Positions 1 to 64,000 of a DNA stretch of 64,000 nucleotides are shown here, piece after piece (position 1 is the first letter of the stretch; every line of letters begins with the position of its first letter). Both the position numbers and the translations under genes were made by a program. Origin of the DNA: Haloarcula sp. H-GB4. GTDB lineage: Archaea; Halobacteriota; Halobacteria; Halobacteriales; Haloarculaceae. The stretch covers positions 1,178,001 to 1,242,000 of the forward strand of contig NZ_JAVDDX010000002.1 in the NCBI RefSeq assembly GCF_030848575.1. The letters run 5' to 3'. The notes beneath the pieces are model-generated. The model ran no database searches and was not told where the DNA came from. It saw only the letters and a list, made by a program, of their open reading frames with translations.

Positions 1-1015
1 CTGCGTTCTCGACAAGATTGTCGACGGCGTCGTAGACGGCCGTCCCACCAGTGACAGGGAGTGTGCTCGGGAGTGCCGTTTCGACCGGTGCATCCGGGCG
101 ATAGCTATCAGCGACAGACCGGGCCAGTGCCGCCGCATCGACCGGCTGGTCGGCGTCCACATCGAGCGCGGTTTCGACGCTCCGGGCCTTCTCGCTGACG
201 GCGGCGAGGCGGTCAGCCGCGTCGAGGGCGCGGGACGCGGCCAGCGAGACAGACGAATCGGCTGCGTGGGCACGGACGTATTCGGACGTCCCGAACATGA
301 CAGAAAGCTCGTTCCGGAGATTGTGTCGCAGGACGCGATGGAGAACACGGAGCCGTCGCTTTTGCCGCCGGCTGTCCGTTACATCCGTGTACATCGCGAA
401 GCCACAGCGGCGGCCGTCGGCCGTGTCGTACGGGACACCGCGGTAGATGAACTCGCGGCAACCGTCGGCTGTTTCCCGGGAGACGACAGCGTAGTTGACT
501 TCGCCGGCGGCCGTCCGCTGGTCGTAGTTGACCGCCTCTTCAACGCGGTCGCCGGGAACGATGTACTCGTTGAGGGGTTCGCCGACGATTTCCTCGCGGT
601 CGTATCCGAAAGTCTCGACGAACGCGGGATTGACCGTCCGCACAATCGGGACAAAATTGACGATTTCGAAGCCGACGACCGCGTCTTGGATGAGGTCGAA
701 CAGGTGCTGAAACGGGTCGGCTGTCTCGGCCGTTTGGCAGAGCGAGCCGACCACGGACCCGTCGTCCGCGGTCGTAAGTTCAAGCGTAACCGGACGAGAG
801 CGCTCGCTCTGGCGCAGTGTGACCTGGCAGGTCCGTGTCACCTGGTCTGAAGCACTACTGACGGCCTGTCTGGCTGCGGTCAGTGTCTCGCGATCCTCGG
901 CTGCGACCAGCGCGTCGATGGGTGTGCCGACAAGTTCGGCAGGTGTTCGGTCGAGCAGTGCAGCGAACTCATCCGTCGCAAAGGTGAACCGACCAATGTC
1001 ATCGATACCGAACAT
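1..1015 (-). CDS. PAS-domain sensor histidine kinase (3' end outside window)
   Basis: A signal-transducing histidine kinase; only the first ~338 residues are present because the frame stays open to the left edge. Read from ATG 1015 it has two PAS-like stretches (about residues 1-100 and 105-220), then an H-box RVLHRVLRHNLRNEL near residue 230, whose His is the expected phosphorylation site. At the very edge YDAVDNLVENA begins the N-box of the ATPase domain. No signal peptide or membrane segment is visible, so it is probably cytosolic. The ATG overlaps the stop of the upstream HTR-like gene (TGATG), so the two are probably translated together. The stimulus cannot be told from the sequence. Confidence 0.85.
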   Translation of the reverse strand, partial: MFGIDDIGRFTFATDEFAALLDRTPAELVGTPIDALVAAEDRETLTAARQAVSSASDQVTRTCQVTLRQSERSRPVTLELTTADDGSVVGSLCQTAETADPFQHLFDLIQDAVVGFEIVNFVPIVRTVNPAFVETFGYDREEIVGEPLNEYIVPGDRVEEAVNYDQRTAAGEVNYAVVSRETADGCREFIYRGVPYDTADGRRCGFAMYTDVTDSRRQKRRLRVLHRVLRHNLRNELSVMFGTSEYVRAHAADSSVSLAASRALDAADRLAAVSEKARSVETALDVDADQPVDAAALARSVADSYRPDAPVETALPSTLPVTGGTAVYDAVDNLVENA

Positions 1016-2625
1016 CAGTTGTCTCTGAGCTGGAGGAAGGGTGGGCCCGACAACCGAGAGACCGACTGTTTCGTCCCCACAGTGCCACGCGGCGAGGCCG
1101 TGAGCGTCAGGTACTCGCGACCGTCAGTCTGTGTCAGCGTGAGTTCCTGATCGGCAGCACCCGAGTAGAACGCCGCGAGCGTGGCCGGGACCGCGTCGTC
1201 GTCGATGACGTTGACCACTGTGTCGTGGGGTTCGAAGACACCGTCGTCGTTCTCGTACCGGGCCTCTCTTGCAGCCTGTTCGCCCATCAGCTGTATTTCT
1301 CCCTGAATGTTCCCGACGATAACCAGCGGGGCGTCCCGTCTGGTCGCCGTCGTCTCGTTGGCAGTGGCAAGCGAGGTCCGTTCGAGGTCGAACACGTTGT
1401 ATCGGGCATCCCAGTTGCCGAACATATCGAGGATGAACAGGGCGTCGTCGTCGAGCGCGTCTTCGAGCGAGTGGTCGGTCGCCGCGAACGCGGCGGCCAG
1501 CGTCGACCGGTCCAGTGACGGCGGCGGCGTCAGCGAGACGGCCCGGCCGGCGGCGACAGCCGTCGCGCATAGTTGCGCAACGACCCCGTCGACCTGGGTC
1601 CCGTCAGCGTATCGGAAGACAGCCTGGCCGCCCATGACGAGACCGCCGCCACAGAGGTCGTCAAGGCCGTCGATACCGGTCGAGACTGTCGGCGCGTCCG
1701 CCAGTCGGTTCTGCCGGTCGGCTTCTGCAGCGGCGAGCACGTCGTCGATCTCGTCCAGCATCGCGGTCTGCTCCGAGCGAGCGGCACGTATCTCGGAGAG
1801 GTCGTCTTCGATAGCAGCGGCGCGGTCCGACACCGTCTCACACCGCTGGGCGACCGCTTCGCTCGTCGTCGCCTGCTCGTCGGTCGCCGCCGAGACGGAT
1901 GCGATGCCGTCGGCCGTTTCCGCGACGGTGTCCGCCACGTCGTCGAGGCGAGCCATCGCCGTGCTGACCTGCTCGGCCCCGGTATCGATACCGTCGATAG
2001 CTTCGTCGAGTTGGGCAACGGTGTCGTCGGTGGCGTCCCGAACCGCAGCCAGCGTCGTCTCGATTTCCTCAGCCTGCTGTTGGGACTCCTCGGCGAGTCC
2101 CTTGATTTCGTCTGCAACGACGGCGAACCCGTCCGTATCGGTGGTGCCGCTTGCCCGCGCTGCCTCTATCGAGGCGTTCAGCGCGAGCATGTTCGTCTGG
2201 TCGGCAATGCGGTCGATGCCGGCCAGCGCATCGGCGATACGGTCGACCTGGTCCTGCAGGGCGGCCACCTCTGTGGCGACCGCCTGGCCCAGTTCGCGGA
2301 CCTCGTCCATCGACTCGATGGCGTCGGCTGCGGCCTCCCGACCATCGTTTGCCGCATCCGTTGCCCGCTGGCTCTGCTCGCTGACCTCGGTCGCAGTCGC
2401 AGCGATTTCTTCGATTGTAGCCGAAAGCGACGACACCTCATCGGCGATCCACTGTGCGTCGGTCGCCTGTGCCGTTGCACGGTCGTCAATTGCCGCGAGC
2501 TGCTCGCCGACAGTCACCGACGCCGCCTGAACGACATCGAGTGCCCCCTGTGCGTTCGCGACTGCCCGTTCCTCTGTCACGGCCGTCGACTGGTCCGGAA
2601 CGGAGGGGTAGTGGTCCGAAGCCAT
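1015..2625 (-). CDS. soluble HTR-like protein: MCP signalling domain fused to degenerate KaiC/RecA-like domain
   Basis: 536 aa. Residues ~20-290 are a long Ala/Glu/Asp-rich coiled coil of the methyl-accepting chemotaxis type, with NMLALNASIEAARA (~145-157) and GFAVVADEIKGLAEES (~166-181) at the hairpin tip. Residues ~312-536 start with GIDGLDDLCGGGLVMGG, resembling the KaiC/RadA P-loop region but without a GKT/GKS motif. There is no transmembrane helix or extracellular sensor, so it should be a cytosolic transducer. The tip, normally rich in Glu and Gly (GE-GRG), reads ASGTTDTDG here, so binding to CheA/CheW may differ. It is translationally coupled to the downstream PAS kinase, which suggests a shared signalling unit. 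Similar haloarchaeal proteins are usually annotated HTR-like. Confidence 0.85.
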   Translation of the reverse strand: MASDHYPSVPDQSTAVTEERAVANAQGALDVVQAASVTVGEQLAAIDDRATAQATDAQWIADEVSSLSATIEEIAATATEVSEQSQRATDAANDGREAAADAIESMDEVRELGQAVATEVAALQDQVDRIADALAGIDRIADQTNMLALNASIEAARASGTTDTDGFAVVADEIKGLAEESQQQAEEIETTLAAVRDATDDTVAQLDEAIDGIDTGAEQVSTAMARLDDVADTVAETADGIASVSAATDEQATTSEAVAQRCETVSDRAAAIEDDLSEIRAARSEQTAMLDEIDDVLAAAEADRQNRLADAPTVSTGIDGLDDLCGGGLVMGGQAVFRYADGTQVDGVVAQLCATAVAAGRAVSLTPPPSLDRSTLAAAFAATDHSLEDALDDDALFILDMFGNWDARYNVFDLERTSLATANETTATRRDAPLVIVGNIQGEIQLMGEQAAREARYENDDGVFEPHDTVVNVIDDDAVPATLAAFYSGAADQELTLTQTDGREYLTLTASPRGTVGTKQSVSRLSGPPFLQLRDN

Positions 2626-3000
2626 AATCAGCTATGAACCCTCCGAAGCATAATCGACTTGTACAGTTTATCGGCATATTGTGCCACGTCTCCCCACTGT
2701 TTTCCGGACATTTATACTAAATCCGAATCTGTGATCGCGAGGTATAACCCTGTTGTCGCTGGCAACACCCGCCAGCCGAGAGCGCGCGCAAGCAAAAACG
2801 GCCTATTTGGCCCCCTGCGGCCGGAACCGGGGTCGACAAACGTCCAAAATCCCAGTGTGCATATACGGACTTTCTTTACGGAGAACAACCTTATATCCAT
2901 AATATCATACCATAATCTGGACGGTCGTCTACCACACCCCCTCTAATTTCCGTATTCATAAAGGCAAACCTTATGTAGTGCTGTTACCAGACCCTTTCTC
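2626..3000. other. intergenic region between divergent HTR-like gene and amt leader
   Basis: About 375 nt with no convincing gene. It is AT-rich compared with its flanks, especially 2690-2760 and 2870-2980. The left part serves the minus-strand HTR-like gene: GGAGG lies about 15 nt before its ATG. The right part carries the TATA-like box and inverted repeat of the amt transcript. The C/G-rich stretch near 2800-2835 (GGCCTATTTGGCC) can form a small hairpin. Confidence 0.6.
2957..2977 (+). promoter_or_regulatory. TATA-like box overlapped by inverted repeat, amt-glnK promoter
   Basis: CATAAAGG-CAAA-CCTTATG (2957-2975) is an inverted repeat with one extra A in the left arm. Its right arm contains CTTATGTA, a haloarchaeal TATA-like box centred near 2974, about 27 nt before GTG 3001. 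A protein bound to the repeat would cover the TATA box, so this is a plausible operator for nitrogen control. The regulator is unknown; the Lrp-type protein encoded three genes downstream is one candidate. Confidence 0.5.
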
Positions 3001-3087
3001 GTGAAAGAGTTGAAGAAGTTGAGCCAGACTGGGGGAAAGTTGGACATGCAGACGGCAGTCGATAACAAAACGAAACAGGTGAACTAG
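3001..3087 (+). CDS. 28-codon putative leader ORF upstream of amt
   Basis: GTG 3001 to TAG 3085-3087 encodes a 28-aa Lys-rich peptide (starts VKELKKLSQTGG, ends DNKTKQVN). The TATA-like box centred near 2974 puts the transcript start at about this GTG, as in leaderless haloarchaeal mRNAs. The stop lies 2 nt before the amt ATG, fitting termination-reinitiation coupling. Six Lys and several TTG/AAG codons are unusual for this genome. It could instead be an untranslated leader that happens to be open. Confidence 0.4.
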   Translation: MKELKKLSQTGGKLDMQTAVDNKTKQVN

Positions 3088-3089
3088 AA

Positions 3090-4418
3090 ATGAGCTACAC
3101 TGCACTACAAGTAGATCCGACCGTACTCGCAGAGGGGGTTAACCTGCTGTGGGTCCTAGTGGTATCGTTCCTGATCTTCTTCATGCACGCGGGCTTCGCC
3201 ATGCTTGAGGCGGGCCAGGTGCGCTCGAAGAACGTCGCGAACCAGCTAACGAAGAACCTTCTGACCTGGTCGGTCGGTGTGACGGTGTTCTTCCTGATCG
3301 GCTCAGGAATCAGTGCGCTGGTCGGCGGTAGCGGGTTCTCGCCTGCCTTCGGTGCCGGGGCCGCAAACGACTACGTCGGCTGGCTGTTCGGTGCCGTCTT
3401 CGCGATGACGGCGGCGACCATCGTCTCCGGTGCGGTCGCCGGACGAGCCAAGCTCCGCGCCTACATCACCTACACGTTCCTGCTGGCGGCGGTCATCTAC
3501 CCCGTCGTCACCGGGATCACGTGGGCCGGCGCGTACATTAGCTTCGGCGGCGAGGCGTTCCACGACTTCGCTGGCGGGATGATCGTCCACGGCATGGGCG
3601 GCATCGCGGGCCTCACGGCAGCGTACGTCCTCGGCCCACGCATGGGTCGGTACAACGAGGATGGCTCCGCAAATGTCATCCCGGGCCACTCACTGACCTT
3701 CGCCGTTCTAGGAACGCTCATCCTCGCGTTTGGCTGGTACGGTTTCAACGTCGGTACGGCAGCGACCGTCTTCGTCGTTGAGGACGGATCGCTTGCCCTC
3801 GGTGCGTTCGCAACGGTTGGCCGTGTCGCGATGACGACGACTATCGCGATGGCCTGTGGTGCGATGGGTGCCGGACTGGTCGCGTGGCTGAAGACCGGGA
3901 AGGTCGACACCCTATACGTGGCAAACGGTCTGCTGGCCGGGCTGGTCGGTATCACGGCGATCCCCGACACCACGACGTGGTGGGGCGCAATCATCGTCGG
4001 TGCCCTCGCAGGCGGACAGCTGCCGGTCGTGTTCAGCTTCATCGAGAACCGAATGAAAATCGACGACGTCTGTGCCGTCTTCCCGGTCCACGGTAGCGCC
4101 GGTGTGCTCGGCACGCTGTTGTTCCCGTTCGTCGCCACGCCCGGAACGGTCGGGTCGGTCGCTAACGCCTTCATCGCACAGCTGATCGGCGTCGTCGCCA
4201 TCGCGGGCTGGACGATTGTCGCAACCGGGGTCGTCTGGTACGCGCTCAAACTGGCCGGTCAGGCCCGGGTTACGCCCGAACACGAGCAGGAAGGGCTGGA
4301 TGTCAGCGAACACGGCGTCGAGACCTACCCCGAGTTCGGTGGTGGCGAGAGCGTTGTCGCCGATGGTGGTAAAGTGAGCCCGAGCATGCATACTGACGGA
4401 GGTTCCCAAGATGACTGA
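3090..4418 (+). CDS. amt: ammonium transporter Amt
   Basis: 442-aa Amt/Mep/Rh family channel for ammonium in the cytoplasmic membrane, with about 11 hydrophobic helices. The two conserved pore histidines fall in [11 protein letters not shown] (~165-175) and [11 protein letters not shown] (~330-340). The first helix, [19 protein letters not shown], is the family signature near residues 30-50. The ~45-residue tail is hydrophilic and acidic, where PII proteins normally act. The ORF overlaps glnK by 8 nt, the usual Amt-GlnK pairing in which uridylylation or ligand state of GlnK gates the channel. The start ATG is 2 nt after a leader ORF stop. Confidence 0.95.
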
Positions 4419-4773
4419 AACCGACGACTCAGAGATCAAGATGGTAGTGGCAATGGTTCGACCGGACAAACTCGGCGACGTAAAGAAGGCGCTGGCTGAG
4501 GTCGGCGCACCCTCGCTGACGGTGACGAACGTGTCCGGCCGCGGCTCACAGCCCGCAAAGAAGGGGCAGTGGCGCGGCGAGGAGTACGTCGTTGACCTGC
4601 ATCAGAAGGTCAAAGTCGAGACGGTGGTTGCCGACATCCCCGCAAAGGATGTCGTCGATGCCATCGCCGACGGTGCCCACACCGGCGAGAAAGGTGACGG
4701 CAAGATATTCGTCCTCCCCGTGGACAACGCCTACCAGGTCCGAACCGGCAAAGAAGGCCCAGAGGCAGTCTGA
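4411..4773 (+). CDS. glnK: PII nitrogen regulatory protein GlnK
   Basis: 120-aa PII signal protein that senses 2-oxoglutarate and ATP/ADP and controls the Amt channel. The T-loop [17 protein letters not shown] carries the conserved Tyr of [15 protein letters not shown]. The nucleotide-binding B- and C-loop regions are recognisable as THTGEKGDG-like ([16 protein letters not shown]) and YQVRTGKEG. It begins inside the end of amt (8-nt overlap), so the two are translated together. A haloarchaeal acidic extension (MTETDDSE) precedes the usual MKMV start. Confidence 0.95.
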
Positions 4774-4782
4774 GCGGACGAG

Positions 4783-5241
4783 ATGGTCGATGATACCGAC
4801 AGACAGGTAGTGAACGCACTGCTCCAGGACGGCCGGGCGAGCGCCCGTGATGTCGCCGCTGCAACCGGCATCGCGGCGACCACGGTGTCACGCCGGATGG
4901 ACGACCTGGAGGCGACCGGTGTGATCGACGAATACACCGTCGACATCGATTACGGGGCGCTGGGCTACGACGTGACTGCCGTGTTCCAGCTCTCCGTCGA
5001 GGGCGACGGGCTCGGACGGGTGGTGGACCAGTTACGTGATCGACGCGAAATGGTCGCGGTTTACGAAGTGACCGGCGACCACGATATCGTGGCCGTCGGG
5101 AAGTTCACCGACACGCAGTCGATGAACGAACGGATAAAAACGCTGCTGACCGACGAGGATATCCGATCCGCCTCAACGTCAGTCGTACTGAACACGGTGT
5201 GTGAGCACGAACAGTTCCCGGTCGGCGGAACTGACGCCTGA
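4783..5241 (+). CDS. Lrp/AsnC family transcriptional regulator
   Basis: 152 aa. Residues ~1-50 form an AsnC-type winged helix-turn-helix (DRQVVNALLQDGRASARDVAAATGIAATTVSRRMDDLEATGVI). Residues ~60-140 are the RAM ligand-binding domain (VYEVTGDHDIVAVGKF). It starts 9 nt after glnK and is probably in the same transcript, which points to nitrogen or amino-acid control. Its effector is unknown. It is a candidate regulator of the adjacent amt or nitrate genes, by position only. Confidence 0.9.
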   Translation: MVDDTDRQVVNALLQDGRASARDVAAATGIAATTVSRRMDDLEATGVIDEYTVDIDYGALGYDVTAVFQLSVEGDGLGRVVDQLRDRREMVAVYEVTGDHDIVAVGKFTDTQSMNERIKTLLTDEDIRSASTSVVLNTVCEHEQFPVGGTDA

Positions 5242-5328
5242 GCCGACGCCATCTGTTTTCCGACTGCAATCACAGCAGTGAGTAGCGTCTCGTGGCGGTT
5301 TGGAGGTCTAGTGATCGATGAAGCAAGG

Positions 5329-5355
5329 TTTAATTACAGCAGTAGTAATATATTT
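5329..5355 (+). promoter_or_regulatory. TATA-like promoter of first binding lipoprotein gene
   Basis: TTTAATTA (5329-5336) and AATATATTT (5347-5355) are the only AT-rich boxes before the gene. The first is centred about 30 nt before ATG 5362, which favours a leaderless start there rather than at the upstream frame opening at 5278. Confidence 0.5.
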
Positions 5356-5361
5356 TTCATC

Positions 5362-6717
5362 ATGGATTGGGATACGCGGGGGGTAACAGTGACGCGACGA
5401 GAGCTACTCGGGGCCGTCGGAGCGAGTTCGCTTGCCGGACTCGCTGGCTGTGGCGGGGACGGTCGCGCCACGACGCCGACAAGCAGTACAGAGTACGCGA
5501 ATCAGCCGGTCGACGACAATCAAGTGACGATTGGACTCACAATCCCGCAGTCAGGACCGTTCTCGCCGGTTGGGACCGGCCAGCAGCGCGGCTTCGAGCT
5601 GGCCATCGACCACCTCAACGAGGGCGGCGGCTGGGTTGACACCGATGCGTGGCAGGCACTGTCCGGGGGCGGAATTCTCGGCCGGACAGTCGAGAGCGTC
5701 ATAGCTGACACGGAGTCCAGTTCGGAAACAGCCCGGGACGTGGCGGAGACGCTAGTCGAGCAGGACGGGGCCGTGATGGTCGCTGGCGGCGGGTCGACGA
5801 ACACGGCCCGAGAGCTGCTCAAGTACTGTCCGACCCGCGGCGTGGTCCATATGCTCGGGTTCGCGCCAGGGACGAACGTCACGGGTATCGGCTGCTCGCG
5901 ATACGGGTTTCAGGAGATGCACAACAGCCGGATGGCCGCCAACGCGCTGGTCCCGGTGTTGACCGAGCGGTCCGAAGGGCGAACGGAGTTCTACCAGTTG
6001 TACGCCAGTTCCGATTTCGGCTTCACACAATCCGAGCAGTTCAGGCGCCGGTTTCAGTCGGAGAACTGGAGCGAGATGAGCAAGACGAAGACACGGGTCG
6101 GAACGGAGAACTTCAGGCCACAGTTGCGGGAGGCCGTGGACGCTGACGTCGATGCCATCGTGTTGTCCTACCGCGGGCGCGACGCGGTCACTGCGCTGAA
6201 CCAGGCGAAGGACATCGTTCCAGAAGAGATGGGTATTGTCATGCCGATTGTGAGCCGGCAACTTGCCCGCGATGCCGGTGCCGACATGGCCGGTGTCGTC
6301 GGTACCATTTCGTGGGATTACAGCATCGATACGCCACTTTCAACAGCATTCACGGAGTCGTTCAATGCGGCGTATGCCGCCGCCGAGGCCCGAGTCCCGT
6401 CGGATCAAGCCCGACTGGCCTACGCACAGATGCTCCAGTACGCCGCGGCCGTCGAGCGGGCCGGGACGTTCGAGCCGCCGGCCGTCATCCGTGAAATCGA
6501 AGATACCACGTACCAGGCCGGACGCGGCGAGGCGACGCTACGGGCATGCGATCACCAGTCTATGGGGCCCGTTCCCGTCGTCGAGGGCTCCAGTCAAGGT
6601 CCCGAAGTACTCGACGTCATCGAGATTTCGACTGACGTCGGGTACGGCTGCGAGGAGTATCCGGCAAGCGAGTGTACTGACCTGGGGCCGTACGAACCCG
6701 AGACAGCCGACAGCTGA
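5362..6717 (+). CDS. Tat-type substrate-binding lipoprotein (LivK/UrtA-like), orphan
   Basis: 451-aa periplasmic-binding-protein type I receptor. The Tat lipoprotein signal TRRELLGAVGASSLAGLAGC is followed by a Thr/Ser linker and a mature domain starting QVTIGLTIPQSGPFSPVG, like receptors for branched-chain amino acids, amides or urea. Start ATG 5362 is chosen from the TATA spacing; GTG 5389 is an alternative. No permease or ATPase lies nearby, so it may feed a distant transporter or a chemotaxis transducer, as BasB and CosB do in Halobacterium. A paralogue of identical length sits at 7575 with a CheC gene between them. C-terminal Cys pairs (CDHQ, YGCEEYPASEC) suggest disulphides. Confidence 0.85.
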   Translation: MDWDTRGVTVTRRELLGAVGASSLAGLAGCGGDGRATTPTSSTEYANQPVDDNQVTIGLTIPQSGPFSPVGTGQQRGFELAIDHLNEGGGWVDTDAWQALSGGGILGRTVESVIADTESSSETARDVAETLVEQDGAVMVAGGGSTNTARELLKYCPTRGVVHMLGFAPGTNVTGIGCSRYGFQEMHNSRMAANALVPVLTERSEGRTEFYQLYASSDFGFTQSEQFRRRFQSENWSEMSKTKTRVGTENFRPQLREAVDADVDAIVLSYRGRDAVTALNQAKDIVPEEMGIVMPIVSRQLARDAGADMAGVVGTISWDYSIDTPLSTAFTESFNAAYAAAEARVPSDQARLAYAQMLQYAAAVERAGTFEPPAVIREIEDTTYQAGRGEATLRACDHQSMGPVPVVEGSSQGPEVLDVIEISTDVGYGCEEYPASECTDLGPYEPETADS

Positions 6718-6757
6718 CGGGCGGTGGCGTTAAGCCGCTTGCGACGTTCCAGAAGAT

Positions 6758-7402
6758 ATGGGCTTGAAAGTGGACGTGCGGAAGCTGGACCTTTTCAATC
6801 AGATGGCAAAAGAGGGGTCTGGGACAGTCGCGGAGAACCTCGGTCAGTTGACCGGGCTCGACGCGACAGTTCGGACCTCACAGATCAATTTTCTCGACAT
6901 CGAAGACGTCAAAACACACATCGGCGACGACAAGGGCGTCGGCATTTATGTCGAACTGAACGAACCGCCCTACGGCTACGTCCTGTTTCTGCTCGAACCG
7001 GCCGACAGCAAGCAGATGGCCAGCGCGATGATGGGTGGCATGGGTGAGCCAAGCGAGGGCGAGGGGTTCTCCGACATGGAACGGTCGGCGATGCAGGAGA
7101 TCGGCAACATCATGACCTCCGCGTTCATCGACGGGTGGGCCAACGTGCTGGAGACGACCATTGATATGGGGACACCGAACTTCGTGTTCGGCCCGGCCGA
7201 CGGCATCATCGACGAGATGGGTGGCTGGCCGGACTCTGATCTAGTGTTCGTCGTCGACTCGCGTATCACTGTCGACGACGGTGACCTCGGGATGACCGTG
7301 TACACGTTCCCCGAACTAGAGGACCTCGTCGCGCTGATTCAGGATATCGACCTCGACACCGACGTGGCGGTAGACACCGAAGCCAGCGATATTCTTGACT
7401 GA
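6758..7402 (+). CDS. cheC: CheC-like CheY-P phosphatase
   Basis: 214-aa CheC/CheX/FliY family protein, which dephosphorylates CheY in archaeal and bacterial chemotaxis. One canonical active site is intact: S-x3-E-x2-N in SAMQEIGNIMTSAF, followed by exactly 22 residues and then Pro (GTPNFVFG). The N-terminal copy is degenerate (FNQMAKEGSGTVAENLGQLTG), with no Asn in the catalytic position. It is a single-site CheC, not two-site. It lies between two orphan binding lipoproteins, well away from any che operon visible here, which suggests receptor-specific adaptation. A weak TATA-like GTTAAG lies ~27 nt before the ATG. Confidence 0.88.
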   Translation: MGLKVDVRKLDLFNQMAKEGSGTVAENLGQLTGLDATVRTSQINFLDIEDVKTHIGDDKGVGIYVELNEPPYGYVLFLLEPADSKQMASAMMGGMGEPSEGEGFSDMERSAMQEIGNIMTSAFIDGWANVLETTIDMGTPNFVFGPADGIIDEMGGWPDSDLVFVVDSRITVDDGDLGMTVYTFPELEDLVALIQDIDLDTDVAVDTEASDILD

Positions 7403-7540
7403 CAGCGGCACCCTATCTCTGCACCCCCTGTTCACCGCGTGGCCAGAGTAGATCTGATCGCCGATCGGACAGCCTGCGGTCCGTCGACACCCGATACCAG
7501 CTCCGCCTATGCTAATTGGTTACCCATTTCTATTGAAATA

Positions 7541-7558
7541 AGTATTATATATATTTAT
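7541..7558 (+). promoter_or_regulatory. strong TATA-like promoter of second binding lipoprotein gene
   Basis: AGTATTATATATATTTAT, centred near 7549, lies about 26 nt before ATG 7575, the spacing of a leaderless haloarchaeal transcript. The surrounding 7510-7570 stretch is markedly AT-rich. Confidence 0.65.
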
Positions 7559-7574
7559 CATCAAAACAGCTGGT

Positions 7575-8930
7575 ATGGGATTGGAAAAAGGGGGAGAGGC
7601 AGTTGACAGGCGGTCCGTACTACAGATTGCCGGTGGAGTCGGTAGCGCGGGGCTTGCCGGGCTAGCGGGGTGCCAAGGCGGAGGATCGAGAGCCGAAAAC
7701 ACACCGGAGCACCCACCGCTCGGGAACTATCCGGTCGACGGCGACGCGGTCACGCTCGGCTTCAATGTGCCACAGTCCGGGACCTACGCCGCCGAAGGGC
7801 GCGACGAACTCCGAGGGTATGAGCTCGCTGTCACGCACCTCAACGAGGGCGGCGGCTGGGTCGGACAGGGTTCCTTTGACGTACTCAGCGGCGATGGCGT
7901 GCTCGGAAAGACCGTCGAGTACGTCACTGCAGACACGGAGACGAAGCCGGATGTCGCGACGGCCAATGCAAAGGAGATGATCGAGCAGGACGACGTCGTC
8001 ATGTTTTCCGGCGGCTCATCCAGTTCCGTCGCCATCGCTCAGCAGGAGGTTGCACAGGCCCAGAAAGTTCCGTATATGTGTTGTCTGACACACTCGAACG
8101 ACACGACAGGGACGGACTGTGTCCGCTACAGCTTCCGGGAGATGTTCAACGCGTACATGACCGCACAAGCGCTGCTTCCGGTACTCAAGGAACGGTTTGG
8201 CCGGGACGCCCAGTACGTCCAGATCTACGCGGACTACAACTGGGGGCAAACGATGGAGTCGTCAATCCGTGATTTCTTCACGTCGAGTGGCTGGGTCGAA
8301 CTCACAAGCATCCCGACACGTCTCGGGACGACGAACTACGAGGAACCGCTCAAACAGGCCCGGGACGCCGGTGCGGAGGTCGTCTTCCTTGACCACTACG
8401 GACTTGACGCCGCGAACTCACTGACAAAGGCGCAGGAAATTCTTCCTGACGAGGTGGGGATTGTGGTGCCGCTGTACAACCGTATCGTGGCGCAGAACGC
8501 CTCGAAAGCACTCGACGGTGTCGTCGGGACAGTTGCGTGGGATACCAGCATCTCGTCTGACCTCTCCAATGCGTTCAAGAACGCCTTCACCGCCGAGCAC
8601 GGGAACGCACAGCGACCCTCCGGCGTGGCCCATCTGGCCTACGCACAGACGCTCCAGTACGCTGCGGCCGTCGAGCGGGCCGGCACGTTCTACCCGCCAG
8701 CAGTTATCCGAGAGCTGGAAGACCACGAATACTCGGTCGGGCTGGGTAGCCAGACGATGCGGAGCTGTGACCATCAGGCCCAGCGTGGCGTGCCGGTGGT
8801 CGAAGGGCTTCCCGAATCCGAGCAGTCACTCGGTCGGTTTTACGACCTGCTCAGGGTTACGAAAGCGGTCGGATACGACTGTGACGGCGGCCCGGCCGTC
8901 GAATGCGAACTCGGAGAGTATGGGGACTAG
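7575..8930 (+). CDS. Tat-type substrate-binding lipoprotein, paralogue of 5362 gene
   Basis: 451 aa, the same length as the product at 5362 and clearly homologous along its whole length (shared ELAVTHLNEGGGWV, SGDGVLGKTVE, YAQTLQYAAAVERAGTF and a CDHQ motif). Signal DRRSVLQIAGGVGSAGLAGLAGC is a Tat lipoprotein signal. Family: LivK/UrtA-type type I binding proteins for amino acids, amides or urea. Here too no transporter subunits are encoded nearby. The pair plus CheC suggests chemosensory receptors, or delivery proteins with different ligands that arose by duplication. A perfect 9-bp hairpin follows the gene. Confidence 0.85.
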   Translation: MGLEKGGEAVDRRSVLQIAGGVGSAGLAGLAGCQGGGSRAENTPEHPPLGNYPVDGDAVTLGFNVPQSGTYAAEGRDELRGYELAVTHLNEGGGWVGQGSFDVLSGDGVLGKTVEYVTADTETKPDVATANAKEMIEQDDVVMFSGGSSSSVAIAQQEVAQAQKVPYMCCLTHSNDTTGTDCVRYSFREMFNAYMTAQALLPVLKERFGRDAQYVQIYADYNWGQTMESSIRDFFTSSGWVELTSIPTRLGTTNYEEPLKQARDAGAEVVFLDHYGLDAANSLTKAQEILPDEVGIVVPLYNRIVAQNASKALDGVVGTVAWDTSISSDLSNAFKNAFTAEHGNAQRPSGVAHLAYAQTLQYAAAVERAGTFYPPAVIRELEDHEYSVGLGSQTMRSCDHQAQRGVPVVEGLPESEQSLGRFYDLLRVTKAVGYDCDGGPAVECELGEYGD

Positions 8931-9029
8931 AGCCGGATCTCAGCGATGCTGAGTAACGGCAAAATACGGCATACGGAGAACCGAGCGGGGACATGGACAC
9001 GAGCAGTCCCCAGTTGTCAGAGGCAGACG

Positions 9030-9053
9030 GACGCGCCCTGAGACGGGCGCGTC
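9030..9053. terminator. GC-rich hairpin between convergent genes
   Basis: GACGCGCCC (9030-9038) and GGGCGCGTC (9045-9053) form a perfect 9-bp stem with a 6-nt loop. It lies between the ends of the plus-strand binding lipoprotein gene (8930) and the minus-strand nirA transcript (9091), so it may separate converging transcripts. No T-tract follows on either strand. Confidence 0.5.
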
Positions 9054-9090
9054 ACGTCGGCACATCCGGCCGTTCGGAGCCGGGGCCGCG

Positions 9091-9192
9091 TTACTCCAGT
9101 AGCTCCGGTGCCGCGTCGTATGCCACCCCCTCAGCCGCGGATTCCGACTGGTCGTCGCTGGCGTAGTCGGTCGAACAGTCTGTCTCAGCCAT
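9091..9192 (-). CDS. 33-aa acidic small protein downstream of nirA
   Basis: ATG 9192 to the stop at 9091 encodes MAETDCSTDYASDDQS... ending in PELLE: 33 residues, very acidic, with one Cys. It starts 2 nt after the nirA stop (TGA-CT-ATG), the spacing of coupled translation, so it is a plausible real small protein of the nitrite-reductase transcript. No family is recognised. It could be a chance reading frame. Confidence 0.45.
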   Translation of the reverse strand: MAETDCSTDYASDDQSESAAEGVAYDAAPELLE

Positions 9193-9194
9193 AG

Positions 9195-10961
9195 TCAGTC
9201 GTCCGCCGAAATCGGCTGGCCCTCGGCGTCTGTCGGGGCCGGGCTGTCGCCGTCGTCGAAGGGATACCACGACTGCTTGCCGTCGGCCAGGCACGGGTCG
9301 GTGTATCCCTCGACCTCTTCCGGTTCGGCCAATTCGACGATCGTCTCGTGACCGGTGGCGTCGACCCACTCCCGGAACGTCTGGCCCTCCGAGCGGAGCG
9401 CGGCGTAGGCCTCGACGATGTTGGCGATCATCCCCGGGACTTCGTCTGCGGGGACGCGCTGGCGGACCCACTCGATGAACGTCGGCTCCGCGCCGATGCC
9501 GCCGCCGACACCGATATCGACGGCTTCGACCATCTGGCCGTCCTTGCGAGCGCGCATCCCCTGTAAGCCGATGTCGGCCGTCATCGCCTGGCCGCAGTCG
9601 GCCGTACAGCCCGAGAAGTGCATCTTGATGCGGTCAACGTCATCGGGCATGTCGACGTTGTCACCGAGCCAGCGGAGCAGGCGGGCCATCCGCGCTTTCG
9701 TCTCTGTGAGCGCCAGCGAGCAGAACTCCGTCCCGGTGCAGGCCATCGCCCCCTGAACGAACGGGTTCGGTTCGGGCGAGTGTTTGTCCAGTAGCGGCTC
9801 GTTGAGGAGATTCGAGAGGTTCCCGTCGGGCACGTCCATGATGAGCGGGTTCTGTCGGCGGGTCAGGCGTACTTCGCCGGAGCCGTAGGCATCAGCGAGG
9901 TCCGCCAGCTCGATGGTGTCCTCGGCGGAGAGCCGGCCCACGGGTACCGAGAGCCCGACGTAGTTCTTGTCGTCTTGCTGGTCGTAGACACCGACGTGAT
10001 CGTGAGCCCCGTGTTCGGTCGCCTTGCCGGCGTTATACGTGTACTCCCCACGGAAGTCGGTGCCAGCGGTCTCGAACTCGAAACCAAGCCGTTCGTCGAG
10101 TTCTTCGCGGATGGCGTCAGTCCCGTGTTCATCGACAAAAAAGCGCGCGCGGTTCTTCGAGCGGTTCTGACGGTTGCCCGCCTCGTGGTAATACTCAACG
10201 AAAGCCCGGACTGTCTCGACGGCGTGTTCGGGCCGGATGAACAGGTCAAGCGGACGGGCCTCGCGGGGTTCGCGACCGCCAAGGCCGCCGCCGACGCGGA
10301 CGTTGAACCCCTCTACCTCCTCGCCACCGATGAACTTGTGGGCTGGCTCCAGCCCGATATCGTTGATGCTGTCCTGAGCACACCCCTGCTTGCACCCCGT
10401 CACCGAAATGTTGAATTTCCGGGGCATGTTGGCCAGGTCGTCGTCGTCGCGGATGGTCTCCTGAATCTCGTCGAGAATCGGGCGGGACTCGACGAACTCC
10501 TCAGCCTTGCCGGCGACCGGACAACCGGAGATATTTCGCATTGTATCCCCACCCGCCGAGCGTGAGGAGACGCCGACGGCTTCGAGTTTCTCCCAGATTT
10601 CCGGGATGTCTTCGAGTTTGAGCCAGTGCAGTTGGATGGACTGTCGCGTCGTGAAGTCAATCCAGCCGTTTCCGAACTCAGGGTTTTCGGCTGGTCCCTT
10701 CGCGTAGTCGCGGGCAACTTCGCCGATAGCCCGGAGTTGGTCGGGCTTCAAAACGCCGCCACAATTTGTCAGCCGCATCATGAAATACGACTCCTGGCCG
10801 CCGCGGTGGTGGAACACGCCCCAGAACTTGAACCGCGAGAACCACTTCTCGCGTTCGTCCTCGGGAATCGATTCCCAGCCACTCTCAGCGAACTCCTCTA
10901 GTTTCTCCCGTACCTCGTCACCGTACAGCTCCGCCTTGTACTCCTCTTTTTTATGTGCCAT
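9195..10961 (-). CDS. nirA: ferredoxin-type assimilatory nitrite (or sulfite) reductase
   Basis: 588-aa siroheme/[4Fe-4S] reductase. The cluster-siroheme ligands are seen as CTGTEFCSLA (~407) and HFSGCTADCGQ (~450). The ferrodoxin-like half repeats and N-terminal substrate Arg/Lys regions are present (RLTNCGGVLKPDQL, NISGCPVAGK). The reaction is nitrite to ammonium with reduced ferredoxin; the sulfite reductase family is nearly identical in motifs. Neighbouring nitrate reductase and NarK-type transporter genes make nitrite the likely substrate. It is on its own promoter: ATATAT at 10983-10988 is about 25 nt before the ATG, consistent with a leaderless message. The acidic tail continues into a coupled 33-aa ORF. 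Confidence 0.9.
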   Translation of the reverse strand: MAHKKEEYKAELYGDEVREKLEEFAESGWESIPEDEREKWFSRFKFWGVFHHRGGQESYFMMRLTNCGGVLKPDQLRAIGEVARDYAKGPAENPEFGNGWIDFTTRQSIQLHWLKLEDIPEIWEKLEAVGVSSRSAGGDTMRNISGCPVAGKAEEFVESRPILDEIQETIRDDDDLANMPRKFNISVTGCKQGCAQDSINDIGLEPAHKFIGGEEVEGFNVRVGGGLGGREPREARPLDLFIRPEHAVETVRAFVEYYHEAGNRQNRSKNRARFFVDEHGTDAIREELDERLGFEFETAGTDFRGEYTYNAGKATEHGAHDHVGVYDQQDDKNYVGLSVPVGRLSAEDTIELADLADAYGSGEVRLTRRQNPLIMDVPDGNLSNLLNEPLLDKHSPEPNPFVQGAMACTGTEFCSLALTETKARMARLLRWLGDNVDMPDDVDRIKMHFSGCTADCGQAMTADIGLQGMRARKDGQMVEAVDIGVGGGIGAEPTFIEWVRQRVPADEVPGMIANIVEAYAALRSEGQTFREWVDATGHETIVELAEPEEVEGYTDPCLADGKQSWYPFDDGDSPAPTDAEGQPISADD

Positions 10962-11383
10962 CTTCGATCACCCTCTCTCTTGATATATGTGGTTTTTTAT
11001 CACTCATAAGCATCTGAATGTCCGCTAATTTACGTCTAATTACTCAGCTTGGTGACTTATAACACTAATCGTTAAAGAAGTAAAGAGTGAGGGTGAGTTC
11101 GACAACAGCCGTCCAGAATTATACCGTCTGGGAGGTGTTTAAAGAGGTTATACACCACATAGACAGAACGGACGAAACCGCAGTACGGCAAGCGACTGAC
11201 TCGTCGAGAGCCAGAGTTGTCTTTCGGAGAAACTCTCCGAAGACAGGTCACCGGATCGGGCTGGACCCGTAGAACTGGGGTGTCGGTCGCGCGTGCGCTG
11301 AACCGGACCAGACGGACGCGACACGCAACGTAGCGGCTGTAGTAGCGAACGCGCGTGAAGTAAACGAGAGACCGTAAGAGGCG
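10962..11383. other. intergenic region between nitrate transporter and nirA
   Basis: 422 nt without a convincing gene. Its left end is AT-rich and carries the nirA promoter (minus strand), with ATATAT at 10983-10988 and a further TTATAAG-type box near 11056. The middle contains an imperfect hairpin: arms 11218-11230 and 11234-11245 pair over 12 bp with one bulged T. The 60-codon frame at 11087 has no family features. Confidence 0.55.
11218..11245. terminator. 12-bp hairpin downstream of nitrate transporter gene
   Basis: TGTCTTTCGGAGA (11218-11230) pairs with TCTCCGAAGACA (11234-11245), leaving one T bulged and an AAC loop. It sits ~140 nt beyond the transporter stop and ~260 nt before nirA, so it could end the nasA-transporter transcript or be a processing site. 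No T-run follows. Confidence 0.4.
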
Positions 11384-12706
11384 TCAGTCGTCGCCGGAGG
11401 CGACAGTCGGGCCGTCCTGCGTACTTCCGACGAACCCGGCCGTGTTCGCGATTTTGGCGATTTCCGGTCGGAACACCCACGCCGACAGGACGACGATGGG
11501 TATCATGGTGACAGCGGCTACGGAGTACCCCAGGTGGAGGTTCGCCAGCCACGGCGCGGAGTAGAACAGCGGGTAGACGATCCCACCGACAGTGCCGACG
11601 CCGCCGACGACCCCCGCAACCGAACCAGAGTCGTTGGGGAACATCGCAGGCACCTGCGCGAAGATAGCGCCCTCAGCCCAGGCACAGCCCGTGCCCACGA
11701 GGAAGCCGATGACGACAGCGTTCAACAGCACCCCAGAGAGGCCGGCCAGCGTCATGGCGAACATCATCACCACAATGAAACAGAGCCCGAGGAACGTCCA
11801 CTGTCCGCGGTACTGGCCCTTGAAGAACGGCAGGATGTTCTTTTCTTTGCGGGCCAGCAGGTCGCTGCCGTAGCCACCGAACGGCCGGAGCAGCCCCGCG
11901 GCAATCGAGAAGGTCGCGGCGAAGGTGCTTGCGATGACGAGGTTGTCCTGATTGAACGCCTCACGATAGTAAGTAGCGAGCCACCCGTTCATCGACAGTT
12001 CCAGACCGAACGACATGATGTACGCGGCGGCGAGGACGACAGTGCCGTACCGCGTGGCCGTGTGCAGCCAGCCTTTGAAGTTGGTGTTCTCTTTGGTCGC
12101 CTGTCGTTTTGCATCGGTCTTCGCGGCCTCGCCGAGCGTGTAGTAGGCGATTGCGAGGAGAATAGAGACGATACCGGTGTAGAAGAACGCGGCTCGCCAG
12201 TTGGTCGAGAACAGCGGGCCGCTCCAGCCGGAACCGAACACGCGGGGGAGAATCAGTGCGCCGCCGGCGGCCCCGGCGTTCCCGACGCCGGCATAAATAC
12301 CCTCAGCCAGACCGAGATTCTCTTCCTCGAACCACTCGGCGACGTGCTGGATGCCGATGACGAACGTGATGCCGGCCGTCGCCACGATGAGTCGCAACAC
12401 GAAGAACACGGAGTAGTCCTGTGCGAAGGCGCTCCCGATCGAGAACACGCCGACGTAGGCCAGCACGATGGCGAAGATAGCCGGCGCGCCGAACTTATCC
12501 GAGAGCCAGCCGGTGAGCATCCGGCCGAATGGCGCCATCCAGATGGCCGAGCTCGCCAGAATACCGATCTCCGCCGTCGACAGTCCGAACTCCTCGGCCA
12601 TTGGACCGGTGAACGGCGCGAACGAGAACCAAATAAGGAACGAGAAATTGAAGCCGATGGTCGCCAACAGTAGCGTCCGGTACTTCGTCATCTTGATCAG
12701 TCCCAT
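11384..12706 (-). CDS. narK: nitrate/nitrite MFS transporter (NarK/NasA type)
   Basis: 440-aa major facilitator with about 12 membrane helices, expected to carry nitrate (or nitrite) across the cytoplasmic membrane. The NarK-family nitrate signature is seen as [18 protein letters not shown] (~140-160), and a second Gly-rich copy falls in [15 protein letters not shown] (~375). The MFS loop motif is [13 protein letters not shown] (~60). MTKYRTLLL five codons in is an alternative start. It lies between nasA and nirA on the same strand with ~320-420-nt gaps on both sides, so each gene may have its own promoter. Confidence 0.92.
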
Positions 12707-13026
12707 GCCGACACCCCAGTTACGGACCGCGCGTTATCTACGTCCATTACCGAAATTTTGTCCACCAATTCGATTTTATTTTGGATGTGTGCCCACATCA
12801 GTACATGATAGGCAAAATACTCGTCATTAAATAACATTACCCCTTTACAAAACGGCTATTCTAATCTGCCTGAGTGGATAGACTGGAAATATATCATCGG
12901 ATATCCCCTGTTTAAGGCCATTGAACGCCCAGCGTATGGAGGAATAATTGGACATATTTAGATTAATTCGAACGGTACTGGAGAAGCGCGTGTTGCCGAG
13001 ATGTCGGAAGCGCGCCCCATATCGGT
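12707..13026. other. AT-rich intergenic region, nasA to transporter
   Basis: 320 nt, conspicuously AT-rich (12760-12970), with TTTTATTTTGG-type and TTTAGATTAATTC boxes that could be promoters for the transporter gene on the minus strand. No convincing coding frame: the 79-codon frame at 12845 has random composition. Confidence 0.5.
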
Positions 13027-15132
13027 TCAGTCGGCCGTGGCCGGCGGCAATTCGGCCTCCGGGGCAATGAGGCGGGCGGCACACTGCTTAAAGTTCGGCT
13101 CGTCGGACTGAGGGTCCCGGTCCGAGAGCGTCAGCCGGTTCGTCGCCGGGTGGTGAATCGGGAGCCACACCATCCCGTGGGGGACGCCCTCGTCCCGGTC
13201 GATGGCGACCGTCGCGGAGCCCCGACGGGTCTCGACGGTCAGCGTCCCGTCGGTGACGAGGCCGCTGTGTTCCGCGACCGTCTCGGGATGGATGCGAGCC
13301 ACCAGCGGGCCGGCCTCGCCGCCGCGGGATCGGACGCCGGTGTTGTACCCGTCGGCCTCGCGGGCGGTGTTCAGGGTCAGCGGGTAGTCGTTGTCGGTTG
13401 GTTCCGGGAGCGACCCCTGGCGGCCGGTCGAGAACTGTGCCCGACCGGACGGCGTCGGGAACGACCACGATTCGTCGGCATGGTAGCGGTAGCCGCCGGC
13501 GCTTTCCTCGTCCGGCGCGGGCCACCTGACGGCGTGGCTCTCGTCGAGGCGCTCGTAGGTGATGCCCGAACAGTCAGCGACCGTTCCTGCAGTGAGCGAT
13601 GTGAACTCGTCGAAGACATCCGACGGATCCGGCGACGTGCTTTCGAACAGGTCGGGGAACAGCCGTGAACCGATGGTGGCGATGATCTCCAGATCCGACC
13701 TGACCCCGCTCGGTAGGTCGGTGGCCGACCGAACCCGGGAGATGGTCCGCTCCATGTTCGTCGTCGTTCCGTCGCTTTCCCCCCACGTCGCGGCGGGCAG
13801 GACCACATCGGCGACCTCCGTCGTTTCGGTGTGGAAGGCGTCCTGCGCGACGACGAACGCGTCTTCGAACGTCTCGCGGACGCTCTCTGCCTCGGGCATC
13901 CCGGCGACGGGATTTGTGGCGACAGCCCAGACGGCCTCGGGATCATCTTCGAGCATCCCGACCGGGCCGGGGCCGGTGTCGTCGGGCAAGCGGTCCACCG
14001 GCACGTCCCAGTGGTCGGCGACGAGGCGACGGGGGTCCGGGTCCTCGAAGGCTCGCTGGCCGGGCCAGGTCCCCTTCGAGGAGCAGATACGGGTCCCCAT
14101 GGAGTTGGCCTGGCCGGTCAGCGAGAACGGGCCCCCGCCGGGCCGGAGGTTCCCAGTCGCCAGCGTCAGGTCGATGAGCGCCCGGGCGGTTTCGGTCCCC
14201 TGGACGTGCTGATTGATGCCCATGCCCCAGTAGACGAGCGCCCGCTGGTCCATCGCGTCGGCAAGCAGGTCCACGTCGGCCATCTCGACACCGGCCTCGG
14301 CGGCGGCATCGGCGGCATCGGGCAGCGTCGCGAGCAGGTCCTCGAACCCGTCGGTCGCTTCGTCGACGAATTCGCGGTCGACACGCCCCGTCTCAACGAT
14401 ACGAGCGAGAACAGCCCGGGCCAGCGCGAGGTCCTTGCCTGGGGCAGGCGCGACGTGGTGCTCGGAGTTCTCCGCAGTCTCGGAGCGGACCGGGTCAACG
14501 ACAATGATCTCCACACCGTCTTCATCGGCGGACTGCTGGACCCAGCGGAACAGCACGGGGTGGGCGACCGCCGGGTTCGCCCCCCAGACGACGTGGCGGT
14601 CGGCATCGCTGATGTCGGCGTACGTACACGGCGGGGCGTCGCTGCCGAAGGCCTGATAGTAGGCGGTGACGGCGCTGGCCATGCACAGCGTCGTGTTGGC
14701 GTCGTAGTTGCGCGTGCCGAAGCCGCCGCGGGCGACCTTCCCTAGCGCGTAGGCGGCCTCGTTTGTCTGCTGGCCGCTACCCAGTATCGCGACGGAGTCA
14801 GGGTCCTGCTGGTGGGCGGCCTGAAGGCCCTCCACAGCGCGGGCCAGCGCCACGTCCCACTGGGTCTGGCGGAGTTCGCCGTCACTGCGGACCATCGGCC
14901 GGGTGAGCCACTCCCCGTCGGGGGCCTTGCTCTCCCGGAGACCACGGGCACAGGCGAGTCCCTGGCTGACTGGATGCGCGGCGTCGCCGCGAACAGCGTC
15001 GATACCGTACCCCTCGTCAGCGCCCTGGTGCATGTGCCCGCAGCCGACTGCACACCGCATACACGTCGTCGGCACCCAGTCGCTCACAGCCGCCCACGCG
15101 CCGTCCCGACGCCCATTTGTCCAGCTTGGCAT
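13027..15132 (-). CDS. nasA: assimilatory nitrate reductase, molybdopterin catalytic subunit
   Basis: 701-aa member of the DMSO-reductase (Mo-bis-MGD) family that reduces nitrate to nitrite in the cytoplasm. An N-terminal [4Fe-4S] site reads C-x2-C-x3-C...C (CMRCAVGCGHMH near residue 24, GLACARG near 60). Molybdopterin-binding signatures include ALVYWGMGINQHVQGTE and GPFSLTGQANSMGTR. There is no Tat signal, which fits the assimilatory rather than respiratory enzyme. Length matches the one-cluster, ferredoxin-dependent NarB/NasA enzymes. It is divergently oriented to hemL; the nitrate transporter and nirA follow downstream. Confidence 0.92.
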   Translation of the reverse strand: MPSWTNGRRDGAWAAVSDWVPTTCMRCAVGCGHMHQGADEGYGIDAVRGDAAHPVSQGLACARGLRESKAPDGEWLTRPMVRSDGELRQTQWDVALARAVEGLQAAHQQDPDSVAILGSGQQTNEAAYALGKVARGGFGTRNYDANTTLCMASAVTAYYQAFGSDAPPCTYADISDADRHVVWGANPAVAHPVLFRWVQQSADEDGVEIIVVDPVRSETAENSEHHVAPAPGKDLALARAVLARIVETGRVDREFVDEATDGFEDLLATLPDAADAAAEAGVEMADVDLLADAMDQRALVYWGMGINQHVQGTETARALIDLTLATGNLRPGGGPFSLTGQANSMGTRICSSKGTWPGQRAFEDPDPRRLVADHWDVPVDRLPDDTGPGPVGMLEDDPEAVWAVATNPVAGMPEAESVRETFEDAFVVAQDAFHTETTEVADVVLPAATWGESDGTTTNMERTISRVRSATDLPSGVRSDLEIIATIGSRLFPDLFESTSPDPSDVFDEFTSLTAGTVADCSGITYERLDESHAVRWPAPDEESAGGYRYHADESWSFPTPSGRAQFSTGRQGSLPEPTDNDYPLTLNTAREADGYNTGVRSRGGEAGPLVARIHPETVAEHSGLVTDGTLTVETRRGSATVAIDRDEGVPHGMVWLPIHHPATNRLTLSDRDPQSDEPNFKQCAARLIAPEAELPPATAD

Positions 15133-15309
15133 GATATTACAGTACGTTCAGATGCCATTATCGTGTTTGCATAGAAGAACACACACTGTATAACAGTAAC
15201 TCTTTACGAAATACTTATTTCAACGGTAAGTCCGTGACGTACGTCCACCAAGTCGATTGCACCGCCAGGTAACAACAGTTTCTTTCTGACAGCGGTCAAA
15301 CGGCAGCGT

Positions 15310-16647
15310 ATGAACCACGAGCAGTCACGAGCGCTGTACGACCGCGCCCTGTCGGTGCTGTCGGGCGGCGTCAACTCCTCCGTGCGAGCGACGCGGCCCT
15401 ATCCGTTCTTCGTCGAGAAGGGGGACGGCGGGCACGTCATCGACGCCGACGGGAACCGATACATCGACTTCGTCATGGGCTATGGTCCGCTGCTGCTGGG
15501 CCACAGCCTGCCCGAACAGGTCCAGTCGGCCATCCAGCAACACGCCGCCGAGGGGCCGATGTACGGCGCACCCACTGAAGTCGAGGTCGAACTGGCCGAG
15601 TTCGTCACCCGGCACGTCCCCAGCGTCGAGATGCTCCGGTTCGTCAACAGCGGGACCGAGGCAACGGTCTCGGCGGTCCGACTAGCTCGTGGCTACACGG
15701 GACGGGACAAGATCGTTGTGATGCAGAGCGGCTATCACGGCGCACAGGAGTCCACGCTGGTCGAGGGCGAGGGCGACCACACGGCCCCGTCCAGCCCCGG
15801 TATCCCCGAGAGCTTCGCCGAGCATACGCTGACTGTCCCGTTCAACGACGAGGAAGCCGCCCATGAGGTGTTCGAGGAACACGGTGACGACATCGCCGCG
15901 GTGCTCACCGAACCCATCCTCGGGAACTACGGCATCGTCCACCCGGTCGAGGGCTACCACGACACGCTCCGGGAGCTGTGTGACGACCACGGCTCCCTGC
16001 TGATCTTCGACGAGGTCATTACCGGCTTCCGCGTCGGCGGTCTCCAGTGTGCCCAAGGCGCGTTCGACATCGACCCCGATATCACCACCTTCGGGAAGAT
16101 CGTCGGTGGCGGCTTCCCGGTCGGGGCAATCGGCGGCAAAAGCGAGATCATCGAGCAGTTCACCCCTGCCGGCGACGTGTTCCAGTCCGGGACCTTCTCC
16201 GGCCACCCCGTGACGATGGCGGCCGGCCTGGAGACGTTGCGGTATGCGGCTGAACACGACGTATACGACCACGTCAACGACCTCGGCGAACGACTTCGAG
16301 CGGGCTTGCAGGATATCCTCGAAGACCAAGCTCCCGAGTACACCGTCGTCGGTCGAGATTCGATGTTCAAGGTCATCTTCACCCGTGATGGTCCGGATTC
16401 GTTCGAGGGGCAATGTGAGGCTGGCTGCCAGCAACAGGAGTCCTGTCCGCGCTTCGAGTACTGTCCGAAGACCGGCCACGACGTGACACAGGCCGAGACC
16501 GAGCGATGGGAGCGGCTGTTCTGGCCCGCGATGAAAGACCAGGGCGTGTTCCTCACGGCGAACCAGTTCGAGTCACAATTCATCTGTGATGCCCACACAG
16601 GTGAAGACATTGAGAATGCGCTCGAAGCGTACAAAGAGGCGATATGA
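15310..16647 (+). CDS. hemL: glutamate-1-semialdehyde 2,1-aminomutase
   Basis: 445-aa PLP enzyme converting glutamate-1-semialdehyde to 5-aminolevulinate, the precursor of haem, siroheme and cobalamin. Family motifs: [10 protein letters not shown] (N-terminus), FVNSGTEAT (PLP phosphate), [14 protein letters not shown] and the Schiff-base Lys in [15 protein letters not shown] four-cysteine patch, C369-x3-C373-x5-C379-x5-C385, sits in the region that in bacterial enzymes has no such cluster. Siroheme made from this pathway is the cofactor of the neighbouring nitrite reductase. The next gene starts 1 nt after its stop. Confidence 0.95.
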
Positions 16648-16648
16648 G

Positions 16649-17461
16649 GTGAGCGACGACGACATCGCACTTTCGGAGAAGCGGATGTACGGGGCGAAGC
16701 GCCCGGAGACCCACGCGTACGTCGCGTCGGGACTGGGCGTCACCCGCGTTGAGACGGCTGGTGGCCAAATCGGACGGTTCAGCCTGAGCGAGCGATGCAA
16801 TGCCCGTGACGTGGCCGGCGCAAGCGGTGAAGTCGCGGTCGCCACCGACGAGGACGTGCTCGTGTTGACTGACGACGGCTTCGTCTCGACTGGGTTCGGG
16901 CCGGCCACCGCCGTCGGCTACGACGGCGACGGACTGCTCGCGGCCGGCGACGGCCGTGTCGCCCGCTACGACGATGGCGAATGGACCGATATCGGGAGCG
17001 TTGACGACGTGCGCGCCATCGACGGCGACCGCCTCGCCGCGGCAGACGGCGTGTACGCCCTGCCGTCGCTCGACCGGCTCGGTCTAGTGGATGTGGCCGA
17101 CGTGTCCGGCGACTACGCCGCGACCGAGAGCGGGCTGTACCGCTACGAAGGCGAGAGCGCCGACAGCGAGTGGATCGAGGTCCGGTCGGGTCGGCACATG
17201 GCGGTCGCAAGCGACGGCGAGCAGGTACACGCTGCCGCGGTGGACGGGCTGTACGAACTGACCGACGGATCGTGGGAGCCGTGTGCGCTCCCCGTCGACG
17301 AGCGTGTGATGGACGTGACCCACGGCGACGACACCTACGCTATCACCGAGAACGGAACCTTCCTCGTTGCAACCGCGGCCGAGGCGACAGCCGACGGGCA
17401 GGGTGGCTGGCGACAACGCTCGCTGGGCGTCCCTGACGTTGTCGGCGTTGCCGTCGCCTGA
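16649..17461 (+). CDS. HVO_0234-type beta-propeller protein
   Basis: 270 aa from GTG 16649, one base after the hemL stop. Repeated short blocks of the type V-A-T-D-E-D-V-L-V-L-T-D-D-G and G-L-Y-R-Y-E-G suggest a six- or seven-bladed beta-propeller. There is no signal peptide, so it is probably cytosolic. It belongs to a haloarchaeal family annotated HVO_0234-type beta-propeller; its function is unknown. The tight spacing to hemL suggests cotranscription. The reading frame is open further upstream (to 16586), but that part overlaps hemL and is Lys/Arg-rich and unlike the rest. Confidence 0.8.
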   Translation: MSDDDIALSEKRMYGAKRPETHAYVASGLGVTRVETAGGQIGRFSLSERCNARDVAGASGEVAVATDEDVLVLTDDGFVSTGFGPATAVGYDGDGLLAAGDGRVARYDDGEWTDIGSVDDVRAIDGDRLAAADGVYALPSLDRLGLVDVADVSGDYAATESGLYRYEGESADSEWIEVRSGRHMAVASDGEQVHAAAVDGLYELTDGSWEPCALPVDERVMDVTHGDDTYAITENGTFLVATAAEATADGQGGWRQRSLGVPDVVGVAVA

Positions 17462-17462
17462 T

Positions 17463-17484
17463 CCGGCTTCACAGAATAAGCCGG
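17463..17484. terminator. hairpin between convergent genes
   Basis: CCGGCTT (17463-17469) and AAGCCGG (17478-17484) make a 7-bp stem with an 8-nt loop, directly after the beta-propeller stop and before the converging response-regulator stop at 17498. Confidence 0.5.
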
Positions 17485-17497
17485 CGGCCGGACTTTC

Positions 17498-18607
17498 TTA
17501 CTGCGGTATTTGCTGTCTGTCGGCTTCTTTCAAAATAATCCCGTACCCCCGGAGCGCCCCGGACTCGTCAAAACTCGCGGAGAACGTCATGTCTGTCCAG
17601 CAGCGCGTGCCGTCCTGTCGGATCTGCAGCCCTTCGTGAGAGGCAGACCCCGCTGTTTTCGCTGTTTCGAGGAGCTGCTCCGGGAGGCCGTTCGCTATGT
17701 CTGACTCCTCAAAGAACGTCGAAACGTGCGCTCCAAGGATCTCTTCGACATCGTAACCCGTGAATTGTCGGGCACCATCGTTCCAGCGAGTGACGTAGCC
17801 CTCGTGGTCAAGGGTGAAGAAGGCGTGGTCGTCCATGGCCTCGATAAGAACGTCGAACTGAGTGCTCTGCCCCATCAACTGCATCCGTTCGGGTGTGATG
17901 TCCCGCGCTGTACACACGATTACCCCGTCGTCAGCGTAAGCCAGACGGTGGTTGGTAACGAGCCTGTCTCCGCCTTTCATCAGCCGAACGGTTTCGCCCG
18001 ACCAGTACTCGTTTTCTTTGACCGCTGGGATGATGTCGTTCTCTAGCCGGTCCGCTTCGTCGTCGTGGTACAGGATTGTCCAGTGTTCACCGTTCAGTTC
18101 ATCCTGCTCGTATCCAAATAGGTCCGCAAAGGCAGGGTTCACATACGAGAACGCCCCGTCCGGATCGATGAGACTAATGCCTTCGCTGGCGGTTTTCATC
18201 GCCCTGTAGCTACGATCGATTGTCTGGACAGCCCGGTACCGTTCAATGAGGTTCGTGATCCGATTGGCCAGGATGGCGTACTGGTCGATCCCGTGCTCCT
18301 TCTGGATGTACTCCGTCACACCAGCGGTAATGGCTTCACTCGCGATCTCTTCGCTCCCTTTGCCAGTGAAAAGGATGAACGGCAGGTCGGGTTGCTCCTG
18401 GCGGACTGCAGCTAGGAACTCCAGCCCGTCCATTCCCGGCATATCATAGTCTGAGACGATACAATCGATGTCCTCCGCCCGAAGAATCGCAAGACCATCG
18501 GTCCCGCTCGTTGCTGTTTGAACTTCGAACCGTTCGTCTTCTTGTTCAAGAAACTGGGCAGTCAAATCCGCAAAATCAGGCTCGTCATCCAGATGTAATA
18601 TCTTCAT
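17498..18607 (-). CDS. response regulator: receiver plus two PAS domains, no output
   Basis: 369 aa. Residues 1-120 are a CheY-like receiver (acid pocket LDDEPD, phosphoacceptor D53 in VSDYDMPGMDG, T-loop FTGKGSEE). Two PAS domains follow (~130-245 and ~255-365; SLIDPDGAFSYVNPAF and FTLDHEGYVTRWNDGA). No H-box, ATPase or DNA-binding domain is present, so it may be a sensor/adaptor that signals by protein contact, a layout common in Halobacteria. Promoter ATATTTAT (18653-18660) and an 8-bp dyad lie before the ATG. It stands alone; no kinase is adjacent. Confidence 0.88.
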   Translation of the reverse strand: MKILHLDDEPDFADLTAQFLEQEDERFEVQTATSGTDGLAILRAEDIDCIVSDYDMPGMDGLEFLAAVRQEQPDLPFILFTGKGSEEIASEAITAGVTEYIQKEHGIDQYAILANRITNLIERYRAVQTIDRSYRAMKTASEGISLIDPDGAFSYVNPAFADLFGYEQDELNGEHWTILYHDDEADRLENDIIPAVKENEYWSGETVRLMKGGDRLVTNHRLAYADDGVIVCTARDITPERMQLMGQSTQFDVLIEAMDDHAFFTLDHEGYVTRWNDGARQFTGYDVEEILGAHVSTFFEESDIANGLPEQLLETAKTAGSASHEGLQIRQDGTRCWTDMTFSASFDESGALRGYGIILKEADRQQIPQ

Positions 18608-18624
18608 TATTGTGGAGGGGCTGT

Positions 18625-18651
18625 CCTGTTCGTACTGTGGAATCGAACAGG
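18625..18651 (-). promoter_or_regulatory. 8-bp dyad at the response regulator start
   Basis: CCTGTTCG (18625-18632) and CGAACAGG (18644-18651) are perfect inverted arms 11 nt apart, between the TATA-like ATATTTAT and the ATG at 18607. The position fits an operator overlapping the transcript start. Confidence 0.4.
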
Positions 18652-18842
18652 GATAAATATCTGATCTAGTTATAAATTATATTATGAAAGCATGCCGCTG
18701 TGGCCCAGAATATGCATTATCACGCAAGCCGCGTAGGTGTCGTATCTATGAGTGTCAGGTGTGATATATTGTCAGAGGCGGGAGTCAGCCACGATGTCGG
18801 GGAATCGAAAAGAGGTTTAGCCCGGACAGCCACCCACCGCAC

Positions 18843-19697
18843 ATGATTATCCCCGGGGCAGACACGCAGGCGTTCGCGGCGACCCTCGCCGAAGCGACGG
18901 GCGAGCGGCTGGGACGGGTCGAGTATGAGCAGTTCCCCGACGGTGAGCACGTCGTCAAAGTCCCCGAAGCACTCTCCGGCGAGCGTGCTGTCGTCGTCGC
19001 GTCTACCGTCGACAGCGACGCACACCTGCAGTTGCTCCAGTTGCAGGACGCGGCCCGCGAAAGCGGCGCGAGTGAGGTCGTCACCGTCATCCCGTACATG
19101 GGCTACGCCCGCCAGGACGAGGCCTTCAAACCCGGCGAACCGGTGTCCTCGCGGGCGATGGCCCGCGCCATCTCGACGGGGACCGACCGCGTGCTGACGG
19201 TGAACCCCCACGAACCAGCCGTCTGTGACTTCTTCGACGTCCCAGCCACCAACGTCGACGCGGCAAGTGTTCTCGCCGACCCGCTGCCTGCGGACCTGCG
19301 GGACCCGCTCTTTCTCTCGCCCGACGAAGGCGCAATCAACCTCGCTGAGACGGTCCGGAACGCCTACGGCGAGGGTGAGACGGACTTCTTCCAGAAGGAT
19401 CGGGACTACGATACCGGCGACATCGAAATCAGCCCCAGCGACGCGCCAGTCGAGGACCGGGACGTGGTGCTTGTCGATGACATCATCGCCACTGGGTCGA
19501 CAATGAGCGAGTCCGTCGGCGTCCTCGGAGACCGCGACGCCCGGCGGGTGTACGTCACCTGCGTCCATCCGATGCTCGCCAGCAACGCCCTGACGAAGCT
19601 CAACAGCGCCGGCGTCGAAGCCGTCTACGGGACGGACACGCTCGAACGTGCCGTCAGCGAGGTCAGCGCCGCGCCGGTCGTCGCAAACCAGTTGTAG
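18843..19697 (+). CDS. prs: ribose-phosphate pyrophosphokinase
   Basis: 284-aa PRPP synthetase: ribose 5-phosphate plus ATP to PRPP and AMP, feeding purine, pyrimidine, His and Trp synthesis. Motifs: EQFPDGEHVVKV (~25-36), PYMGYARQDEAFKPGEPVSS (ATP loop, ~85-104) and the PRPP-binding VVLVDDIIATGSTMSES (~207-223). Length is typical of archaeal class III-like enzymes. A GTTTAG-like box sits ~25 nt before the ATG. A ~90-bp tandem repeat follows between it and ileS. Confidence 0.95.
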   Translation: MIIPGADTQAFAATLAEATGERLGRVEYEQFPDGEHVVKVPEALSGERAVVVASTVDSDAHLQLLQLQDAARESGASEVVTVIPYMGYARQDEAFKPGEPVSSRAMARAISTGTDRVLTVNPHEPAVCDFFDVPATNVDAASVLADPLPADLRDPLFLSPDEGAINLAETVRNAYGEGETDFFQKDRDYDTGDIEISPSDAPVEDRDVVLVDDIIATGSTMSESVGVLGDRDARRVYVTCVHPMLASNALTKLNSAGVEAVYGTDTLERAVSEVSAAPVVANQL

Positions 19698-19730
19698 TCA
19701 CTCCTTGTTTCGCCTCTAGCGCAGGAAGTA

Positions 19731-19904
19731 CTCCAACGCTTCCGCAGCCGCCATACTCTCGACTGCTCCTAGTCGCCGATCGCCTGTTCTGAGGGCGCTC
19801 GCCGGTCGCGTGCCGGACTAGTCCGACGCTTCCGCAGCCGCGACGGCTCTCGGCTCCTCTTAGTCGCCGCTCGCCTGTTCCGAGGCCTCTCGCTGGTCGG
19901 CCTC
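19731..19904. repeat. degenerate tandem duplication of the ileS 3' end
   Basis: Two copies, 19731-19813 and 19821-19904, align over ~84 bp with about one-nucleotide slippage and roughly 80% identity. The right copy is the last ~15 codons and stop of ileS plus downstream DNA. The left copy repeats the same codons (EQAIGD-stop versus EQASGD-stop on the minus strand), now outside the gene. Landmarks shared by both are GACGCTTCCGCAGCCG-like and TAGTCGCCG. It looks like a relic of recombination or slippage at the gene end. Confidence 0.8.
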
Positions 19905-22900
19905 GCACGGCGCAATCGCAATCTCCATATCAGTTCCTTCGACGTCCCACGTCTTGCGGTGGCCGTCCTTGACGCCGGCGAGTTCATCAGCCCGGACCTC
20001 CTCTTTAATCAGGGCTTCGTGCTCGCGGACCAGCGAATCGACGCGCTCGTCGTCGATAGCCAGATCCACGACAATGCGCTCCTCGATGTCCAGTTCGAGG
20101 TCCTTGCGCATCTCCTGCACCCGGCGGATGACCTCGCGGGCGTACCCCTCGCTCTCGATGTCCTCGGTGAGCGTGGTGTCAGCGTAGACGACGCCGCCGC
20201 CGTCGAGTGCGGTGAACTCTGTTCCGGTGACGCCGTCGGGCGTCTCGCGGCGGAACTCCACCATCTCCTCGGTGAGGGCGATATCCTCGTCGAGCGCGTC
20301 GCTCACTGTGCCTTCGAGGGTATCGAGTGACTGCTCGGTGACGCGGGCCTCGTTGAGCGCGTTCATCACACGGCCGGCGTCATCGCCGAAGGCCGGGCCG
20401 AGTTCGCTCATGTCGGCCTCGGCGGAGTACTGGAGTTCGCCCCACTCGTTGTCAGCGCCGACGACCTCAACGGCGCGGGCGTTGAGTCGGTCGGCGATGA
20501 TTGCTTCCTGAGCGCGGACCGCATCGGCCACGTCGTCGCTGTCCACATCGACGATGACACGAGTGACGGGCCAGCGGAGTTTACGTTCGGCCTGCTGACG
20601 GGCGTTCGAGCCCGCTTCCTCGACCTCGCGGACGACCTCGATCTCGCGTTCGAGCGCGGGGTCGTGAAGGTCGGCGTCGACCTCTGGCCAGTCGCACATG
20701 TGGACCGTCGGGTGGCCGGCGTCACCGGTGAGCGCACCGTACACTTGCTCGGCCACGAACGGCGTGAACGGGGCAAACAGCGCGGCCACGGATTCGAGCA
20801 CACGGTAGAGGGTGGCGTAGGCCGCCTGCTTCGAGGCGCTGTCCTCCTCTTCCCACATCCGCTCGCGGACGACCTGAATGTAGAAGCGGGAGACGTCCTC
20901 GACAACGAACTCGAGCAGTTCGTCGACCGCTTTGTCGTTCTCGAAGTCGTCCATCGAGTCGGTCATCGCCTCGGTCACGCTCTGGAGTCTGGAAAGCACC
21001 CACTCGTCGACGAGTTCGAGATCGTCGCGGACGTCCTCGACCGTCGTTTCCTCGGGGTCGAAGTCGTCGGCGCGCATGTACGGCAGCGGGAACCGGGCGA
21101 CGTTCCAGAGGATGTTCAGCCGGCGCTGCATCTCGGCGGTCTCCTCCCACGAGAAGTTCATGTCCTCGCCCTGCGCGGTCACCGACAGCAGGAACAGTCG
21201 CATCGGGTCGCGGCCGTGCTTCTCGATGACCTCATGGGGGTCGATGAGGACGCCCTTCGACTTGGACATGCCGCGGCCGTCGGGCATGTTGGCGTAGCCG
21301 TGCATCAGCACCTGCTTGTACGGGATTTCACCGGTTGCGGCGGTACTCATGCCCAGCTGGGACCAGAACCACCCGCGGGTCTGGTCGTGGGCCTCCATGA
21401 TGAGGTCGGCGGGCCACAGTTCATCGAAGTCCTCGGTCTGCTCGGGGTAGTTGACGGTCCCCCACGTCGCGACGGAGGAGTCAAGCCACACGTCGAACAC
21501 GTCGCCGACGCGGGTGTAGGTCGTGCCGTCCTCGGTGATGGTGAGGTCGTCGACCGTGCCCTTGTGCAGGTCGACGCTCTCGGGGTCGATTTCTTGCTCG
21601 ACCCGCTCGGCGAGCTCCTCGCGGTCGCCGACGACGATGGCGTCGTCCATGTCACCGCTCCAGTCTTCAGGAAGCCAGATCGGAATCGGAATGCCCCAGT
21701 AGCGCTGTCGCGAGACGTTCCAGTCCGGCGCGTCCTCGACGAAGTCACGGAAGCGGTTGTCGCGGGCCCACTGTGGGTACCACTCGCTGTCCTCGATGTT
21801 CGCCAGCAGTTCGTCCTTGATGTCGGTCACTGTGATGAACCACTGGTCGGTGACGATGCGGACGATGTCGGTGTCACAGCGCCAGCACTGCCCCTCGCGG
21901 ACGGTGTGGCCTTCCTCGCTGGAGAGCAGGACGCCCTTGTCGTCGAGGTCATCGATGACATCATCGTTGGCGTCGCGGACGAAGGTGCCGGCGTACTTGC
22001 CCGCGGCATCGGTGTAGACGCCGTCTGAGCCGACCGGACAGAATATTTCGAGGTCAAGTTCCTGGCCGCGTTCGAAGTCCTCCTCACCGTGGCCAGGCGC
22101 GGAGTGGACGAGACCAGTGCGGTCGGCCTCAACGTAGTCGGCGGTGTACACCTGCCCGGAGCCTTCACCCTGTGCGTGGTCCGGCACTTCCTCGGCCAGC
22201 GGGTGGTCGTACTCCCAGCCGACCATCTCCTCGCCGGACAGCGTCTCGACGACCTCGTAGTCGTCGTACCGGCCGGCCTTCAACACGTCCTCGACGCAGG
22301 CTTCGGCGAGATAGAGGCGTTCGGTGTCGCCGTCTTTCTCGGCGTCGACGCCCACGTATTCGAGGTCGCCGTCGGCGGCGACGAAGGTGTTGGCGACGAT
22401 AGTCCACGGGGTCGTCGTCCAGATGACCAGACTGCCCTCCGTGTCGCTCAAGGGGAACTTCACGTAAATCGACGGCTTGCCCACGTCATGGTACTCGACC
22501 TCGTTGTTGGCGATCCCGGTCTCACACCGTGGACACTGGTTGATGGAGCGCTGGCCCTGCTCGACGAGGTCGCGCTCGTGAGCCTGCTGGAAGCCCCACC
22601 AAGCGGCCTCCATGTACTCTGGGTTGACCGTCTTGTACGGCTCGTCCCAGTCCATCCAGACACCGAAGTCCTGAAAGTCCGTCTGGAGGCCTTCGAGTTG
22701 CTCTTCGGCGAAGTCTTTGCACTCCTCGATGAAGTTCTCCTCACCGAACTGCTCGATGTCTTTCTTGTTCTCGAAGTCGAGGCGCTCCTCGACTTTCGTC
22801 TCGATGGGGAGGCCATGCATGTCATAGCCCGGCCGGTCAGTGACGTTGTAGCCCTGCATCCGCAGGTAGCGGATGTAACAGTCCTTCAGGGTCTTGTTCC

Positions 22901-23084
22901 ACGTCGTCCCCATGTGGGCCGCGCCGGAGGTGTAGGGCGGCCCGTCAACGAAGAAGTAGTCCTCGCCGTCGGCCCGGTGGGCCTTCGTCTGCTCGTAGGC
23001 GTCGACATCGTCCCAGTACTCGAAGACGCCGTCCTCGACGGCGTCGGGGTTGTACTGGTCGTCGACAGCGGCGAAACGTTCCAT
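19860..23084 (-). CDS. ileS: isoleucine--tRNA ligase
   Basis: 1074-aa class I synthetase charging tRNA-Ile. HIGH-like motif GPPYTSGAAHMGT (~46-58), KMSKS-like GRGMSKSKGVL (~605), tryptophan-rich DYHGLP-equivalent GYDMHGLPIETKVE and a CP1 editing domain (TTTPWTIVANT). Zinc Cys pair at CPRCETGI. Start ATG 23084 is preferred over an upstream in-frame ATG at 23117 because TTTATT at about 23106-23111 lies near TATA distance. The last codons are duplicated downstream (see the repeat at 19731). Confidence 0.96.
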   Translation of the reverse strand: MERFAAVDDQYNPDAVEDGVFEYWDDVDAYEQTKAHRADGEDYFFVDGPPYTSGAAHMGTTWNKTLKDCYIRYLRMQGYNVTDRPGYDMHGLPIETKVEERLDFENKKDIEQFGEENFIEECKDFAEEQLEGLQTDFQDFGVWMDWDEPYKTVNPEYMEAAWWGFQQAHERDLVEQGQRSINQCPRCETGIANNEVEYHDVGKPSIYVKFPLSDTEGSLVIWTTTPWTIVANTFVAADGDLEYVGVDAEKDGDTERLYLAEACVEDVLKAGRYDDYEVVETLSGEEMVGWEYDHPLAEEVPDHAQGEGSGQVYTADYVEADRTGLVHSAPGHGEEDFERGQELDLEIFCPVGSDGVYTDAAGKYAGTFVRDANDDVIDDLDDKGVLLSSEEGHTVREGQCWRCDTDIVRIVTDQWFITVTDIKDELLANIEDSEWYPQWARDNRFRDFVEDAPDWNVSRQRYWGIPIPIWLPEDWSGDMDDAIVVGDREELAERVEQEIDPESVDLHKGTVDDLTITEDGTTYTRVGDVFDVWLDSSVATWGTVNYPEQTEDFDELWPADLIMEAHDQTRGWFWSQLGMSTAATGEIPYKQVLMHGYANMPDGRGMSKSKGVLIDPHEVIEKHGRDPMRLFLLSVTAQGEDMNFSWEETAEMQRRLNILWNVARFPLPYMRADDFDPEETTVEDVRDDLELVDEWVLSRLQSVTEAMTDSMDDFENDKAVDELLEFVVEDVSRFYIQVVRERMWEEEDSASKQAAYATLYRVLESVAALFAPFTPFVAEQVYGALTGDAGHPTVHMCDWPEVDADLHDPALEREIEVVREVEEAGSNARQQAERKLRWPVTRVIVDVDSDDVADAVRAQEAIIADRLNARAVEVVGADNEWGELQYSAEADMSELGPAFGDDAGRVMNALNEARVTEQSLDTLEGTVSDALDEDIALTEEMVEFRRETPDGVTGTEFTALDGGGVVYADTTLTEDIESEGYAREVIRRVQEMRKDLELDIEERIVVDLAIDDERVDSLVREHEALIKEEVRADELAGVKDGHRKTWDVEGTDMEIAIAPCEADQREASEQASGD

Positions 23085-23166
23085 ACCGGCACATTCGCCG
23101 CCTCCAATAAAGGACAATCGGTTATGTGTGTGCCGTTCGGACGGTACGGCCCCAATGTGGCGCTGG

Positions 23167-23337
23167 TCAGCGCTCGCGCTGGAGCAGTAACCCGGCTGTC
23201 TGCCCGCTGTTTTCGGTTATCGGTGCGACAACTTCCCAGCCGTCCGCGCCGAGGTCGTTCAGTTCGTCTGTCGGGACGCTACTGCTTCCGAACATCCCGG
23301 TGTCGATATCGAGCGTCTTGTATTCGTAGGAGGGCAT
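23167..23337 (-). CDS. DUF4177-like small protein
   Basis: 56 aa (MPSYEYKTLDIDTG...), with the family pattern of a Tyr-rich start, a Glu-Leu-Asn-Asp-Leu-Gly-x-Asp-Gly-Trp-Glu-Val-Val helix and a final LLLQRER strand. DUF4177 proteins are small, of unknown function. It is on the minus strand 82 nt upstream of ileS and divergent to the uracil-DNA glycosylase. Confidence 0.8.
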   Translation of the reverse strand: MPSYEYKTLDIDTGMFGSSSVPTDELNDLGADGWEVVAPITENSGQTAGLLLQRER

Positions 23338-23437
23338 ACAGGCGTCGTGACAGCGGCCACCAGCAAATGTCTTGGGCTCCGGGGCGGCGCATGCGCTGAC
23401 CGCCACCGATTTGCCACGCACAGCCCTCACGTCGCAT

Positions 23438-24061
23438 GTGCCAAAGTTCCCCGATGGAGCGAAGCGAAACGCCCTCGCTGAGGGCTGTCGGCGCTGCCCC
23501 GAACTCGCCGACAGTCGGACCTGTATCTCGTGGGGCAACGGCCCGCTGTCAGCCGACCTCGTCGTCGTTGGCGAAGCCCCTGCCGAGGGGGACCCCGAGG
23601 CCGAGCACTGGCAGGGTGGCAACCTGACCGGCATGGCCTACACCTCGCGGCGATCCGGGCGGAAAATCCGGGCAGTGCTCGCCGACGCCGGGTTCGGCCA
23701 CGACGACTGCTACTACACCAACGCGGTGAAGTGCCATCCGCCAGGGAACCGCGACCCGACCGAGACGGAGCTGGCGAACTGCCGGCCCTACCTCGTCAGA
23801 GAGGTCGAGACGGTCGAGCCGGCGGCGGTCGTGACGACTGGAAAACACGCGACGAAGACGGTACTGGCGCTGGACGACAACAGCCTTGACAGCTTCCTCG
23901 ACAGCGTGCTCGACCCGCGGCAAAGCGAGGCTCTGTGCGTGCCCGTGGTCCCGCTGCTCCACCCGTCGTATCAGGAAGTCTGGCTCTCGCGGCTGGGCTA
24001 CGACTACGGGGGGTACGTCGACGCCATCGCTGAGACGGTCGCGCGCGTCGCCGACACCTAG
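23438..24061 (+). CDS. udg: uracil-DNA glycosylase superfamily protein
   Basis: 207 aa from GTG 23438 (ATG 23372 gives 22 more residues but would leave only 34 nt for two divergent promoters). It removes uracil from DNA as the first step of base-excision repair. Motif A VVVGEAPAEGDPEAE (~50-64), a GLA-like GNLTGMAYT, NAVKCHPPGNRDP and motif B-like LLHPSYQ (~184-190). Cysteines C-x2-C (GCRRCPE), SRTC and the later KCHP/ANCRP suggest the [4Fe-4S] cluster of thermophilic/archaeal families 4 and 5. Upstream is divergent DUF4177. Confidence 0.85.
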   Translation: MPKFPDGAKRNALAEGCRRCPELADSRTCISWGNGPLSADLVVVGEAPAEGDPEAEHWQGGNLTGMAYTSRRSGRKIRAVLADAGFGHDDCYYTNAVKCHPPGNRDPTETELANCRPYLVREVETVEPAAVVTTGKHATKTVLALDDNSLDSFLDSVLDPRQSEALCVPVVPLLHPSYQEVWLSRLGYDYGGYVDAIAETVARVADT

Positions 24062-24095
24062 AACCTTCTTGTGACCGCCGGACGCAGGGACGACT

Positions 24096-24524
24096 ATGAG
24101 CGAGGACTGCATTTTCTGTCAGATCGTTGCCGGCGACATCCCCGGCCGCACCGTCTACGAGGACGACACCGTGCTGGCGTTTCTGGACGCCAATCCCCTT
24201 TCGCCGGGACATACGCTCGTTATCCCGAAGGACCACCACGAGCGGTTGAACGACACGCCCGCCGATGTGGCGAGTGCGGTCATGTCGACCCTGCACGAAC
24301 TCGTCCCCGCCATCGAGGCGGCCGTCGACGCCCCCGCCAGCACGGTCGCGTTCAACAATGGCGAAGTGGCCGGTCAGGAGGTCCCCCACGTCCATGGCCA
24401 CATTATCCCGCGGTTCGAGGACGACGGCGGCCGCCCGGTTCACGTGCTGGTCAATGACCGCCCTGACCTCTCCGATGACGAACTGGACGACATCGAGTCG
24501 GATATCGTCGCCGAGCAAGCGTAA
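24096..24524 (+). CDS. HIT family nucleotide hydrolase
   Basis: 142 aa of the histidine-triad family, hydrolases and transferases acting on nucleoside phosphoramidates or dinucleotides. The triad is HVHGHIIPR (~98-106), and the N-terminus has the zinc-like CIFCQIVAGDIPGRTVYEDD typical of Hint/PKCI proteins. It sits 34 nt downstream of the glycosylase on the same strand, probably in one transcript. The substrate is unknown. Confidence 0.92.
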   Translation: MSEDCIFCQIVAGDIPGRTVYEDDTVLAFLDANPLSPGHTLVIPKDHHERLNDTPADVASAVMSTLHELVPAIEAAVDAPASTVAFNNGEVAGQEVPHVHGHIIPRFEDDGGRPVHVLVNDRPDLSDDELDDIESDIVAEQA

Positions 24525-24566
24525 AATTCCGCATCTTTTTATCGAAAGATACGCCAACAGCGACGC

Positions 24567-25295
24567 ATGGGGGTTTCGACGCTCGCGTTCGTCGGGTGTA
24601 CCGGTGGGGCTGGAACGACAAGATTGACAGTCGAGACGGCGGCGACGCTGGCCCGGGGTGGACGGTCCGTCGCTGTCGTCGACGCAGCCTTTGGCACACA
24701 GGGGCTGGCAACATACGTCGATGGGCGACTTGACGCCGACGTGACTGCGGTGGCCGTCGGCGACGTTCCGGTCGACGACGCGCTGTTCGAGTGGAGTATC
24801 GACGCCGACGGGCGGGTCGCGCTCTGTCCGACCCACGCGCCGTTCGAGCGCCTCGCTCGCGCGAAGTCAGCCGAGAACGCACAGACGCTCGAACAGGCTA
24901 TCGAGGAGCTAGCCGACCGGTTCGACCACGTCCTGCTCGATGTGCCACCAATCGCGTCGAATCAGGCCGTCGCCGCTGCAACAACCGCACAGCGGCGGGC
25001 GCTCGTGGTGCCGGCCAGCCAGCGCGGTAGCGACCTGCTTCCGCGACAGCAGGGCCGACTCCGTGACATCGGAGCGCCGGCATCAGCCATTGTTGCCACC
25101 CGCGTGCACGGCGATACCGACGAATCCGTCGAGGATGCAGCACATACGGTCCCACACATCGAGCCGAGTGCGCATAGACCTCTTGTGACGGACCCGGATA
25201 CCGATGTTGCCCCGACTGTCGCCGCACTGGCCGAGGACCTGCTCGATATCGACCTCGGTCTGACCTTCGAGGACGACAGCCTGTTCTCCCGCTAG
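24567..25295 (+). CDS. MinD/ParA-like ATPase fold lacking P-loop lysine
   Basis: 242-aa protein of the MinD/ParA (SIMIBI) fold. Switch regions are recognisable (VVDAAFGTQGLATYVDG ~37-53; FDHVLLDVPPIASNQAV ~118-134). The Walker A stretch reads GCTGGAGTTR (10-19): the usual KGGVGKT lysines are Thr or absent. It probably binds nucleotide weakly or not at all, or functions as a decoy. The stop is nested with the convergent uspA stop in one CTAG. Its role and partner are unknown. Confidence 0.75.
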   Translation: MGVSTLAFVGCTGGAGTTRLTVETAATLARGGRSVAVVDAAFGTQGLATYVDGRLDADVTAVAVGDVPVDDALFEWSIDADGRVALCPTHAPFERLARAKSAENAQTLEQAIEELADRFDHVLLDVPPIASNQAVAAATTAQRRALVVPASQRGSDLLPRQQGRLRDIGAPASAIVATRVHGDTDESVEDAAHTVPHIEPSAHRPLVTDPDTDVAPTVAALAEDLLDIDLGLTFEDDSLFSR

Positions 25296-25306
25296 GGAAG
25301 CGGGAG
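25286..25306. terminator. bidirectional hairpin with both stop codons in CTAG
   Basis: CTCCCGC (25286-25292) pairs with GCGGGAG (25300-25306). The palindrome CTAG 25292-25295 provides TAG for the plus-strand ATPase and TAG for the minus-strand UspA gene. A shared hairpin at convergent ends could terminate both. Confidence 0.55.
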
Positions 25307-25666
25307 GACGATGACGGGGCGGTCAACGCGGGCGAGGAGGTTTCGGGCCGTCGACCCGACACCGTCACTATCGTCGGAACCGCGATGTGGGCCGATGAGG
25401 AGTTCGTCCGGGTCGTGCTCGGCGACAGCCGCCAGTATTTCCGTCACGGGCTCGCCTTCCCGTGTCTCCGTTGCGGGCATAAACGGCGCGAGCCGCGAGC
25501 GGGCGACGTTGACGGCGTCACCCGCGTCACGTGATGGGGCATCGGGGTCGCGGACGGCGACCACGACAATGTCGTCATCACCTGCCGGGTCGAGCCGGTG
25601 CTGGAGGTAGTCAGCGGCGGCCGCGGTGACGTGAACCGAGCTTGTGGCGAGCAGAAACGTCGTCAT
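25292..25666 (-). CDS. UspA-type universal stress protein
   Basis: 124 aa. N-terminus MTTFLLATSSVHV and C-terminus LLARVDRPVIVLPLP are typical of UspA. The ATP-binding loop is seen as LLIGPHRGSDDSDGVGSTARNLL (~98-120), roughly G-x2-G-x9-G-S/T. A longer frame (to 25909) exists, but the Usp homology begins at ATG 25666. Stress-related nucleotide binding is expected; the function is not known. Confidence 0.85.
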   Translation of the reverse strand: MTTFLLATSSVHVTAAAADYLQHRLDPAGDDDIVVVAVRDPDAPSRDAGDAVNVARSRLAPFMPATETREGEPVTEILAAVAEHDPDELLIGPHRGSDDSDGVGSTARNLLARVDRPVIVLPLP

Positions 25667-25808
25667 GGACGACTCTGCGGCGTCGCTCGGCTTCGGGCTT
25701 TCGTTCGTCAGCAACGCACCAAGGACAACTATACAGGTAGCAACAGACTCGGGGGCGTAGCATACACATAGTGAGTGGCTACTCATATACGGGACTCCTT
25801 GCGAAGCC

Positions 25809-25973
25809 ATGACCCTATCCGAAACCCCGGACCCGATACGGTTCGTCTGTCCGTTCTGTGAGCGGACGTTCGACCGGCCCCAATCAGTGTGTGATAGCTG
25901 CGATAGCACAGTCGTCGTCTCCGTGGAAAGTCAATCAGTGTACGACAGCATCCTTCCGATGTGTGGACATTAG
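25809..25973 (+). CDS. 54-aa double-CxxC zinc-ribbon protein
   Basis: ATG 25809 to TAG 25971-25973. Two knuckles, FVCPFCER (~13-19) and VCDSCDS (~27-33), give C-x2-C...C-x2-C, with extra CGH at the C-terminus. It belongs with the haloarchaeal small zinc-finger proteins (CPxCG-like). The function is unknown. It lies upstream of, and on the same strand as, the RNase-H-like nuclease, with an 79-nt gap. Confidence 0.65.
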   Translation: MTLSETPDPIRFVCPFCERTFDRPQSVCDSCDSTVVVSVESQSVYDSILPMCGH

Positions 25974-26052
25974 GACGGGTGGAACATGACGTACCGGTCG
26001 TCTGTCACGCGCACCGACGGGCTTACATACAGCCCAACCTGTACCCGAGAGC

Positions 26053-26790
26053 GTGCGCGTCGAGAACAGTTTCATCGGTACCGACGGCGTCGGGGAAAAG
26101 ACCGAGCAGTCCATCTGGGAGCAGGGCGTCACCCACTGGGACGAATTCGAACCGTCCGTCGTCGGCGGCCAGCGCGGCGACCGGATCCAGCAGTTCATCG
26201 ACGAGGGGCGCGAGCGGGTGGCCGAGACCGACGTTACCTACTTCGACCATGCGTTTCCCAGCAGCGAGCGCTGGCGGCTGTACGAGACCTTCCGCGAGCG
26301 GGCCTGTTTCTTCGACATTGAGACGACCGGGCTCGACCAAGACCACAATCAGGTGACGACAGTGAGCCTCCATCAGGACGGGGAAACACAGACACTCATC
26401 GCCGGTGACGACCTGACTGCCGAGAACCTTCGGGCCGCGTTCGACGGTGCGGACTTGCTGGTGACGTTCAACGGCAAGCGCTTCGACGTGCCCTTCCTCG
26501 AAGCGAACTTCGACGTCGACCTCAACCGCCCGCATCTGGACCTGATGTACACCTGCAAGAAGATCGGACTCTCCGGCGGGCTCAAACAGGTCGAGCAGGA
26601 CATCGGTATCGAGCGGGACCGGCCAGACATCTCGGGCCAAGACGCGGTGCGACTCTGGCGGGAACACGAGCAGGGCAGAGATGGTGCACTCGAAACACTG
26701 GTATCATACAACCGTGAGGATACGGTGAACCTCAAGAAATTGGCAGAAACCGCCACCGAGAGGCTTGACGATCAGGTTTTTGTCGGCTGA
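26053..26790 (+). CDS. RNase-H-like (YprB-type) DEDD exonuclease domain protein
   Basis: 245 aa from GTG 26053. DEDD-type acidic motifs are evident: FFDIETTGLD (exo I, ~86-95), LLVTFNGKRFDVPFLE (exo II, ~135-150) and YNREDTVNLKKL (exo III, ~220-231). YprB-type RNase-H-like domains of this type are predicted to be 3'-5' exonucleases. The N-terminal ~80 residues are acidic, with a conserved helical segment (SIWEQGVTHWDEFE). A 54-aa zinc-ribbon gene precedes it. Confidence 0.85.
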   Translation: MRVENSFIGTDGVGEKTEQSIWEQGVTHWDEFEPSVVGGQRGDRIQQFIDEGRERVAETDVTYFDHAFPSSERWRLYETFRERACFFDIETTGLDQDHNQVTTVSLHQDGETQTLIAGDDLTAENLRAAFDGADLLVTFNGKRFDVPFLEANFDVDLNRPHLDLMYTCKKIGLSGGLKQVEQDIGIERDRPDISGQDAVRLWREHEQGRDGALETLVSYNREDTVNLKKLAETATERLDDQVFVG

Positions 26791-26813
26791 TGGCGAGAGC
26801 GTGAATCGTCACC

Positions 26814-26837
26814 ACACCCCCATTGTTTCAGGTGGAG
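26814..26837 (-). other. ORB-like origin recognition box
   Basis: On the minus strand the sequence reads CTCCACCTGAAAC-AAT-GGGGGTGT. It matches the general haloarchaeal ORB pattern, a TTCCANNNGAAAC-like core followed three bases later by a G-run (GGGGGTGT). It lies between the convergent ends of the nuclease and membrane-protein genes with no orc1/cdc6 gene near. A related copy without the G-run is at 48044-48057. The pattern is recalled, not searched. Confidence 0.5.
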
Positions 26838-26885
26838 CGGGGCGGCGGTTGACAGCCGTAGAGTGGTAGCGAGAGTATTGCCGCG

Positions 26886-27197
26886 CTATCGACTCCAGAA
26901 CGGCGTGTACCCGTGGCCGAGGACGATAGAAGCCACGTGCCAGGCAACGAGTTCGATGACCAGCGACGTATCCTGCCCCGTACCGATGCCGTAGAGCGAT
27001 GGGAGATACAGCAACGGCAGCAATACCGCACCCCAGAACGCAAACGGTCGGACACTGACGAGTGTCACGGTCCAGACCCCGCGGGCGGCGAACGCAAGTG
27101 CGTTGAGATATCGACTGGGGTCCGCCAGTCGAAATCTGTCGGTGTCGCCCTGGTGGGGTAGCGGAGGACTATCGCTGCTCGATGACCCCACCCTCAC
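26886..27197 (-). CDS. small integral membrane protein
   Basis: 103 aa with a hydrophilic N-terminus (~1-35, containing HQGDTDRFRLADPSRY) and about three hydrophobic segments (RGVWTVTLVSVRP; WGAVLLPLLYLPSLYGIGTG; LVIELVAWHVASIVLGHGY). The pattern is typical of short haloarchaeal membrane proteins of unknown function. Its 3' end faces the ORB-like sequence at 26814. Confidence 0.7.
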   Translation of the reverse strand: MRVGSSSSDSPPLPHQGDTDRFRLADPSRYLNALAFAARGVWTVTLVSVRPFAFWGAVLLPLLYLPSLYGIGTGQDTSLVIELVAWHVASIVLGHGYTPFWSR

Positions 27198-27336
27198 TCC
27201 CCCTGTCTGGCCTCGGTATCATTAATCAAACCAACAGTATACCGCACCTAATCGGTGGTCACTACACAGATAGACGACTGCGCCAGCGTGTCTATGTGTA
27301 TTCATGTCCACAGGTACTGTCATTTTGTGACAGGAA

Positions 27337-27504
27337 TTACACTGGATTCACGGCGTCCTCACAATCCGGGCACGCGGCGAGCATCCGCGGCCAGTCGCCG
27401 GCCCTGTCGTACGCAATGACGAGGTTCGCTGCGGGAATCGTCACGTCACAGGCTGGACACTTCCCGAGCGGTGGGTCGGCCGTTTCTGTGTCACTTTTCC
27501 ACAT
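27337..27504 (-). CDS. 55-aa zinc-binding protein
   Basis: 55 aa with a C-x2-C...C-x2-C ribbon: GKCPACDVTIP (~16-22) and AACPDCEDAVNPV (~46-52), separated by the conserved LVIAYDRAGDWPRM. It belongs to a widespread haloarchaeal small zinc-binding family of unknown function. It sits alone between a membrane protein and the rhomboid gene, both on the same strand. Confidence 0.75.
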   Translation of the reverse strand: MWKSDTETADPPLGKCPACDVTIPAANLVIAYDRAGDWPRMLAACPDCEDAVNPV

Positions 27505-27640
27505 ACATCGAGCTACGCACTCAATACATATTGTTACCAGGCTCCTACAGGGTGGAACCACGTCTTCACCGTCGTCCCGCAGCAGCGACGCAACCAGTCG
27601 TTCAATGTGGTGAATCGGCCGAAAACGGAAGCGGCCAGGT

Positions 27641-28273
27641 TCAGTAGTTCGGGGCCTCGGGAGTCTGTGGCGAGTCCGTCGGCCGCAGCAGGTGGACGCG
27701 CCCGGCGAGGAACCCAAGCAAGAGGCCGGTGAAGTGTGCGATGAGCGCGACGCCGGGGTTCGCGGTGGCGAGCGTGATCGCCGCGGCGACAACGCCAGCC
27801 AGTGCCAACTGAACACGCGGTGCGAGTTCGAACCCGCCGATGACAGTGTCCGTCAAACGGTTTGCGGCGAGCAGATATCCAAAGAGCGCAAACACCGCGC
27901 CGCTGGCCCCGAGGACGGAGACGTGGCTGACCATCCCGGGAACATGCGGGCCGACAAGGCTGGTAATCGAAACCTGCGAGACGCCGGCGAGCGCGCCGGT
28001 CGAGACGAAGAAGGTGTGGAATCGGAGCGGCGACGTCCGGCGTTCGAGGACGACGCCGGCGAGCGCCAATCCGACAGCGTTTGCGAGGAGATGCGACAGG
28101 CCAGCATGTGCGTACACGCTGGTGATAAGCGTCCAAGGGCGACTGAACAGCGGCGGGGAGAGGGCGAACAGGCTCCGCGGGGCGGTCACGACGCCGGCGG
28201 CCTGCTGTGCGAGGAACACAGCAACGATGACGGCCAGCGTGACCACGGTCGGGCTTTGTCGCAGCGGCTTCAT
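27641..28273 (-). CDS. rhomboid-family intramembrane serine protease
   Basis: 210 aa from ATG 28273 (frame is open further, to 28345, but without membrane homology). Six helices are expected. The active-site Ser is in LGASGAVFALFG and the His in LIAHFTGLLLGFLAG; the HAGLSHLLANAVGL loop carries the His-x3-Asn oxyanion motif. It cleaves transmembrane substrates in the lipid bilayer; the substrate is unknown. The last ~15 residues are hydrophilic, ending in PNY. Confidence 0.88.
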   Translation of the reverse strand: MKPLRQSPTVVTLAVIVAVFLAQQAAGVVTAPRSLFALSPPLFSRPWTLITSVYAHAGLSHLLANAVGLALAGVVLERRTSPLRFHTFFVSTGALAGVSQVSITSLVGPHVPGMVSHVSVLGASGAVFALFGYLLAANRLTDTVIGGFELAPRVQLALAGVVAAAITLATANPGVALIAHFTGLLLGFLAGRVHLLRPTDSPQTPEAPNY

Positions 28274-28363
28274 CGTGCCGATATTGTCGCTCTCGACACA
28301 AGAAACGCTCGGACAGCCCTCCGTTTCAGAACGCATACGTGGCATCGTCGCGTTATGTCGTGT

Positions 28364-28654
28364 ATGTCCGAACTGACCAACGCCCTCACTGCGGCGTTCG
28401 CAGACGAGACCGACGACAAAATCGCACAGACGGCCGCCGAGAACATCGCCGACTTCGCCGAGGAGTACGACGAGGACCTGACGAGCGACCGCGTCACCGG
28501 CCTGCTCGCGGACGCGCCTTACGACGGGTTCGACCGCCAGTTCAACTGGGTCATCGGCGAACTCGCCGCCGAGAATGAGGACTGCACCGACTCCCGAGCG
28601 TTCCGTATCGATGGGTTCGGCGAACTTGCCGCCGACCCGGATGTCGGGACCTGA
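28364..28654 (+). CDS. conserved acidic haloarchaeal protein, unknown function
   Basis: 96 aa from ATG 28364 (ATG 28355 is three codons upstream). Very acidic and helical, with repeated ADFAEEYDEDL-like blocks; no motif points to a function. The next gene starts 8 nt after its stop on the same strand, so the two may be cotranscribed. It lies head-to-head with rhomboid. Confidence 0.6.
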   Translation: MSELTNALTAAFADETDDKIAQTAAENIADFAEEYDEDLTSDRVTGLLADAPYDGFDRQFNWVIGELAAENEDCTDSRAFRIDGFGELAADPDVGT

Positions 28655-28662
28655 GGGGGCGC

Positions 28663-29112
28663 ATGCCTGGCGGAACCTACACGCTGGTTCTCGAACGGGG
28701 CACCAGCGGGCCGATTGCAGTCGGGGCGCTTGGTGAAATCACGTTCCCGGCAGGCTGGTACGCCTACACCGGGAGCGCGCTGGGTAGCGGCGGCTTCGGC
28801 CGCATCGACCGCCACCGCGCAGTCGCTGCCGGCGACAACGACACCCGGCACTGGCACATCGACTACCTGCTCGGTGACGTGGCGACGACCGTCGACCGGG
28901 TCGTCACAACCGAGGCCGATATCGAATGCGCCGTCGCCAAGCAGATCGACGGGCCGACAGCGGCGGGGTTCGAGGGTATCGACGCCTTCGGCTGTTCTGA
29001 TTGTGACTGTCGTTCGCACCTGATACACCACGAGCAGCGGGAGAAACTGGTCGATGCGGTGACTGATGCCCACGAGGCCGCCCAAGAGGGGGCAGCAGCC
29101 GCGACCGAGTAG
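28663..29112 (+). CDS. DUF123 GIY-YIG-like nuclease-family protein
   Basis: 149 aa of the DUF123 family, related to the GIY-YIG nuclease fold. Conserved blocks are GTYTLVLE, GWYAYTGSALG (the YIG-like strand), GRIDRHR and HWHIDYLL. A Cys-rich patch FGCSDCDCRSHLIHH (~110-124) could bind metal. Family members occur alone or fused to endonuclease III. It ends exactly where the convergent leuS stop begins, with no gap. Confidence 0.85.
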   Translation: MPGGTYTLVLERGTSGPIAVGALGEITFPAGWYAYTGSALGSGGFGRIDRHRAVAAGDNDTRHWHIDYLLGDVATTVDRVVTTEADIECAVAKQIDGPTAAGFEGIDAFGCSDCDCRSHLIHHEQREKLVDAVTDAHEAAQEGAAAATE

Positions 29113-31791
29113 TCAGGAGATGTGAATCGCGGGCTTGTTCGGTCGCGCTTTGGCTGCGAGGTCGTCGTCGGGCGTGGCCCGCCGGACAACGACGTCACAG
29201 GCGAACTCGTCTTCGAACAGCCACGCGGCCTGCTGGAGCGTGTCGAGTTCGCGCTCGCCGTCGATAATTGGTTCGAGTCCCGCCCCGCGGTCGGCCAACC
29301 GGTCGGCGAAATCGGCGGCTGTGTCGCCGTGCTGTTTGATCGCTTCGTCAGCCATGATTTCACCGACGATGGCGTCGTCGGGGTCGGACTCGCGGGCGAT
29401 CTCGTAGGCCCGGTACTTCCAGTCGGCGGCGACGACGAGTTCGATCTCGTTCGGTTCGTCGATGTCGACGACCTCCGTGATCTCGCGCACGTCGTCGATC
29501 GTTCGCCGAACGACCTGCCGCTCGATGCGGTAGTCGTCCACGTCCCGGAGCGGTTCCGGCCACCGACTCTCGGCGACGAGACCGTCCTCGTCGAGCAGTT
29601 GCCACATCTCCTCGGCGAGAAACGGCGCGATAGGCGCGACTAAGCCGGCGAGCACCCGCAGGCCCCGGCTGTAGGCGAACTGGTACGGGCGGTCGTAGCC
29701 CGCGTAGCGCCCAAGTAGCCGGGCAAAGCGCTGTATCTCGCCGATGACGCGATGGAAGCGAAAGCGGTCGTACTCCTCGGTGACCGCTACGATGGTCCGG
29801 TCAATTTCCCGCTCCAGATACGCGTCGTGGTCGGTGCTCTCAGTCCTGGTCTCCGTTCGGTCAGTGTATTCCGTGACAAGGCGATACAGCGTCTGCTGGA
29901 AGTCGTAGGCCGTCGAGACGTCCTTCACGGTCCACTCGAAGTCCTGCGAGGGATGGGCCGCCGAGAGGACGAACAGCCGCGTCGTCTCGGCCCCGTACTC
30001 GTGGGGCGCGATGTCGTTGCCCTTCGATTTGGACATCTTCTCGCCGCTGTGGAGCACCGTCCCCTGATTGATGAGCCGCTCGACCGGCTCCTCGCGGTCG
30101 AGCAGACCGATATCCGACAGGGCGCGGGTGAAGAAGCGGATATAAAGGAGGTGGAGGACAGCGTGTTCCTCGCCGCCGACGTACACGTCGACCGGGAGCC
30201 ACTCGTCGGCAGTTTCCTGGTCGAAGGGAGCATCTTCGAAGTGTGGAGACAGGTATCTGAGAAAGTACCACGAGGAGTCGACGAAGGTATCCATCGTGTC
30301 CGTCTCCCGCACCGCGTCGGCCCCGCAGTCAGGGCAGGTCGTCTGCTTCCACTCGTCGGCCGCGTCGAGCGGGTTCCCCGTCGTCTGGACGTAATCGGGC
30401 AGTTCCACCGGGAGGTCTTCTTCCGGAACCGGGACGTGGCCGCAGTCGTCGCAGTGGACGATGGGAATCGGCGTCCCCCAGTAGCGCTGGCGGGAGATGA
30501 GCCAGTCCCGCAGGCGATAGGTCACCGCGGACTCGGTGGCCTCGTCCTCGCGTAGGCGCTCGCGGGCGGCGGAACTGGCGAGGCCGTCGTACTCGCCGCT
30601 GTTCGTGAGCATCCCGTCACCGGTGTAGGGCGCGTGTGGCAGATCCGTCCCGCTGCCGTCGACCGGTTCGACGGCCTGCTTGACGGGCAGGTCGTGTTCG
30701 TCGGCGAAGGCGTGGTCCTGCTCGTTGTGGGCCGGCACGCCCATGACCGCGCCCGTGCCCACATCGTCAAGGACGTAGGCCGCGACGTACACCGGCAGTT
30801 CCTCGCCGGTGTAGGGGTGGGTTGCAGTGAGGTCCGTCTCGACACCGCTCATCCCGGCGTCGTCCGTGCTCGCCACCGAATCCACGTACTCGGCGACATC
30901 GTCGTCTTCGTCTGCCAGCGCACGTGCGAGGTCGTGGCCCGGCGACAGCGCCAGATACGTCGCGCCGTACACCGTGTCGAGTCGCGTCGTGAACGCCTCA
31001 ACGGTGTCGTGGTCGTCGTGGCTGACTGAGAAAGCGACGCGCGCGCCCTCTTGTCGACCAATCCAGTTACGCTGACTGTCCCGAACGCCGTCGGGCCACC
31101 CCTCGAGGTCGTCCAGCCCGTGATACAGCTCCTCGGCGTAGTCGGTGATGGCGAAAAACCACTGGTCGAGGTCGCGCTGCTCGACAGCTGTTCCACAGCG
31201 CCAGCAGACGCCGCCGCCCTGGGTGTGGCTGTGGCCGGTGCTGGCGGTCGTCCCGCCTTCGTCGGCTTCCGGCGGCGTTTCGACCTGCGCGTCAGCAAGC
31301 ACTGTCTCACAGTCCGGACACCAGTTCACCGTCGCCGCGCCGTAGTCGACCAGCCCCTCGTCGTAGAACTGGGTGAACAGCCACTGGTTCCACTGGTAGT
31401 ATTCTGGGTCACAGGTAGTGATTTCCCGGGACCAGTCGTAGCCAAAGCCCATCTCCTGGAGATCATCTTCCATCTGGTCGATACACGTCCGGGTCCAGGA
31501 TTCTGGGTCAGTGTCCCGTTTGTAGGCCGCGTTCTCCGCCGGCAGGCCGAACGCGTCCCACCCCATCGGGTGAAGGACATCGTCGCCGGCCATCCGCCGG
31601 TACCGAGCATACGCGTCCGTAATGGCGTAATTTCTGATGTGCCCCATATGCAACGAGCCGGAGGTGTAGGGAAACATTCCCAGCACGTACGTCGGATCCG
31701 CAGCGTCGGTCGGGCACTCGAAAACGTCCTCCCGCTCCCAGGCCTGCTGCCAGTACTCCTGAACCCGAGCGTGGTCATATCGGCGCGACAT
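29113..31791 (-). CDS. leuS: leucine--tRNA ligase
   Basis: 892-aa class I synthetase charging tRNA-Leu. HIGH motif GSLHMGHIRNY (~45-55), KMSKSKGND near residue 595, CP1 editing region TYLALSPGHDLA and zinc Cys pairs (WCPDCET, CWRCGTA). Its order and motifs look like the bacterial-type enzyme, as known for Halobacteria, rather than the archaeal type. The gene is followed upstream by a large nested inverted repeat at 31875. It could be a transferred gene acquired by the haloarchaeal ancestor. Confidence 0.95.
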   Translation of the reverse strand: MSRRYDHARVQEYWQQAWEREDVFECPTDAADPTYVLGMFPYTSGSLHMGHIRNYAITDAYARYRRMAGDDVLHPMGWDAFGLPAENAAYKRDTDPESWTRTCIDQMEDDLQEMGFGYDWSREITTCDPEYYQWNQWLFTQFYDEGLVDYGAATVNWCPDCETVLADAQVETPPEADEGGTTASTGHSHTQGGGVCWRCGTAVEQRDLDQWFFAITDYAEELYHGLDDLEGWPDGVRDSQRNWIGRQEGARVAFSVSHDDHDTVEAFTTRLDTVYGATYLALSPGHDLARALADEDDDVAEYVDSVASTDDAGMSGVETDLTATHPYTGEELPVYVAAYVLDDVGTGAVMGVPAHNEQDHAFADEHDLPVKQAVEPVDGSGTDLPHAPYTGDGMLTNSGEYDGLASSAARERLREDEATESAVTYRLRDWLISRQRYWGTPIPIVHCDDCGHVPVPEEDLPVELPDYVQTTGNPLDAADEWKQTTCPDCGADAVRETDTMDTFVDSSWYFLRYLSPHFEDAPFDQETADEWLPVDVYVGGEEHAVLHLLYIRFFTRALSDIGLLDREEPVERLINQGTVLHSGEKMSKSKGNDIAPHEYGAETTRLFVLSAAHPSQDFEWTVKDVSTAYDFQQTLYRLVTEYTDRTETRTESTDHDAYLEREIDRTIVAVTEEYDRFRFHRVIGEIQRFARLLGRYAGYDRPYQFAYSRGLRVLAGLVAPIAPFLAEEMWQLLDEDGLVAESRWPEPLRDVDDYRIERQVVRRTIDDVREITEVVDIDEPNEIELVVAADWKYRAYEIARESDPDDAIVGEIMADEAIKQHGDTAADFADRLADRGAGLEPIIDGERELDTLQQAAWLFEDEFACDVVVRRATPDDDLAAKARPNKPAIHIS

Positions 31792-31874
31792 TTACTATCT
31801 CGTCCTGTGCTTGCCGCGCACATCAGTGTTCGGCTAGGGAAGGCGGCTGGTCCCGATTGGACTGCTCCTGTGTA

Positions 31875-32009
31875 CAGCCAGAAAGCCCCTGCTGTCTCGG
31901 CTCCCGCGCCTCGCTGTCGTTCGAGAGAGCGAAGCTCTCTCGTGATGACGAAAGACGCTTTGCGTCTTTCGAACCGCCCCCGAGTTCAGCAACCGGGGCT
32001 TTCTGGCTG
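31875..32009. repeat. nested inverted-repeat element (135 bp)
   Basis: Outer arms CAGCCAGAAAGCCCC (31875-31889) and GGGGCTTTCTGGCTG (31995-32009) are perfectly complementary over 15 bp. Inside are two perfect hairpins: CGAGAGAGC-GAA-GCTCTCTCG (31922-31942) and CGAAAGACGC-TTT-GCGTCTTTCG (31949-31971). The whole folds as a multi-branched stem. It lies between leuS and the ABC operon, has no ORF, and resembles a miniature palindromic repeat element. Other copies in the genome are expected but not tested. Confidence 0.75.
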
Positions 32010-32066
32010 TTCAAATTTGATCCACTACTGCGGGCAGAAACAAGCCCAGAAAAGATTGTTCCTAGT

Positions 32067-33131
32067 TCATTCCTCGCCAGACTCGTAGTGGTCACCGGCG
32101 GCTTCGGGCAGCCGCGTCTTGCCCACCAGAGCGAGCACGACGATGACGGCGACGAACGGAATGGTCTGGACCAGCGAATCGGGGACAGCGATGACATCGG
32201 CCGTCTGAAGACGCAACTGGACGGCATCAAGGCCGGCAAACAGCGTGGTCGACAGCAATGCGCCGACCGGGTTGTAGTTGCCGAACAGATATGCGACGAT
32301 GGCGATGAACCCCTTGCCGTTGACCATCGTCGGGCCGTTGCCGGTGAACTGGCCAATGTTGATCGCCAGCGCGGCCCCGCCCATCCCCGAGAGGACGCCG
32401 GAGAGGAGCACGGCGGCGTATCGGACGCGAGACACGTCGACACCGGCGGTGTCGAGCGCTTTCGGGTTCTCGCCGGCGGCCCGGACCCAGCGGCCGAACG
32501 TGGTTCGGTTCAGGACGTACCACGACGCCGCCACGGCGAGGAACATAATGTAGACGGCGGGCGAGGCGTCGAACAGTGCGCCGAAGAACGGAATCTCGGC
32601 CAGCGTCGGGACCGTGATCGTGTCGAAAGTACCGACGCTACTGGTGTTTGGCCCACCGTAGAACACCTGCGAGGCGAACGGCGCGAGTCCGAGTGCAATG
32701 AGCCAGACGGCCAGCCCGGCGATAATCTGATCAGCGCGGAACTCGATGCAGACGACGGCGAATACGCCCGCGAGGAGCGTCGACGCGACGATGCCGACGA
32801 GGAACCCGAGCCACAGCGAACCGGTGGCGTCGGCTCCGAAGATGGCTGCGAAGGCTGAGATGATGAGCAGCCCCTCGAGCCCGATGTTGATGATACCGCT
32901 CTTCTCGGCGAAGATGCCACCCAGCGCGGCCAGCACGATCGGAACCGAGAGCCGCAGTGTCGAGGACAGCGTCGATTTCGAGGCCAGCACCCAGAATATC
33001 TGCCCGGGCGTCGACGCCGGCGCAAAGAGTCCGAATCCGGCAAGCACAGCCAGTGTGAGGAACGCTGCGGCGGCGATGAGGACCCGACTTGAAGCCGAGC
33101 GAAGTCGATCGATAGCGCTGTCGTTAGTCAT
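32067..33131 (-). CDS. ABC transporter permease, BMP/nucleoside type (second)
   Basis: 354 aa, ~8-9 hydrophobic helices, of the branched-chain/BmpC (RbsC-like) permease family. Conserved GIFAEKSGIINIGLEGLLI is the family signature. ATG 33131 is preferred over the first ATG (33176), giving an 8-nt overlap with the upstream permease. It works with the neighbouring permease, the double ATPase and the BMP lipoprotein to import a nucleoside-like solute. Confidence 0.92.
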   Translation of the reverse strand: MTNDSAIDRLRSASSRVLIAAAAFLTLAVLAGFGLFAPASTPGQIFWVLASKSTLSSTLRLSVPIVLAALGGIFAEKSGIINIGLEGLLIISAFAAIFGADATGSLWLGFLVGIVASTLLAGVFAVVCIEFRADQIIAGLAVWLIALGLAPFASQVFYGGPNTSSVGTFDTITVPTLAEIPFFGALFDASPAVYIMFLAVAASWYVLNRTTFGRWVRAAGENPKALDTAGVDVSRVRYAAVLLSGVLSGMGGAALAINIGQFTGNGPTMVNGKGFIAIVAYLFGNYNPVGALLSTTLFAGLDAVQLRLQTADVIAVPDSLVQTIPFVAVIVVLALVGKTRLPEAAGDHYESGEE

Positions 33132-34404
33132 CAGCACCACCTCCCGCGGTCGCGGCGGCCGGACTGTCTGGCTCACGCGTCGCGAGCCGCCGGCCGATGA
33201 TACGGAAGAATTCCGGCATCGCGACGAACAGGATTATCAGTCCACGGAGGACGCCGACGAGCTGTGGCGGCACATTGGTCGCAAACGCCACCACGTTCGA
33301 GCCGGACTTGAGGACGCCAAAGAGCAGCGCGGCGAAGACGGCCCCGATCGGATTGTTGCCGGCAAGGATAGAGACGGTGATCCCGTCGAAGCCGTAGCTC
33401 GGAATGCCAGTCTGGAACTTTCCGAGGGTCATCATCACGAATACGGCCCCGCCGATGCCGCCCAGTGCGCCCGACAGCGTGAGCGAGGTCAGGATAGTCC
33501 GGGCGGAGTCGACGCCGCCGTACTCCGCGGCCGCGGGCTGGATACCGGCGGTCCGCAGGTCGTAGCCGAAGGCCGTGTGTTCGAGCAGGTAGTAGACGCC
33601 GCCGACGAATGCGAGTGCTATCAGGAGTGCGAGCAACGAGAAGTCCGTCCGCGGGTCGAACAGGATCGATGGGAACTGTCCCTCGACGGGCAGGGTCGGG
33701 GTCTGTGTCGCCTGGCTCGTCGGGTCGGCGAAGTGGTTTCGGACGAGATACAGCGTTACCCGAACAGCGACGAAATTGAGCATGATAGTTGTAATGACCT
33801 CGTTCGCGTCGGCGTAGGCTTTCAGAGCGCCGGGTATCGCACCGTAGAGGCCGCCGCCGATTGCGCCAGCAAGCAGCCCGAGCGGAATAAACAGGATGAG
33901 CGCGATCGTCCCAGAGACCAGCGAGCCGGCCCACAGCACTGTCAGTGCGGCTGCCAGTGCGCCGATGATAAGCTGGCCCTGCGTCCCGATGTTGAAGATG
34001 CCCGCACGGAACGCTAAGGCTACCGAAAGGCCGGTAAACACCAGTATCGTCGTCTCGCGTAGCGTCGCCGCGAACTGCGCGTTCAGCGGCGACCAGCTGC
34101 CGGCAAAGGGATCGCCCAGTGCGCCGAGGAACAGCCGGTTGAACACGTAGAACGGGTCGTAACACAGCGTCGTGGAACCGAAGGTGAGCACCGGCGACCG
34201 ACACGTCGCCATCAGCCCCGCGGCAGTGACGATAACCGTCCCGACAACGAGAGAGAGCAACAGCGCCGAGACAGCGATGAGAATCCGCTCGCCGACTGAG
34301 GTCTGGCCCAGCCTGATGAGGCGCTGTCGGTACTGTGACCACCGGTCGTTTGAGTCCGATGTCGGCGGGTCGTCGCCGTTCCGCGACGGGCCGCTATCGC
34401 TCAT
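33124..34404 (-). CDS. ABC transporter permease, BMP/nucleoside type (first)
   Basis: 426 aa. Hydrophilic N-terminus (~1-40), ~9 helices and the same family signature, FRAGIFNIGTQGQLIIGA. A ~45-residue external loop holds a Cys pair (ATCRSPVLTFGSTTLCYD). It is translationally coupled both ways: the upstream ATPase gene stops at 34401 (4-nt overlap), and the downstream permease starts inside its 3' end. Role as for the other permease. Confidence 0.92.
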   Translation of the reverse strand: MSDSGPSRNGDDPPTSDSNDRWSQYRQRLIRLGQTSVGERILIAVSALLLSLVVGTVIVTAAGLMATCRSPVLTFGSTTLCYDPFYVFNRLFLGALGDPFAGSWSPLNAQFAATLRETTILVFTGLSVALAFRAGIFNIGTQGQLIIGALAAALTVLWAGSLVSGTIALILFIPLGLLAGAIGGGLYGAIPGALKAYADANEVITTIMLNFVAVRVTLYLVRNHFADPTSQATQTPTLPVEGQFPSILFDPRTDFSLLALLIALAFVGGVYYLLEHTAFGYDLRTAGIQPAAAEYGGVDSARTILTSLTLSGALGGIGGAVFVMMTLGKFQTGIPSYGFDGITVSILAGNNPIGAVFAALLFGVLKSGSNVVAFATNVPPQLVGVLRGLIILFVAMPEFFRIIGRRLATREPDSPAAATAGGGADD

Positions 34405-35957
34405 TGATCGCCCTCCCCGTTCGCCGCGATGGTCGGGACGGCGTCAGGTTGCTGCCCGGCCATCAACAGCCCGAGCTGTTCTTCGGTCACACGCTCTGGA
34501 TCCACGATATCGACAATCTCTCCCTCGTAGACGACAGCGAGGCGGTCGGAAAGCGACTGGACCTCATCAAGATTTGAGGAGATGAGCAACACGGCCCGGC
34601 CCGCCTCTCGGAGCGCGTTGATCTGGTCATGGATGAACTCCATCGACCCCACGTCCACACCGCGAGTGGGGTGGGAGGCAACGACGAGACGCGGGTCCCG
34701 CGCGAACTCCCGACCGACGACGAACTTCTGCTGGTTCCCGCCGGAAAGGGACTTGGCGTGGGCGTTGGCATCCGGTGGCCGAACGTCGTACTCTTCGATA
34801 ATTTCTTCCGCGTGGTCGCGCGTGTGATTCCAGTCGATGCGCCCGTTCGAAGTGTAGTCGGCCGCGTGCTGGCTCCCCAGCAGGCCGTTCTCGACGAGAT
34901 TAAAGTCCATCACCAGTCCACGCTCCTGTCGGTCTTCCGGGATGTAGGCGAGCCCGGACTCGATTCGTTCCCGGCGGCTGTCGGTGGTCCGGTCAACGTC
35001 GTCGTACATGATCGTTCCCTCGTCGGGCATCTGGAGCCCGGTAATCGCCTCGACCAGTTCCGACTGGCCGTTCCCATCGACGCCGGCGATGCCGAGTACC
35101 TCGCCGGCCCGGACGTCAAGCGAAATCCCGTCAACTGCGCGGACGCCCCGGTCGTCCTCCACAACGAGGTCCGAAACCTCAAGGATAGACCGGCCCGGCT
35201 CGGCTGGGTCCCGGTCGAGGTCCAGCAGGACTTCCCGACCGACCATCATCTCGGCCAGTTCTTCCCGAGTGATGTCGCCGGCCGGCACGGTCCCGACGTT
35301 TTTCCCCTCGCGCAGGACAGTGATTTCATCAGCAGCCTCCATCGCCTCGCCGAGCTTGTGCGTGATGAAGATAATCGTCTTGCCCTGGTCGGTCAGCTCT
35401 TCCAGCACGCGAAAGAGGTCTTCGACTTCCTGTGGTGTGAGTACTGCCGTCGGTTCGTCAAGAATCAGGACATCTGCGCCACGGTAGAGCGCTTTGAGGA
35501 TTTCGACGCGCTGCTGGACACCGACACCGACATCTTCGATGCGGGCGTCGGGGTCCACGTCGAACCCATACCGTTCGGAGAGTTCACGGACCTGTTTTCG
35601 GGACTGTTCGCTGTCAACTGTGAGTCCAAGCCACTTGCGGGGCTCGTTCCCAAGCGTGATGTTCTCGGTGACGGTCATCGGATCGACCAGCATGAAGTGC
35701 TGGTGGATCATGCCGACACCTTCGTCGATGGCGTCGCGCGGCGAGTCGAACTGCTGTGTCTCGCCGTGCACGTTGACCGTCCCCTCGGTGGGCTGGTAGA
35801 GCCCGTAGAGGACGTTCATCAGGGTGGTTTTGCCCGCACCGTTCTCGCCGAGCAGTGCGTGAACCGTCCCCTTCTCGACCGCCAGATCGACATCGTCATT
35901 CGCGACTACCCCCGGAAACCGCTTTGTAATACCATCGAGGTGGACGGCCTGTTCCAT
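34401..35957 (-). CDS. ABC transporter ATP-binding protein, tandem domains (BMP type)
   Basis: 518 aa with two ATPase domains. Domain 1: Walker A GENGAGKTT (~36-44), Walker B-like DVLILDEPTAVLTPQE. Domain 2 has a Walker A substituted to GVDGNGQSE (no GKT lysine) and signature LSGGNQQKFVVGREFARDP, as usual for the RbsA/MglA/NupO family, in which the second site is degenerate. It energises uptake through the two adjacent permeases. It is 166 nt downstream of the BMP lipoprotein gene. Confidence 0.93.
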   Translation of the reverse strand: MEQAVHLDGITKRFPGVVANDDVDLAVEKGTVHALLGENGAGKTTLMNVLYGLYQPTEGTVNVHGETQQFDSPRDAIDEGVGMIHQHFMLVDPMTVTENITLGNEPRKWLGLTVDSEQSRKQVRELSERYGFDVDPDARIEDVGVGVQQRVEILKALYRGADVLILDEPTAVLTPQEVEDLFRVLEELTDQGKTIIFITHKLGEAMEAADEITVLREGKNVGTVPAGDITREELAEMMVGREVLLDLDRDPAEPGRSILEVSDLVVEDDRGVRAVDGISLDVRAGEVLGIAGVDGNGQSELVEAITGLQMPDEGTIMYDDVDRTTDSRRERIESGLAYIPEDRQERGLVMDFNLVENGLLGSQHAADYTSNGRIDWNHTRDHAEEIIEEYDVRPPDANAHAKSLSGGNQQKFVVGREFARDPRLVVASHPTRGVDVGSMEFIHDQINALREAGRAVLLISSNLDEVQSLSDRLAVVYEGEIVDIVDPERVTEEQLGLLMAGQQPDAVPTIAANGEGDQ

Positions 35958-36123
35958 ACTCTGAGCCGTTACCTTCCCGTTGTTTTAACTTCACGGTTCC
36001 ACATGTCTGCCAAAAATATGCGGCAATTACGTGTGTGGCCGCGGTGACTCTGTTGTAGATTTTGTCCGGATCGTTCCGACCGCAAAGCCGGAATGTGCCG
36101 GTAAATCGATCCAGCAATTCGCC

Positions 36124-37239
36124 TCAGGCGTTGTCGGGGTCAGTCGGCACGCTGATGTCGCCGCCGATGATGCTCTGGCGGACTTCGGACACCTCGTCTT
36201 TGACGCTCTGTGGGATTTCCGAACCGAGCTGCTGACCGTACACCGCTTCAACGCCGTTCTGTTCGAGGCCGAGGGTGTTCACAGTGCCGCCCTCAAAGTT
36301 GTCATTCGTTGTCGACTCAACGGCAGTGTAGACGGCGTTATCGACCCGTTTGACCATGCTCGCGAGGATAATATCGCTGAAGTTCTCTTTCGTGACCGAC
36401 TGGTCACGGTCGACGCCGACTGCGAAGCGCCCGGCCTCCTGAGCCGCACGGAACACGCCAGTTCCGGTGTTGCCGGCCGCATGGTAGACAATGTCCGCAC
36501 CGGATTCGTACATCGAGAGGGCCGCCTCCTGCCCGCCGGAGGGATCGTTGAAGTCGCCGACGTAGGCTGACTGGATGTCGACGTCCTCCTCTGCGTGCTT
36601 GACGCCGGCTTTGTAGCCGGCTTCGAAGCGACCGATGAGGTCACCCTCGACGCCGCCGACGAAGCCGACGCTCGCGGAGTCACTCTGCGTGGAGCCGGCT
36701 CCAGCCGAGAAGTCCTGACTGGTCAGCTTCGCGGCCATCAGCCCGATGAGGAACGAGCCCTGATGCTCACCGAACACGTACGAGCCGACGTTGTCCGCGT
36801 CAACGACGGAGTCAACGATCATGAAGTCCTGCTCGGGGTACTGTTCAGCGTTCTCGGTGAGGGCGTCCGCCTGCAGGAAGCCGATACAGCAGATGAGGTC
36901 GTAGTTCGGGTTCGAGGACTGCGCATACTGTTGCTGGAGGCTGCCGAAGTCCTGTACCGCTTCCGGCTGCGACTCATCGTATTCGATGTTTAGCTCGTCT
37001 GCTGCCCGGATAGCGCCGGTCTGAGCCTGATCGTTGAACGATCCGTCACCGAGCCCGCCCGTCGCGTACACCATTCCGATACGAGCAGCCGGACCGCTGT
37101 CACCGTCGCCACCGTCCCCGCCATCGCTGTCGGTGTCGCCGCCGCTGCCGTCGCCGCCATCGCCACCGAGGCAGCCGGCTAACCCGATTGCGGTTGCGGT
37201 ACCAACACTACTGATGAACGTGCGCCTTCGCTGTGACAT
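36124..37239 (-). CDS. BMP-family (nucleoside-type) binding lipoprotein
   Basis: 371 aa. Start ATG 37239 (MSQRRRTFISSVGTATAIGL...) gives a Tat lipobox LAGC followed by a Gly/Asp-rich linker; longer frames upstream have no signal. The BMP (PF02608) signatures are VYATGGLGDGSFNDQA and YHAAGNTGTGVFRAAQEAG. The domain binds purine nucleosides in well-studied relatives; the ligand here is inferred. A TTTAAC box lies ~30 nt before the ATG, so it is probably leaderless. It heads the ABC operon: lipoprotein, double ATPase, two permeases. Confidence 0.9.
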   Translation of the reverse strand: MSQRRRTFISSVGTATAIGLAGCLGGDGGDGSGGDTDSDGGDGGDGDSGPAARIGMVYATGGLGDGSFNDQAQTGAIRAADELNIEYDESQPEAVQDFGSLQQQYAQSSNPNYDLICCIGFLQADALTENAEQYPEQDFMIVDSVVDADNVGSYVFGEHQGSFLIGLMAAKLTSQDFSAGAGSTQSDSASVGFVGGVEGDLIGRFEAGYKAGVKHAEEDVDIQSAYVGDFNDPSGGQEAALSMYESGADIVYHAAGNTGTGVFRAAQEAGRFAVGVDRDQSVTKENFSDIILASMVKRVDNAVYTAVESTTNDNFEGGTVNTLGLEQNGVEAVYGQQLGSEIPQSVKDEVSEVRQSIIGGDISVPTDPDNA

Positions 37240-37353
37240 GTCCCACCAGCGGTGTCGATAGGCGTTAAAGACTTCGGTGTCGCACATTAGCCACAACGGC
37301 GACAAATCATGGCAAGGCGGGCCGATCACCGTTCGACGCCGACGCCGCGGACA

Positions 37354-37444
37354 TTTTATGTACTGGGTGTGAACGGCTGGCAATGACAGTCTGGTCGCGT
37401 TCACACAGCAACAACTGGCAGGCCCCAACGGGGCCCGGCACGCG
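37354..37444 (+). promoter_or_regulatory. structured leader of pit with 21-codon uORF
   Basis: TTTATGTA (37355-37362) is a TATA-like box ~26 nt before ATG 37383. That ATG starts a 21-codon frame (MTVWSRSHSNNW...), whose TGA (37446-37448) overlaps the GTG start of pit as GTGA. A perfect 9-bp inverted repeat GTGTGAACG (37367-37375) / CGTTCACAC (37398-37406) brackets the presumed transcript start, and GGCCCC-AAC-GGGGCC (37421-37435) is a hairpin just before pit. This looks like a regulated leader. Confidence 0.5.
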
Positions 37445-37448
37445 GTGA
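37383..37448 (+). CDS. 21-codon putative leader ORF overlapping pit
   Basis: ATG 37383 to TGA 37446-37448 encodes 21 residues, beginning MTVWSRSHSNNWQAP and ending GPGTR. The TATA-like box is placed for a leaderless start at this ATG, and its TGA overlaps pit GTG as GTGA, the standard coupling overlap. It could be a peptide that controls pit translation or an accidental frame. Confidence 0.4.
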   Translation: MTVWSRSHSNNWQAPTGPGTR

Positions 37449-38638
37449 CCCCCGTCGTCTTCTGGGCGCTAGTCGCCCTCGCGACGATCACCGGGCTGGT
37501 GACGGCCTGGACACTCGGTGCGAACAGCAACTCACCGCCGTTCGCGCCGGCTATCGGTGCGAACGCCATCTCGACGATGCGTGCTGCCTTCCTGATCGGC
37601 ATCCTCGCCGCGATGGGGGCACTGACCCAGGGCGGGAGCATTTCGGAAACGGTCGGCGCCGGCCTCATCGACGGTGCCACGATCACATCGCTCGCAGCCG
37701 TTGCCGGACTGTTGACCGCGACGGGGTTCATGGCGTTTGGAATCTACTCGGGCTACCCCGTTCCGGCGGCGTTCGCGACGACGGGCGCGATGGTCGGCGT
37801 CGGCCTCTCGCTCGGCGGGCAGCCGGTGTTCGACACTTACCGTCGCATCGCCATATTCTGGCTGCTCGTCCCACCTGTGTCGGGGAGCTTGGCCTACCTC
37901 ACCGCGACAGTGTTGCGCCGGGACGACATCCCCGAAACGGTCGGTGTCCCGCTGCTCGCCGGCGTCGTCGGGGGTATCGTCGCCAATGTCCAGTTGAGCA
38001 TCATCCCGTCGCCCGCTGGCACCGAACAGGGCTCGCTGGCCGGCTTTGCTGCAATGGTCGCTGGAACGGATATCGCCGCCGTCGCCGCGACGCTACTAGT
38101 CGCCGCCGGGAGCTTTTACTACATCCGCCGGCAGACCCAGGCCTCCGTCGACAAGGGCATCAAGACCTTTCTCGTCGTTCTCGGCAGCGTCGTTGCCTTC
38201 TCTAGCGGCGGTAGTCAGGTCGGCCTCGCGACCGGGCCACTGGAGAACCTTTACCGCGCAGAACTCGGCCTGCCCGGAGTCGTGTTGCTGGCGCTCGGCG
38301 CAGTGGGTATCCTCGGCGGTGCGTGGATGGGCGCGCCCCGCCTGTTACAGGCGACCTCCCGCGAGTACGCGCAACTCGGCGTCCGCCGCTCCATCGCGGC
38401 GCTGGTCCCCGGCTTCATCATCGCGCAGGCTGCCATCGCGCTGGGTATTCCCATCTCGTTTAACAACATCATTATTTCCGGCGTCATCGGCGGCGGCCTG
38501 GCCGGCGGCTCCGCCGGCGTCTCTCGCCGGAAAATAGGTGTGACTGTCGGGTTCTGGCTCATCACGCTCGCCACTAGCGTCGTAATCGGCTTCGGCGTGT
38601 ATCAGGTGCTGGAAGCGATCCTCGGGAGCCAGGTCTGA
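37445..38638 (+). CDS. pit: PiT-family inorganic phosphate permease
   Basis: 397-aa inorganic phosphate transporter of the PiT family (two repeats, ~10 helices). Signature in repeat 1: AWTLGANSNSPPFAPAIGANAIS (~21-43). In repeat 2 the Gly-rich block is SFNNIIISGVIGGGLAGG (~350-367). GTG 37445 is the start; there is no other in-frame start before the membrane part. A convergent UspA gene follows. Usp adjacency to PiT-type genes is seen in other haloarchaea (recalled). Confidence 0.9.
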   Translation: MTPVVFWALVALATITGLVTAWTLGANSNSPPFAPAIGANAISTMRAAFLIGILAAMGALTQGGSISETVGAGLIDGATITSLAAVAGLLTATGFMAFGIYSGYPVPAAFATTGAMVGVGLSLGGQPVFDTYRRIAIFWLLVPPVSGSLAYLTATVLRRDDIPETVGVPLLAGVVGGIVANVQLSIIPSPAGTEQGSLAGFAAMVAGTDIAAVAATLLVAAGSFYYIRRQTQASVDKGIKTFLVVLGSVVAFSSGGSQVGLATGPLENLYRAELGLPGVVLLALGAVGILGGAWMGAPRLLQATSREYAQLGVRRSIAALVPGFIIAQAAIALGIPISFNNIIISGVIGGGLAGGSAGVSRRKIGVTVGFWLITLATSVVIGFGVYQVLEAILGSQV

Positions 38639-38664
38639 GAAGGGTAGGGGCGGCCAGCCACGCG

Positions 38665-39096
38665 TTACCGGACGACCGTCACCGTCACCGGCGCTTCGCT
38701 GACGACCGCCGTCGCAACGGTCCCCAGCAGCCGCCGGGCAATCTCGTTTCGCGTCCCGCCGTGGCCACCCATCACCACCTGATCCACGTCAGCCTCCTCG
38801 ACGTAGTCCAGAATCGTTTCGGCCGGGTCACCGGTCTCGACGGCCGTCTCGACCTGTTGGCCGGCCTCGCTGGCCAGCTGTGATGCCCGGTCGACGAGTT
38901 CCGTTGCCCGCTCGTCGGCGGCCGCTTGGCGCTCCGCATCTGGTTCGAGTAAGCCGCCTTCGCTCATCCCCGTATCGAGCGGCGCAACGACGTTCAGGAC
39001 CGTAATCCGGCAGTCGAACGTCTCCAGCGCGTACGTCAGCGCCTCATCAGCCAGCGGTGAGCCGTCCAGCGGGACAAGGACGTGTGTCGGTGTCAT
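38665..39096 (-). CDS. UspA-type universal stress protein
   Basis: 143 aa from ATG 39096 (MTPTHVLVPLDGSPLADEAL). The ATP-binding signature GGHGGTRNEIARRLLGTVA (G-x2-G-x9-G-T) is intact and the C-terminus EAPVTVTVVR is typical. A longer upstream frame to 39162 is not supported. It is convergent with pit; a link to phosphate metabolism is only positional. Confidence 0.9.
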   Translation of the reverse strand: MTPTHVLVPLDGSPLADEALTYALETFDCRITVLNVVAPLDTGMSEGGLLEPDAERQAAADERATELVDRASQLASEAGQQVETAVETGDPAETILDYVEEADVDQVVMGGHGGTRNEIARRLLGTVATAVVSEAPVTVTVVR

Positions 39097-39275
39097 ATGT
39101 TTTCTCTGGGAGGTAGCTACAAGTAGCAAGGGGCAAGCCGGTGCTTGCCAGACCCGTGTCACACCTGTTCCGCATGGGTTCGAGCCAGAGGAAGACTCGC
39201 TTCGCTGTGCGCGACTGGCAGGGTTCGAGTTCGTAGCTACAATCTCATGGCTCGTGAGTGAGCTCGCGACAAAAA

Positions 39276-39348
39276 TAGTCCATCCTGGATTCGAACCAGG
39301 GTCGAAGCCCCCAGAAGGCTTCAGGATTGGCCTCTACCCCAATGGACT
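39276..39348 (-). tRNA. tRNA-Gln (anticodon CTG)
   Basis: 73-nt cloverleaf on the minus strand. Acceptor AGTCCAT/ATGGACT with discriminator A; D-arm GGGT...ATCC; anticodon stem AAGCC/GGCTT around loop TTCTGGG, anticodon CTG (reads CAG, Gln); T-arm CCTGG-TTCGAAT-CCAGG. No CCA is encoded and there is no intron. An HNH gene lies 60 nt on the 5' side, a typical tRNA-associated accessory location. Confidence 0.95.
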
Positions 39349-39407
39349 GATTACAATATTCAGTATCCGGCTGCCGTATTTCAGTGTTGCGGAGTCAAGC
39401 GGCTATG

Positions 39408-40004
39408 TCACTCATCGCCATCCACCTGCCCGGCTGTTGTCGGTCGAACCCCAGTCGGAACCTCATGATGTTCTTTTCTATGGCAGTTAGCACAGAGGAT
39501 GTCACACTTGTCCATCTCAGCGCGGAGCTTCGACTTCGAGAAGCCGTATGTGATCATCTTGGAGATAGTCATCTCTTTGTCTGTATCGTCGCGATGGTGA
39601 AAGTCAAGACACGCTGGATCAGCCTCTCCACAGCGACAGCAGCCGTCACTATCTCGTTTGTACTCATACACCCATGCCCGGTGTTTTGCCCGCCGGTTCA
39701 GGGTTCGTTGTTGATTCCGGTCAGCGTTTTTGTAGTGCCATCGCTGGTCCTGAGAAAGGTCAGCCCACGAAGAACCATTGGGGAGCGAAACGTCGGCAGG
39801 TTTCGTACCGAGTCGAGAACCACGAGGATGATTGGTCTCTAATCCGGCAGCCTTCTTCGCACCGTTCCAGCTATCCATCACCCGCTGAATCGTGCCAGAT
39901 GCCGGCGTCACGCCAAGCTCCTCGTACTGCGCTTTCGTCGGCGACTCACCTAGTACCACAGCGGCACTGCGGAGGGCTCGAACACAGTCCTCTTCGCTTG
40001 TCAC
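39408..40004 (-). CDS. HNH endonuclease with homing-endonuclease-associated repeat
   Basis: 198 aa. Residues ~7-55 ([21 protein letters not shown]...[17 protein letters not shown]) match the homing endonuclease associated repeat, a helix-turn-helix-like DNA-contact module. The C-terminal HNH core has C-x2-C ([18 protein letters not shown]) and [10 protein letters not shown]. Its codon use is more AT-rich than neighbours. Standing next to tRNA-Gln, it looks like a mobile free-standing nuclease. Its target is unknown; it is not in an intron or intein here. Confidence 0.85.
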
Positions 40005-40138
40005 GATGTCAATTTGTCATAGAATTGTATTTCAAATTACCTTTTTCGGCGGTCACAAAATGGTCTAAGCGAACGGCTACTGTGACACCACGAACGAACA
40101 TCGACAGCGCTTTTTCGGGGTGCTGTGCACACTCTCGT

Positions 40139-40747
40139 ATGTACGTTGGACGATTCGTCGTCGTCAGTCCCGAGGTCGGCGCGTACCGCGTCTCCTCGCG
40201 CTCGTTCCCCAACCGCCAGGCAGTCCAGCGCGACGGGACAGTGACCGTCGAGCCAACGCCAGACGCGCCAGAGACGGACAACCCATACATCTCCTACAAC
40301 GGGGTCCGGGTCACCGAGCACGGCGCAGTCGTCGGCAACGGCTCCCACGTCGACCCCATCGCCGAAAAGCTCGAACTTGGCTATCCGGCACGGGACGCCA
40401 TCGCGGAGCCGCTCCTCTCGCTCGACTTCGAGAAGGATGACTACGATACGCCGCGGGTCGCCGGTATCGTCGGCGTCGACGCGGCGGACCCGACGACGAA
40501 CGCCGACGGGCCGGGCGCAGTTATCGGGACTGTCCGTCGGGACGCGCTGCTCGTCGAGGAAGTCACCGAGCCGACGCTGGTGGCGACATACGAGGAGAAC
40601 AGTCCAACAGCGTTCGATCTGGCCGCGACCGACGCCGGCGAGGTAGCCCGCGAAGTGTACGACCACGAGTACGAGCACGCCGTCTGTTCGGCCGGCGTCG
40701 CGGGGTCGGCAAGCGAGTTCGACGTGGCAGTGTACAACGGCGAGTGA
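40139..40747 (+). CDS. purO: archaeal IMP cyclohydrolase PurO
   Basis: 202 aa from ATG 40139, closing the purine ring: FAICAR to IMP, the last step of IMP synthesis. PurO is specific to archaea and unrelated to bacterial PurH. Matches: [38 protein letters not shown]-like [10 protein letters not shown] and the C-terminal FDVAVYNGE. Longer frames to 39674 overlap the HNH gene in antisense and are not coding. It stands alone on the plus strand. Confidence 0.93.
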
Positions 40748-40829
40748 GCGGATGACCGCGAACGCACGGCGGACACAAATACTGAGCCAGGACTGACACT
40801 CAAGACCCCACAGGGGGTAGACACTAGTA

Positions 40830-41528
<699 letters not shown>

Positions 41529-41618
41529 CCACAGGAACGGCACGGCGTCCGTCGCCGGCAGCCTGCAGATACTGCAGCGGGACGAGAGAATTTATGTCCG
41601 TGACCGCTACTGTGTGGC

Positions 41619-42281
41619 GTGGAATCCCCATTCGAGGTCCTCGGAATCGCGCCGGACGCCGACGACGGGGAGATCGTCGACGCGTACCGCGAGCGGGTGA
41701 AAGAAGCACACCCTGATCAGGGCGGGTCAGCGGCTGAGTTCCAGACAGTCAAGACGGCCTACGAGCGACTGCAGAACGGATACGATCCTGGGGACCCACT
41801 TCCCGATGAAACATCGGAACCCGAACCCGAGGCTGAAGAGGCCCCGCCGGAACCGGACGACCCGATGGTGGAGTTTCTCAACTTCGAGGTGCTGGAGGAC
41901 CACGGCTGGACGCTCGAAGACGAGGACCTGTTCGCGAAAGCCGCCGACGCGAACCTGCGGTCGACTGATTTCGGGCGGTTCTACGTCGACCCGAACGACA
42001 CGTTGCTGGAAGCGGCCGAAAAGAACGGCTTTGCGTGGCCGTTTGCCTGCCGCGGCGGCGCGTGTACAAACTGCGCGGTGGCAGTCGTCGACGGCGAGAT
42101 GCCCTCGCCGGCGAGCCACATCCTGCCGCCTGAACTCACAGAGAAGGGGATTCGCCTGTCGTGTATCGCCGCACCGGTGTCTGACGACGCGAAAATAGTC
42201 TACAACCTGAAACACCTCCCCGAAGTCAGCGAACTCCTGCTTCCCGCGAGCCGGTTCGAGCAGGCCTCCTCAACCGATTAA
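41619..42281 (+). CDS. DnaJ-like domain fused to [2Fe-2S] ferredoxin
   Basis: 220 aa from GTG 41619. Residues ~1-55 are a J domain (PFEVLGIAPDADDGEIVDAYRERVKEAHPDQGG, with the HPD motif). An acidic linker (~60-85) follows. Residues ~120-205 are a plant-type [2Fe-2S] ferredoxin (CRGGACTNCAVAVVDG...RLSCIA). The J domain suggests coupling to DnaK or Fe-S assembly. As an electron carrier it could serve the nitrite or nitrate reductases encoded elsewhere in the window (inference). Confidence 0.9.
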   Translation: MESPFEVLGIAPDADDGEIVDAYRERVKEAHPDQGGSAAEFQTVKTAYERLQNGYDPGDPLPDETSEPEPEAEEAPPEPDDPMVEFLNFEVLEDHGWTLEDEDLFAKAADANLRSTDFGRFYVDPNDTLLEAAEKNGFAWPFACRGGACTNCAVAVVDGEMPSPASHILPPELTEKGIRLSCIAAPVSDDAKIVYNLKHLPEVSELLLPASRFEQASSTD

Positions 42282-42295
42282 AAAGAACCCAGCGC

Positions 42296-43471
42296 TCAGA
42301 ACACGTCCTGCACGAGCGAGAGGGCTTGTTCGCGGTCCTCCCACGGGACAAACACGGAAACCGACGTCGCGGACGTAATCACGTCGTAGAGATGGATATG
42401 GGCGTCGGCCAGCGGTGCAACGACCTGATGGGCGAGCGCCGACTGGCTCGGGTCGCCGCCGGTGACGCGGATGACGGCGATCTCGTCCTCGACGGTGACC
42501 GACGAGAGCGTCTCGTCGTCAACGATACGGGCGTGCAGCAGTGCTTCGGCCTCCTCGGCGTCGTCTTCGTCGACGTAGAACGTCAGCGAATCCATCCCCG
42601 AGGAGTTGGCCTCGATGTTGATCTCCTCGTCAGCGATAGCGCCCGACAGGTCCGCGAGAATGCCCGGGCTGTTACGGATAGCGCGGCCGGCGACGGTCAC
42701 GCAGGCGATAGGCTGTTCCTGCAGGTCGATAAGGTTCTGGAACTCACCCTCGATGGACGTGCCACCGGCGAGTAAGTCGCCGTGCTGGTAGTGGACGACG
42801 CGAACGCCGAGGTCATCGCTCTTGTAGGACAGCGCCGACGGCGCGACCACCTCGGCCCCGCGGAACGACAGTGAGCGGAGTTCATCCACAGAGATTTTGC
42901 CGACGTTCCGAGCGCCTTCGACGACGCGTGGGTCCCCGGTCATGACGCCCTCGACGTCGGTGACGATGACGACTTCGTCGGCGTCCATGTAGTCGCCCAT
43001 CATCACGGCGCTCGTGTCGGAGCCACCACGACCGAGCGTCGTCACGTTGCCCTGGTAGTCCTCCGCGAGGAAGCCGGTAATGACCGGGACGACGTCCTTG
43101 AGCTGGCCGGCCAGCGCGTGGGCGCGCTTCTGTGTCTCCTCAACGTCGACCTCGCCGTACTCGTCAGTGATGATCGGCCAGTCCTCGCTGCCGGGTTCGA
43201 GGAAAACAGCCTCGATGCCGCGGGCAGCGAGTGCCCCTTTGAGCATTCGGACGGAGGTCCGTTCACCCATGGAGACGATCTCCGCGCGGTCCGCGGAGTC
43301 TGCGTCGTAGTTGATCTCGTCGAGCAGTTCGTCGGTTGTGTTGCCCATCGCAGAGGCGACGATAGCGACTTCGTGGCCCTGCTGGACGGCAGCGGCAATC
43401 GAGTCTGCGGCCCGGTTGATTCGGTCGCCGCTACCGAGGCTCGTCCCACCGAATTTGGCGACTACGCGCAT
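42296..43471 (-). CDS. aspartate kinase
   Basis: 391 aa, first step of the Lys/Thr/Met pathway: Asp plus ATP to aspartyl phosphate. Kinase motifs: KFGGTSLG (6-13), VTTLGRGGSDTSA (~150-160) and SYKSDDLGVRV. The C-terminus (~250-391) has two ACT domains (GILADLSGAIADEEI, AVIRVTGGDPSQSAL), the usual allosteric site for Thr or Lys. It ends 14 nt after the convergent ferredoxin gene. A 7-bp dyad (43513-43534) lies upstream. Confidence 0.93.
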   Translation of the reverse strand: MRVVAKFGGTSLGSGDRINRAADSIAAAVQQGHEVAIVASAMGNTTDELLDEINYDADSADRAEIVSMGERTSVRMLKGALAARGIEAVFLEPGSEDWPIITDEYGEVDVEETQKRAHALAGQLKDVVPVITGFLAEDYQGNVTTLGRGGSDTSAVMMGDYMDADEVVIVTDVEGVMTGDPRVVEGARNVGKISVDELRSLSFRGAEVVAPSALSYKSDDLGVRVVHYQHGDLLAGGTSIEGEFQNLIDLQEQPIACVTVAGRAIRNSPGILADLSGAIADEEINIEANSSGMDSLTFYVDEDDAEEAEALLHARIVDDETLSSVTVEDEIAVIRVTGGDPSQSALAHQVVAPLADAHIHLYDVITSATSVSVFVPWEDREQALSLVQDVF

Positions 43472-43512
43472 GCTACCACCGTGTCCGTGTGTACGTGAAC
43501 CATTGCCCTCGC

Positions 43513-43534
43513 GTTATCCGTCGCTCGGGATAAC
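43513..43534 (-). promoter_or_regulatory. 7-bp dyad upstream of aspartate kinase
   Basis: GTTATCC (43513-43519) and GGATAAC (43528-43534) are inverted arms separated by 8 nt, 42-63 nt upstream of the ATG. No clear TATA box is seen next to it. It could be a repressor site or a chance dyad. Confidence 0.3.
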
Positions 43535-43641
43535 TGTGTTCATCTGTGACTGCATCTCACTGTTGACAGCGACCGGAGATTCCGTCGTGTGAAGCCCTAC
43601 TGCCGCGAAGGCGGACGCGGTCCGGCGCGTCCGACACACCG

Positions 43642-43665
43642 TTTATTTGCGTGGGGTTCCCACGC
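43642..43665 (+). promoter_or_regulatory. TATA box and hairpin-like operator of GNAT gene
   Basis: TTTATTTGC (43642-43650) is a TATA-like box ~27 nt before ATG 43672. A perfect inverted repeat GCGTGGG-GTT-CCCACGC (43649-43665) lies between it and the start, the classic spot for a repressor operator. Confidence 0.5.
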
Positions 43666-43671
43666 ACATGT

Positions 43672-44070
43672 ATGCATATCCGCGACGCTATTGAGGATGA
43701 CGCCGAGCGACTGGCCGCCCTCGCTGACGGGCCGCCGGACGTGATGCGAAACCTCGTCCACGACCGGACCGTCCGCGTGGCCGAGGAAGACGACAGCATT
43801 GTCGGGTTCGTGAGCTTCGACGCCGAACGTGGGACCGTCCACGTGACACAACTGGCCGGGTCAAGCGACGCCTGCGAGGAACTCCTGACCGACCCGATCG
43901 AGTTCGCGCGCCGGGAACACATGACGGTCGAACTACTGCTCCCGGAGAACGAATCGCAAGTCCAGACCGCTGTCGAGGCGGTCGGGTTCACCTCCACCGG
44001 AAACGGTCCCCGGTTCGACGGACAGGAGACGACGCGCTACCGGTTAGAACCGGAGCGAGCAGAACACTGA
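43672..44070 (+). CDS. GNAT-like N-acetyltransferase
   Basis: 132 aa. MHIRDAIEDDAERLAAL is a GNAT-type N-terminus, and the mid part (VAEEDDSIVGFVSFDAERGTVHVTQLAGS) has the beta4-beta5 pattern before the CoA site. The usual QxxGxG loop is weak, so activity is uncertain. It starts from a TATA-spaced ATG 43672. It is convergent with the YndJ gene (6-nt gap). Confidence 0.7.
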   Translation: MHIRDAIEDDAERLAALADGPPDVMRNLVHDRTVRVAEEDDSIVGFVSFDAERGTVHVTQLAGSSDACEELLTDPIEFARREHMTVELLLPENESQVQTAVEAVGFTSTGNGPRFDGQETTRYRLEPERAEH

Positions 44071-44076
44071 CCACCG

Positions 44077-45051
44077 TCAGGGGATCGAAAGCCGCCAGCC
44101 GAGCGTCGCACACAGCCCGAACCCGAAGGCGTTGAGCGAGCCGTGGAGCGCAACCATCGTCGAAATCGTCAACCCCAGTGATTGGCCGGTGAACGTCGAG
44201 ACACCGTAGCCGAGCGCGAGCGCCATTGAAACGGGAAGTGCGACTGCCGCGATGCCGAGCGCGAGCCCCTGTGGTCGGGGACAGGTCGAGACGACGCGGC
44301 GCAGGACGACAATGCCGAAGGCCGCGACAGCGACGGTAAAGAGACTCACTGCGACGACCTCCACCAGCGGCGAGAAGGCGATTCCGGCCGCGATGAGTGC
44401 CGGCCCGACGAGGATGACACCGACAACGGTTCGGAATCCCGGCGAGTGGTCACCGAGATGTCGGCCAGTCAGTCCTGTTGCGAACGGAAGGACGAACCCA
44501 GCATAGTGGAAGTGGACTGCCGTCAGTCGGATGATGACGCGGTCGAACCAGAGCGTCAGGTCGAGATGGGCCAGCAGGAGCGCGACCGCACCCACTGAGA
44601 CGTAGGCGAAGCCAGCGTCGATAGCGGTCTCCGGGAGCACCAGACCGCCCCGAATCCGAGTCCGTGCAAGCGCCGCGAGTCCGAGGAGGCCGGTGACAGC
44701 CAGCCACGGCGTTGCGAGCACGGCAGCCAGCGGTGCTGGTGACGGGACGATCAGCGAGACCGCGAGCAGGAGCGCGCCGACCGGCTGGAGCCAGATGGCA
44801 GCGGTCGTGAACCGACTGGCAAGCGCCTCGAACGCCCCAGTCACTGCAGTTCGGAGGGCGAGCGGGACCAGCACGAGCGGCGCGAGCGCGAGCGCCCGTT
44901 CGATAGCGTCCAGTTCGCCGGTAGCCGTCATCACCAGCCAGACCACTGCGCCAAACACTGCACTCAGGTCTGCCACGGCGAGGCCGCCGAGAGACGGCTG
45001 GGCGACGCTGTCGAGTGCTGGCTTCCGGGACTCAGCGGCGCGGTCGCTCAT
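44077..45051 (-). CDS. YndJ-like multi-pass membrane protein
   Basis: 324 aa with ~9-10 hydrophobic helices. It resembles the YndJ family (pattern FDRVIIRLTAVHFHYAGFVLPFATGLTGR), of unknown function. It overlaps the upstream DUF4166 gene by 4 nt (ATGA), so the two form a conserved pair seen in other prokaryotes. Confidence 0.7.
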   Translation of the reverse strand: MSDRAAESRKPALDSVAQPSLGGLAVADLSAVFGAVVWLVMTATGELDAIERALALAPLVLVPLALRTAVTGAFEALASRFTTAAIWLQPVGALLLAVSLIVPSPAPLAAVLATPWLAVTGLLGLAALARTRIRGGLVLPETAIDAGFAYVSVGAVALLLAHLDLTLWFDRVIIRLTAVHFHYAGFVLPFATGLTGRHLGDHSPGFRTVVGVILVGPALIAAGIAFSPLVEVVAVSLFTVAVAAFGIVVLRRVVSTCPRPQGLALGIAAVALPVSMALALGYGVSTFTGQSLGLTISTMVALHGSLNAFGFGLCATLGWRLSIP

Positions 45052-45722
45052 CGCGGCGGGAGTCGGTCGAGTCCACGGACGATTCGAAAGTCATCGGGCG
45101 TCCCGTCGCTGGCAGTCTGGTCCTGCGTGAACGTTCCACGGTAGCCGAGCATGTGTCCCACGAGGTCGTTCTCGACGGTCGCAGTGACGTGGTAGCGTTC
45201 GTCGTCCGCGTTGTAGCGGTCGCGCACCTCAACGTCGGCGGCCAGCGGCCCCGGCAGGGGAACGTAGCGGTCTCCCAGACGAGCCCACTGGCGTCCGCCG
45301 GCGACCACGAGGGCCCCATCCTCGACCCGCGGGTGGAGTTCGCTGGCGATCCGGCCGTGTGTTCCCAGAAAATCGAGCAATCGCTCGGCCTCGGCGTCCC
45401 AGACGGTCAGCGAGTCGAACAGCCGGGTGGTGTCGCCGAATTCGAAGGCGCGGCGGGTCGTCATGGCCTCGTGACCACCGTCCGTCGTATAGGCGACCGT
45501 CGTCACCGAGAACGGCACGTCCTCGCCGGCTTCGGGGAACAGCATATTCTGGGTCGTCATCGCGTACAGCGCCGGCAGGACCAGCGTTCCACGGGTAATA
45601 TCCATCTCGCCACGGCCGACACAGACCGTCCCGTCGTCCGGAGCGAGGCTGTACCGGTCACGGACCTTTGGGTGGAGGTCAGCCGCGGCCTCGCCCAGCG
45701 CCCGCTCGTAGACGCCCGTCAC
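45048..45722 (-). CDS. DUF4166 domain protein
   Basis: 224 aa from GTG 45722 (MTGVYERALGEAAADLHPKVRDRY...). The DUF4166 signature at the N-terminus and a beta-rich body match proteins that are encoded next to, or fused with, YndJ. A frame open to 45884 adds a Cys/Arg-rich stretch without homology, so the GTG start is chosen. It overlaps the YndJ gene by 4 nt. Confidence 0.75.
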   Translation of the reverse strand: MTGVYERALGEAAADLHPKVRDRYSLAPDDGTVCVGRGEMDITRGTLVLPALYAMTTQNMLFPEAGEDVPFSVTTVAYTTDGGHEAMTTRRAFEFGDTTRLFDSLTVWDAEAERLLDFLGTHGRIASELHPRVEDGALVVAGGRQWARLGDRYVPLPGPLAADVEVRDRYNADDERYHVTATVENDLVGHMLGYRGTFTQDQTASDGTPDDFRIVRGLDRLPPR

Positions 45723-45955
45723 AGCACTCCCCCGGCCGGTGGCGTCCCCAGCGCAAGCGGCGTCTCGACAGCAGTGTTCCGGCACGGCACTCCCGACGCG
45801 CCCCGCGTCTGTGCGTCCATTGGTTAGCTGTTCCCGGGGGAGATGGATATTTCTACTGGGTAGAAGACGGAAAATACTGAGCAAAGAGCCAGCACAGTCA
45901 GTTTTCGACCAGAAAGTCGAGCAGAGCCTCGTTGTTGGCGGCCCGTTCGCTCAGA

Positions 45956-47335
45956 TTATTTTTTCGAGCGGAATTTGCGGTAGAGATACGCAACGCCAAG
46001 ACTGCCGGCGACCAGCGTCGGGACCAGCGGCGCGTCGGCAACCTTCGACACCTGTCGCCGAACCGTCTGAGTGACTGACGACGGTTCTTCGATGAGGTCC
46101 AGCACGGCCTCGGTGCTGTTAGCGACCGGCTCCGGCTCGTTCCCGGCCTCGGCGGCCGCTTCGGGGTCTTTGAGCAGGTGGCCTGTGGTCAGGCAGACGA
46201 CCGACTCGTCGCTGTCGACCTCGCCCTCGCGCCGGAGTTTCCGGAGGCCGGCGACGGAAGCGGCAGAGGCCGGTTCGACGCCGACGCCTTCCCCGGCGAT
46301 GTCGCGCTGTGCTTCGGTAATTTCCTCGTCCGAGACGGCGACGGCAGTGCCGCCGGTCTCCCGGATGCCCGGCAGCGCCTTCGGCGCGTTGACCGGATTG
46401 CCGATGCGGATGGCGGTCGCGCGGGTCTCGACTTTCTCCCAGCGGCGGGTGTCCTCGTATCCGTTCTCGATGGCCTCGACCATCGGAGCGGCTCCCTCGG
46501 CCTGCACACCGGTGAGTTTGGGCACCTGCTCCTCGGTTATCGCGCCGGCCTTGACGAGTTCGCGGAAGCACTTGTACAGCGCCGCGGTGTTGCCAGCGTT
46601 GCCGACCGGCAGGACGATGCGGTCCGGATACTCGCCGTTGTCGGCGTAGAACTCCTCCATGATCTCCAGCCCGATAGTCTTCTGGCCCTCCAGACGGAAA
46701 GGGTTCAGCGAGTTCAGCAGGTAGGCCTCGCCGCGGGCGGCGAGGTCCTGCACGATGTCGAGACACTGGTCGAAGTTGCCGTCAACCTCCAGAATCCGGG
46801 CCCGGTGGAGGCTTGCCTGTGCGATTTTGCCAGCCGCGACCTTCCCGGCGGGCAGGAGAACGAGCGTCTCCATTCCGCCGCGAGCGCCGTAGGCTGCAAG
46901 CGCCGCGGACGTGTTGCCCGTCGAGGCACAGGCCAGTCGGTCGACGCCGACTTCCTGAGCGACCCGGACACCGACGGTCATGCCGCGGTCCTTGAACGAG
47001 CCGGTGGGGTTCATCCCCTCGTGTTTCACGCGGAGCGCGTCGACACCGATGTCGTCTTTCAGGCGAGGCATCTCGTGCAGCGGGGTATCACCCTCTGGGA
47101 GCGTGACGCCCTCCTCGAAGGGCAGGGCGGCGTTGTACCGCCAGACCCCCGAGCCCTCGAACTCGTCGAAGGTCGGCAAGTCGTCGTAGCGGACCTCGAG
47201 CAGGCCATCACAGTCGTCGCACGTGTAGCGAATCGCGTCGAAGGGAGCGAACGTCTCACCACACTCGATACAGGCCAGCCAGACGCCGTCATCGGCAACC
47301 GGCGGCACATCGTCGGTGAGTTGCAGGTCAGCCAT
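45956..47335 (-). CDS. thrC: threonine synthase with C-terminal membrane-anchor-like helix
   Basis: 459-aa PLP enzyme converting O-phosphohomoserine to threonine. N-terminal zinc ribbon CIECGETF...CDDC (~20-43), PLP Lys in GMNPTGSFKDRGMTV (~105) and ASTGNTSAALAAYGARGG. The last ~28 residues hold a hydrophobic segment PLVPTLVAGSLGVAYLY followed by basic RKFRSKK, as in a tail anchor. This is unusual for a soluble enzyme. ATG 47335 is chosen over 47362. Aspartate kinase, the first step of the pathway, is ~2.5 kb away. Confidence 0.92.
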   Translation of the reverse strand: MADLQLTDDVPPVADDGVWLACIECGETFAPFDAIRYTCDDCDGLLEVRYDDLPTFDEFEGSGVWRYNAALPFEEGVTLPEGDTPLHEMPRLKDDIGVDALRVKHEGMNPTGSFKDRGMTVGVRVAQEVGVDRLACASTGNTSAALAAYGARGGMETLVLLPAGKVAAGKIAQASLHRARILEVDGNFDQCLDIVQDLAARGEAYLLNSLNPFRLEGQKTIGLEIMEEFYADNGEYPDRIVLPVGNAGNTAALYKCFRELVKAGAITEEQVPKLTGVQAEGAAPMVEAIENGYEDTRRWEKVETRATAIRIGNPVNAPKALPGIRETGGTAVAVSDEEITEAQRDIAGEGVGVEPASAASVAGLRKLRREGEVDSDESVVCLTTGHLLKDPEAAAEAGNEPEPVANSTEAVLDLIEEPSSVTQTVRRQVSKVADAPLVPTLVAGSLGVAYLYRKFRSKK

Positions 47336-47412
47336 TGTCGGGACCATGCCCCCAGTGGGCAAAAGTCGGACGGTTGTCGGCCATATCGTCGGCGCTCACG
47401 GTGCGGCGGCTA

Positions 47413-47802
47413 TCACTCGCTGGGGCTAGCGTCGAATTCGTCGATACGGTGATGGACCGCGGCAGTCCACTCGTCGAGGGTCTCGTGCATCAGTTCGCGG
47501 GCCTCCGACAACGGTGTCGCAGTGTACTGGTAGACGTGGCCGCCGCCGTCAAGCAACCGCCGTTTCCGCGTCGCGAGCCCCTTCTCGCGGAGCGTTGACA
47601 GCGACCGGTTGACGTTCGAGCGGTCCCGGCCGAGTTCGTCAGCGAGTTCTTCGACAGTACTTGCAGGTGTCTCAAGTAATGTCTGATACGTCCGTACCTC
47701 GTGTTCCTGAACGCCGAAGACGGAAGCCATCACATCTGAGAGATTCGGTTCGTCGTCGACCATCAGCTCGTGGAACTGGTTCGGAGACGGGTTGACAGAC
47801 AT
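47413..47802 (-). CDS. TrmB-like winged-helix transcriptional regulator
   Basis: 129 aa from ATG 47802, placed ~27 nt after TTTATC (47826-47831), a leaderless fit. The wHTH core is EVRTYQTLLETPASTVEELADELGRDRSNVNRSLSTLREKGLATRK (~33-78), as in TrmB/ArsR-type haloarchaeal regulators. The last ~45 residues are helical (dimerisation?). Frames to 47949 lack a promoter. The ligand is unknown. It precedes thrC by 77 nt on the same strand and may regulate it. Confidence 0.8.
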   Translation of the reverse strand: MSVNPSPNQFHELMVDDEPNLSDVMASVFGVQEHEVRTYQTLLETPASTVEELADELGRDRSNVNRSLSTLREKGLATRKRRLLDGGGHVYQYTATPLSEARELMHETLDEWTAAVHHRIDEFDASPSE

Positions 47803-48244
47803 ACCCATTTGTATTATTCCAATCCCGATAAACTGGGCCGTTACCTCAACCTCACCGCTATGGCACCGGCCCTGACCGCGTCCATCCGATTCCGAGCCGT
47901 CGGCGATAGCTCGGGAACCATATCCCTGTGGCCAGTTGACATATATCAAACTGAGTACTGTTTCAGTTTGAACGCACAGCTAGTAAGATTCTAGCAACAA
48001 CTAATACTGTGAGAACCATTGTCAACCGTATCGAAAAGGGCACTGTTTCAGGTGGAGAATTGCTCTAAGACGGAATCATGGCTGTCGGAAAGGATAGTTA
48101 CGCTCGTTTTACTCTCTTTTTGAGTTACAAATCAAAAGAGTTAAAACTCGCCAACTGGTGTCAGTTAAAAAGAAGTAAGCGTATTTCTCCTCGTAGTGCC
48201 CAAGTTGCGATGAGGACGCTACTACTTCCCGATCCTAGAAACCA
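47803..48244. other. AT-rich intergenic region with ORB-like core
   Basis: ~440 nt between divergent genes. The left part holds the wHTH promoter (TTTATC 47826-47831). The right part (47990-48190) is much more AT-rich than the flanks, with TTAAAACTCGCC/AGTTAAAAAGAAGT-type tracts. TGTTTCAGGTGGAG (48044-48057) repeats exactly the core of the ORB-like site at 26824-26837, here without the G-run. No ORF is credible. Confidence 0.6.
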
Positions 48245-49222
48245 ATGAATTACAGGAGTTTCGACCATCTCAGTTCGGATACGCAGGAATGGATCGTCGA
48301 TCTACCGGACGACTTGGATCTGATCGTCGGAATACCCAGAAGCGGAATGTTAGTGTCGAACTTACTCTCACTGCATCTCAATCTCCCGATGACGGATATC
48401 GACGGGTTACGGGAGGGGAGACTCCTACAGACGGGGGAACGATACGACGGCGAGTTCGACCTCTCGAAGTTCTCGAAGATACTAGTCGTCGACGACACCG
48501 TCTATACCGGAAGCGAAATGACCGGCGCGCAGTCGACAATCGACGGGTTCGATCTGTCCGCGGACGTGTACTACGGCGCTGTGTACGTGGACGAGGGCTC
48601 CGAACAGTTCGTCGATACGTATGCCCAGACCTTGGCGTTCCCGAGAGTATTCGAGTGGAACATGATGCACCACGACTTCCTCGAGGACTCCTGTGTTGAC
48701 CTGGACGGTATCCTCTGTCGCGACCCGACACCCGAAGAGAACGACGACGGGCCGAAATACCGGGAGTTTCTTTCGACTGTCGATCCGATCTGTGTTCCCT
48801 CGGTGGAAATCGGGCAGATCGTCACCTGTCGGCTGGAGAAGTACCGCAACGAGACTGCCGCCTGGCTTGACGAACACGGAATCGAGTACGACGAACTGGT
48901 GATGATGCAGTATCCGGACAAGGCCACACGGGTCGCCGCAGGCAACCACGGCGAGTACAAGGCCACGGTGTACCAGTCCTCGGATGCCAAACTGTTCATC
49001 GAGAGCTCACACTCTCAGGCGCGGACGATTGCCATGCAGACGAGCAAACCCGTCTACAGCAAGGAGCAAAACCGGATGCTCCAGCAGGGGTATCTGAACC
49101 GCGTCGCCAGAAACGGCCAGATGTCTATTGAAGCTGTCAAATCTGACCCACTCAGATACGTCGAACAGCTTAGGGCAGACCCCGTCGACTTCGTCAAGCG
49201 GGCTTCGTCGGTGTTTCTCTAG
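48245..49222 (+). CDS. phosphoribosyltransferase-HAD-like fusion protein
   Basis: 325 aa. Residues ~1-140 carry a PRTase fold with the PRPP loop ILVVDDTVYTGSEMT (~78-92) and IVGIPRSGM. Residues ~155-310 look HAD-like: CVDLDGILCRDPTPEEND (~157-174, D-x-D-G) plus a distal K and acidic residues (DELVMMQYPDKATR). Fusions of this type are found with surface-polysaccharide loci, so a nucleotide-sugar or phosphosugar role is possible. It is isolated here, with an AT-rich upstream region and AT-leaning codons suggesting transfer. Confidence 0.75.
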   Translation: MNYRSFDHLSSDTQEWIVDLPDDLDLIVGIPRSGMLVSNLLSLHLNLPMTDIDGLREGRLLQTGERYDGEFDLSKFSKILVVDDTVYTGSEMTGAQSTIDGFDLSADVYYGAVYVDEGSEQFVDTYAQTLAFPRVFEWNMMHHDFLEDSCVDLDGILCRDPTPEENDDGPKYREFLSTVDPICVPSVEIGQIVTCRLEKYRNETAAWLDEHGIEYDELVMMQYPDKATRVAAGNHGEYKATVYQSSDAKLFIESSHSQARTIAMQTSKPVYSKEQNRMLQQGYLNRVARNGQMSIEAVKSDPLRYVEQLRADPVDFVKRASSVFL

Positions 49223-49284
49223 ACCACGTTTTCCCGGTTTGGTGAGCGCTACACGCGCACATTCGCGCAAAGCATGGGGAAAAG

Positions 49285-49309
49285 CCGTCCCCTACTTCGC
49301 TCGGGACGG
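49285..49309. terminator. hairpin between PRTase-HAD gene and argF
   Basis: CCGTCCC (49285-49291) and GGGACGG (49303-49309) form a 7-bp stem directly before the argF stop (49311). It lies between convergent transcripts and could stop both. Confidence 0.5.
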
Positions 49310-49310
49310 T

Positions 49311-50207
49311 CTACGCCTGCTCAGCTAACCACGCGAGCAGCCCCTTCTGAGCGTGCAGGCGGTTCTCCGCCTGATCCCACACGACGGCGTTCTCCGACTC
49401 GATGGCGTCGTCGGTGACCTCCTCGCCGCGGTGGGCGGGGAGGCAGTGCATGAATGGTCGGTCCCCGAGCAGATCCGTCGTGATCTGGAAGCCCTCGAAG
49501 TCTTCGAGTTTCTGGCCGCGCTGGTCCTCCTGTCCCATGCTGACCCACACATCTGAGTACACCACATCAGCGTCAGCCACGGCGGCTTCTGGGTCGTGGG
49601 TCGTCTCAGGCGCGTTACCGAAGCCGGCGGCACGGGCGGCCACGTTGTCGGAGATGCCGTAGCCCTCCGGCGTTGCGACAGTGAGGTCGAGGCCAACCAT
49701 CGCCGCGCCGATGACGAACGACTGGCAAACGTTGTTGCCGTCGCCGACCCACGCCACTGAGACATCCTCGAAACCGCCGAACCGCTCGCGGATGGTCAGC
49801 AGGTCGGCGAGCGTCTGGCAGGGGTGGGCGTCGTCGGTCAGGCCGTTGATGACCGGAACTTCGGCGTACTTGGCCAGTTCCTCGGCGTCCGCGTGGTCAA
49901 ACACGCGGGCCATGATGAAATCGACGTAGCGCCCGAGCGCACGGGCGGTGTCTTTCACCGGTTCGCCGTGGCCCAGATGGATGTCGTCGGGACCGAGGAA
50001 CACGGCGTGGCCGCCCAGTTGCGTCATCCCCGTCTCGAAGGAGACTCTGGTTCGGGTCGACGGCTTCTCGAATATCATGCCGAGCGTCTGCTGATCGAGC
50101 AGGTCACTCTGACTCCCCTCGCCGTGGTCGGCCTTGATAGCCGCGGCACGGTCGAGGACGGTCGCCAGTTCGTCGGTCGTGAGGTCGTCGACGTCGAGTA
50201 TGTCCAT
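49311..50207 (-). CDS. argF: ornithine carbamoyltransferase
   Basis: 298-aa enzyme: ornithine plus carbamoyl phosphate to citrulline. Carbamoyl-phosphate loop FEKPSTRTRVSFE (~46-58), HPCQTLADL and ornithine-binding HCLPAHRGEEV (~255) are all present, with the usual length. It is the last gene of the minus-strand arg operon and starts 1 nt after argE. Carbamoyl-phosphate synthase is not in the window. Confidence 0.95.
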   Translation of the reverse strand: MDILDVDDLTTDELATVLDRAAAIKADHGEGSQSDLLDQQTLGMIFEKPSTRTRVSFETGMTQLGGHAVFLGPDDIHLGHGEPVKDTARALGRYVDFIMARVFDHADAEELAKYAEVPVINGLTDDAHPCQTLADLLTIRERFGGFEDVSVAWVGDGNNVCQSFVIGAAMVGLDLTVATPEGYGISDNVAARAAGFGNAPETTHDPEAAVADADVVYSDVWVSMGQEDQRGQKLEDFEGFQITTDLLGDRPFMHCLPAHRGEEVTDDAIESENAVVWDQAENRLHAQKGLLAWLAEQA

Positions 50208-50208
50208 G

Positions 50209-51270
50209 TCAGTCCTCCAGCAGGCGTTCGGTCGCGGTTTCGAGCACCGCGACGGAGCGGTCGTACTCGTCGAGCGGGAGGTGCTCGTTCGGTGCGTGGT
50301 CGAGGTCCGAGTCGCCAGGCCCGTATGTCACCATCGGACAGTCCCACGTCTTCGCGTAGACGTTCATGTCGCTGGTGCCGGTCTTGCGGAGCAGCGTGGG
50401 CTCGCCGCCCACCTGCCGAATCGCGGCCCGGAACGCCCGAGCAGCGCTGGTCCGGGGGCTCTGCATCACCGGCTCGACCTTGTCGTCCCAGTTGACCGTG
50501 CCGTTCTCCAGGAACCCGTCGGCGATTTCGCGGATCTCATCGGTGCTGTACTCCGGTGGGACCCGAAGCTGGACGTCCATCGTCGCCTCGACGGAGAGCC
50601 CGTCGCTCGACGTGCCGCCCTTGAAGTCGACTGGCTTGCAGGTGACGCGCTCGAAGACGGGGTGCCACTCGTCCGTGGCGAACTCGTCGTCGACCGACGA
50701 CCACCAGTCGATAGCGTCCTGAATGGCGTTGTTCTCCGGGCGCGAGGAGTGGCCGGACTCGCTGGTAGCAACGTATGTCCCGGCCAGCAGCCCGCGATAT
50801 CCCAGCGTGATGCCCTCCCAGCCGGAGGGTTCGCCGTTGATGACGGCACCGGGTGCCGACTCGCGGTCCTCGACGAGGAATCGAGCGCCTTTCGAGTCGA
50901 CCTCCTCGCCGACGACGCCGACGAAGGAGGCCCCGGTGCGGACGGCCGCGACGGCCATCGCACATAGCGGCCCCTTCGCGTCGACGCTTCCGCGGCCCCA
51001 GAGCACGTCACCCTCATCGCCCTCCTCGACGCGAACCGGGATGTCGCCCGGGACAGTGTCGATGTGGGAAGTGAGCAAGACGCCGTCGTCAGCGGGCGCG
51101 CGGACGTTACCGACCTCATCAAGCCACGCCTCGCGGCCGTGGGCCTCGAAGAACTCGACTAACCGTTCGGCGGCCTCCGTCTCATTCCGCGAGACAGACG
51201 GGATGCGGACGACAGCTTCGAGCAGGTCACGTGCCTCGGTGTCAGCCTCGGGCGTCGCGGCTTCGCTCAT
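50209..51270 (-). CDS. argE: [LysW]-ornithine/lysine hydrolase (ArgE/LysK)
   Basis: 353 aa, M20 zinc peptidase that releases ornithine from the carrier ArgW/LysW. Metal ligands: HIDTVPGD (~68), D in RGSVDAKGP (~93), and GEEVDSKGAR (~120). It overlaps argD by 4 nt. Because one LysW system is usually used for arginine (not lysine) in Halobacteria, ornithine is the likely product. Confidence 0.9.
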   Translation of the reverse strand: MSEAATPEADTEARDLLEAVVRIPSVSRNETEAAERLVEFFEAHGREAWLDEVGNVRAPADDGVLLTSHIDTVPGDIPVRVEEGDEGDVLWGRGSVDAKGPLCAMAVAAVRTGASFVGVVGEEVDSKGARFLVEDRESAPGAVINGEPSGWEGITLGYRGLLAGTYVATSESGHSSRPENNAIQDAIDWWSSVDDEFATDEWHPVFERVTCKPVDFKGGTSSDGLSVEATMDVQLRVPPEYSTDEIREIADGFLENGTVNWDDKVEPVMQSPRTSAARAFRAAIRQVGGEPTLLRKTGTSDMNVYAKTWDCPMVTYGPGDSDLDHAPNEHLPLDEYDRSVAVLETATERLLED

Positions 51271-52394
51271 CCCACCACCTCCGCCATCGCGTCAACGACG
51301 GCGTCGGCGTGGTCCTTGTCAATGGTCAGTGGCGGGAGGAGACGGATAACCGTGCGGCCGGCCGGCAGCGCGAGCACCTGATGGTTCAACGCGAGCTTTT
51401 TCAGCGCCGCGTTCGCCCCGCGGCCGACCTCGACACCGATCATCAGCCCCTCGCCGCGGATGTCCCGCACGTCGTCGCCGATAGCTGCTTCCAGTTCAGT
51501 CAGGAGGTAATCGCCGATAACAGCGGCGTTGCCGGGCACCGAGTCCTCGATAATGGTCGAGACCGTTGCGCCGGCAGCCGCCGAGATGACCGGCCCGCCG
51601 GAGAACGTCGAGGCGTGGGAGCCGTAGTTCTCAGCGATCCAGTCGCGACACAGCGTCGCGCCGATGGGGAGGCCGTTGCCCAGCCCCTTCGCCGCGGTTA
51701 TCATGTCCGGCGCAACGGCAGCACGTTGGGAGTTCCACAGCGCACCGGTCCGGCCCATTCCGGTCTGGACCTCGTCGAAGATGAGCGCGGCCCCGGCATC
51801 CTCGGTGATCTCCCGGGCGTCTTCAAGATAGCCGTCCGAGGTGGGGTTGATGCCGCCTTCACCCTGAACCGGTTCGACAATGAACGCGGCGGTATCCTCG
51901 TCGACAGCCTCGTCGAGCGCCTCGCTGTCGTCGTAGGGGACGAACTCCACATCGCCTATGAGCGGCTCGTAGGGTTTCTTGTACTTGTTCTTCCACGTGG
52001 TCGCCAGCGCGCCCATCGTCCGGCCGTGAAAGCCCTGCATCGTCGCGACAATCTTGGAGTTGCCGGTTGCCGACCGGGCGAACTTCAGCGCGGCCTCGTT
52101 GGCCTCGGTCCCGGAGTTACAGAGCCAGGTCTTGTCGATCGGGTCCGGTGCAGTCTTTGCAAGCAGGTCGTACAGCGCCGTCCGTTCGGCGTTCGGGTAC
52201 GACGCCTGGACGTACGTGATCTTCTCTAGCTGCTCGCTGACGGCGCTCTGGACCGCCGGGTGCTTGTGGCCCAGCGGGACACAGGCGTAGGACGCGCCCA
52301 TGTCTAGGTACTCTGTGCCGTCGTCGTCGTAGACGTAGGCACCGTCGCCACGTTCGATCTGGATAGGTTTCTCGTTGAAGACGAATCCGCTCAT
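51267..52394 (-). CDS. argD: [LysW]-aminoadipate/acetylornithine-type aminotransferase
   Basis: 375-aa class III PLP aminotransferase converting the carrier-bound semialdehyde to the amine. Signature TAAKGLGNGLPIGAT (PLP Lys, ~225-239), LIFDEVQTGMGRTG and the N-terminal GDGAYVYDDDGTEYLDMG. 4-nt overlaps at both ends place it firmly in the arg operon. Confidence 0.94.
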   Translation of the reverse strand: MSGFVFNEKPIQIERGDGAYVYDDDGTEYLDMGASYACVPLGHKHPAVQSAVSEQLEKITYVQASYPNAERTALYDLLAKTAPDPIDKTWLCNSGTEANEAALKFARSATGNSKIVATMQGFHGRTMGALATTWKNKYKKPYEPLIGDVEFVPYDDSEALDEAVDEDTAAFIVEPVQGEGGINPTSDGYLEDAREITEDAGAALIFDEVQTGMGRTGALWNSQRAAVAPDMITAAKGLGNGLPIGATLCRDWIAENYGSHASTFSGGPVISAAAGATVSTIIEDSVPGNAAVIGDYLLTELEAAIGDDVRDIRGEGLMIGVEVGRGANAALKKLALNHQVLALPAGRTVIRLLPPLTIDKDHADAVVDAMAEVVG

Positions 52395-53251
52395 TGTTCC
52401 TCCGTCGCTGTCTGGTCTGTGTCCTGTTCGAGTGCGCTCGCGTGAACGTGGGTTCCGCCGCCGTCAAGCGCCGAGAGAATCGGTGACTCGGCGTTGGCGT
52501 CGGCCACCACGACCTCCGATGCGCCGCCGTCGAGCGCCTCCTCGGCGGCCATGATTTTCCGGCCCATGAATCCCTCTGCAGCGTCTTCAAGAGCGTCCCA
52601 GTCGCTTGCCGTCTCGACCGATTCGATGAGCGTCGACGGGTCATCGGGGTCCGCGTAAACGCCCTCCACGTCAGTCAACAGCACCAACTGTGCGTCGAGT
52701 TCGCCGGCGATGGCCGCCGCCGAGCGGTCGGCGTCGGTGTTGACGGGAATTACTTCACCGTCGTCGTCCCCGGCCATCGGCGGTGCCGCAACGGGCGTGT
52801 AGCCATCCGCAAGCAGCGACTCAAGCAGGTCGCCGTTGACCTGCTTGGTCGTGCCCGAGTGGTCGCCGCGGCGAATCTTCTTTTTCCCGTCCTCGACGAC
52901 CCGCACTGCGGACTTCCGCGGTCCGTAGAGCAGTTTGCCGTCGACGCCGGTGAGACCGACCGCGTCGACGCCCTCGCTCTGGAGGCCGGCGACGAGCTGG
53001 GTGTTGAGATGCCCAAAGGCCATTTCGAACACCTCCATTGTGGTCTCGTCGGTGAACCGGCCGACGACGCCCGACGGCGTCTCGACGTATTCGGGCTCGA
53101 CGCCGAGCCGTTCGAGCGTCTCATCGACTTTGGTGGAGCCGCCGTGTACCACGACGACCTGCTCACCATCGGCCACTAACGATGCCACGTCCGCAAGCGC
53201 CCCCGCAGGGTCGACCGCGCGAGCGCCACCGACTTTGATAACGACTGTCAT
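52391..53251 (-). CDS. argB: [LysW]-glutamate kinase (ArgB/LysZ)
   Basis: 286 aa of the amino-acid kinase family, phosphorylating the carrier-bound glutamate side chain. KVGGARAVDPAG (6-17), VVVHGGSTKVDETLE (~33-47) and NTDADRSAAAIAGE (~170) are the ATP and substrate motifs. Acidic ends are typical. The stop overlaps argD by 4 nt, and it starts 18 nt after argC. Confidence 0.93.
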   Translation of the reverse strand: MTVVIKVGGARAVDPAGALADVASLVADGEQVVVVHGGSTKVDETLERLGVEPEYVETPSGVVGRFTDETTMEVFEMAFGHLNTQLVAGLQSEGVDAVGLTGVDGKLLYGPRKSAVRVVEDGKKKIRRGDHSGTTKQVNGDLLESLLADGYTPVAAPPMAGDDDGEVIPVNTDADRSAAAIAGELDAQLVLLTDVEGVYADPDDPSTLIESVETASDWDALEDAAEGFMGRKIMAAEEALDGGASEVVVADANAESPILSALDGGGTHVHASALEQDTDQTATEEQ

Positions 53252-53269
53252 AAGAACTCAGGTCAGGGG

Positions 53270-54307
53270 TTACGGTGCGCCGACGGGGTGGAGCCCCTGG
53301 AACTCTAGGCCCGCCGTCTCTTCAATGCCGAGGGCGACGTTGGCCGCGTGGACGGCCTGGCCCGCCGACCCCTTCATCATGTTGTCGATGGCCGAGAACA
53401 CGACTAGCCGCTTGTTGCCGGGGTCGAGTTCGAAGCCGACCTCGGCGCGGTTCGTCCCCGCGACCGACTTCGGTTCGGGGTAGCGGTAGACGCCACCGCC
53501 GCCGGCGACGAGTTCAACGAAGGGTTCGTCCTCGTACTCGCCGCGGTAGGCTCCCCAGAGGTCGCCTTTCGAAACAGGCCCCTCGGGGAAGACGTGACAG
53601 GTCGCGCTCGCGCCGCGGATCATGTCCACCGCGTGGACGGTAAACGACACGTCGATGCCGAGGAACTGCTGAATCTCGGCCTCATGGCGGTGGCCCGTGG
53701 GCGCATACGGGCGGACGACGCCCGAGCGCTCGGGGTGGCTCGAGGCCTCGCCGCCGCCGGCCCCGCCCTCGCTGGAGCCGACCTTCACGTCGACGACGAT
53801 CTGCTCGTCGCCGGAGAGGATATCGGCCTCGAACAGCGGGAGCAGGCCAAGAATCGTCGCCGTGGCGTTACAGCCGCCGGAGGCGATGAGGTCCGCGCCT
53901 TCGAGGTTGTCGCGGTTGAGTTCCGGCAGCGCGTACTCGCTCTGTTCGAGCAGGTCCGGGCGCGTGTGCCCGTCGTACCACTCGTCGTACTGGGCCTCGC
54001 TATCGAGCCGGAAGTCCGCTGAGAGGTCGACGACCGTGCCGGCGGCCTCTTGGAACGCGTCGATCTGCTCCATCGAGACGCCGTGGGGCGTCGCGGCGAA
54101 CAGCACGTCGACCGACTCCAGGTCCGACGGCGAGGAAAACCGCAGGTCCGAGTGGCGAAGGTTCGGGTGCGAGTGCCCGATGGTTTTGTTCTCCTTCGAG
54201 CGGCTGGTCGCCTGCGCCAGTTCGAACTCGGGGTGGCCGTCCAGCAGGCGGAGCAGTTCACCGCCCGTGAAGCCGGAGCCGCCAACGACGCTTGCCGTGT
54301 ACGTCAT
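53270..54307 (-). CDS. argC: [LysW]-glutamyl-phosphate reductase (ArgC/LysY)
   Basis: 345-aa NADPH-dependent reductase forming the carrier-bound semialdehyde. N-terminal GGSGFTGGELLRLL, catalytic Cys in LIASGGCNATATILGLLPL (~145-160) and a His-containing loop (AVDMIRGASATCHVFP). The ATG overlaps the argX stop as ATGA, so they are coupled. Confidence 0.94.
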   Translation of the reverse strand: MTYTASVVGGSGFTGGELLRLLDGHPEFELAQATSRSKENKTIGHSHPNLRHSDLRFSSPSDLESVDVLFAATPHGVSMEQIDAFQEAAGTVVDLSADFRLDSEAQYDEWYDGHTRPDLLEQSEYALPELNRDNLEGADLIASGGCNATATILGLLPLFEADILSGDEQIVVDVKVGSSEGGAGGGEASSHPERSGVVRPYAPTGHRHEAEIQQFLGIDVSFTVHAVDMIRGASATCHVFPEGPVSKGDLWGAYRGEYEDEPFVELVAGGGGVYRYPEPKSVAGTNRAEVGFELDPGNKRLVVFSAIDNMMKGSAGQAVHAANVALGIEETAGLEFQGLHPVGAP

Positions 54308-55200
54308 GCTGTCACCTCGGCGTCGGCATCCGTCGCCGCCTTCTGTTCGAGCCAGTCGACGACCTTCGCGGGCACGTCCACGTCGGTGACCTCGTTCAAG
54401 GCCTTGAACTCGACAGTGTGGTTGACCTCGTGAACCGTGTAGTCCTCGAACTCTCCACTTTCCTCATCGATACCGACTTCCATCAGATCGATTCCAAGCA
54501 GCCCGCCACCGACCGCGTCGGAGGCCTTCTCGACCAGTTCCAGCGCGCGGTCGTCGAGTTCGAACTCGGCGGTCTCTGCGCCCTTGGCGGCGTTGGTGAG
54601 CCAGTGATCCGAGGAGCGCACCATCGCCGCAATGGGTTCGCCGTCGACAGCCAGCACGCGCATGTCGCGGCCGGGTTTTTCGACGAACTCCTGTACGTAG
54701 AAGATCTTGTGCTCGTAGTGGCCGAGTGTCTCCTTGTGTTCGAGGATAGCCTCGGCGGCCGAGCGAGAGTCGATCTTCGCCATCAGGCGACCCCACGAGC
54801 CGACGACCGGCTTCAGGACGCAGGGGTAGCCGAACTTCTCGATGGATTCCAGCGCGGCGTCCTTCGTGAACGCCACGTCGGTGTTCGGCGTTGGTACGCC
54901 CGCGGCCTCTAGCGCGAGGCTGTTGTTGACCTTGTCCGCGCAGGTGTCGGCGACCTCGGGGCCGTTGACCACGGGCACGCCGTAGGCCTCCGCGAACTTC
55001 GTCGCGTACACGCTGCGGCTGGTCGCCAGACAGCGGTCGACGACGATGTCCAGATCCTCGAAGGCCTCGGGGGCCTCGTGGATGTTGAACTGCTGTTTGC
55101 GAACGTCTATCTTCTCGATCTCGTGGTCGCGCTCGCGCAGTTCCGACAGGAGCAGCTTCTCGTCCCGGCGGATGCGCGAGTAGAGGAGTCCGACTTTCAT
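54304..55200 (-). CDS. argX: ATP-grasp [LysW]-glutamate ligase ArgX
   Basis: 298-aa RimK-type ATP-grasp ligase. It attaches glutamate to the C-terminal Glu of the carrier ArgW. Pattern CVLKPVVGSWGRLMAKI (~125-141), VQEFVEKPGRDMRV and HEVNHTVEFKALN (metal ligands) match LysX/ArgX. Overlap with argC is 4 nt. A 28-codon frame fills the gap from argW. Confidence 0.94.
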   Translation of the reverse strand: MKVGLLYSRIRRDEKLLLSELRERDHEIEKIDVRKQQFNIHEAPEAFEDLDIVVDRCLATSRSVYATKFAEAYGVPVVNGPEVADTCADKVNNSLALEAAGVPTPNTDVAFTKDAALESIEKFGYPCVLKPVVGSWGRLMAKIDSRSAAEAILEHKETLGHYEHKIFYVQEFVEKPGRDMRVLAVDGEPIAAMVRSSDHWLTNAAKGAETAEFELDDRALELVEKASDAVGGGLLGIDLMEVGIDEESGEFEDYTVHEVNHTVEFKALNEVTDVDVPAKVVDWLEQKAATDADAEVTA

Positions 55201-55283
55201 ACTGAGTCCTCCGTGGGTTCGCGGCTCGCAGCGCCGAGCGCCACGGTCACGTACGGCGTCGAGCGCCGCGCCACCGCGAACAC
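55197..55283 (-). CDS. 28-codon putative micro-ORF filling argW-argX gap
   Basis: GTG 55283 starts 1 nt after the argW stop and its TGA (55199-55197) overlaps the argX start as ATGA. Encodes MFAVARRSTPYVTV...EPTEDSV. Tight spacing on both sides is what coupled translation would look like, but an 84-nt open frame in GC-rich DNA is also likely by chance. The frame differs from that of argW. Function, if any, could be ribosome relay. Confidence 0.3.
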   Translation of the reverse strand: MFAVARRSTPYVTVALGAASREPTEDSV

Positions 55284-55284
55284 C

Positions 55285-55449
55285 TCACTCACCCCAGTCC
55301 TCTTCGAGCTCGGGTGCGCTGTCGAGCTCGACGGGATCGGCGCCGACGACTTCCAGCTCGGCACCGCAGGTAGCACAGTCAACGATCTCTCCGACTTCGA
55401 GGTTGTCGTGCAGGGACACGTCCGCCCCACACTCGATGCATTCTGCCAT
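55285..55449 (-). CDS. argW: amino-group carrier protein ArgW (LysW)
   Basis: 54-aa carrier holding pathway intermediates on its C-terminal Glu. Zinc ribbon C4-x2-C7 (CIECG) and C25-x2-C28 (CATCG) and the conserved C-terminal EEDWGE are seen. ATG 55449 fits a TTTAAG box (55475-55480) ~27 nt upstream (leaderless). It heads the argWXCBDEF cluster. Its partner ligase argX follows after 84 nt. Confidence 0.92.
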   Translation of the reverse strand: MAECIECGADVSLHDNLEVGEIVDCATCGAELEVVGADPVELDSAPELEEDWGE

Positions 55450-55614
55450 TGTAGTTCATCCTGTGACAGGGATCCACTTAAAGCCTTCGAACATATCAGA
55501 ATAGTTTAACGATACATACCGCCCTCTAATCGTATCAAAGCTCCAAATACGCCACGTTTCCGAGTCGTGTATCAGAAGTGTGGTATAGTTGTCCCACGAG
55601 GGGACGGTGGTCGT

Positions 55615-57114
55615 TCAGACATATCGGTCCACCTCCGTCTGGCGGCGGTCAGTCGCCTGTGAAACCGCCTGCCGGCGGTCAGTCAGTGCCTCGTTGTCGG
55701 CGGCGAGGGCGTCTTCAGCCAGCGACACCTGCTCGACGACAGCGTCGGGAGCCGGGCCACCGCGGGAGTCCCGCATCGCGACACTTTCGGCTGGGTCGAG
55801 TGCGTCCGCCAGCGCGTCGCGGTCGACGTAGGCTGACAGAGGCTCGTCCAGCACGTCCTCGGCGACGGCCGACAACGCCTCGTAGTCGGGTGCATCTTCC
55901 GCAGGCCCCAGGCCAGCGGCGGCCTCGGCAACGACCTCGTGAGCCGTGCGGAACGGCACACCGGCCATCGCCAGCAAGTCCGCCACGCCAGTCGCCGTCG
56001 CAAACCCATCAGTGGCCGCGGCTTCGAGCGTCTCGGCGGGCCAGTCGGCGGTCGCGACCGCGCCAGCGGCGACTTCCACGCTCTCGGTGACGCTGTCGAT
56101 TGCGTCCCAGGCGTGGCGGCCAGCACGCTGGAGGTCACGGTTGTACGCGCGGGGCTGGCCCTTGAGATTTGTCAGTAAGCCGTTCAGCCCGGCGACGGCG
56201 TCGCCGGTGCGTCCACGGACCAGTTCCAGCGCGTCGGGGTTCTTTTTCTGGGGCATGATCGACGACGTCGAGGCGTAGTCGTCGTGGAGGTCGACGTGAC
56301 CCTTGCTCGCCATCACGACGATATCTTCGGCCAGCCCCGACAGATTCGTCGCCAGCGTGGCGACGGCGCTGGTCGTCTCGACGAGGAAATCGCGCGTCGC
56401 CGAGGCGTCCATCGAGTTTTCCGCCACCGAATCGAACCCAAGCAATTCCGCCGTGCGCTCGCGGTCCACGTCGAAGGGCGTCCCCGCAAACGCGGCCGCC
56501 CCCAGCGGGTTCTGGTTGACCCGTTCATACGCATCCATAAGCCGCGCGGTATCGCGCTGGAGCGCCTGTTCGTAGGACAGCACCCAGTGGGCGATCGTCG
56601 TCGGCTGGGCGGGCTGAAGATGCGTGTAGCCGGGCATCACCGTCTCGCGCTCGGCGCGAGCCACTTCGATGAGTTGCTCGCGGGCACCGATGACAGTCTC
56701 GAGGAGGGCCAGTATGTCTTCGCGCAGGCGGTAGCGGATACAGGCCGCCACCTCGTCGTTGCGCGAGCGGGCGGTGTGCATCTTCCCGCCGTCCGGGCCG
56801 ACGCGCTCGATGACCGCGCTCTCGATGGCTTCGTGAACGTCTTCGCCGTCAGGTAGCGCGCCGTGGCCCGCGTCTTCCACGTCCGCCAGCGCGGCCAGCA
56901 CCTCGCCGGCCGTCTCGCGGTCGATGATCTCCTGTTCGGCCAGCATCACGACGTGGGCGCGGTCGACCGCGAGGTCGGCCGCGAAGATGCGCTCGTCGTC
57001 GGACAGCGAGGAGAGGAACGACCGGGCGGGCCCGCCCGCGAAGCGGTCGCGGCGGACGACCGTCTCGTCGTGGTCGTCAGCGTTTGCCGTCTCGTGGTCC
57101 TCGCCGTCGCTCAT
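55615..57114 (-). CDS. argH: argininosuccinate lyase
   Basis: 499-aa lyase, last step: argininosuccinate to arginine and fumarate. The signature SIMPQKKNPDALE (~280-292) is present, plus HTARSRNDEV (~110) and GYTHLQPAQPTT (~160). It follows argG by 4 nt. A 165-nt gap with promoter boxes separates it from argW. Confidence 0.95.
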   Translation of the reverse strand: MSDGEDHETANADDHDETVVRRDRFAGGPARSFLSSLSDDERIFAADLAVDRAHVVMLAEQEIIDRETAGEVLAALADVEDAGHGALPDGEDVHEAIESAVIERVGPDGGKMHTARSRNDEVAACIRYRLREDILALLETVIGAREQLIEVARAERETVMPGYTHLQPAQPTTIAHWVLSYEQALQRDTARLMDAYERVNQNPLGAAAFAGTPFDVDRERTAELLGFDSVAENSMDASATRDFLVETTSAVATLATNLSGLAEDIVVMASKGHVDLHDDYASTSSIMPQKKNPDALELVRGRTGDAVAGLNGLLTNLKGQPRAYNRDLQRAGRHAWDAIDSVTESVEVAAGAVATADWPAETLEAAATDGFATATGVADLLAMAGVPFRTAHEVVAEAAAGLGPAEDAPDYEALSAVAEDVLDEPLSAYVDRDALADALDPAESVAMRDSRGGPAPDAVVEQVSLAEDALAADNEALTDRRQAVSQATDRRQTEVDRYV

Positions 57115-57118
57115 TCGC

Positions 57119-58381
57119 TTACTCCTCCGTATCCTCGCTCGCGGCGTGGTCGCCGCTGCCGTCCGTCACGGCGGCCCCTTTCTTCGCGTCGTCCAGAATC
57201 TTGTTCGCAAGGCGAGACTGGAAGCCGTGGTACTTCGCGACGCCGGTCGCGTCCTGTTGGGTGATACCGCCGGAGACATCCTCCTCGTTGAACGAGGCTG
57301 CCGACTCGCTGTAGACGGCGTAGTCCGATTCGCGCGAGACCGGGCGGCAGTGGCCGCCTTCGAGTTTGACCGTAACGGTCCCGGTGACGCGCTCGTTAGT
57401 GTCGTCGATAAACGCTTCGAGCGCCCCCGTCAGCGGTGCGTCGACGAGCCCCTGATAGGCCTTCTGTGACCACTCTTGATCGACCTGGGCCTTGAACTGG
57501 CGCTCCTCCTGCGTGAGGACGAGCCCTTCGAGCGCCTCGTGGGCCGTCAGCAGTACCGTCGCTGCGGGGTGTTCGTAGTTCTCGCGGACTTTCAGCCCGA
57601 GCATACGGTCCTCCATCATGTCCGTGCGACCGATGCCGTGGGCCCCCGCCTGCTCGTTGAGTTGTTCAATGAGTTCGACGCCGCCGAGTTCCTCGCCATC
57701 GACGGCAACGGGAACACCTTCCTCAAATTCGACCTCGACGAGTTCGGCGTCCTTGTCCGAGGGGTTCTCGGTCCACTTGTAGATGTCGTCGGCTGGGATG
57801 GTGCTCGGGTCTTCAAGTTCGGAGCCCTCGATGGAGCGGCTCCAGAGGTTCGTATCGATTGAGTAGCGGCCGCCGTCGCCGCCCTCAACGGGCAGGCCCT
57901 TTTCGGCAGCGTACTCGTTTTCCCACTCGCGGGTGAGCCCGAGTTCACGCACCGGCGCGATGACATCGAGGTCAGAGTCGCGCCAGACGGACTCGAAGCG
58001 GAGCTGGTCGTTGCCCTTGCCGGTACAGCCGTGTGCGACGGCCGAACAGCCCTGCTCCTCGGCGACCGAGAGAATGGCTTTGGCGATGACCGGGCGCGCG
58101 AGGGCGGTCCCGAGCGGGTAGCCCTGATAGTCGGCGTTTGCCTTGACGGCCTCCATACAGAGGTCCGCGAACTCCTCGGTTGCGTCGACGACGTGCTGTT
58201 CGACGCCCAGCGCTTCGGCTGTTTCCTCGGCCTCCTCGAACTCGTAGTCGGGCTGGCCGACGTCGACGGTGACGCCGATGACTTCGTCGTAGCCGTACTC
58301 TTCTTTCAGCAGCGATACGCAAACTGTCGTGTCGAGCCCGCCCGAGAAAGCGAGCGCGACGGTTCCGTTTCCTTCTGGCAT
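57119..58381 (-). CDS. argG: argininosuccinate synthase
   Basis: 420 aa from ATG 58381 (MPEGNGTVALAFSGGLDTT): citrulline plus aspartate and ATP to argininosuccinate. The P-loop-like AFSGGLDTTV (~9-18) and GCTGKGNDQLRFE are diagnostic. The longer frame to 58435 begins with TTG and lies in the leader hairpin, so it is rejected. The long 5' leader carries an arginine-rich uORF and hairpins (58415-58612). Confidence 0.95.
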   Translation of the reverse strand: MPEGNGTVALAFSGGLDTTVCVSLLKEEYGYDEVIGVTVDVGQPDYEFEEAEETAEALGVEQHVVDATEEFADLCMEAVKANADYQGYPLGTALARPVIAKAILSVAEEQGCSAVAHGCTGKGNDQLRFESVWRDSDLDVIAPVRELGLTREWENEYAAEKGLPVEGGDGGRYSIDTNLWSRSIEGSELEDPSTIPADDIYKWTENPSDKDAELVEVEFEEGVPVAVDGEELGGVELIEQLNEQAGAHGIGRTDMMEDRMLGLKVRENYEHPAATVLLTAHEALEGLVLTQEERQFKAQVDQEWSQKAYQGLVDAPLTGALEAFIDDTNERVTGTVTVKLEGGHCRPVSRESDYAVYSESAASFNEEDVSGGITQQDATGVAKYHGFQSRLANKILDDAKKGAAVTDGSGDHAASEDTEE

Positions 58382-58646
58382 GGATGTGTTCTGAATTGGT
58401 TCCGTGGTGTGCCTGTCGGTTTCTCGATCGAACAACAGATCGAGTATCCCATCGAACCGACGACGACGGCGTCTAGCGACGAAACGAACCTGTCGAGTGA
58501 AGAGTAAGTAGTAGTGGGCCTAGAAACGGCCCGGTCGTCGTCGTCGTGGGGAGAAACGGAGGGACCCCTCGCTGTCCGCAGCGAGCATCGTGGAGAGGGG
58601 GGTCCGCGTCATGTACTTTCTGCTGTGTGACTCGGGTACTAATAGC
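58382..58646 (-). promoter_or_regulatory. argG leader: candidate arginine attenuator
   Basis: TATA-like CTATTAGTA (minus strand, 58646-58638) lies ~30 nt before ATG 58612, the start of a 30-codon ORF with CGA-CGA-CGA-CGA at 58546-58535 and stop at 58522-58520. Folds: hairpin A (58605-58562, GGACCC.../GGGTCC outer, CTCGCTG/CAGCGAG inner); B (58532-58516, GGGCC/GGCCC) spanning the stop; C, arms 58461-58455 and 58421-58415 plus inner 58444-58438/58429-58423. The CGA run (58546-58536) pairs over 11 nt with 58468-58458, overlapping the C arm. No T-run follows C. Its sign (on or off) is not fixed. Confidence 0.5.
58520..58612 (-). CDS. 30-codon arginine-rich leader peptide ORF
   Basis: ATG 58612 to TAG 58522-58520. 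The peptide starts MTRTPLSTMLAADSEG and ends FSPRRRRPGRF: 7 Arg of 30, four in tandem (all CGA). Its ATG is at leaderless distance from a TATA-like box. Arginine-rich peptides before an arginine-synthesis gene are the mark of ribosome-mediated attenuation in bacteria. No homologue was searched; trinucleotide-repeat chance is possible. Confidence 0.45.
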   Translation of the reverse strand: MTRTPLSTMLAADSEGSLRFSPRRRRPGRF

Positions 58647-58781
58647 TTCCGTGTTCACAGTGGTGTGAGTGTGGGCAACAGACACATATTCTCAGCAGCC
58701 ATCACGTCGCTCGTAGCGACCAGTGGCGGCACACAGATCGGCAGGTACAGACTACAAACAGCGTATTCGCCTTCTCTCGCG

Positions 58782-59567
58782 TTATTGGCCAGCGTCAGTA
58801 GTGTCGGACCCACCACCCGGCTGCTCGGTTTCCCCGCCATCGGTGGCCGTCTCGTTGGCTGGCGTAGCATCGGTATCGTTCGTCCGTTCACCCGCCGGGG
58901 TCCGCTCCGGCCCGGTCCCCGGACGGTCGTCCATCTCGGTTCGGTTCGCCACGTCGCCGCCGCGGCCGCTGGCAACGTCAGGTCGAGCCTGCTGCCCGAC
59001 GTTCGGCCCGGCGATACCCTGTGCGATAGCGGCGACTTCCGGACCGCTTAGTTCGCTCGCGCGCTGTGAGAGGGTTTTGATCGCCGCCGCGTCGATGCCC
59101 TTCTTCTCCAGCGCTTCGGCAGGGAGCTGGCTGGCGGTTTCGTTCGTCTCGTCTGCCAGTCGCTGGACGTTCTTCGTTTCAGCGTGGAGCTGTGCGGCCT
59201 TCGCCCGGTACTCGCCCTCGCTCATCGAGTCGTTCTCGCGGGCTTGCTCCAGCGCCTGCTTGCGCTGCTGGAGTTCTTCGAGTCGGGACTCGGAGTCGCT
59301 CACCTGCTCTGCGACGACGGACGCCTTCGCATCGTCGGTGTTCGCCTGCGCGATGCGGATGCCGAACGTCCGGGACTGGACCTCGCCGTCCAGTTCAGCC
59401 TCCTGCACGCTGACGACGCCCGCCAGCTGTGCGCCGGGAGCCGTCGCGTTCTCATCGGCCTGTTCAGGCACCGCTTCCGTTTCCTGTGCCATCGTTGCGG
59501 CAGGTACCGCGGCGAGCGTGCTCACCACGAGCAGCAGCGCCAGCACTACCGGAGTCGTTCGTCTCAT
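58782..59567 (-). CDS. secreted, Glu-rich coiled-coil protein
   Basis: 261 aa from ATG 59567: signal MRRTTPVVLALLLVVSTLAAVPAAT (split here: MRRTTPVVLALLLV + VSTLAAVPAAT). A helical, coiled-coil-like segment with heptads is at ~90-150 (ESRLEELQQRKQALEQAR). The C-terminal ~70 residues are Gly/Thr/Asp-rich and disordered (DRPGTGPERTPAGER). It is probably exported to the cell surface. The gene lies upstream of the argG leader, on the same strand. The function is unknown; neighbour 59705 is also an envelope protein. Confidence 0.6.
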   Translation of the reverse strand: MRRTTPVVLALLLVVSTLAAVPAATMAQETEAVPEQADENATAPGAQLAGVVSVQEAELDGEVQSRTFGIRIAQANTDDAKASVVAEQVSDSESRLEELQQRKQALEQARENDSMSEGEYRAKAAQLHAETKNVQRLADETNETASQLPAEALEKKGIDAAAIKTLSQRASELSGPEVAAIAQGIAGPNVGQQARPDVASGRGGDVANRTEMDDRPGTGPERTPAGERTNDTDATPANETATDGGETEQPGGGSDTTDAGQ

Positions 59568-59704
59568 TATATCCACTACTTGTCCACCCAAGACCCTATA
59601 AACAGACATCAGTGATGCCGGGTTAGCGCCGATTAAGCCGAATTAAAACCGCAATACTGCGCTCGTGCCAACTGACAGGTTCCGGTGAACGGTCGGTGCC
59701 TTTA

Positions 59705-60799
59705 TTACTCTGTTTCGCCGTCGCTGTCGGTTCCGTCGCCCCCGCTGCCGTCACCACCAGTCACGTCAGTGTCCGGCAACGTCACCACGTTTTCTCGGCC
59801 GATACGGAACGTCTCGACTTTGTCCTCATCGCGCAGACCGCCGATGACCTGACTCGTCTTGGCGTCGGTCCAGTCGAGTTCGCCGGCCACCTGCTGTTGT
59901 TTGAGCCGCCCGCCGTTCGATTCGAGGAGTTGTAGGACCTGCTCTTCGTTGCTCAGGAGTTCGGCCGGCGGTGCGCCAGCGTCGGCGTCCGTGCCAGCGG
60001 CGGCCTCCGCTTCTGAATCATCCGATTCAACCATCGACGCCGGAGGTTCGGCTGGCTCACCGCCGCCAAGGATGCCGTATCGTCGAAGGGCATACGCCCC
60101 GGCGGCGATACCGACGAGCGCGAGGATTCCACCGACGAGGAGGCCGTTCGACCCACTGTCACCGCCAGCGCTGTCCCCCGAAGTGACAACCACTCGTGGC
60201 TCCGATTCCCCGAACGTCTGTTGGCCGCGCCAGGTGACAGAGTCGTTCTTCCGTTCGTCGGCCTGTGGCGCGACGGAGTCGGCCTGATAGCCTGCCGGCC
60301 AGCGGACAGTCAGGGAGGTCTCGCTGTCCAGAAACAGCCCAGAGAGCGCGTCGCCGATTTCGAGGCGGTTGTCGGAGACGCCAGCGAAGTTCGTCCACTG
60401 GAACCGGTAGGTGATGACGCCGTACGTCTGACCGAACGTCTCCTCGCGTGCGCTCACGGAGACGTTCTCGATGGCCATCTCGCGGCCGGTTGCGTTCTCC
60501 GCGGCCCCAGCAGTGCGTTGCATCCGACTCTCGAAGCGCTCCGTGTACGCTGCAGGGTTTGCCTGGATATCCGCTCGCAGGTCCTCAAAGGCCTGCGTGG
60601 CGTTGTCGTCGTCTAATCGGATACGGTAGGCGACCGTCCAGTCGGCGGTCCCATCGGGGCCCACGTCTGCGGTCATCACAACTACGTCCGCGTCGACAGA
60701 CTGCTGGCCGAGGCTGCCGAAACCAGCCCCGGTCGCTGTCGGTACAAGCAGTGCTACCGCGACGAAGACGACTACTAGCGTTCCAGCGCTCCGACCCAT
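59705..60799 (-). CDS. membrane-anchored winged-helix protein
   Basis: 364 aa: signal-like N-terminus (MGRSAGTLVVVFVAVALLV), an extracellular beta-rich domain (~35-210), one helix (GLLVGGILALVGIAAGAYALRRYG read in parts GLLVGGILALVG and IAAGAYAL, ~225-245), then an acidic linker. A cytoplasmic wHTH follows (NEEQVLQLLESNGGRLKQQ...ELDWTDAKTSQVIGGL, ~285-325). It resembles haloarchaeal membrane-anchored transcription regulators that sense outside signals. The adjacent secreted protein may be its partner or ligand. Confidence 0.8.
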   Translation of the reverse strand: MGRSAGTLVVVFVAVALLVPTATGAGFGSLGQQSVDADVVVMTADVGPDGTADWTVAYRIRLDDDNATQAFEDLRADIQANPAAYTERFESRMQRTAGAAENATGREMAIENVSVSAREETFGQTYGVITYRFQWTNFAGVSDNRLEIGDALSGLFLDSETSLTVRWPAGYQADSVAPQADERKNDSVTWRGQQTFGESEPRVVVTSGDSAGGDSGSNGLLVGGILALVGIAAGAYALRRYGILGGGEPAEPPASMVESDDSEAEAAAGTDADAGAPPAELLSNEEQVLQLLESNGGRLKQQQVAGELDWTDAKTSQVIGGLRDEDKVETFRIGRENVVTLPDTDVTGGDGSGGDGTDSDGETE

Positions 60800-60957
60800 C
60801 CTACCGCGGCTATCCCCTCGGCAGGTATATCGTTTATTGCCGATTGAGTGAACTGATACTCAGCGACCTTACATCCCATGCCACGCTCGTGCCCGAGCCT
60901 GACTCGCCACCTCCCACGGCCACAAGGGGTTTGCCCCGCGAGAGAGTCCTGTCGAGC

Positions 60958-61146
60958 ATGGACAGAGCAAAACTCGACGTGGACACCCTGCTGAAGATTG
61001 TCCTCGTCCTCATTGTTGTCTGGTTGGTGCTCGAGGTACTCGATACGGCACTCGGGCTGTTGACTGGCCTGCTCGGCATACTTCAGCCGTTCCTCGGCGT
61101 GATTCTGGTCGTTCTCATCGTCCTGTGGCTGGTCGACCGACTGTAG
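60958..61146 (+). CDS. 62-aa two-helix membrane protein
   Basis: 62 aa with almost all residues hydrophobic in two helices (LLKIVLVLIVVWLVLEVL and LLGILQPFLGVILVVLIVLWL), a short polar N-terminus (MDRAKLDVD) and a basic C-terminus (VDRL). Conserved in haloarchaea; function unknown. A longer frame upstream (to 60448) overlaps the divergent membrane-anchored wHTH gene and is not supported. Confidence 0.7.
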   Translation: MDRAKLDVDTLLKIVLVLIVVWLVLEVLDTALGLLTGLLGILQPFLGVILVVLIVLWLVDRL

Positions 61147-61186
61147 GACCGCGCTCTTTTTCCCGACAGCAAGCGACCCGCTCACT

Positions 61187-61696
61187 GTGTACAGCATCAA
61201 CGTCCCGCTCCCGTCAGCAGTCACGTCGCTGGCGGCCGACCTCGCGTCGGACCTGCCGCTCGCACAGCGACGGGGACGGGGCGAGCACACGCTGGTCGCC
61301 AAGCGACTGGGCGACGGCGACCACACAGCCTACGCGCGACTGGAAGCGCAGGGGCGTGAGGCGCTTCGCGGCCAACCGGCATTCGAGGCGAAGATTGCAG
61401 GCGTCGAGCAGTTCGAGACGGCCGTGACCGGGCCGTCGCCGGTGGTGTATCTCGCCGTCGAGAGCCCCGGACTGGTCGCCCTGCACGAGCGGCTCTGCGA
61501 GCGGGTCGACCCGGTCGACGAGATGGAAGGCGACGAGTACGTTCCGCACGTAACCGTCGCCCGCGGCGGGGACCGCGACGCGGCCGCACGGCTGGTCGAG
61601 CGAGACATCGAGCCGATCCGGTGGACCGTCGACGAACTCGCCTTCTACGACGCCGACCGGAACCAGCCGGTCAGTCGAGTGTCGCTGCCGGGGTAA
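61187..61696 (+). CDS. 2'-5' RNA ligase/2H phosphoesterase-like protein
   Basis: 169 aa from GTG 61187. The 2H fold usually has two HxTx motifs. The second, HVTVARG (~125), is present; the first reads HTLVAKRL, with Thr one residue too early, so the site may be half intact. Relatives act on RNA 2'-5' links or 2',3'-cyclic phosphates. Starts 40 nt after the small membrane gene. Confidence 0.7.
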   Translation: MYSINVPLPSAVTSLAADLASDLPLAQRRGRGEHTLVAKRLGDGDHTAYARLEAQGREALRGQPAFEAKIAGVEQFETAVTGPSPVVYLAVESPGLVALHERLCERVDPVDEMEGDEYVPHVTVARGGDRDAAARLVERDIEPIRWTVDELAFYDADRNQPVSRVSLPG

Positions 61697-61885
61697 CTCC
61701 GGTCAGTCGTCTGTCCTGGCACAATGGCGAACAGGCGGCACACGTCGACCCCGGCGCGGTGGTGCCGCACAACCGCTCAGCGCGCCGGGCCGTGGCTATG
61801 TCACAGCGGCCGTGGTCTCGGCTTCGGATGTAAACGGTTGGACCGAAAGCAACGCTTTTGGAGCGGCCTGCCATCCAGTACAGAT

Positions 61886-62308
61886 ATGGATTACCGCGAA
61901 GTCGACAGTACGTCCGAGTTCGTCTGCCGACTGGAGCATGGTGGGGACTGGCGCGCGCAGATCGAGGCCTTCGCAGACGAACAGGACATCGACGCCGGCT
62001 TTTTCTACGGTCTTGGGGCAGTGCAGGACGCGGAACTCATGTTCTACGACCAAGACCGGACCGAATACGACTCACTGACTTTCGACGAACCGCTTGAGGT
62101 CGCCGCCTGCATGGGCAATATCTCGCATCTCGATGGGGAGCGGTTCGCCCATACCCACGCCGTCCTCTCACGGCCCGACGGCGAGGCAGTCGCCGGCCAC
62201 CTGAACGCCGGTACCGTCTGGGCGGGTGAACTGTACGTCCGCGGGTTCGATACAGAACTCCGGCGGGAGCACGACGAGCCGACCGACCTGGACCTCTGGA
62301 ATATCTAA
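61886..62308 (+). CDS. PCC/DUF296 domain protein (putative DNA-binding)
   Basis: 140 aa of the PCC (plants and prokaryotes conserved, DUF296) fold. Core GFFYGLGAVQDAELMFYD (~40-57) and HTHAVLSRPDG...GHLNAGTVWAGELYV (~85-118). Prokaryotic members are single-domain proteins of uncertain function; DNA binding is known for the plant AT-hook form. A GCTTTTG box lies ~28 nt before the ATG. polC starts 1 nt after its stop. Confidence 0.85.
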   Translation: MDYREVDSTSEFVCRLEHGGDWRAQIEAFADEQDIDAGFFYGLGAVQDAELMFYDQDRTEYDSLTFDEPLEVAACMGNISHLDGERFAHTHAVLSRPDGEAVAGHLNAGTVWAGELYVRGFDTELRREHDEPTDLDLWNI

Positions 62309-62309
62309 G

Positions 62310-64000
62310 ATGCGGGAGGCCGACGAACAGTACTTCGAAACGCTCGAAACCCAGCTCGAAGCCGCCTTCGACGTCGCCGAGCGGGCCAAAGAGCGCGGTG
62401 GCGACCCGAAGCCCGAAGTCGAGATTCCGACCGCTCGTGACATGGCCGACCGGGTCGAAAACATCCTCGGCATCGACGGCGTTGCCGAGCGAGTGCGGGA
62501 ACTGGAGGGGCAGATGTCCCGCGAGGAGGCCGCGCTGGAACTGGTCGAGGACTTCGTCGAGGGGACTGTCGGCGACTACGACAGCCGCGAGGGGAAAGTT
62601 GAGGGCGCGGTCCGGACTGCTGTTGCCCTGCTGACCGAGGGTGTCGTCGCCGCCCCGATCGAGGGCATCGACCGCGTGGAACTGCTGGAAAACGACGACG
62701 GCACGGAGTTCATCAACGTCTACTACGCCGGCCCGATCCGCTCTGCCGGCGGGACTGCACAGGCCCTCTCGGTGCTGGTCGCCGACTACGCTCGTGCACT
62801 GCTGGGCATCGACCAGTACAAGGCCCGCGAGGAGGAGATCGGCCGCTACGCCGAAGAGATCGACCTCTACGACAAGGACACCGGCCTCCAGTACTCGCCA
62901 AAGGAGAAGGAGACGAAATTCATCGCCGAGCATATGCCGATCATGCTCGACGGCGAGGCAACTGGCGACGAAGAGGTGTCGGGCTATCGGGACCTCGAAC
63001 GGGTCGACTCGAACTCCCCGCGTGGCGGGATGTGTCTGGTACTGGCCGAAGGGATCGCGCTGAAAGCGCCGAAGATCCAGCGCTATACTCGGAACTTAGA
63101 CGAGGTCGACTGGCCGTGGCTGCAGGACCTCATCGATGGGACCATCGGCAAGGACGAAGACGGGCAGGAAGACGGCGCAGACGAGGCGAACGACGACGAC
63201 GGTGGCGATGGCGCGGACGACGACGGTGCGGACGACGCTGCCGAGCAGGCGGGACCGCCGCGGGTCGACCCCGCCGACAAATACCTCCGGGACCTCATCG
63301 CCGGCCGACCGGTGTTCTCCCACCCGTCGAAGGCGGGCGGGTTCCGGCTTCGCTACGGCCGGTCACGCAACCACGGCTTCGCAACCGCCGGCGTCCACCC
63401 GGCAACGATGCATCTCGTCGACGACTTCCTCGCGACCGGGACCCAGATCAAGACCGAGCGGCCGGGGAAAGCCGCCGGCGTCGTGCCGGTCGACACTATC
63501 GAGGGGCCGACCGTGCGCCTAGCCAACGGCGACGTGCGCCGCATCGACGATGCCGAAGAGGCACTGGCAGTCCGCAACGGCGTCGAAAAAATACTCGACC
63601 TGGGCGAGTACCTGGTCAACTACGGCGAGTTCGTCGAGAACAACCACCCACTCGCACCGGCCTCCTACACTGTCGAGTGGTGGGAGCAGGATCTTGACGC
63701 TGCCGGCGCGGACGTGCAGGCGATGCAGGATTCACCCCACATCGATCTCACGGACCCGAGCGCCGAGGAAGCCATCGAATGGGCAACCGAGTACGACGCC
63801 CCGCTGCACCCGAAATACACCTACCTCTGGCACGACGTAAGCGTCGACCAGATGTGTGCGCTCGCCGACGCCGTCGAGGACGCACAGGTCGCGCAGACCG
63901 ACGGCGCGTACGCCGACCCGGAGATGGACGGCACGGCGGGCGACGCACACAGCGACGACGGCGCGCTTATCCTTCCACGGAGCGACGCCGTCCAGCAGAC
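62310..64000 (+). CDS. polC: DNA polymerase D large subunit DP2 (cut by right edge)
   Basis: First ~563 residues of the archaeal family D replicative polymerase catalytic subunit (PolD2); no stop before the edge. DP2 motifs: YAGPIRSAGGTAQALSVLVADYARALLGI (in parts YYAGPIRSAGGTAQA and LSVLVADYARALL, ~140-165) and VDSNSPRGGMCLVLAEGIALKAPK (in parts, VDSNSPRGGMCLVL, ~232). A strongly acidic insert (~270-310: DEDGQEDGADEAN and DDDGADDAAEQ) is typical of halophiles. ATG 62310 starts 1 nt after the DUF296 gene, so the two are probably cotranscribed. Confidence 0.95.
   Translation, partial: MREADEQYFETLETQLEAAFDVAERAKERGGDPKPEVEIPTARDMADRVENILGIDGVAERVRELEGQMSREEAALELVEDFVEGTVGDYDSREGKVEGAVRTAVALLTEGVVAAPIEGIDRVELLENDDGTEFINVYYAGPIRSAGGTAQALSVLVADYARALLGIDQYKAREEEIGRYAEEIDLYDKDTGLQYSPKEKETKFIAEHMPIMLDGEATGDEEVSGYRDLERVDSNSPRGGMCLVLAEGIALKAPKIQRYTRNLDEVDWPWLQDLIDGTIGKDEDGQEDGADEANDDDGGDGADDDGADDAAEQAGPPRVDPADKYLRDLIAGRPVFSHPSKAGGFRLRYGRSRNHGFATAGVHPATMHLVDDFLATGTQIKTERPGKAAGVVPVDTIEGPTVRLANGDVRRIDDAEEALAVRNGVEKILDLGEYLVNYGEFVENNHPLAPASYTVEWWEQDLDAAGADVQAMQDSPHIDLTDPSAEEAIEWATEYDAPLHPKYTYLWHDVSVDQMCALADAVEDAQVAQTDGAYADPEMDGTAGDAHSDDGALILPRSDAVQQ

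Follow-up and report, generated by a model that had tools for sequence, protein, structure and literature searches.

A leaderless micro-ORF conserved ahead of the haloarchaeal permease gene pit, a candidate device for translation by termination-reinitiation

Introduction

Leaderless mRNAs predominate in haloarchaea. Coupling between neighbouring frames has been studied in Haloferax volcanii, where it was strict in 13 of the 14 overlapping gene pairs tested (Huber et al. 2019, PMC6728339) and where reinitiation falls steeply with the distance between stop and start, being nearly abolished at about 20 nt (Huber et al. 2023, PMC10666635). In the 5'-UTRs of the same organism SD motifs are unused for initiation (PMC3986360). 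Short frames have also been described in front of genes. In mycobacteria, leaderless small ORFs carry an RTGA stop that overlaps the next start, and ribosome delivery was proposed for them (Shell et al. 2015, PMC4633059); ribosome delivery by short upstream ORFs (uORFs) is likewise put forward as a coupling function in a recent review (PMC12548453). In H. volcanii, Babski et al. (2016, PMC4983044) described ORFs of 15–31 aa ahead of genes, some of which encode transporters.

The locus that we analysed here, pit of Haloarcula sp. H-GB4, resembles each of these systems in part. With the H. volcanii pairs (PMC6728339, PMC10666635) it shares a stop and a start that overlap or lie a few nucleotides apart, a tight dependence on that distance and, as we propose, a downstream start reached via termination of the upstream frame. 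The upstream partner is, however, a real gene in those pairs, whereas at pit it is a frame of 5–40 codons, depending on the species, with no conserved product and located at the 5' end of a predicted leaderless transcript. The mycobacterial small ORFs (PMC4633059) are leaderless and end in a similar overlap, but they are bacterial, precede other genes and in some cases encode conserved cysteine-rich peptides suggestive of attenuation, while the pit uORFs show no conserved codons. As for the set of Babski et al. (PMC4983044), it is haloarchaeal but consists of transcripts with 5'-UTRs of 150–250 nt, its table does not include pit, and the uORF section of that paper has a scope other than class-wide conservation or stop/start coupling.

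Results

Organization of the pit upstream region

The window, by which we mean the whole stretch of 64,000 nucleotides that was analysed, carries pit on the plus strand (positions 37445 to 38638), as are all the features described below unless stated otherwise. The gene starts with GTG and encodes a PHO4-family anion permease of 397 aa, putatively of the phosphate type (PF01384, 7e-42). The BRE/TATA box assigned to its transcript, CGGACATTTTATGT (37348 to 37361), scored 6.2 with a matrix built from other loci. Its TATA core, TTTATGTA, occupies positions 37354 to 37361, and the first T, at 37354, is located 29 nt from an ATG at 37383. This ATG opens a frame of 21 codons, of the leaderless type (37383 to 37448), whose translation is MTVWSRSHSNNWQAPTGPGTR and whose TGA (37446 to 37448) overlaps the GTG of pit (37445 to 37447), forming a GTGA (37445 to 37448); the same architecture is found at other pit loci. 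A preliminary description of this DNA had pointed to the sequence at 37354, to this frame, to a perfect 9-bp inverted repeat and to a GC-rich hairpin, and all four were found where it had placed them. The left arm of the repeat, GTGTGAACG, spans positions 37367 to 37375 and the right arm, CGTTCACAC, positions 37398 to 37406, inside codons 6–8 of the uORF. The hairpin, GGCCCC-AAC-GGGGCC (37421 to 37435), has its arms at 37421 to 37426 and 37430 to 37435. For context, the divergent neighbour of pit encodes a Bmp/PnrA-type ABC substrate-binding lipoprotein (36124 to 37239, minus strand; PF02608, 2e-57).

The pit product belongs to the PHO4/PiT family, with 144.1 bits on PF01384 for a gathering score of 33.7, and its closest solved structure is the phosphate transporter 6L85 (6e-15). 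Its sole NCBIfam match was to the sulfate permease CysP model and was subthreshold (53 bits for a cut-off of 400). The substrate may thus be phosphate or sulfate. Nearly all pit orthologues begin 4–5 codons ahead of a conserved FW motif, and because their starts keep this distance, GTG 37445 is supported as the start of pit. The uORF is neither the product of a frameshift nor an alternative N-terminus of pit, since its frame with respect to pit differs among lineages and homology fixes the pit start. The same genome contains several more PHO4 paralogues, and the uORF arrangement was found at none of the five that we examined. The gene that immediately follows pit (38668 to 39096, minus strand) encodes a single-domain universal stress protein, which echoes the usp-pit linkage met in other lineages.

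Conservation of the uORF among orthologous loci

From genome collections with one genome per species we obtained 169 usable haloarchaeal orthologous loci, 102 of them non-redundant once near-identical upstream regions had been removed. The H. marismortui-type clade is represented by 13 distinct sequences, each of which keeps the 21-codon frame of the window with no indel. Beyond this clade the DNA ahead of pit is no longer related in sequence, yet the same layout recurs across dozens of genera: a BRE/TATA box followed after about 30 nt by an ATG, and a short frame stopping at pit. The ATG-stop frame seen in the window is therefore retained in relatives. Altogether, 52 of the 102 non-redundant loci display this architecture with a scored TATA box. 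Their uORFs measure 5–40 codons and end with TGA (43 loci), TAG (5) or TAA (4); one of them starts with GTG. The commonest form has exactly 10 codons, with its ATG at −35 and its stop ending at −2; it was found in Halorubrum, Halobellus, Halosimplex, Halobaculum and others, with TGA, TAA or TAG as the stop and GTG as the start at one locus. On the tree of pit proteins, 41 of the 50 rows of one supported clade have the uORF, and the label changes five times overall.

About one third of the non-redundant loci had no clear uORF by these criteria, and many of these lie on other branches of the tree. In the lineages with usp-pit operons (Haloferax, Halogeometricum, Halorarius, Natrialbaceae), the stop of the upstream frame and the start of pit share 4 nt, as they do in the window. 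The upstream partner is there not a micro-ORF but a tandem universal stress protein gene, some 290–320 codons long, which would make it a long-gene form of this device; pit comes second in such an operon at L010, L018, L050, L061 and L068, with overlaps of 4–7 nt. In a few lineages (L069, L072, L077, L167) pit itself is apparently leaderless, its ATG being located some 29–30 nt past a TATA-like box that was read by eye. It seems, then, that pit is usually reached either via coupling or as a leaderless start. Exceptions were frames whose stop lay at +46 (L041 and L108), at −33 (L175) or at −19 (Haloarchaeobius, L038 and L043). At L041 and L108 the leaderless ATG opens a frame that passes through nine consecutive Gs and extends 46 nt into pit, and another frame stops at −6; an indel in this stretch of Gs is possible.

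Start and stop positions of the uORF in held-out loci

The positions of the start and stop codons were then analysed with a 12-position BRE/TATA matrix trained only on 17 loci whose ATG is at −35. Protein homology served to place the pit starts, and neither the matrix nor the pit start made use of the stop of the frame. The held-out set comprised 44 non-redundant loci whose TATA box scored 5 or more. At 36 of them a start codon followed the first T of this box at a distance of 29–32 nt, with a sharp peak at 30–31, and at 34 of these 36 the first in-frame stop fell within −8 to +8 nt of the pit start. When the same loci were read in frames +1 and +2, a stop near the pit start was observed in 2 and 4 cases, respectively. 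Dinucleotide shuffles of the spacers gave a 35% chance per locus of a stop near the start, meaning that 12.6 such stops were expected (compare with 34 observed). The corresponding P is about 4e-28 if the loci are independent; they are related, so that this nominal value overstates their independence, but start and stop positions combine in 31 different ways among the 36 loci. Considering all 52 uORF loci, the ATG lies anywhere from 14 to 118 nt ahead of pit, with a TATA distance of 29–34 nt, nearly always 29–31. Because the distance from ATG to pit varies while those from TATA to ATG and from stop to pit hold, the position of the start follows that of the promoter, and the position of the stop that of the gene. 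The uORF architecture is thus very strongly beyond chance.

Over 0.8 Mb of this genome, the TATA-start spacing of leaderless genes peaked at 29–32 nt, with 26 at 30 nt for a background of about 2–3. The 29 nt separating TATA and AUG in the window fall within this peak, as does the spacing of 29–32 nt at the 36 held-out loci. At the other end of the frame, the 4-nt overlap of the GTGA lies within the distance allowed for termination-reinitiation (an overlap or up to about 10 nt), and the stop-start distances of the pit loci are all in the range of efficient reinitiation in Haloferax volcanii (PMC10666635).

The same 0.8 Mb served as a control for the layout as a whole. It contained 114 TATA-like sites with an ATG at 29–32 nt; 77 of them opened frames of at least 60 codons, that is, ordinary leaderless genes, and 28 opened short frames. 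Only four of these 28 were coupled to a downstream gene, for 0–5 at control distances. Since coupled short frames are no commoner than at control distances, the uORF-gene layout is not a general by-product of promoters. Two of the four coupled cases proved to be conserved in Haloarcula. One is an enoyl-CoA hydratase-like gene (L227, G000:C2:655412-656203, plus strand), preceded in 12 Haloarcula species by a leaderless-type uORF of 9 codons, MQLPRRDIR and a stop, with an ATGA/GTGA overlap. The other is a sulfatase-like gene (L252, G000:C2:403490-404905, minus strand) whose uORF of 28–35 codons diverges in sequence, has a stop that overlaps or abuts the start of the gene, and is kept in most of the 24-odd Haloarcula species compared. 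A third candidate, a gene of the Lrp family, was a false positive, its upstream frame failing the conservation comparison, and this comparison can therefore give a negative answer.

The uORF peptide

Both the sequence and the length of the peptide vary freely between groups, and the peptide is barely conserved. Across groups we found no conserved regulatory codons and no arrest sequence; a weak constraint appeared inside the −35 group only, with a pN/pS of 0.68 (1.42 and 0.97 for the two alternative frames). Some peptides of this group share an M-x-R-T-P-V-[SR]-G-G-R similarity, the GG of which falls on an SD-like GGAGG. In the clade of the window, uORF codons 10–20 change freely. An SD-like motif precedes pit at many uORF loci, strong in 20 of the 52 and weaker in 18. 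The preliminary description had made pit translation depend on a short leader peptide. What stands of this is the coupled leaderless uORF; such freedom of sequence and length makes a leader peptide in the sense of an attenuator unlikely.

The inverted repeat and the hairpin

In the 0.8 Mb analysed, perfect 9-bp repeats with a spacer of 0–40 have a frequency of 0.049 per 100 nt, and the presence of the dyad is borderline with respect to chance. The exact pit dyad is found at a single site in the genome, and its inner bases are invariant within the clade, including the third positions of uORF codons 5–8. In the left arm, 8 of 9 bases are invariant in the 13-sequence clade; its core GTGAAC is also present in Haloarcula relatives without the right arm, and GTGTGAAG is found at the same place before the unrelated enoyl-CoA hydratase gene. 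The left arm is best read as a promoter-proximal element of the −10 type, at the site of the haloarchaeal −10. The right arm is confined to the clade, where six of its bases are invariant, two are changed in L091 without compensation and one in L095; it was absent from the relatives compared outside the clade, so that the full dyad is limited to one Haloarcula clade. Since this conservation of the right arm extends to third codon positions, a DNA or RNA element may be located there. The dyad itself is not an RNA hairpin, since with a transcript start at 37383 its left arm is not transcribed. The repeat, one of the elements from which a regulated start had been proposed, thus exists, but its role as an operator is doubtful, the left arm being a probable −10-type element that recurs without the right arm.

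The GC-rich hairpin just upstream of pit had been given a part in the same regulation, which our data do not sustain. It is broken in most relatives of the clade, and its folding is not beyond chance (z = +0.39 against shuffles); we consider it probably incidental. In six pit upstream sequences the folding z ranged from 0 to +1.9, indicating no conserved RNA structure, and the pit leader gave no Rfam match up to E = 1.

Discussion

The reading that we favour, with a probability of about 0.8, is that pit receives its ribosomes from a leaderless micro-ORF, via termination-reinitiation. We infer from the anatomy of the region that the pit mRNA starts at ATG 37383 or 1–2 bases from it. A ribosome would load on the leaderless AUG at the 5' end of the mRNA, translate the 21 codons of the uORF, terminate at TGA 37446 to 37448 and re-initiate directly on the overlapping GTG. 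The uORF would then be a ribosome-delivery device, in which selection keeps the AUG 29–32 nt from the TATA box and the stop at the pit start and leaves the peptide and its length nearly free, and it would fill the role that falls, in other lineages, to a usp gene with a 4-nt overlap with pit. Because initiation in the 5'-UTRs of H. volcanii does without SD motifs, the internal GTG of pit would need such a delivery. Some direct initiation at pit is possible, since SD-like motifs precede the gene in many uORF loci.

Those motifs would also fit a frame that is merely incidental, if the 5'-UTR happened to begin with AUG in GC-rich DNA with few stops and if ribosomes initiated directly at the internal GTG; shuffled spacers do bring a stop near the start at 35% of held-out loci. 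Such a reading is strongly disfavoured by the 34 stops observed for 12.6 expected and by their near absence from frames +1 and +2. Moreover, the position of the stop is held while its identity changes, the pattern holds over ATG-pit distances of 14 to 118 nt, and the genomic control yielded only 4 coupled frames in 28, within the 0–5 of control distances, the Lrp-family gene failing the very comparison that pit passes. Of similarly low, if not slightly lower, probability is a functional micropeptide acting in trans or with the permease: the similarity inside the −35 group would suit it, but its GG falls on the SD-like GGAGG, the frames of 5–40 codons are unrelated in sequence between groups, and codons 10–20 vary freely in the clade of the window.

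A regulatory switch, in which reinitiation on pit or decoding of the uORF would respond to phosphate, another anion or stress, the leader would set or gate the synthesis of the permease and the dyad would possibly be the operator of a repressor at the start site, is a less remote alternative, although we regard it as rather unlikely. It would account for the uORF being kept where a leaderless pit start could do, as L069, L072, L077 and L167 show to be possible, and it is consistent with the uniqueness of the dyad in the genome, with its invariant inner bases at third codon positions and with the weak frame-specific constraint of the −35 group. An attenuator that counts particular codons is nevertheless at odds with a peptide that differs in both sequence and length from group to group, RNA structure and Rfam matches give no sign of a switch, and the full dyad belongs to one clade only and has two bases changed without compensation in L091.

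Coming back to ribosome delivery by the micro-ORF, the conservation of the layout at no fewer than two other Haloarcula genes means that uORF-coupled genes may form a small general class. That haloarchaea possess a class of leaderless micro-uORF-coupled genes whose product depends on regulated reinitiation, linked at pit to anion supply or ribosome recycling, is a tentative idea that we hold to be improbable at present; to our knowledge, regulated reinitiation via leaderless micro-uORFs has no described case in archaea. Frames this short are easily missed by automated annotation. The pit gene offers a widely conserved and sharply testable archaeal case of a 5–40 codon frame whose sole visible job would be to supply ribosomes to the next start, and it bears on how haloarchaea may initiate at internal, often GTG, starts without the need for SD motifs in the leader.
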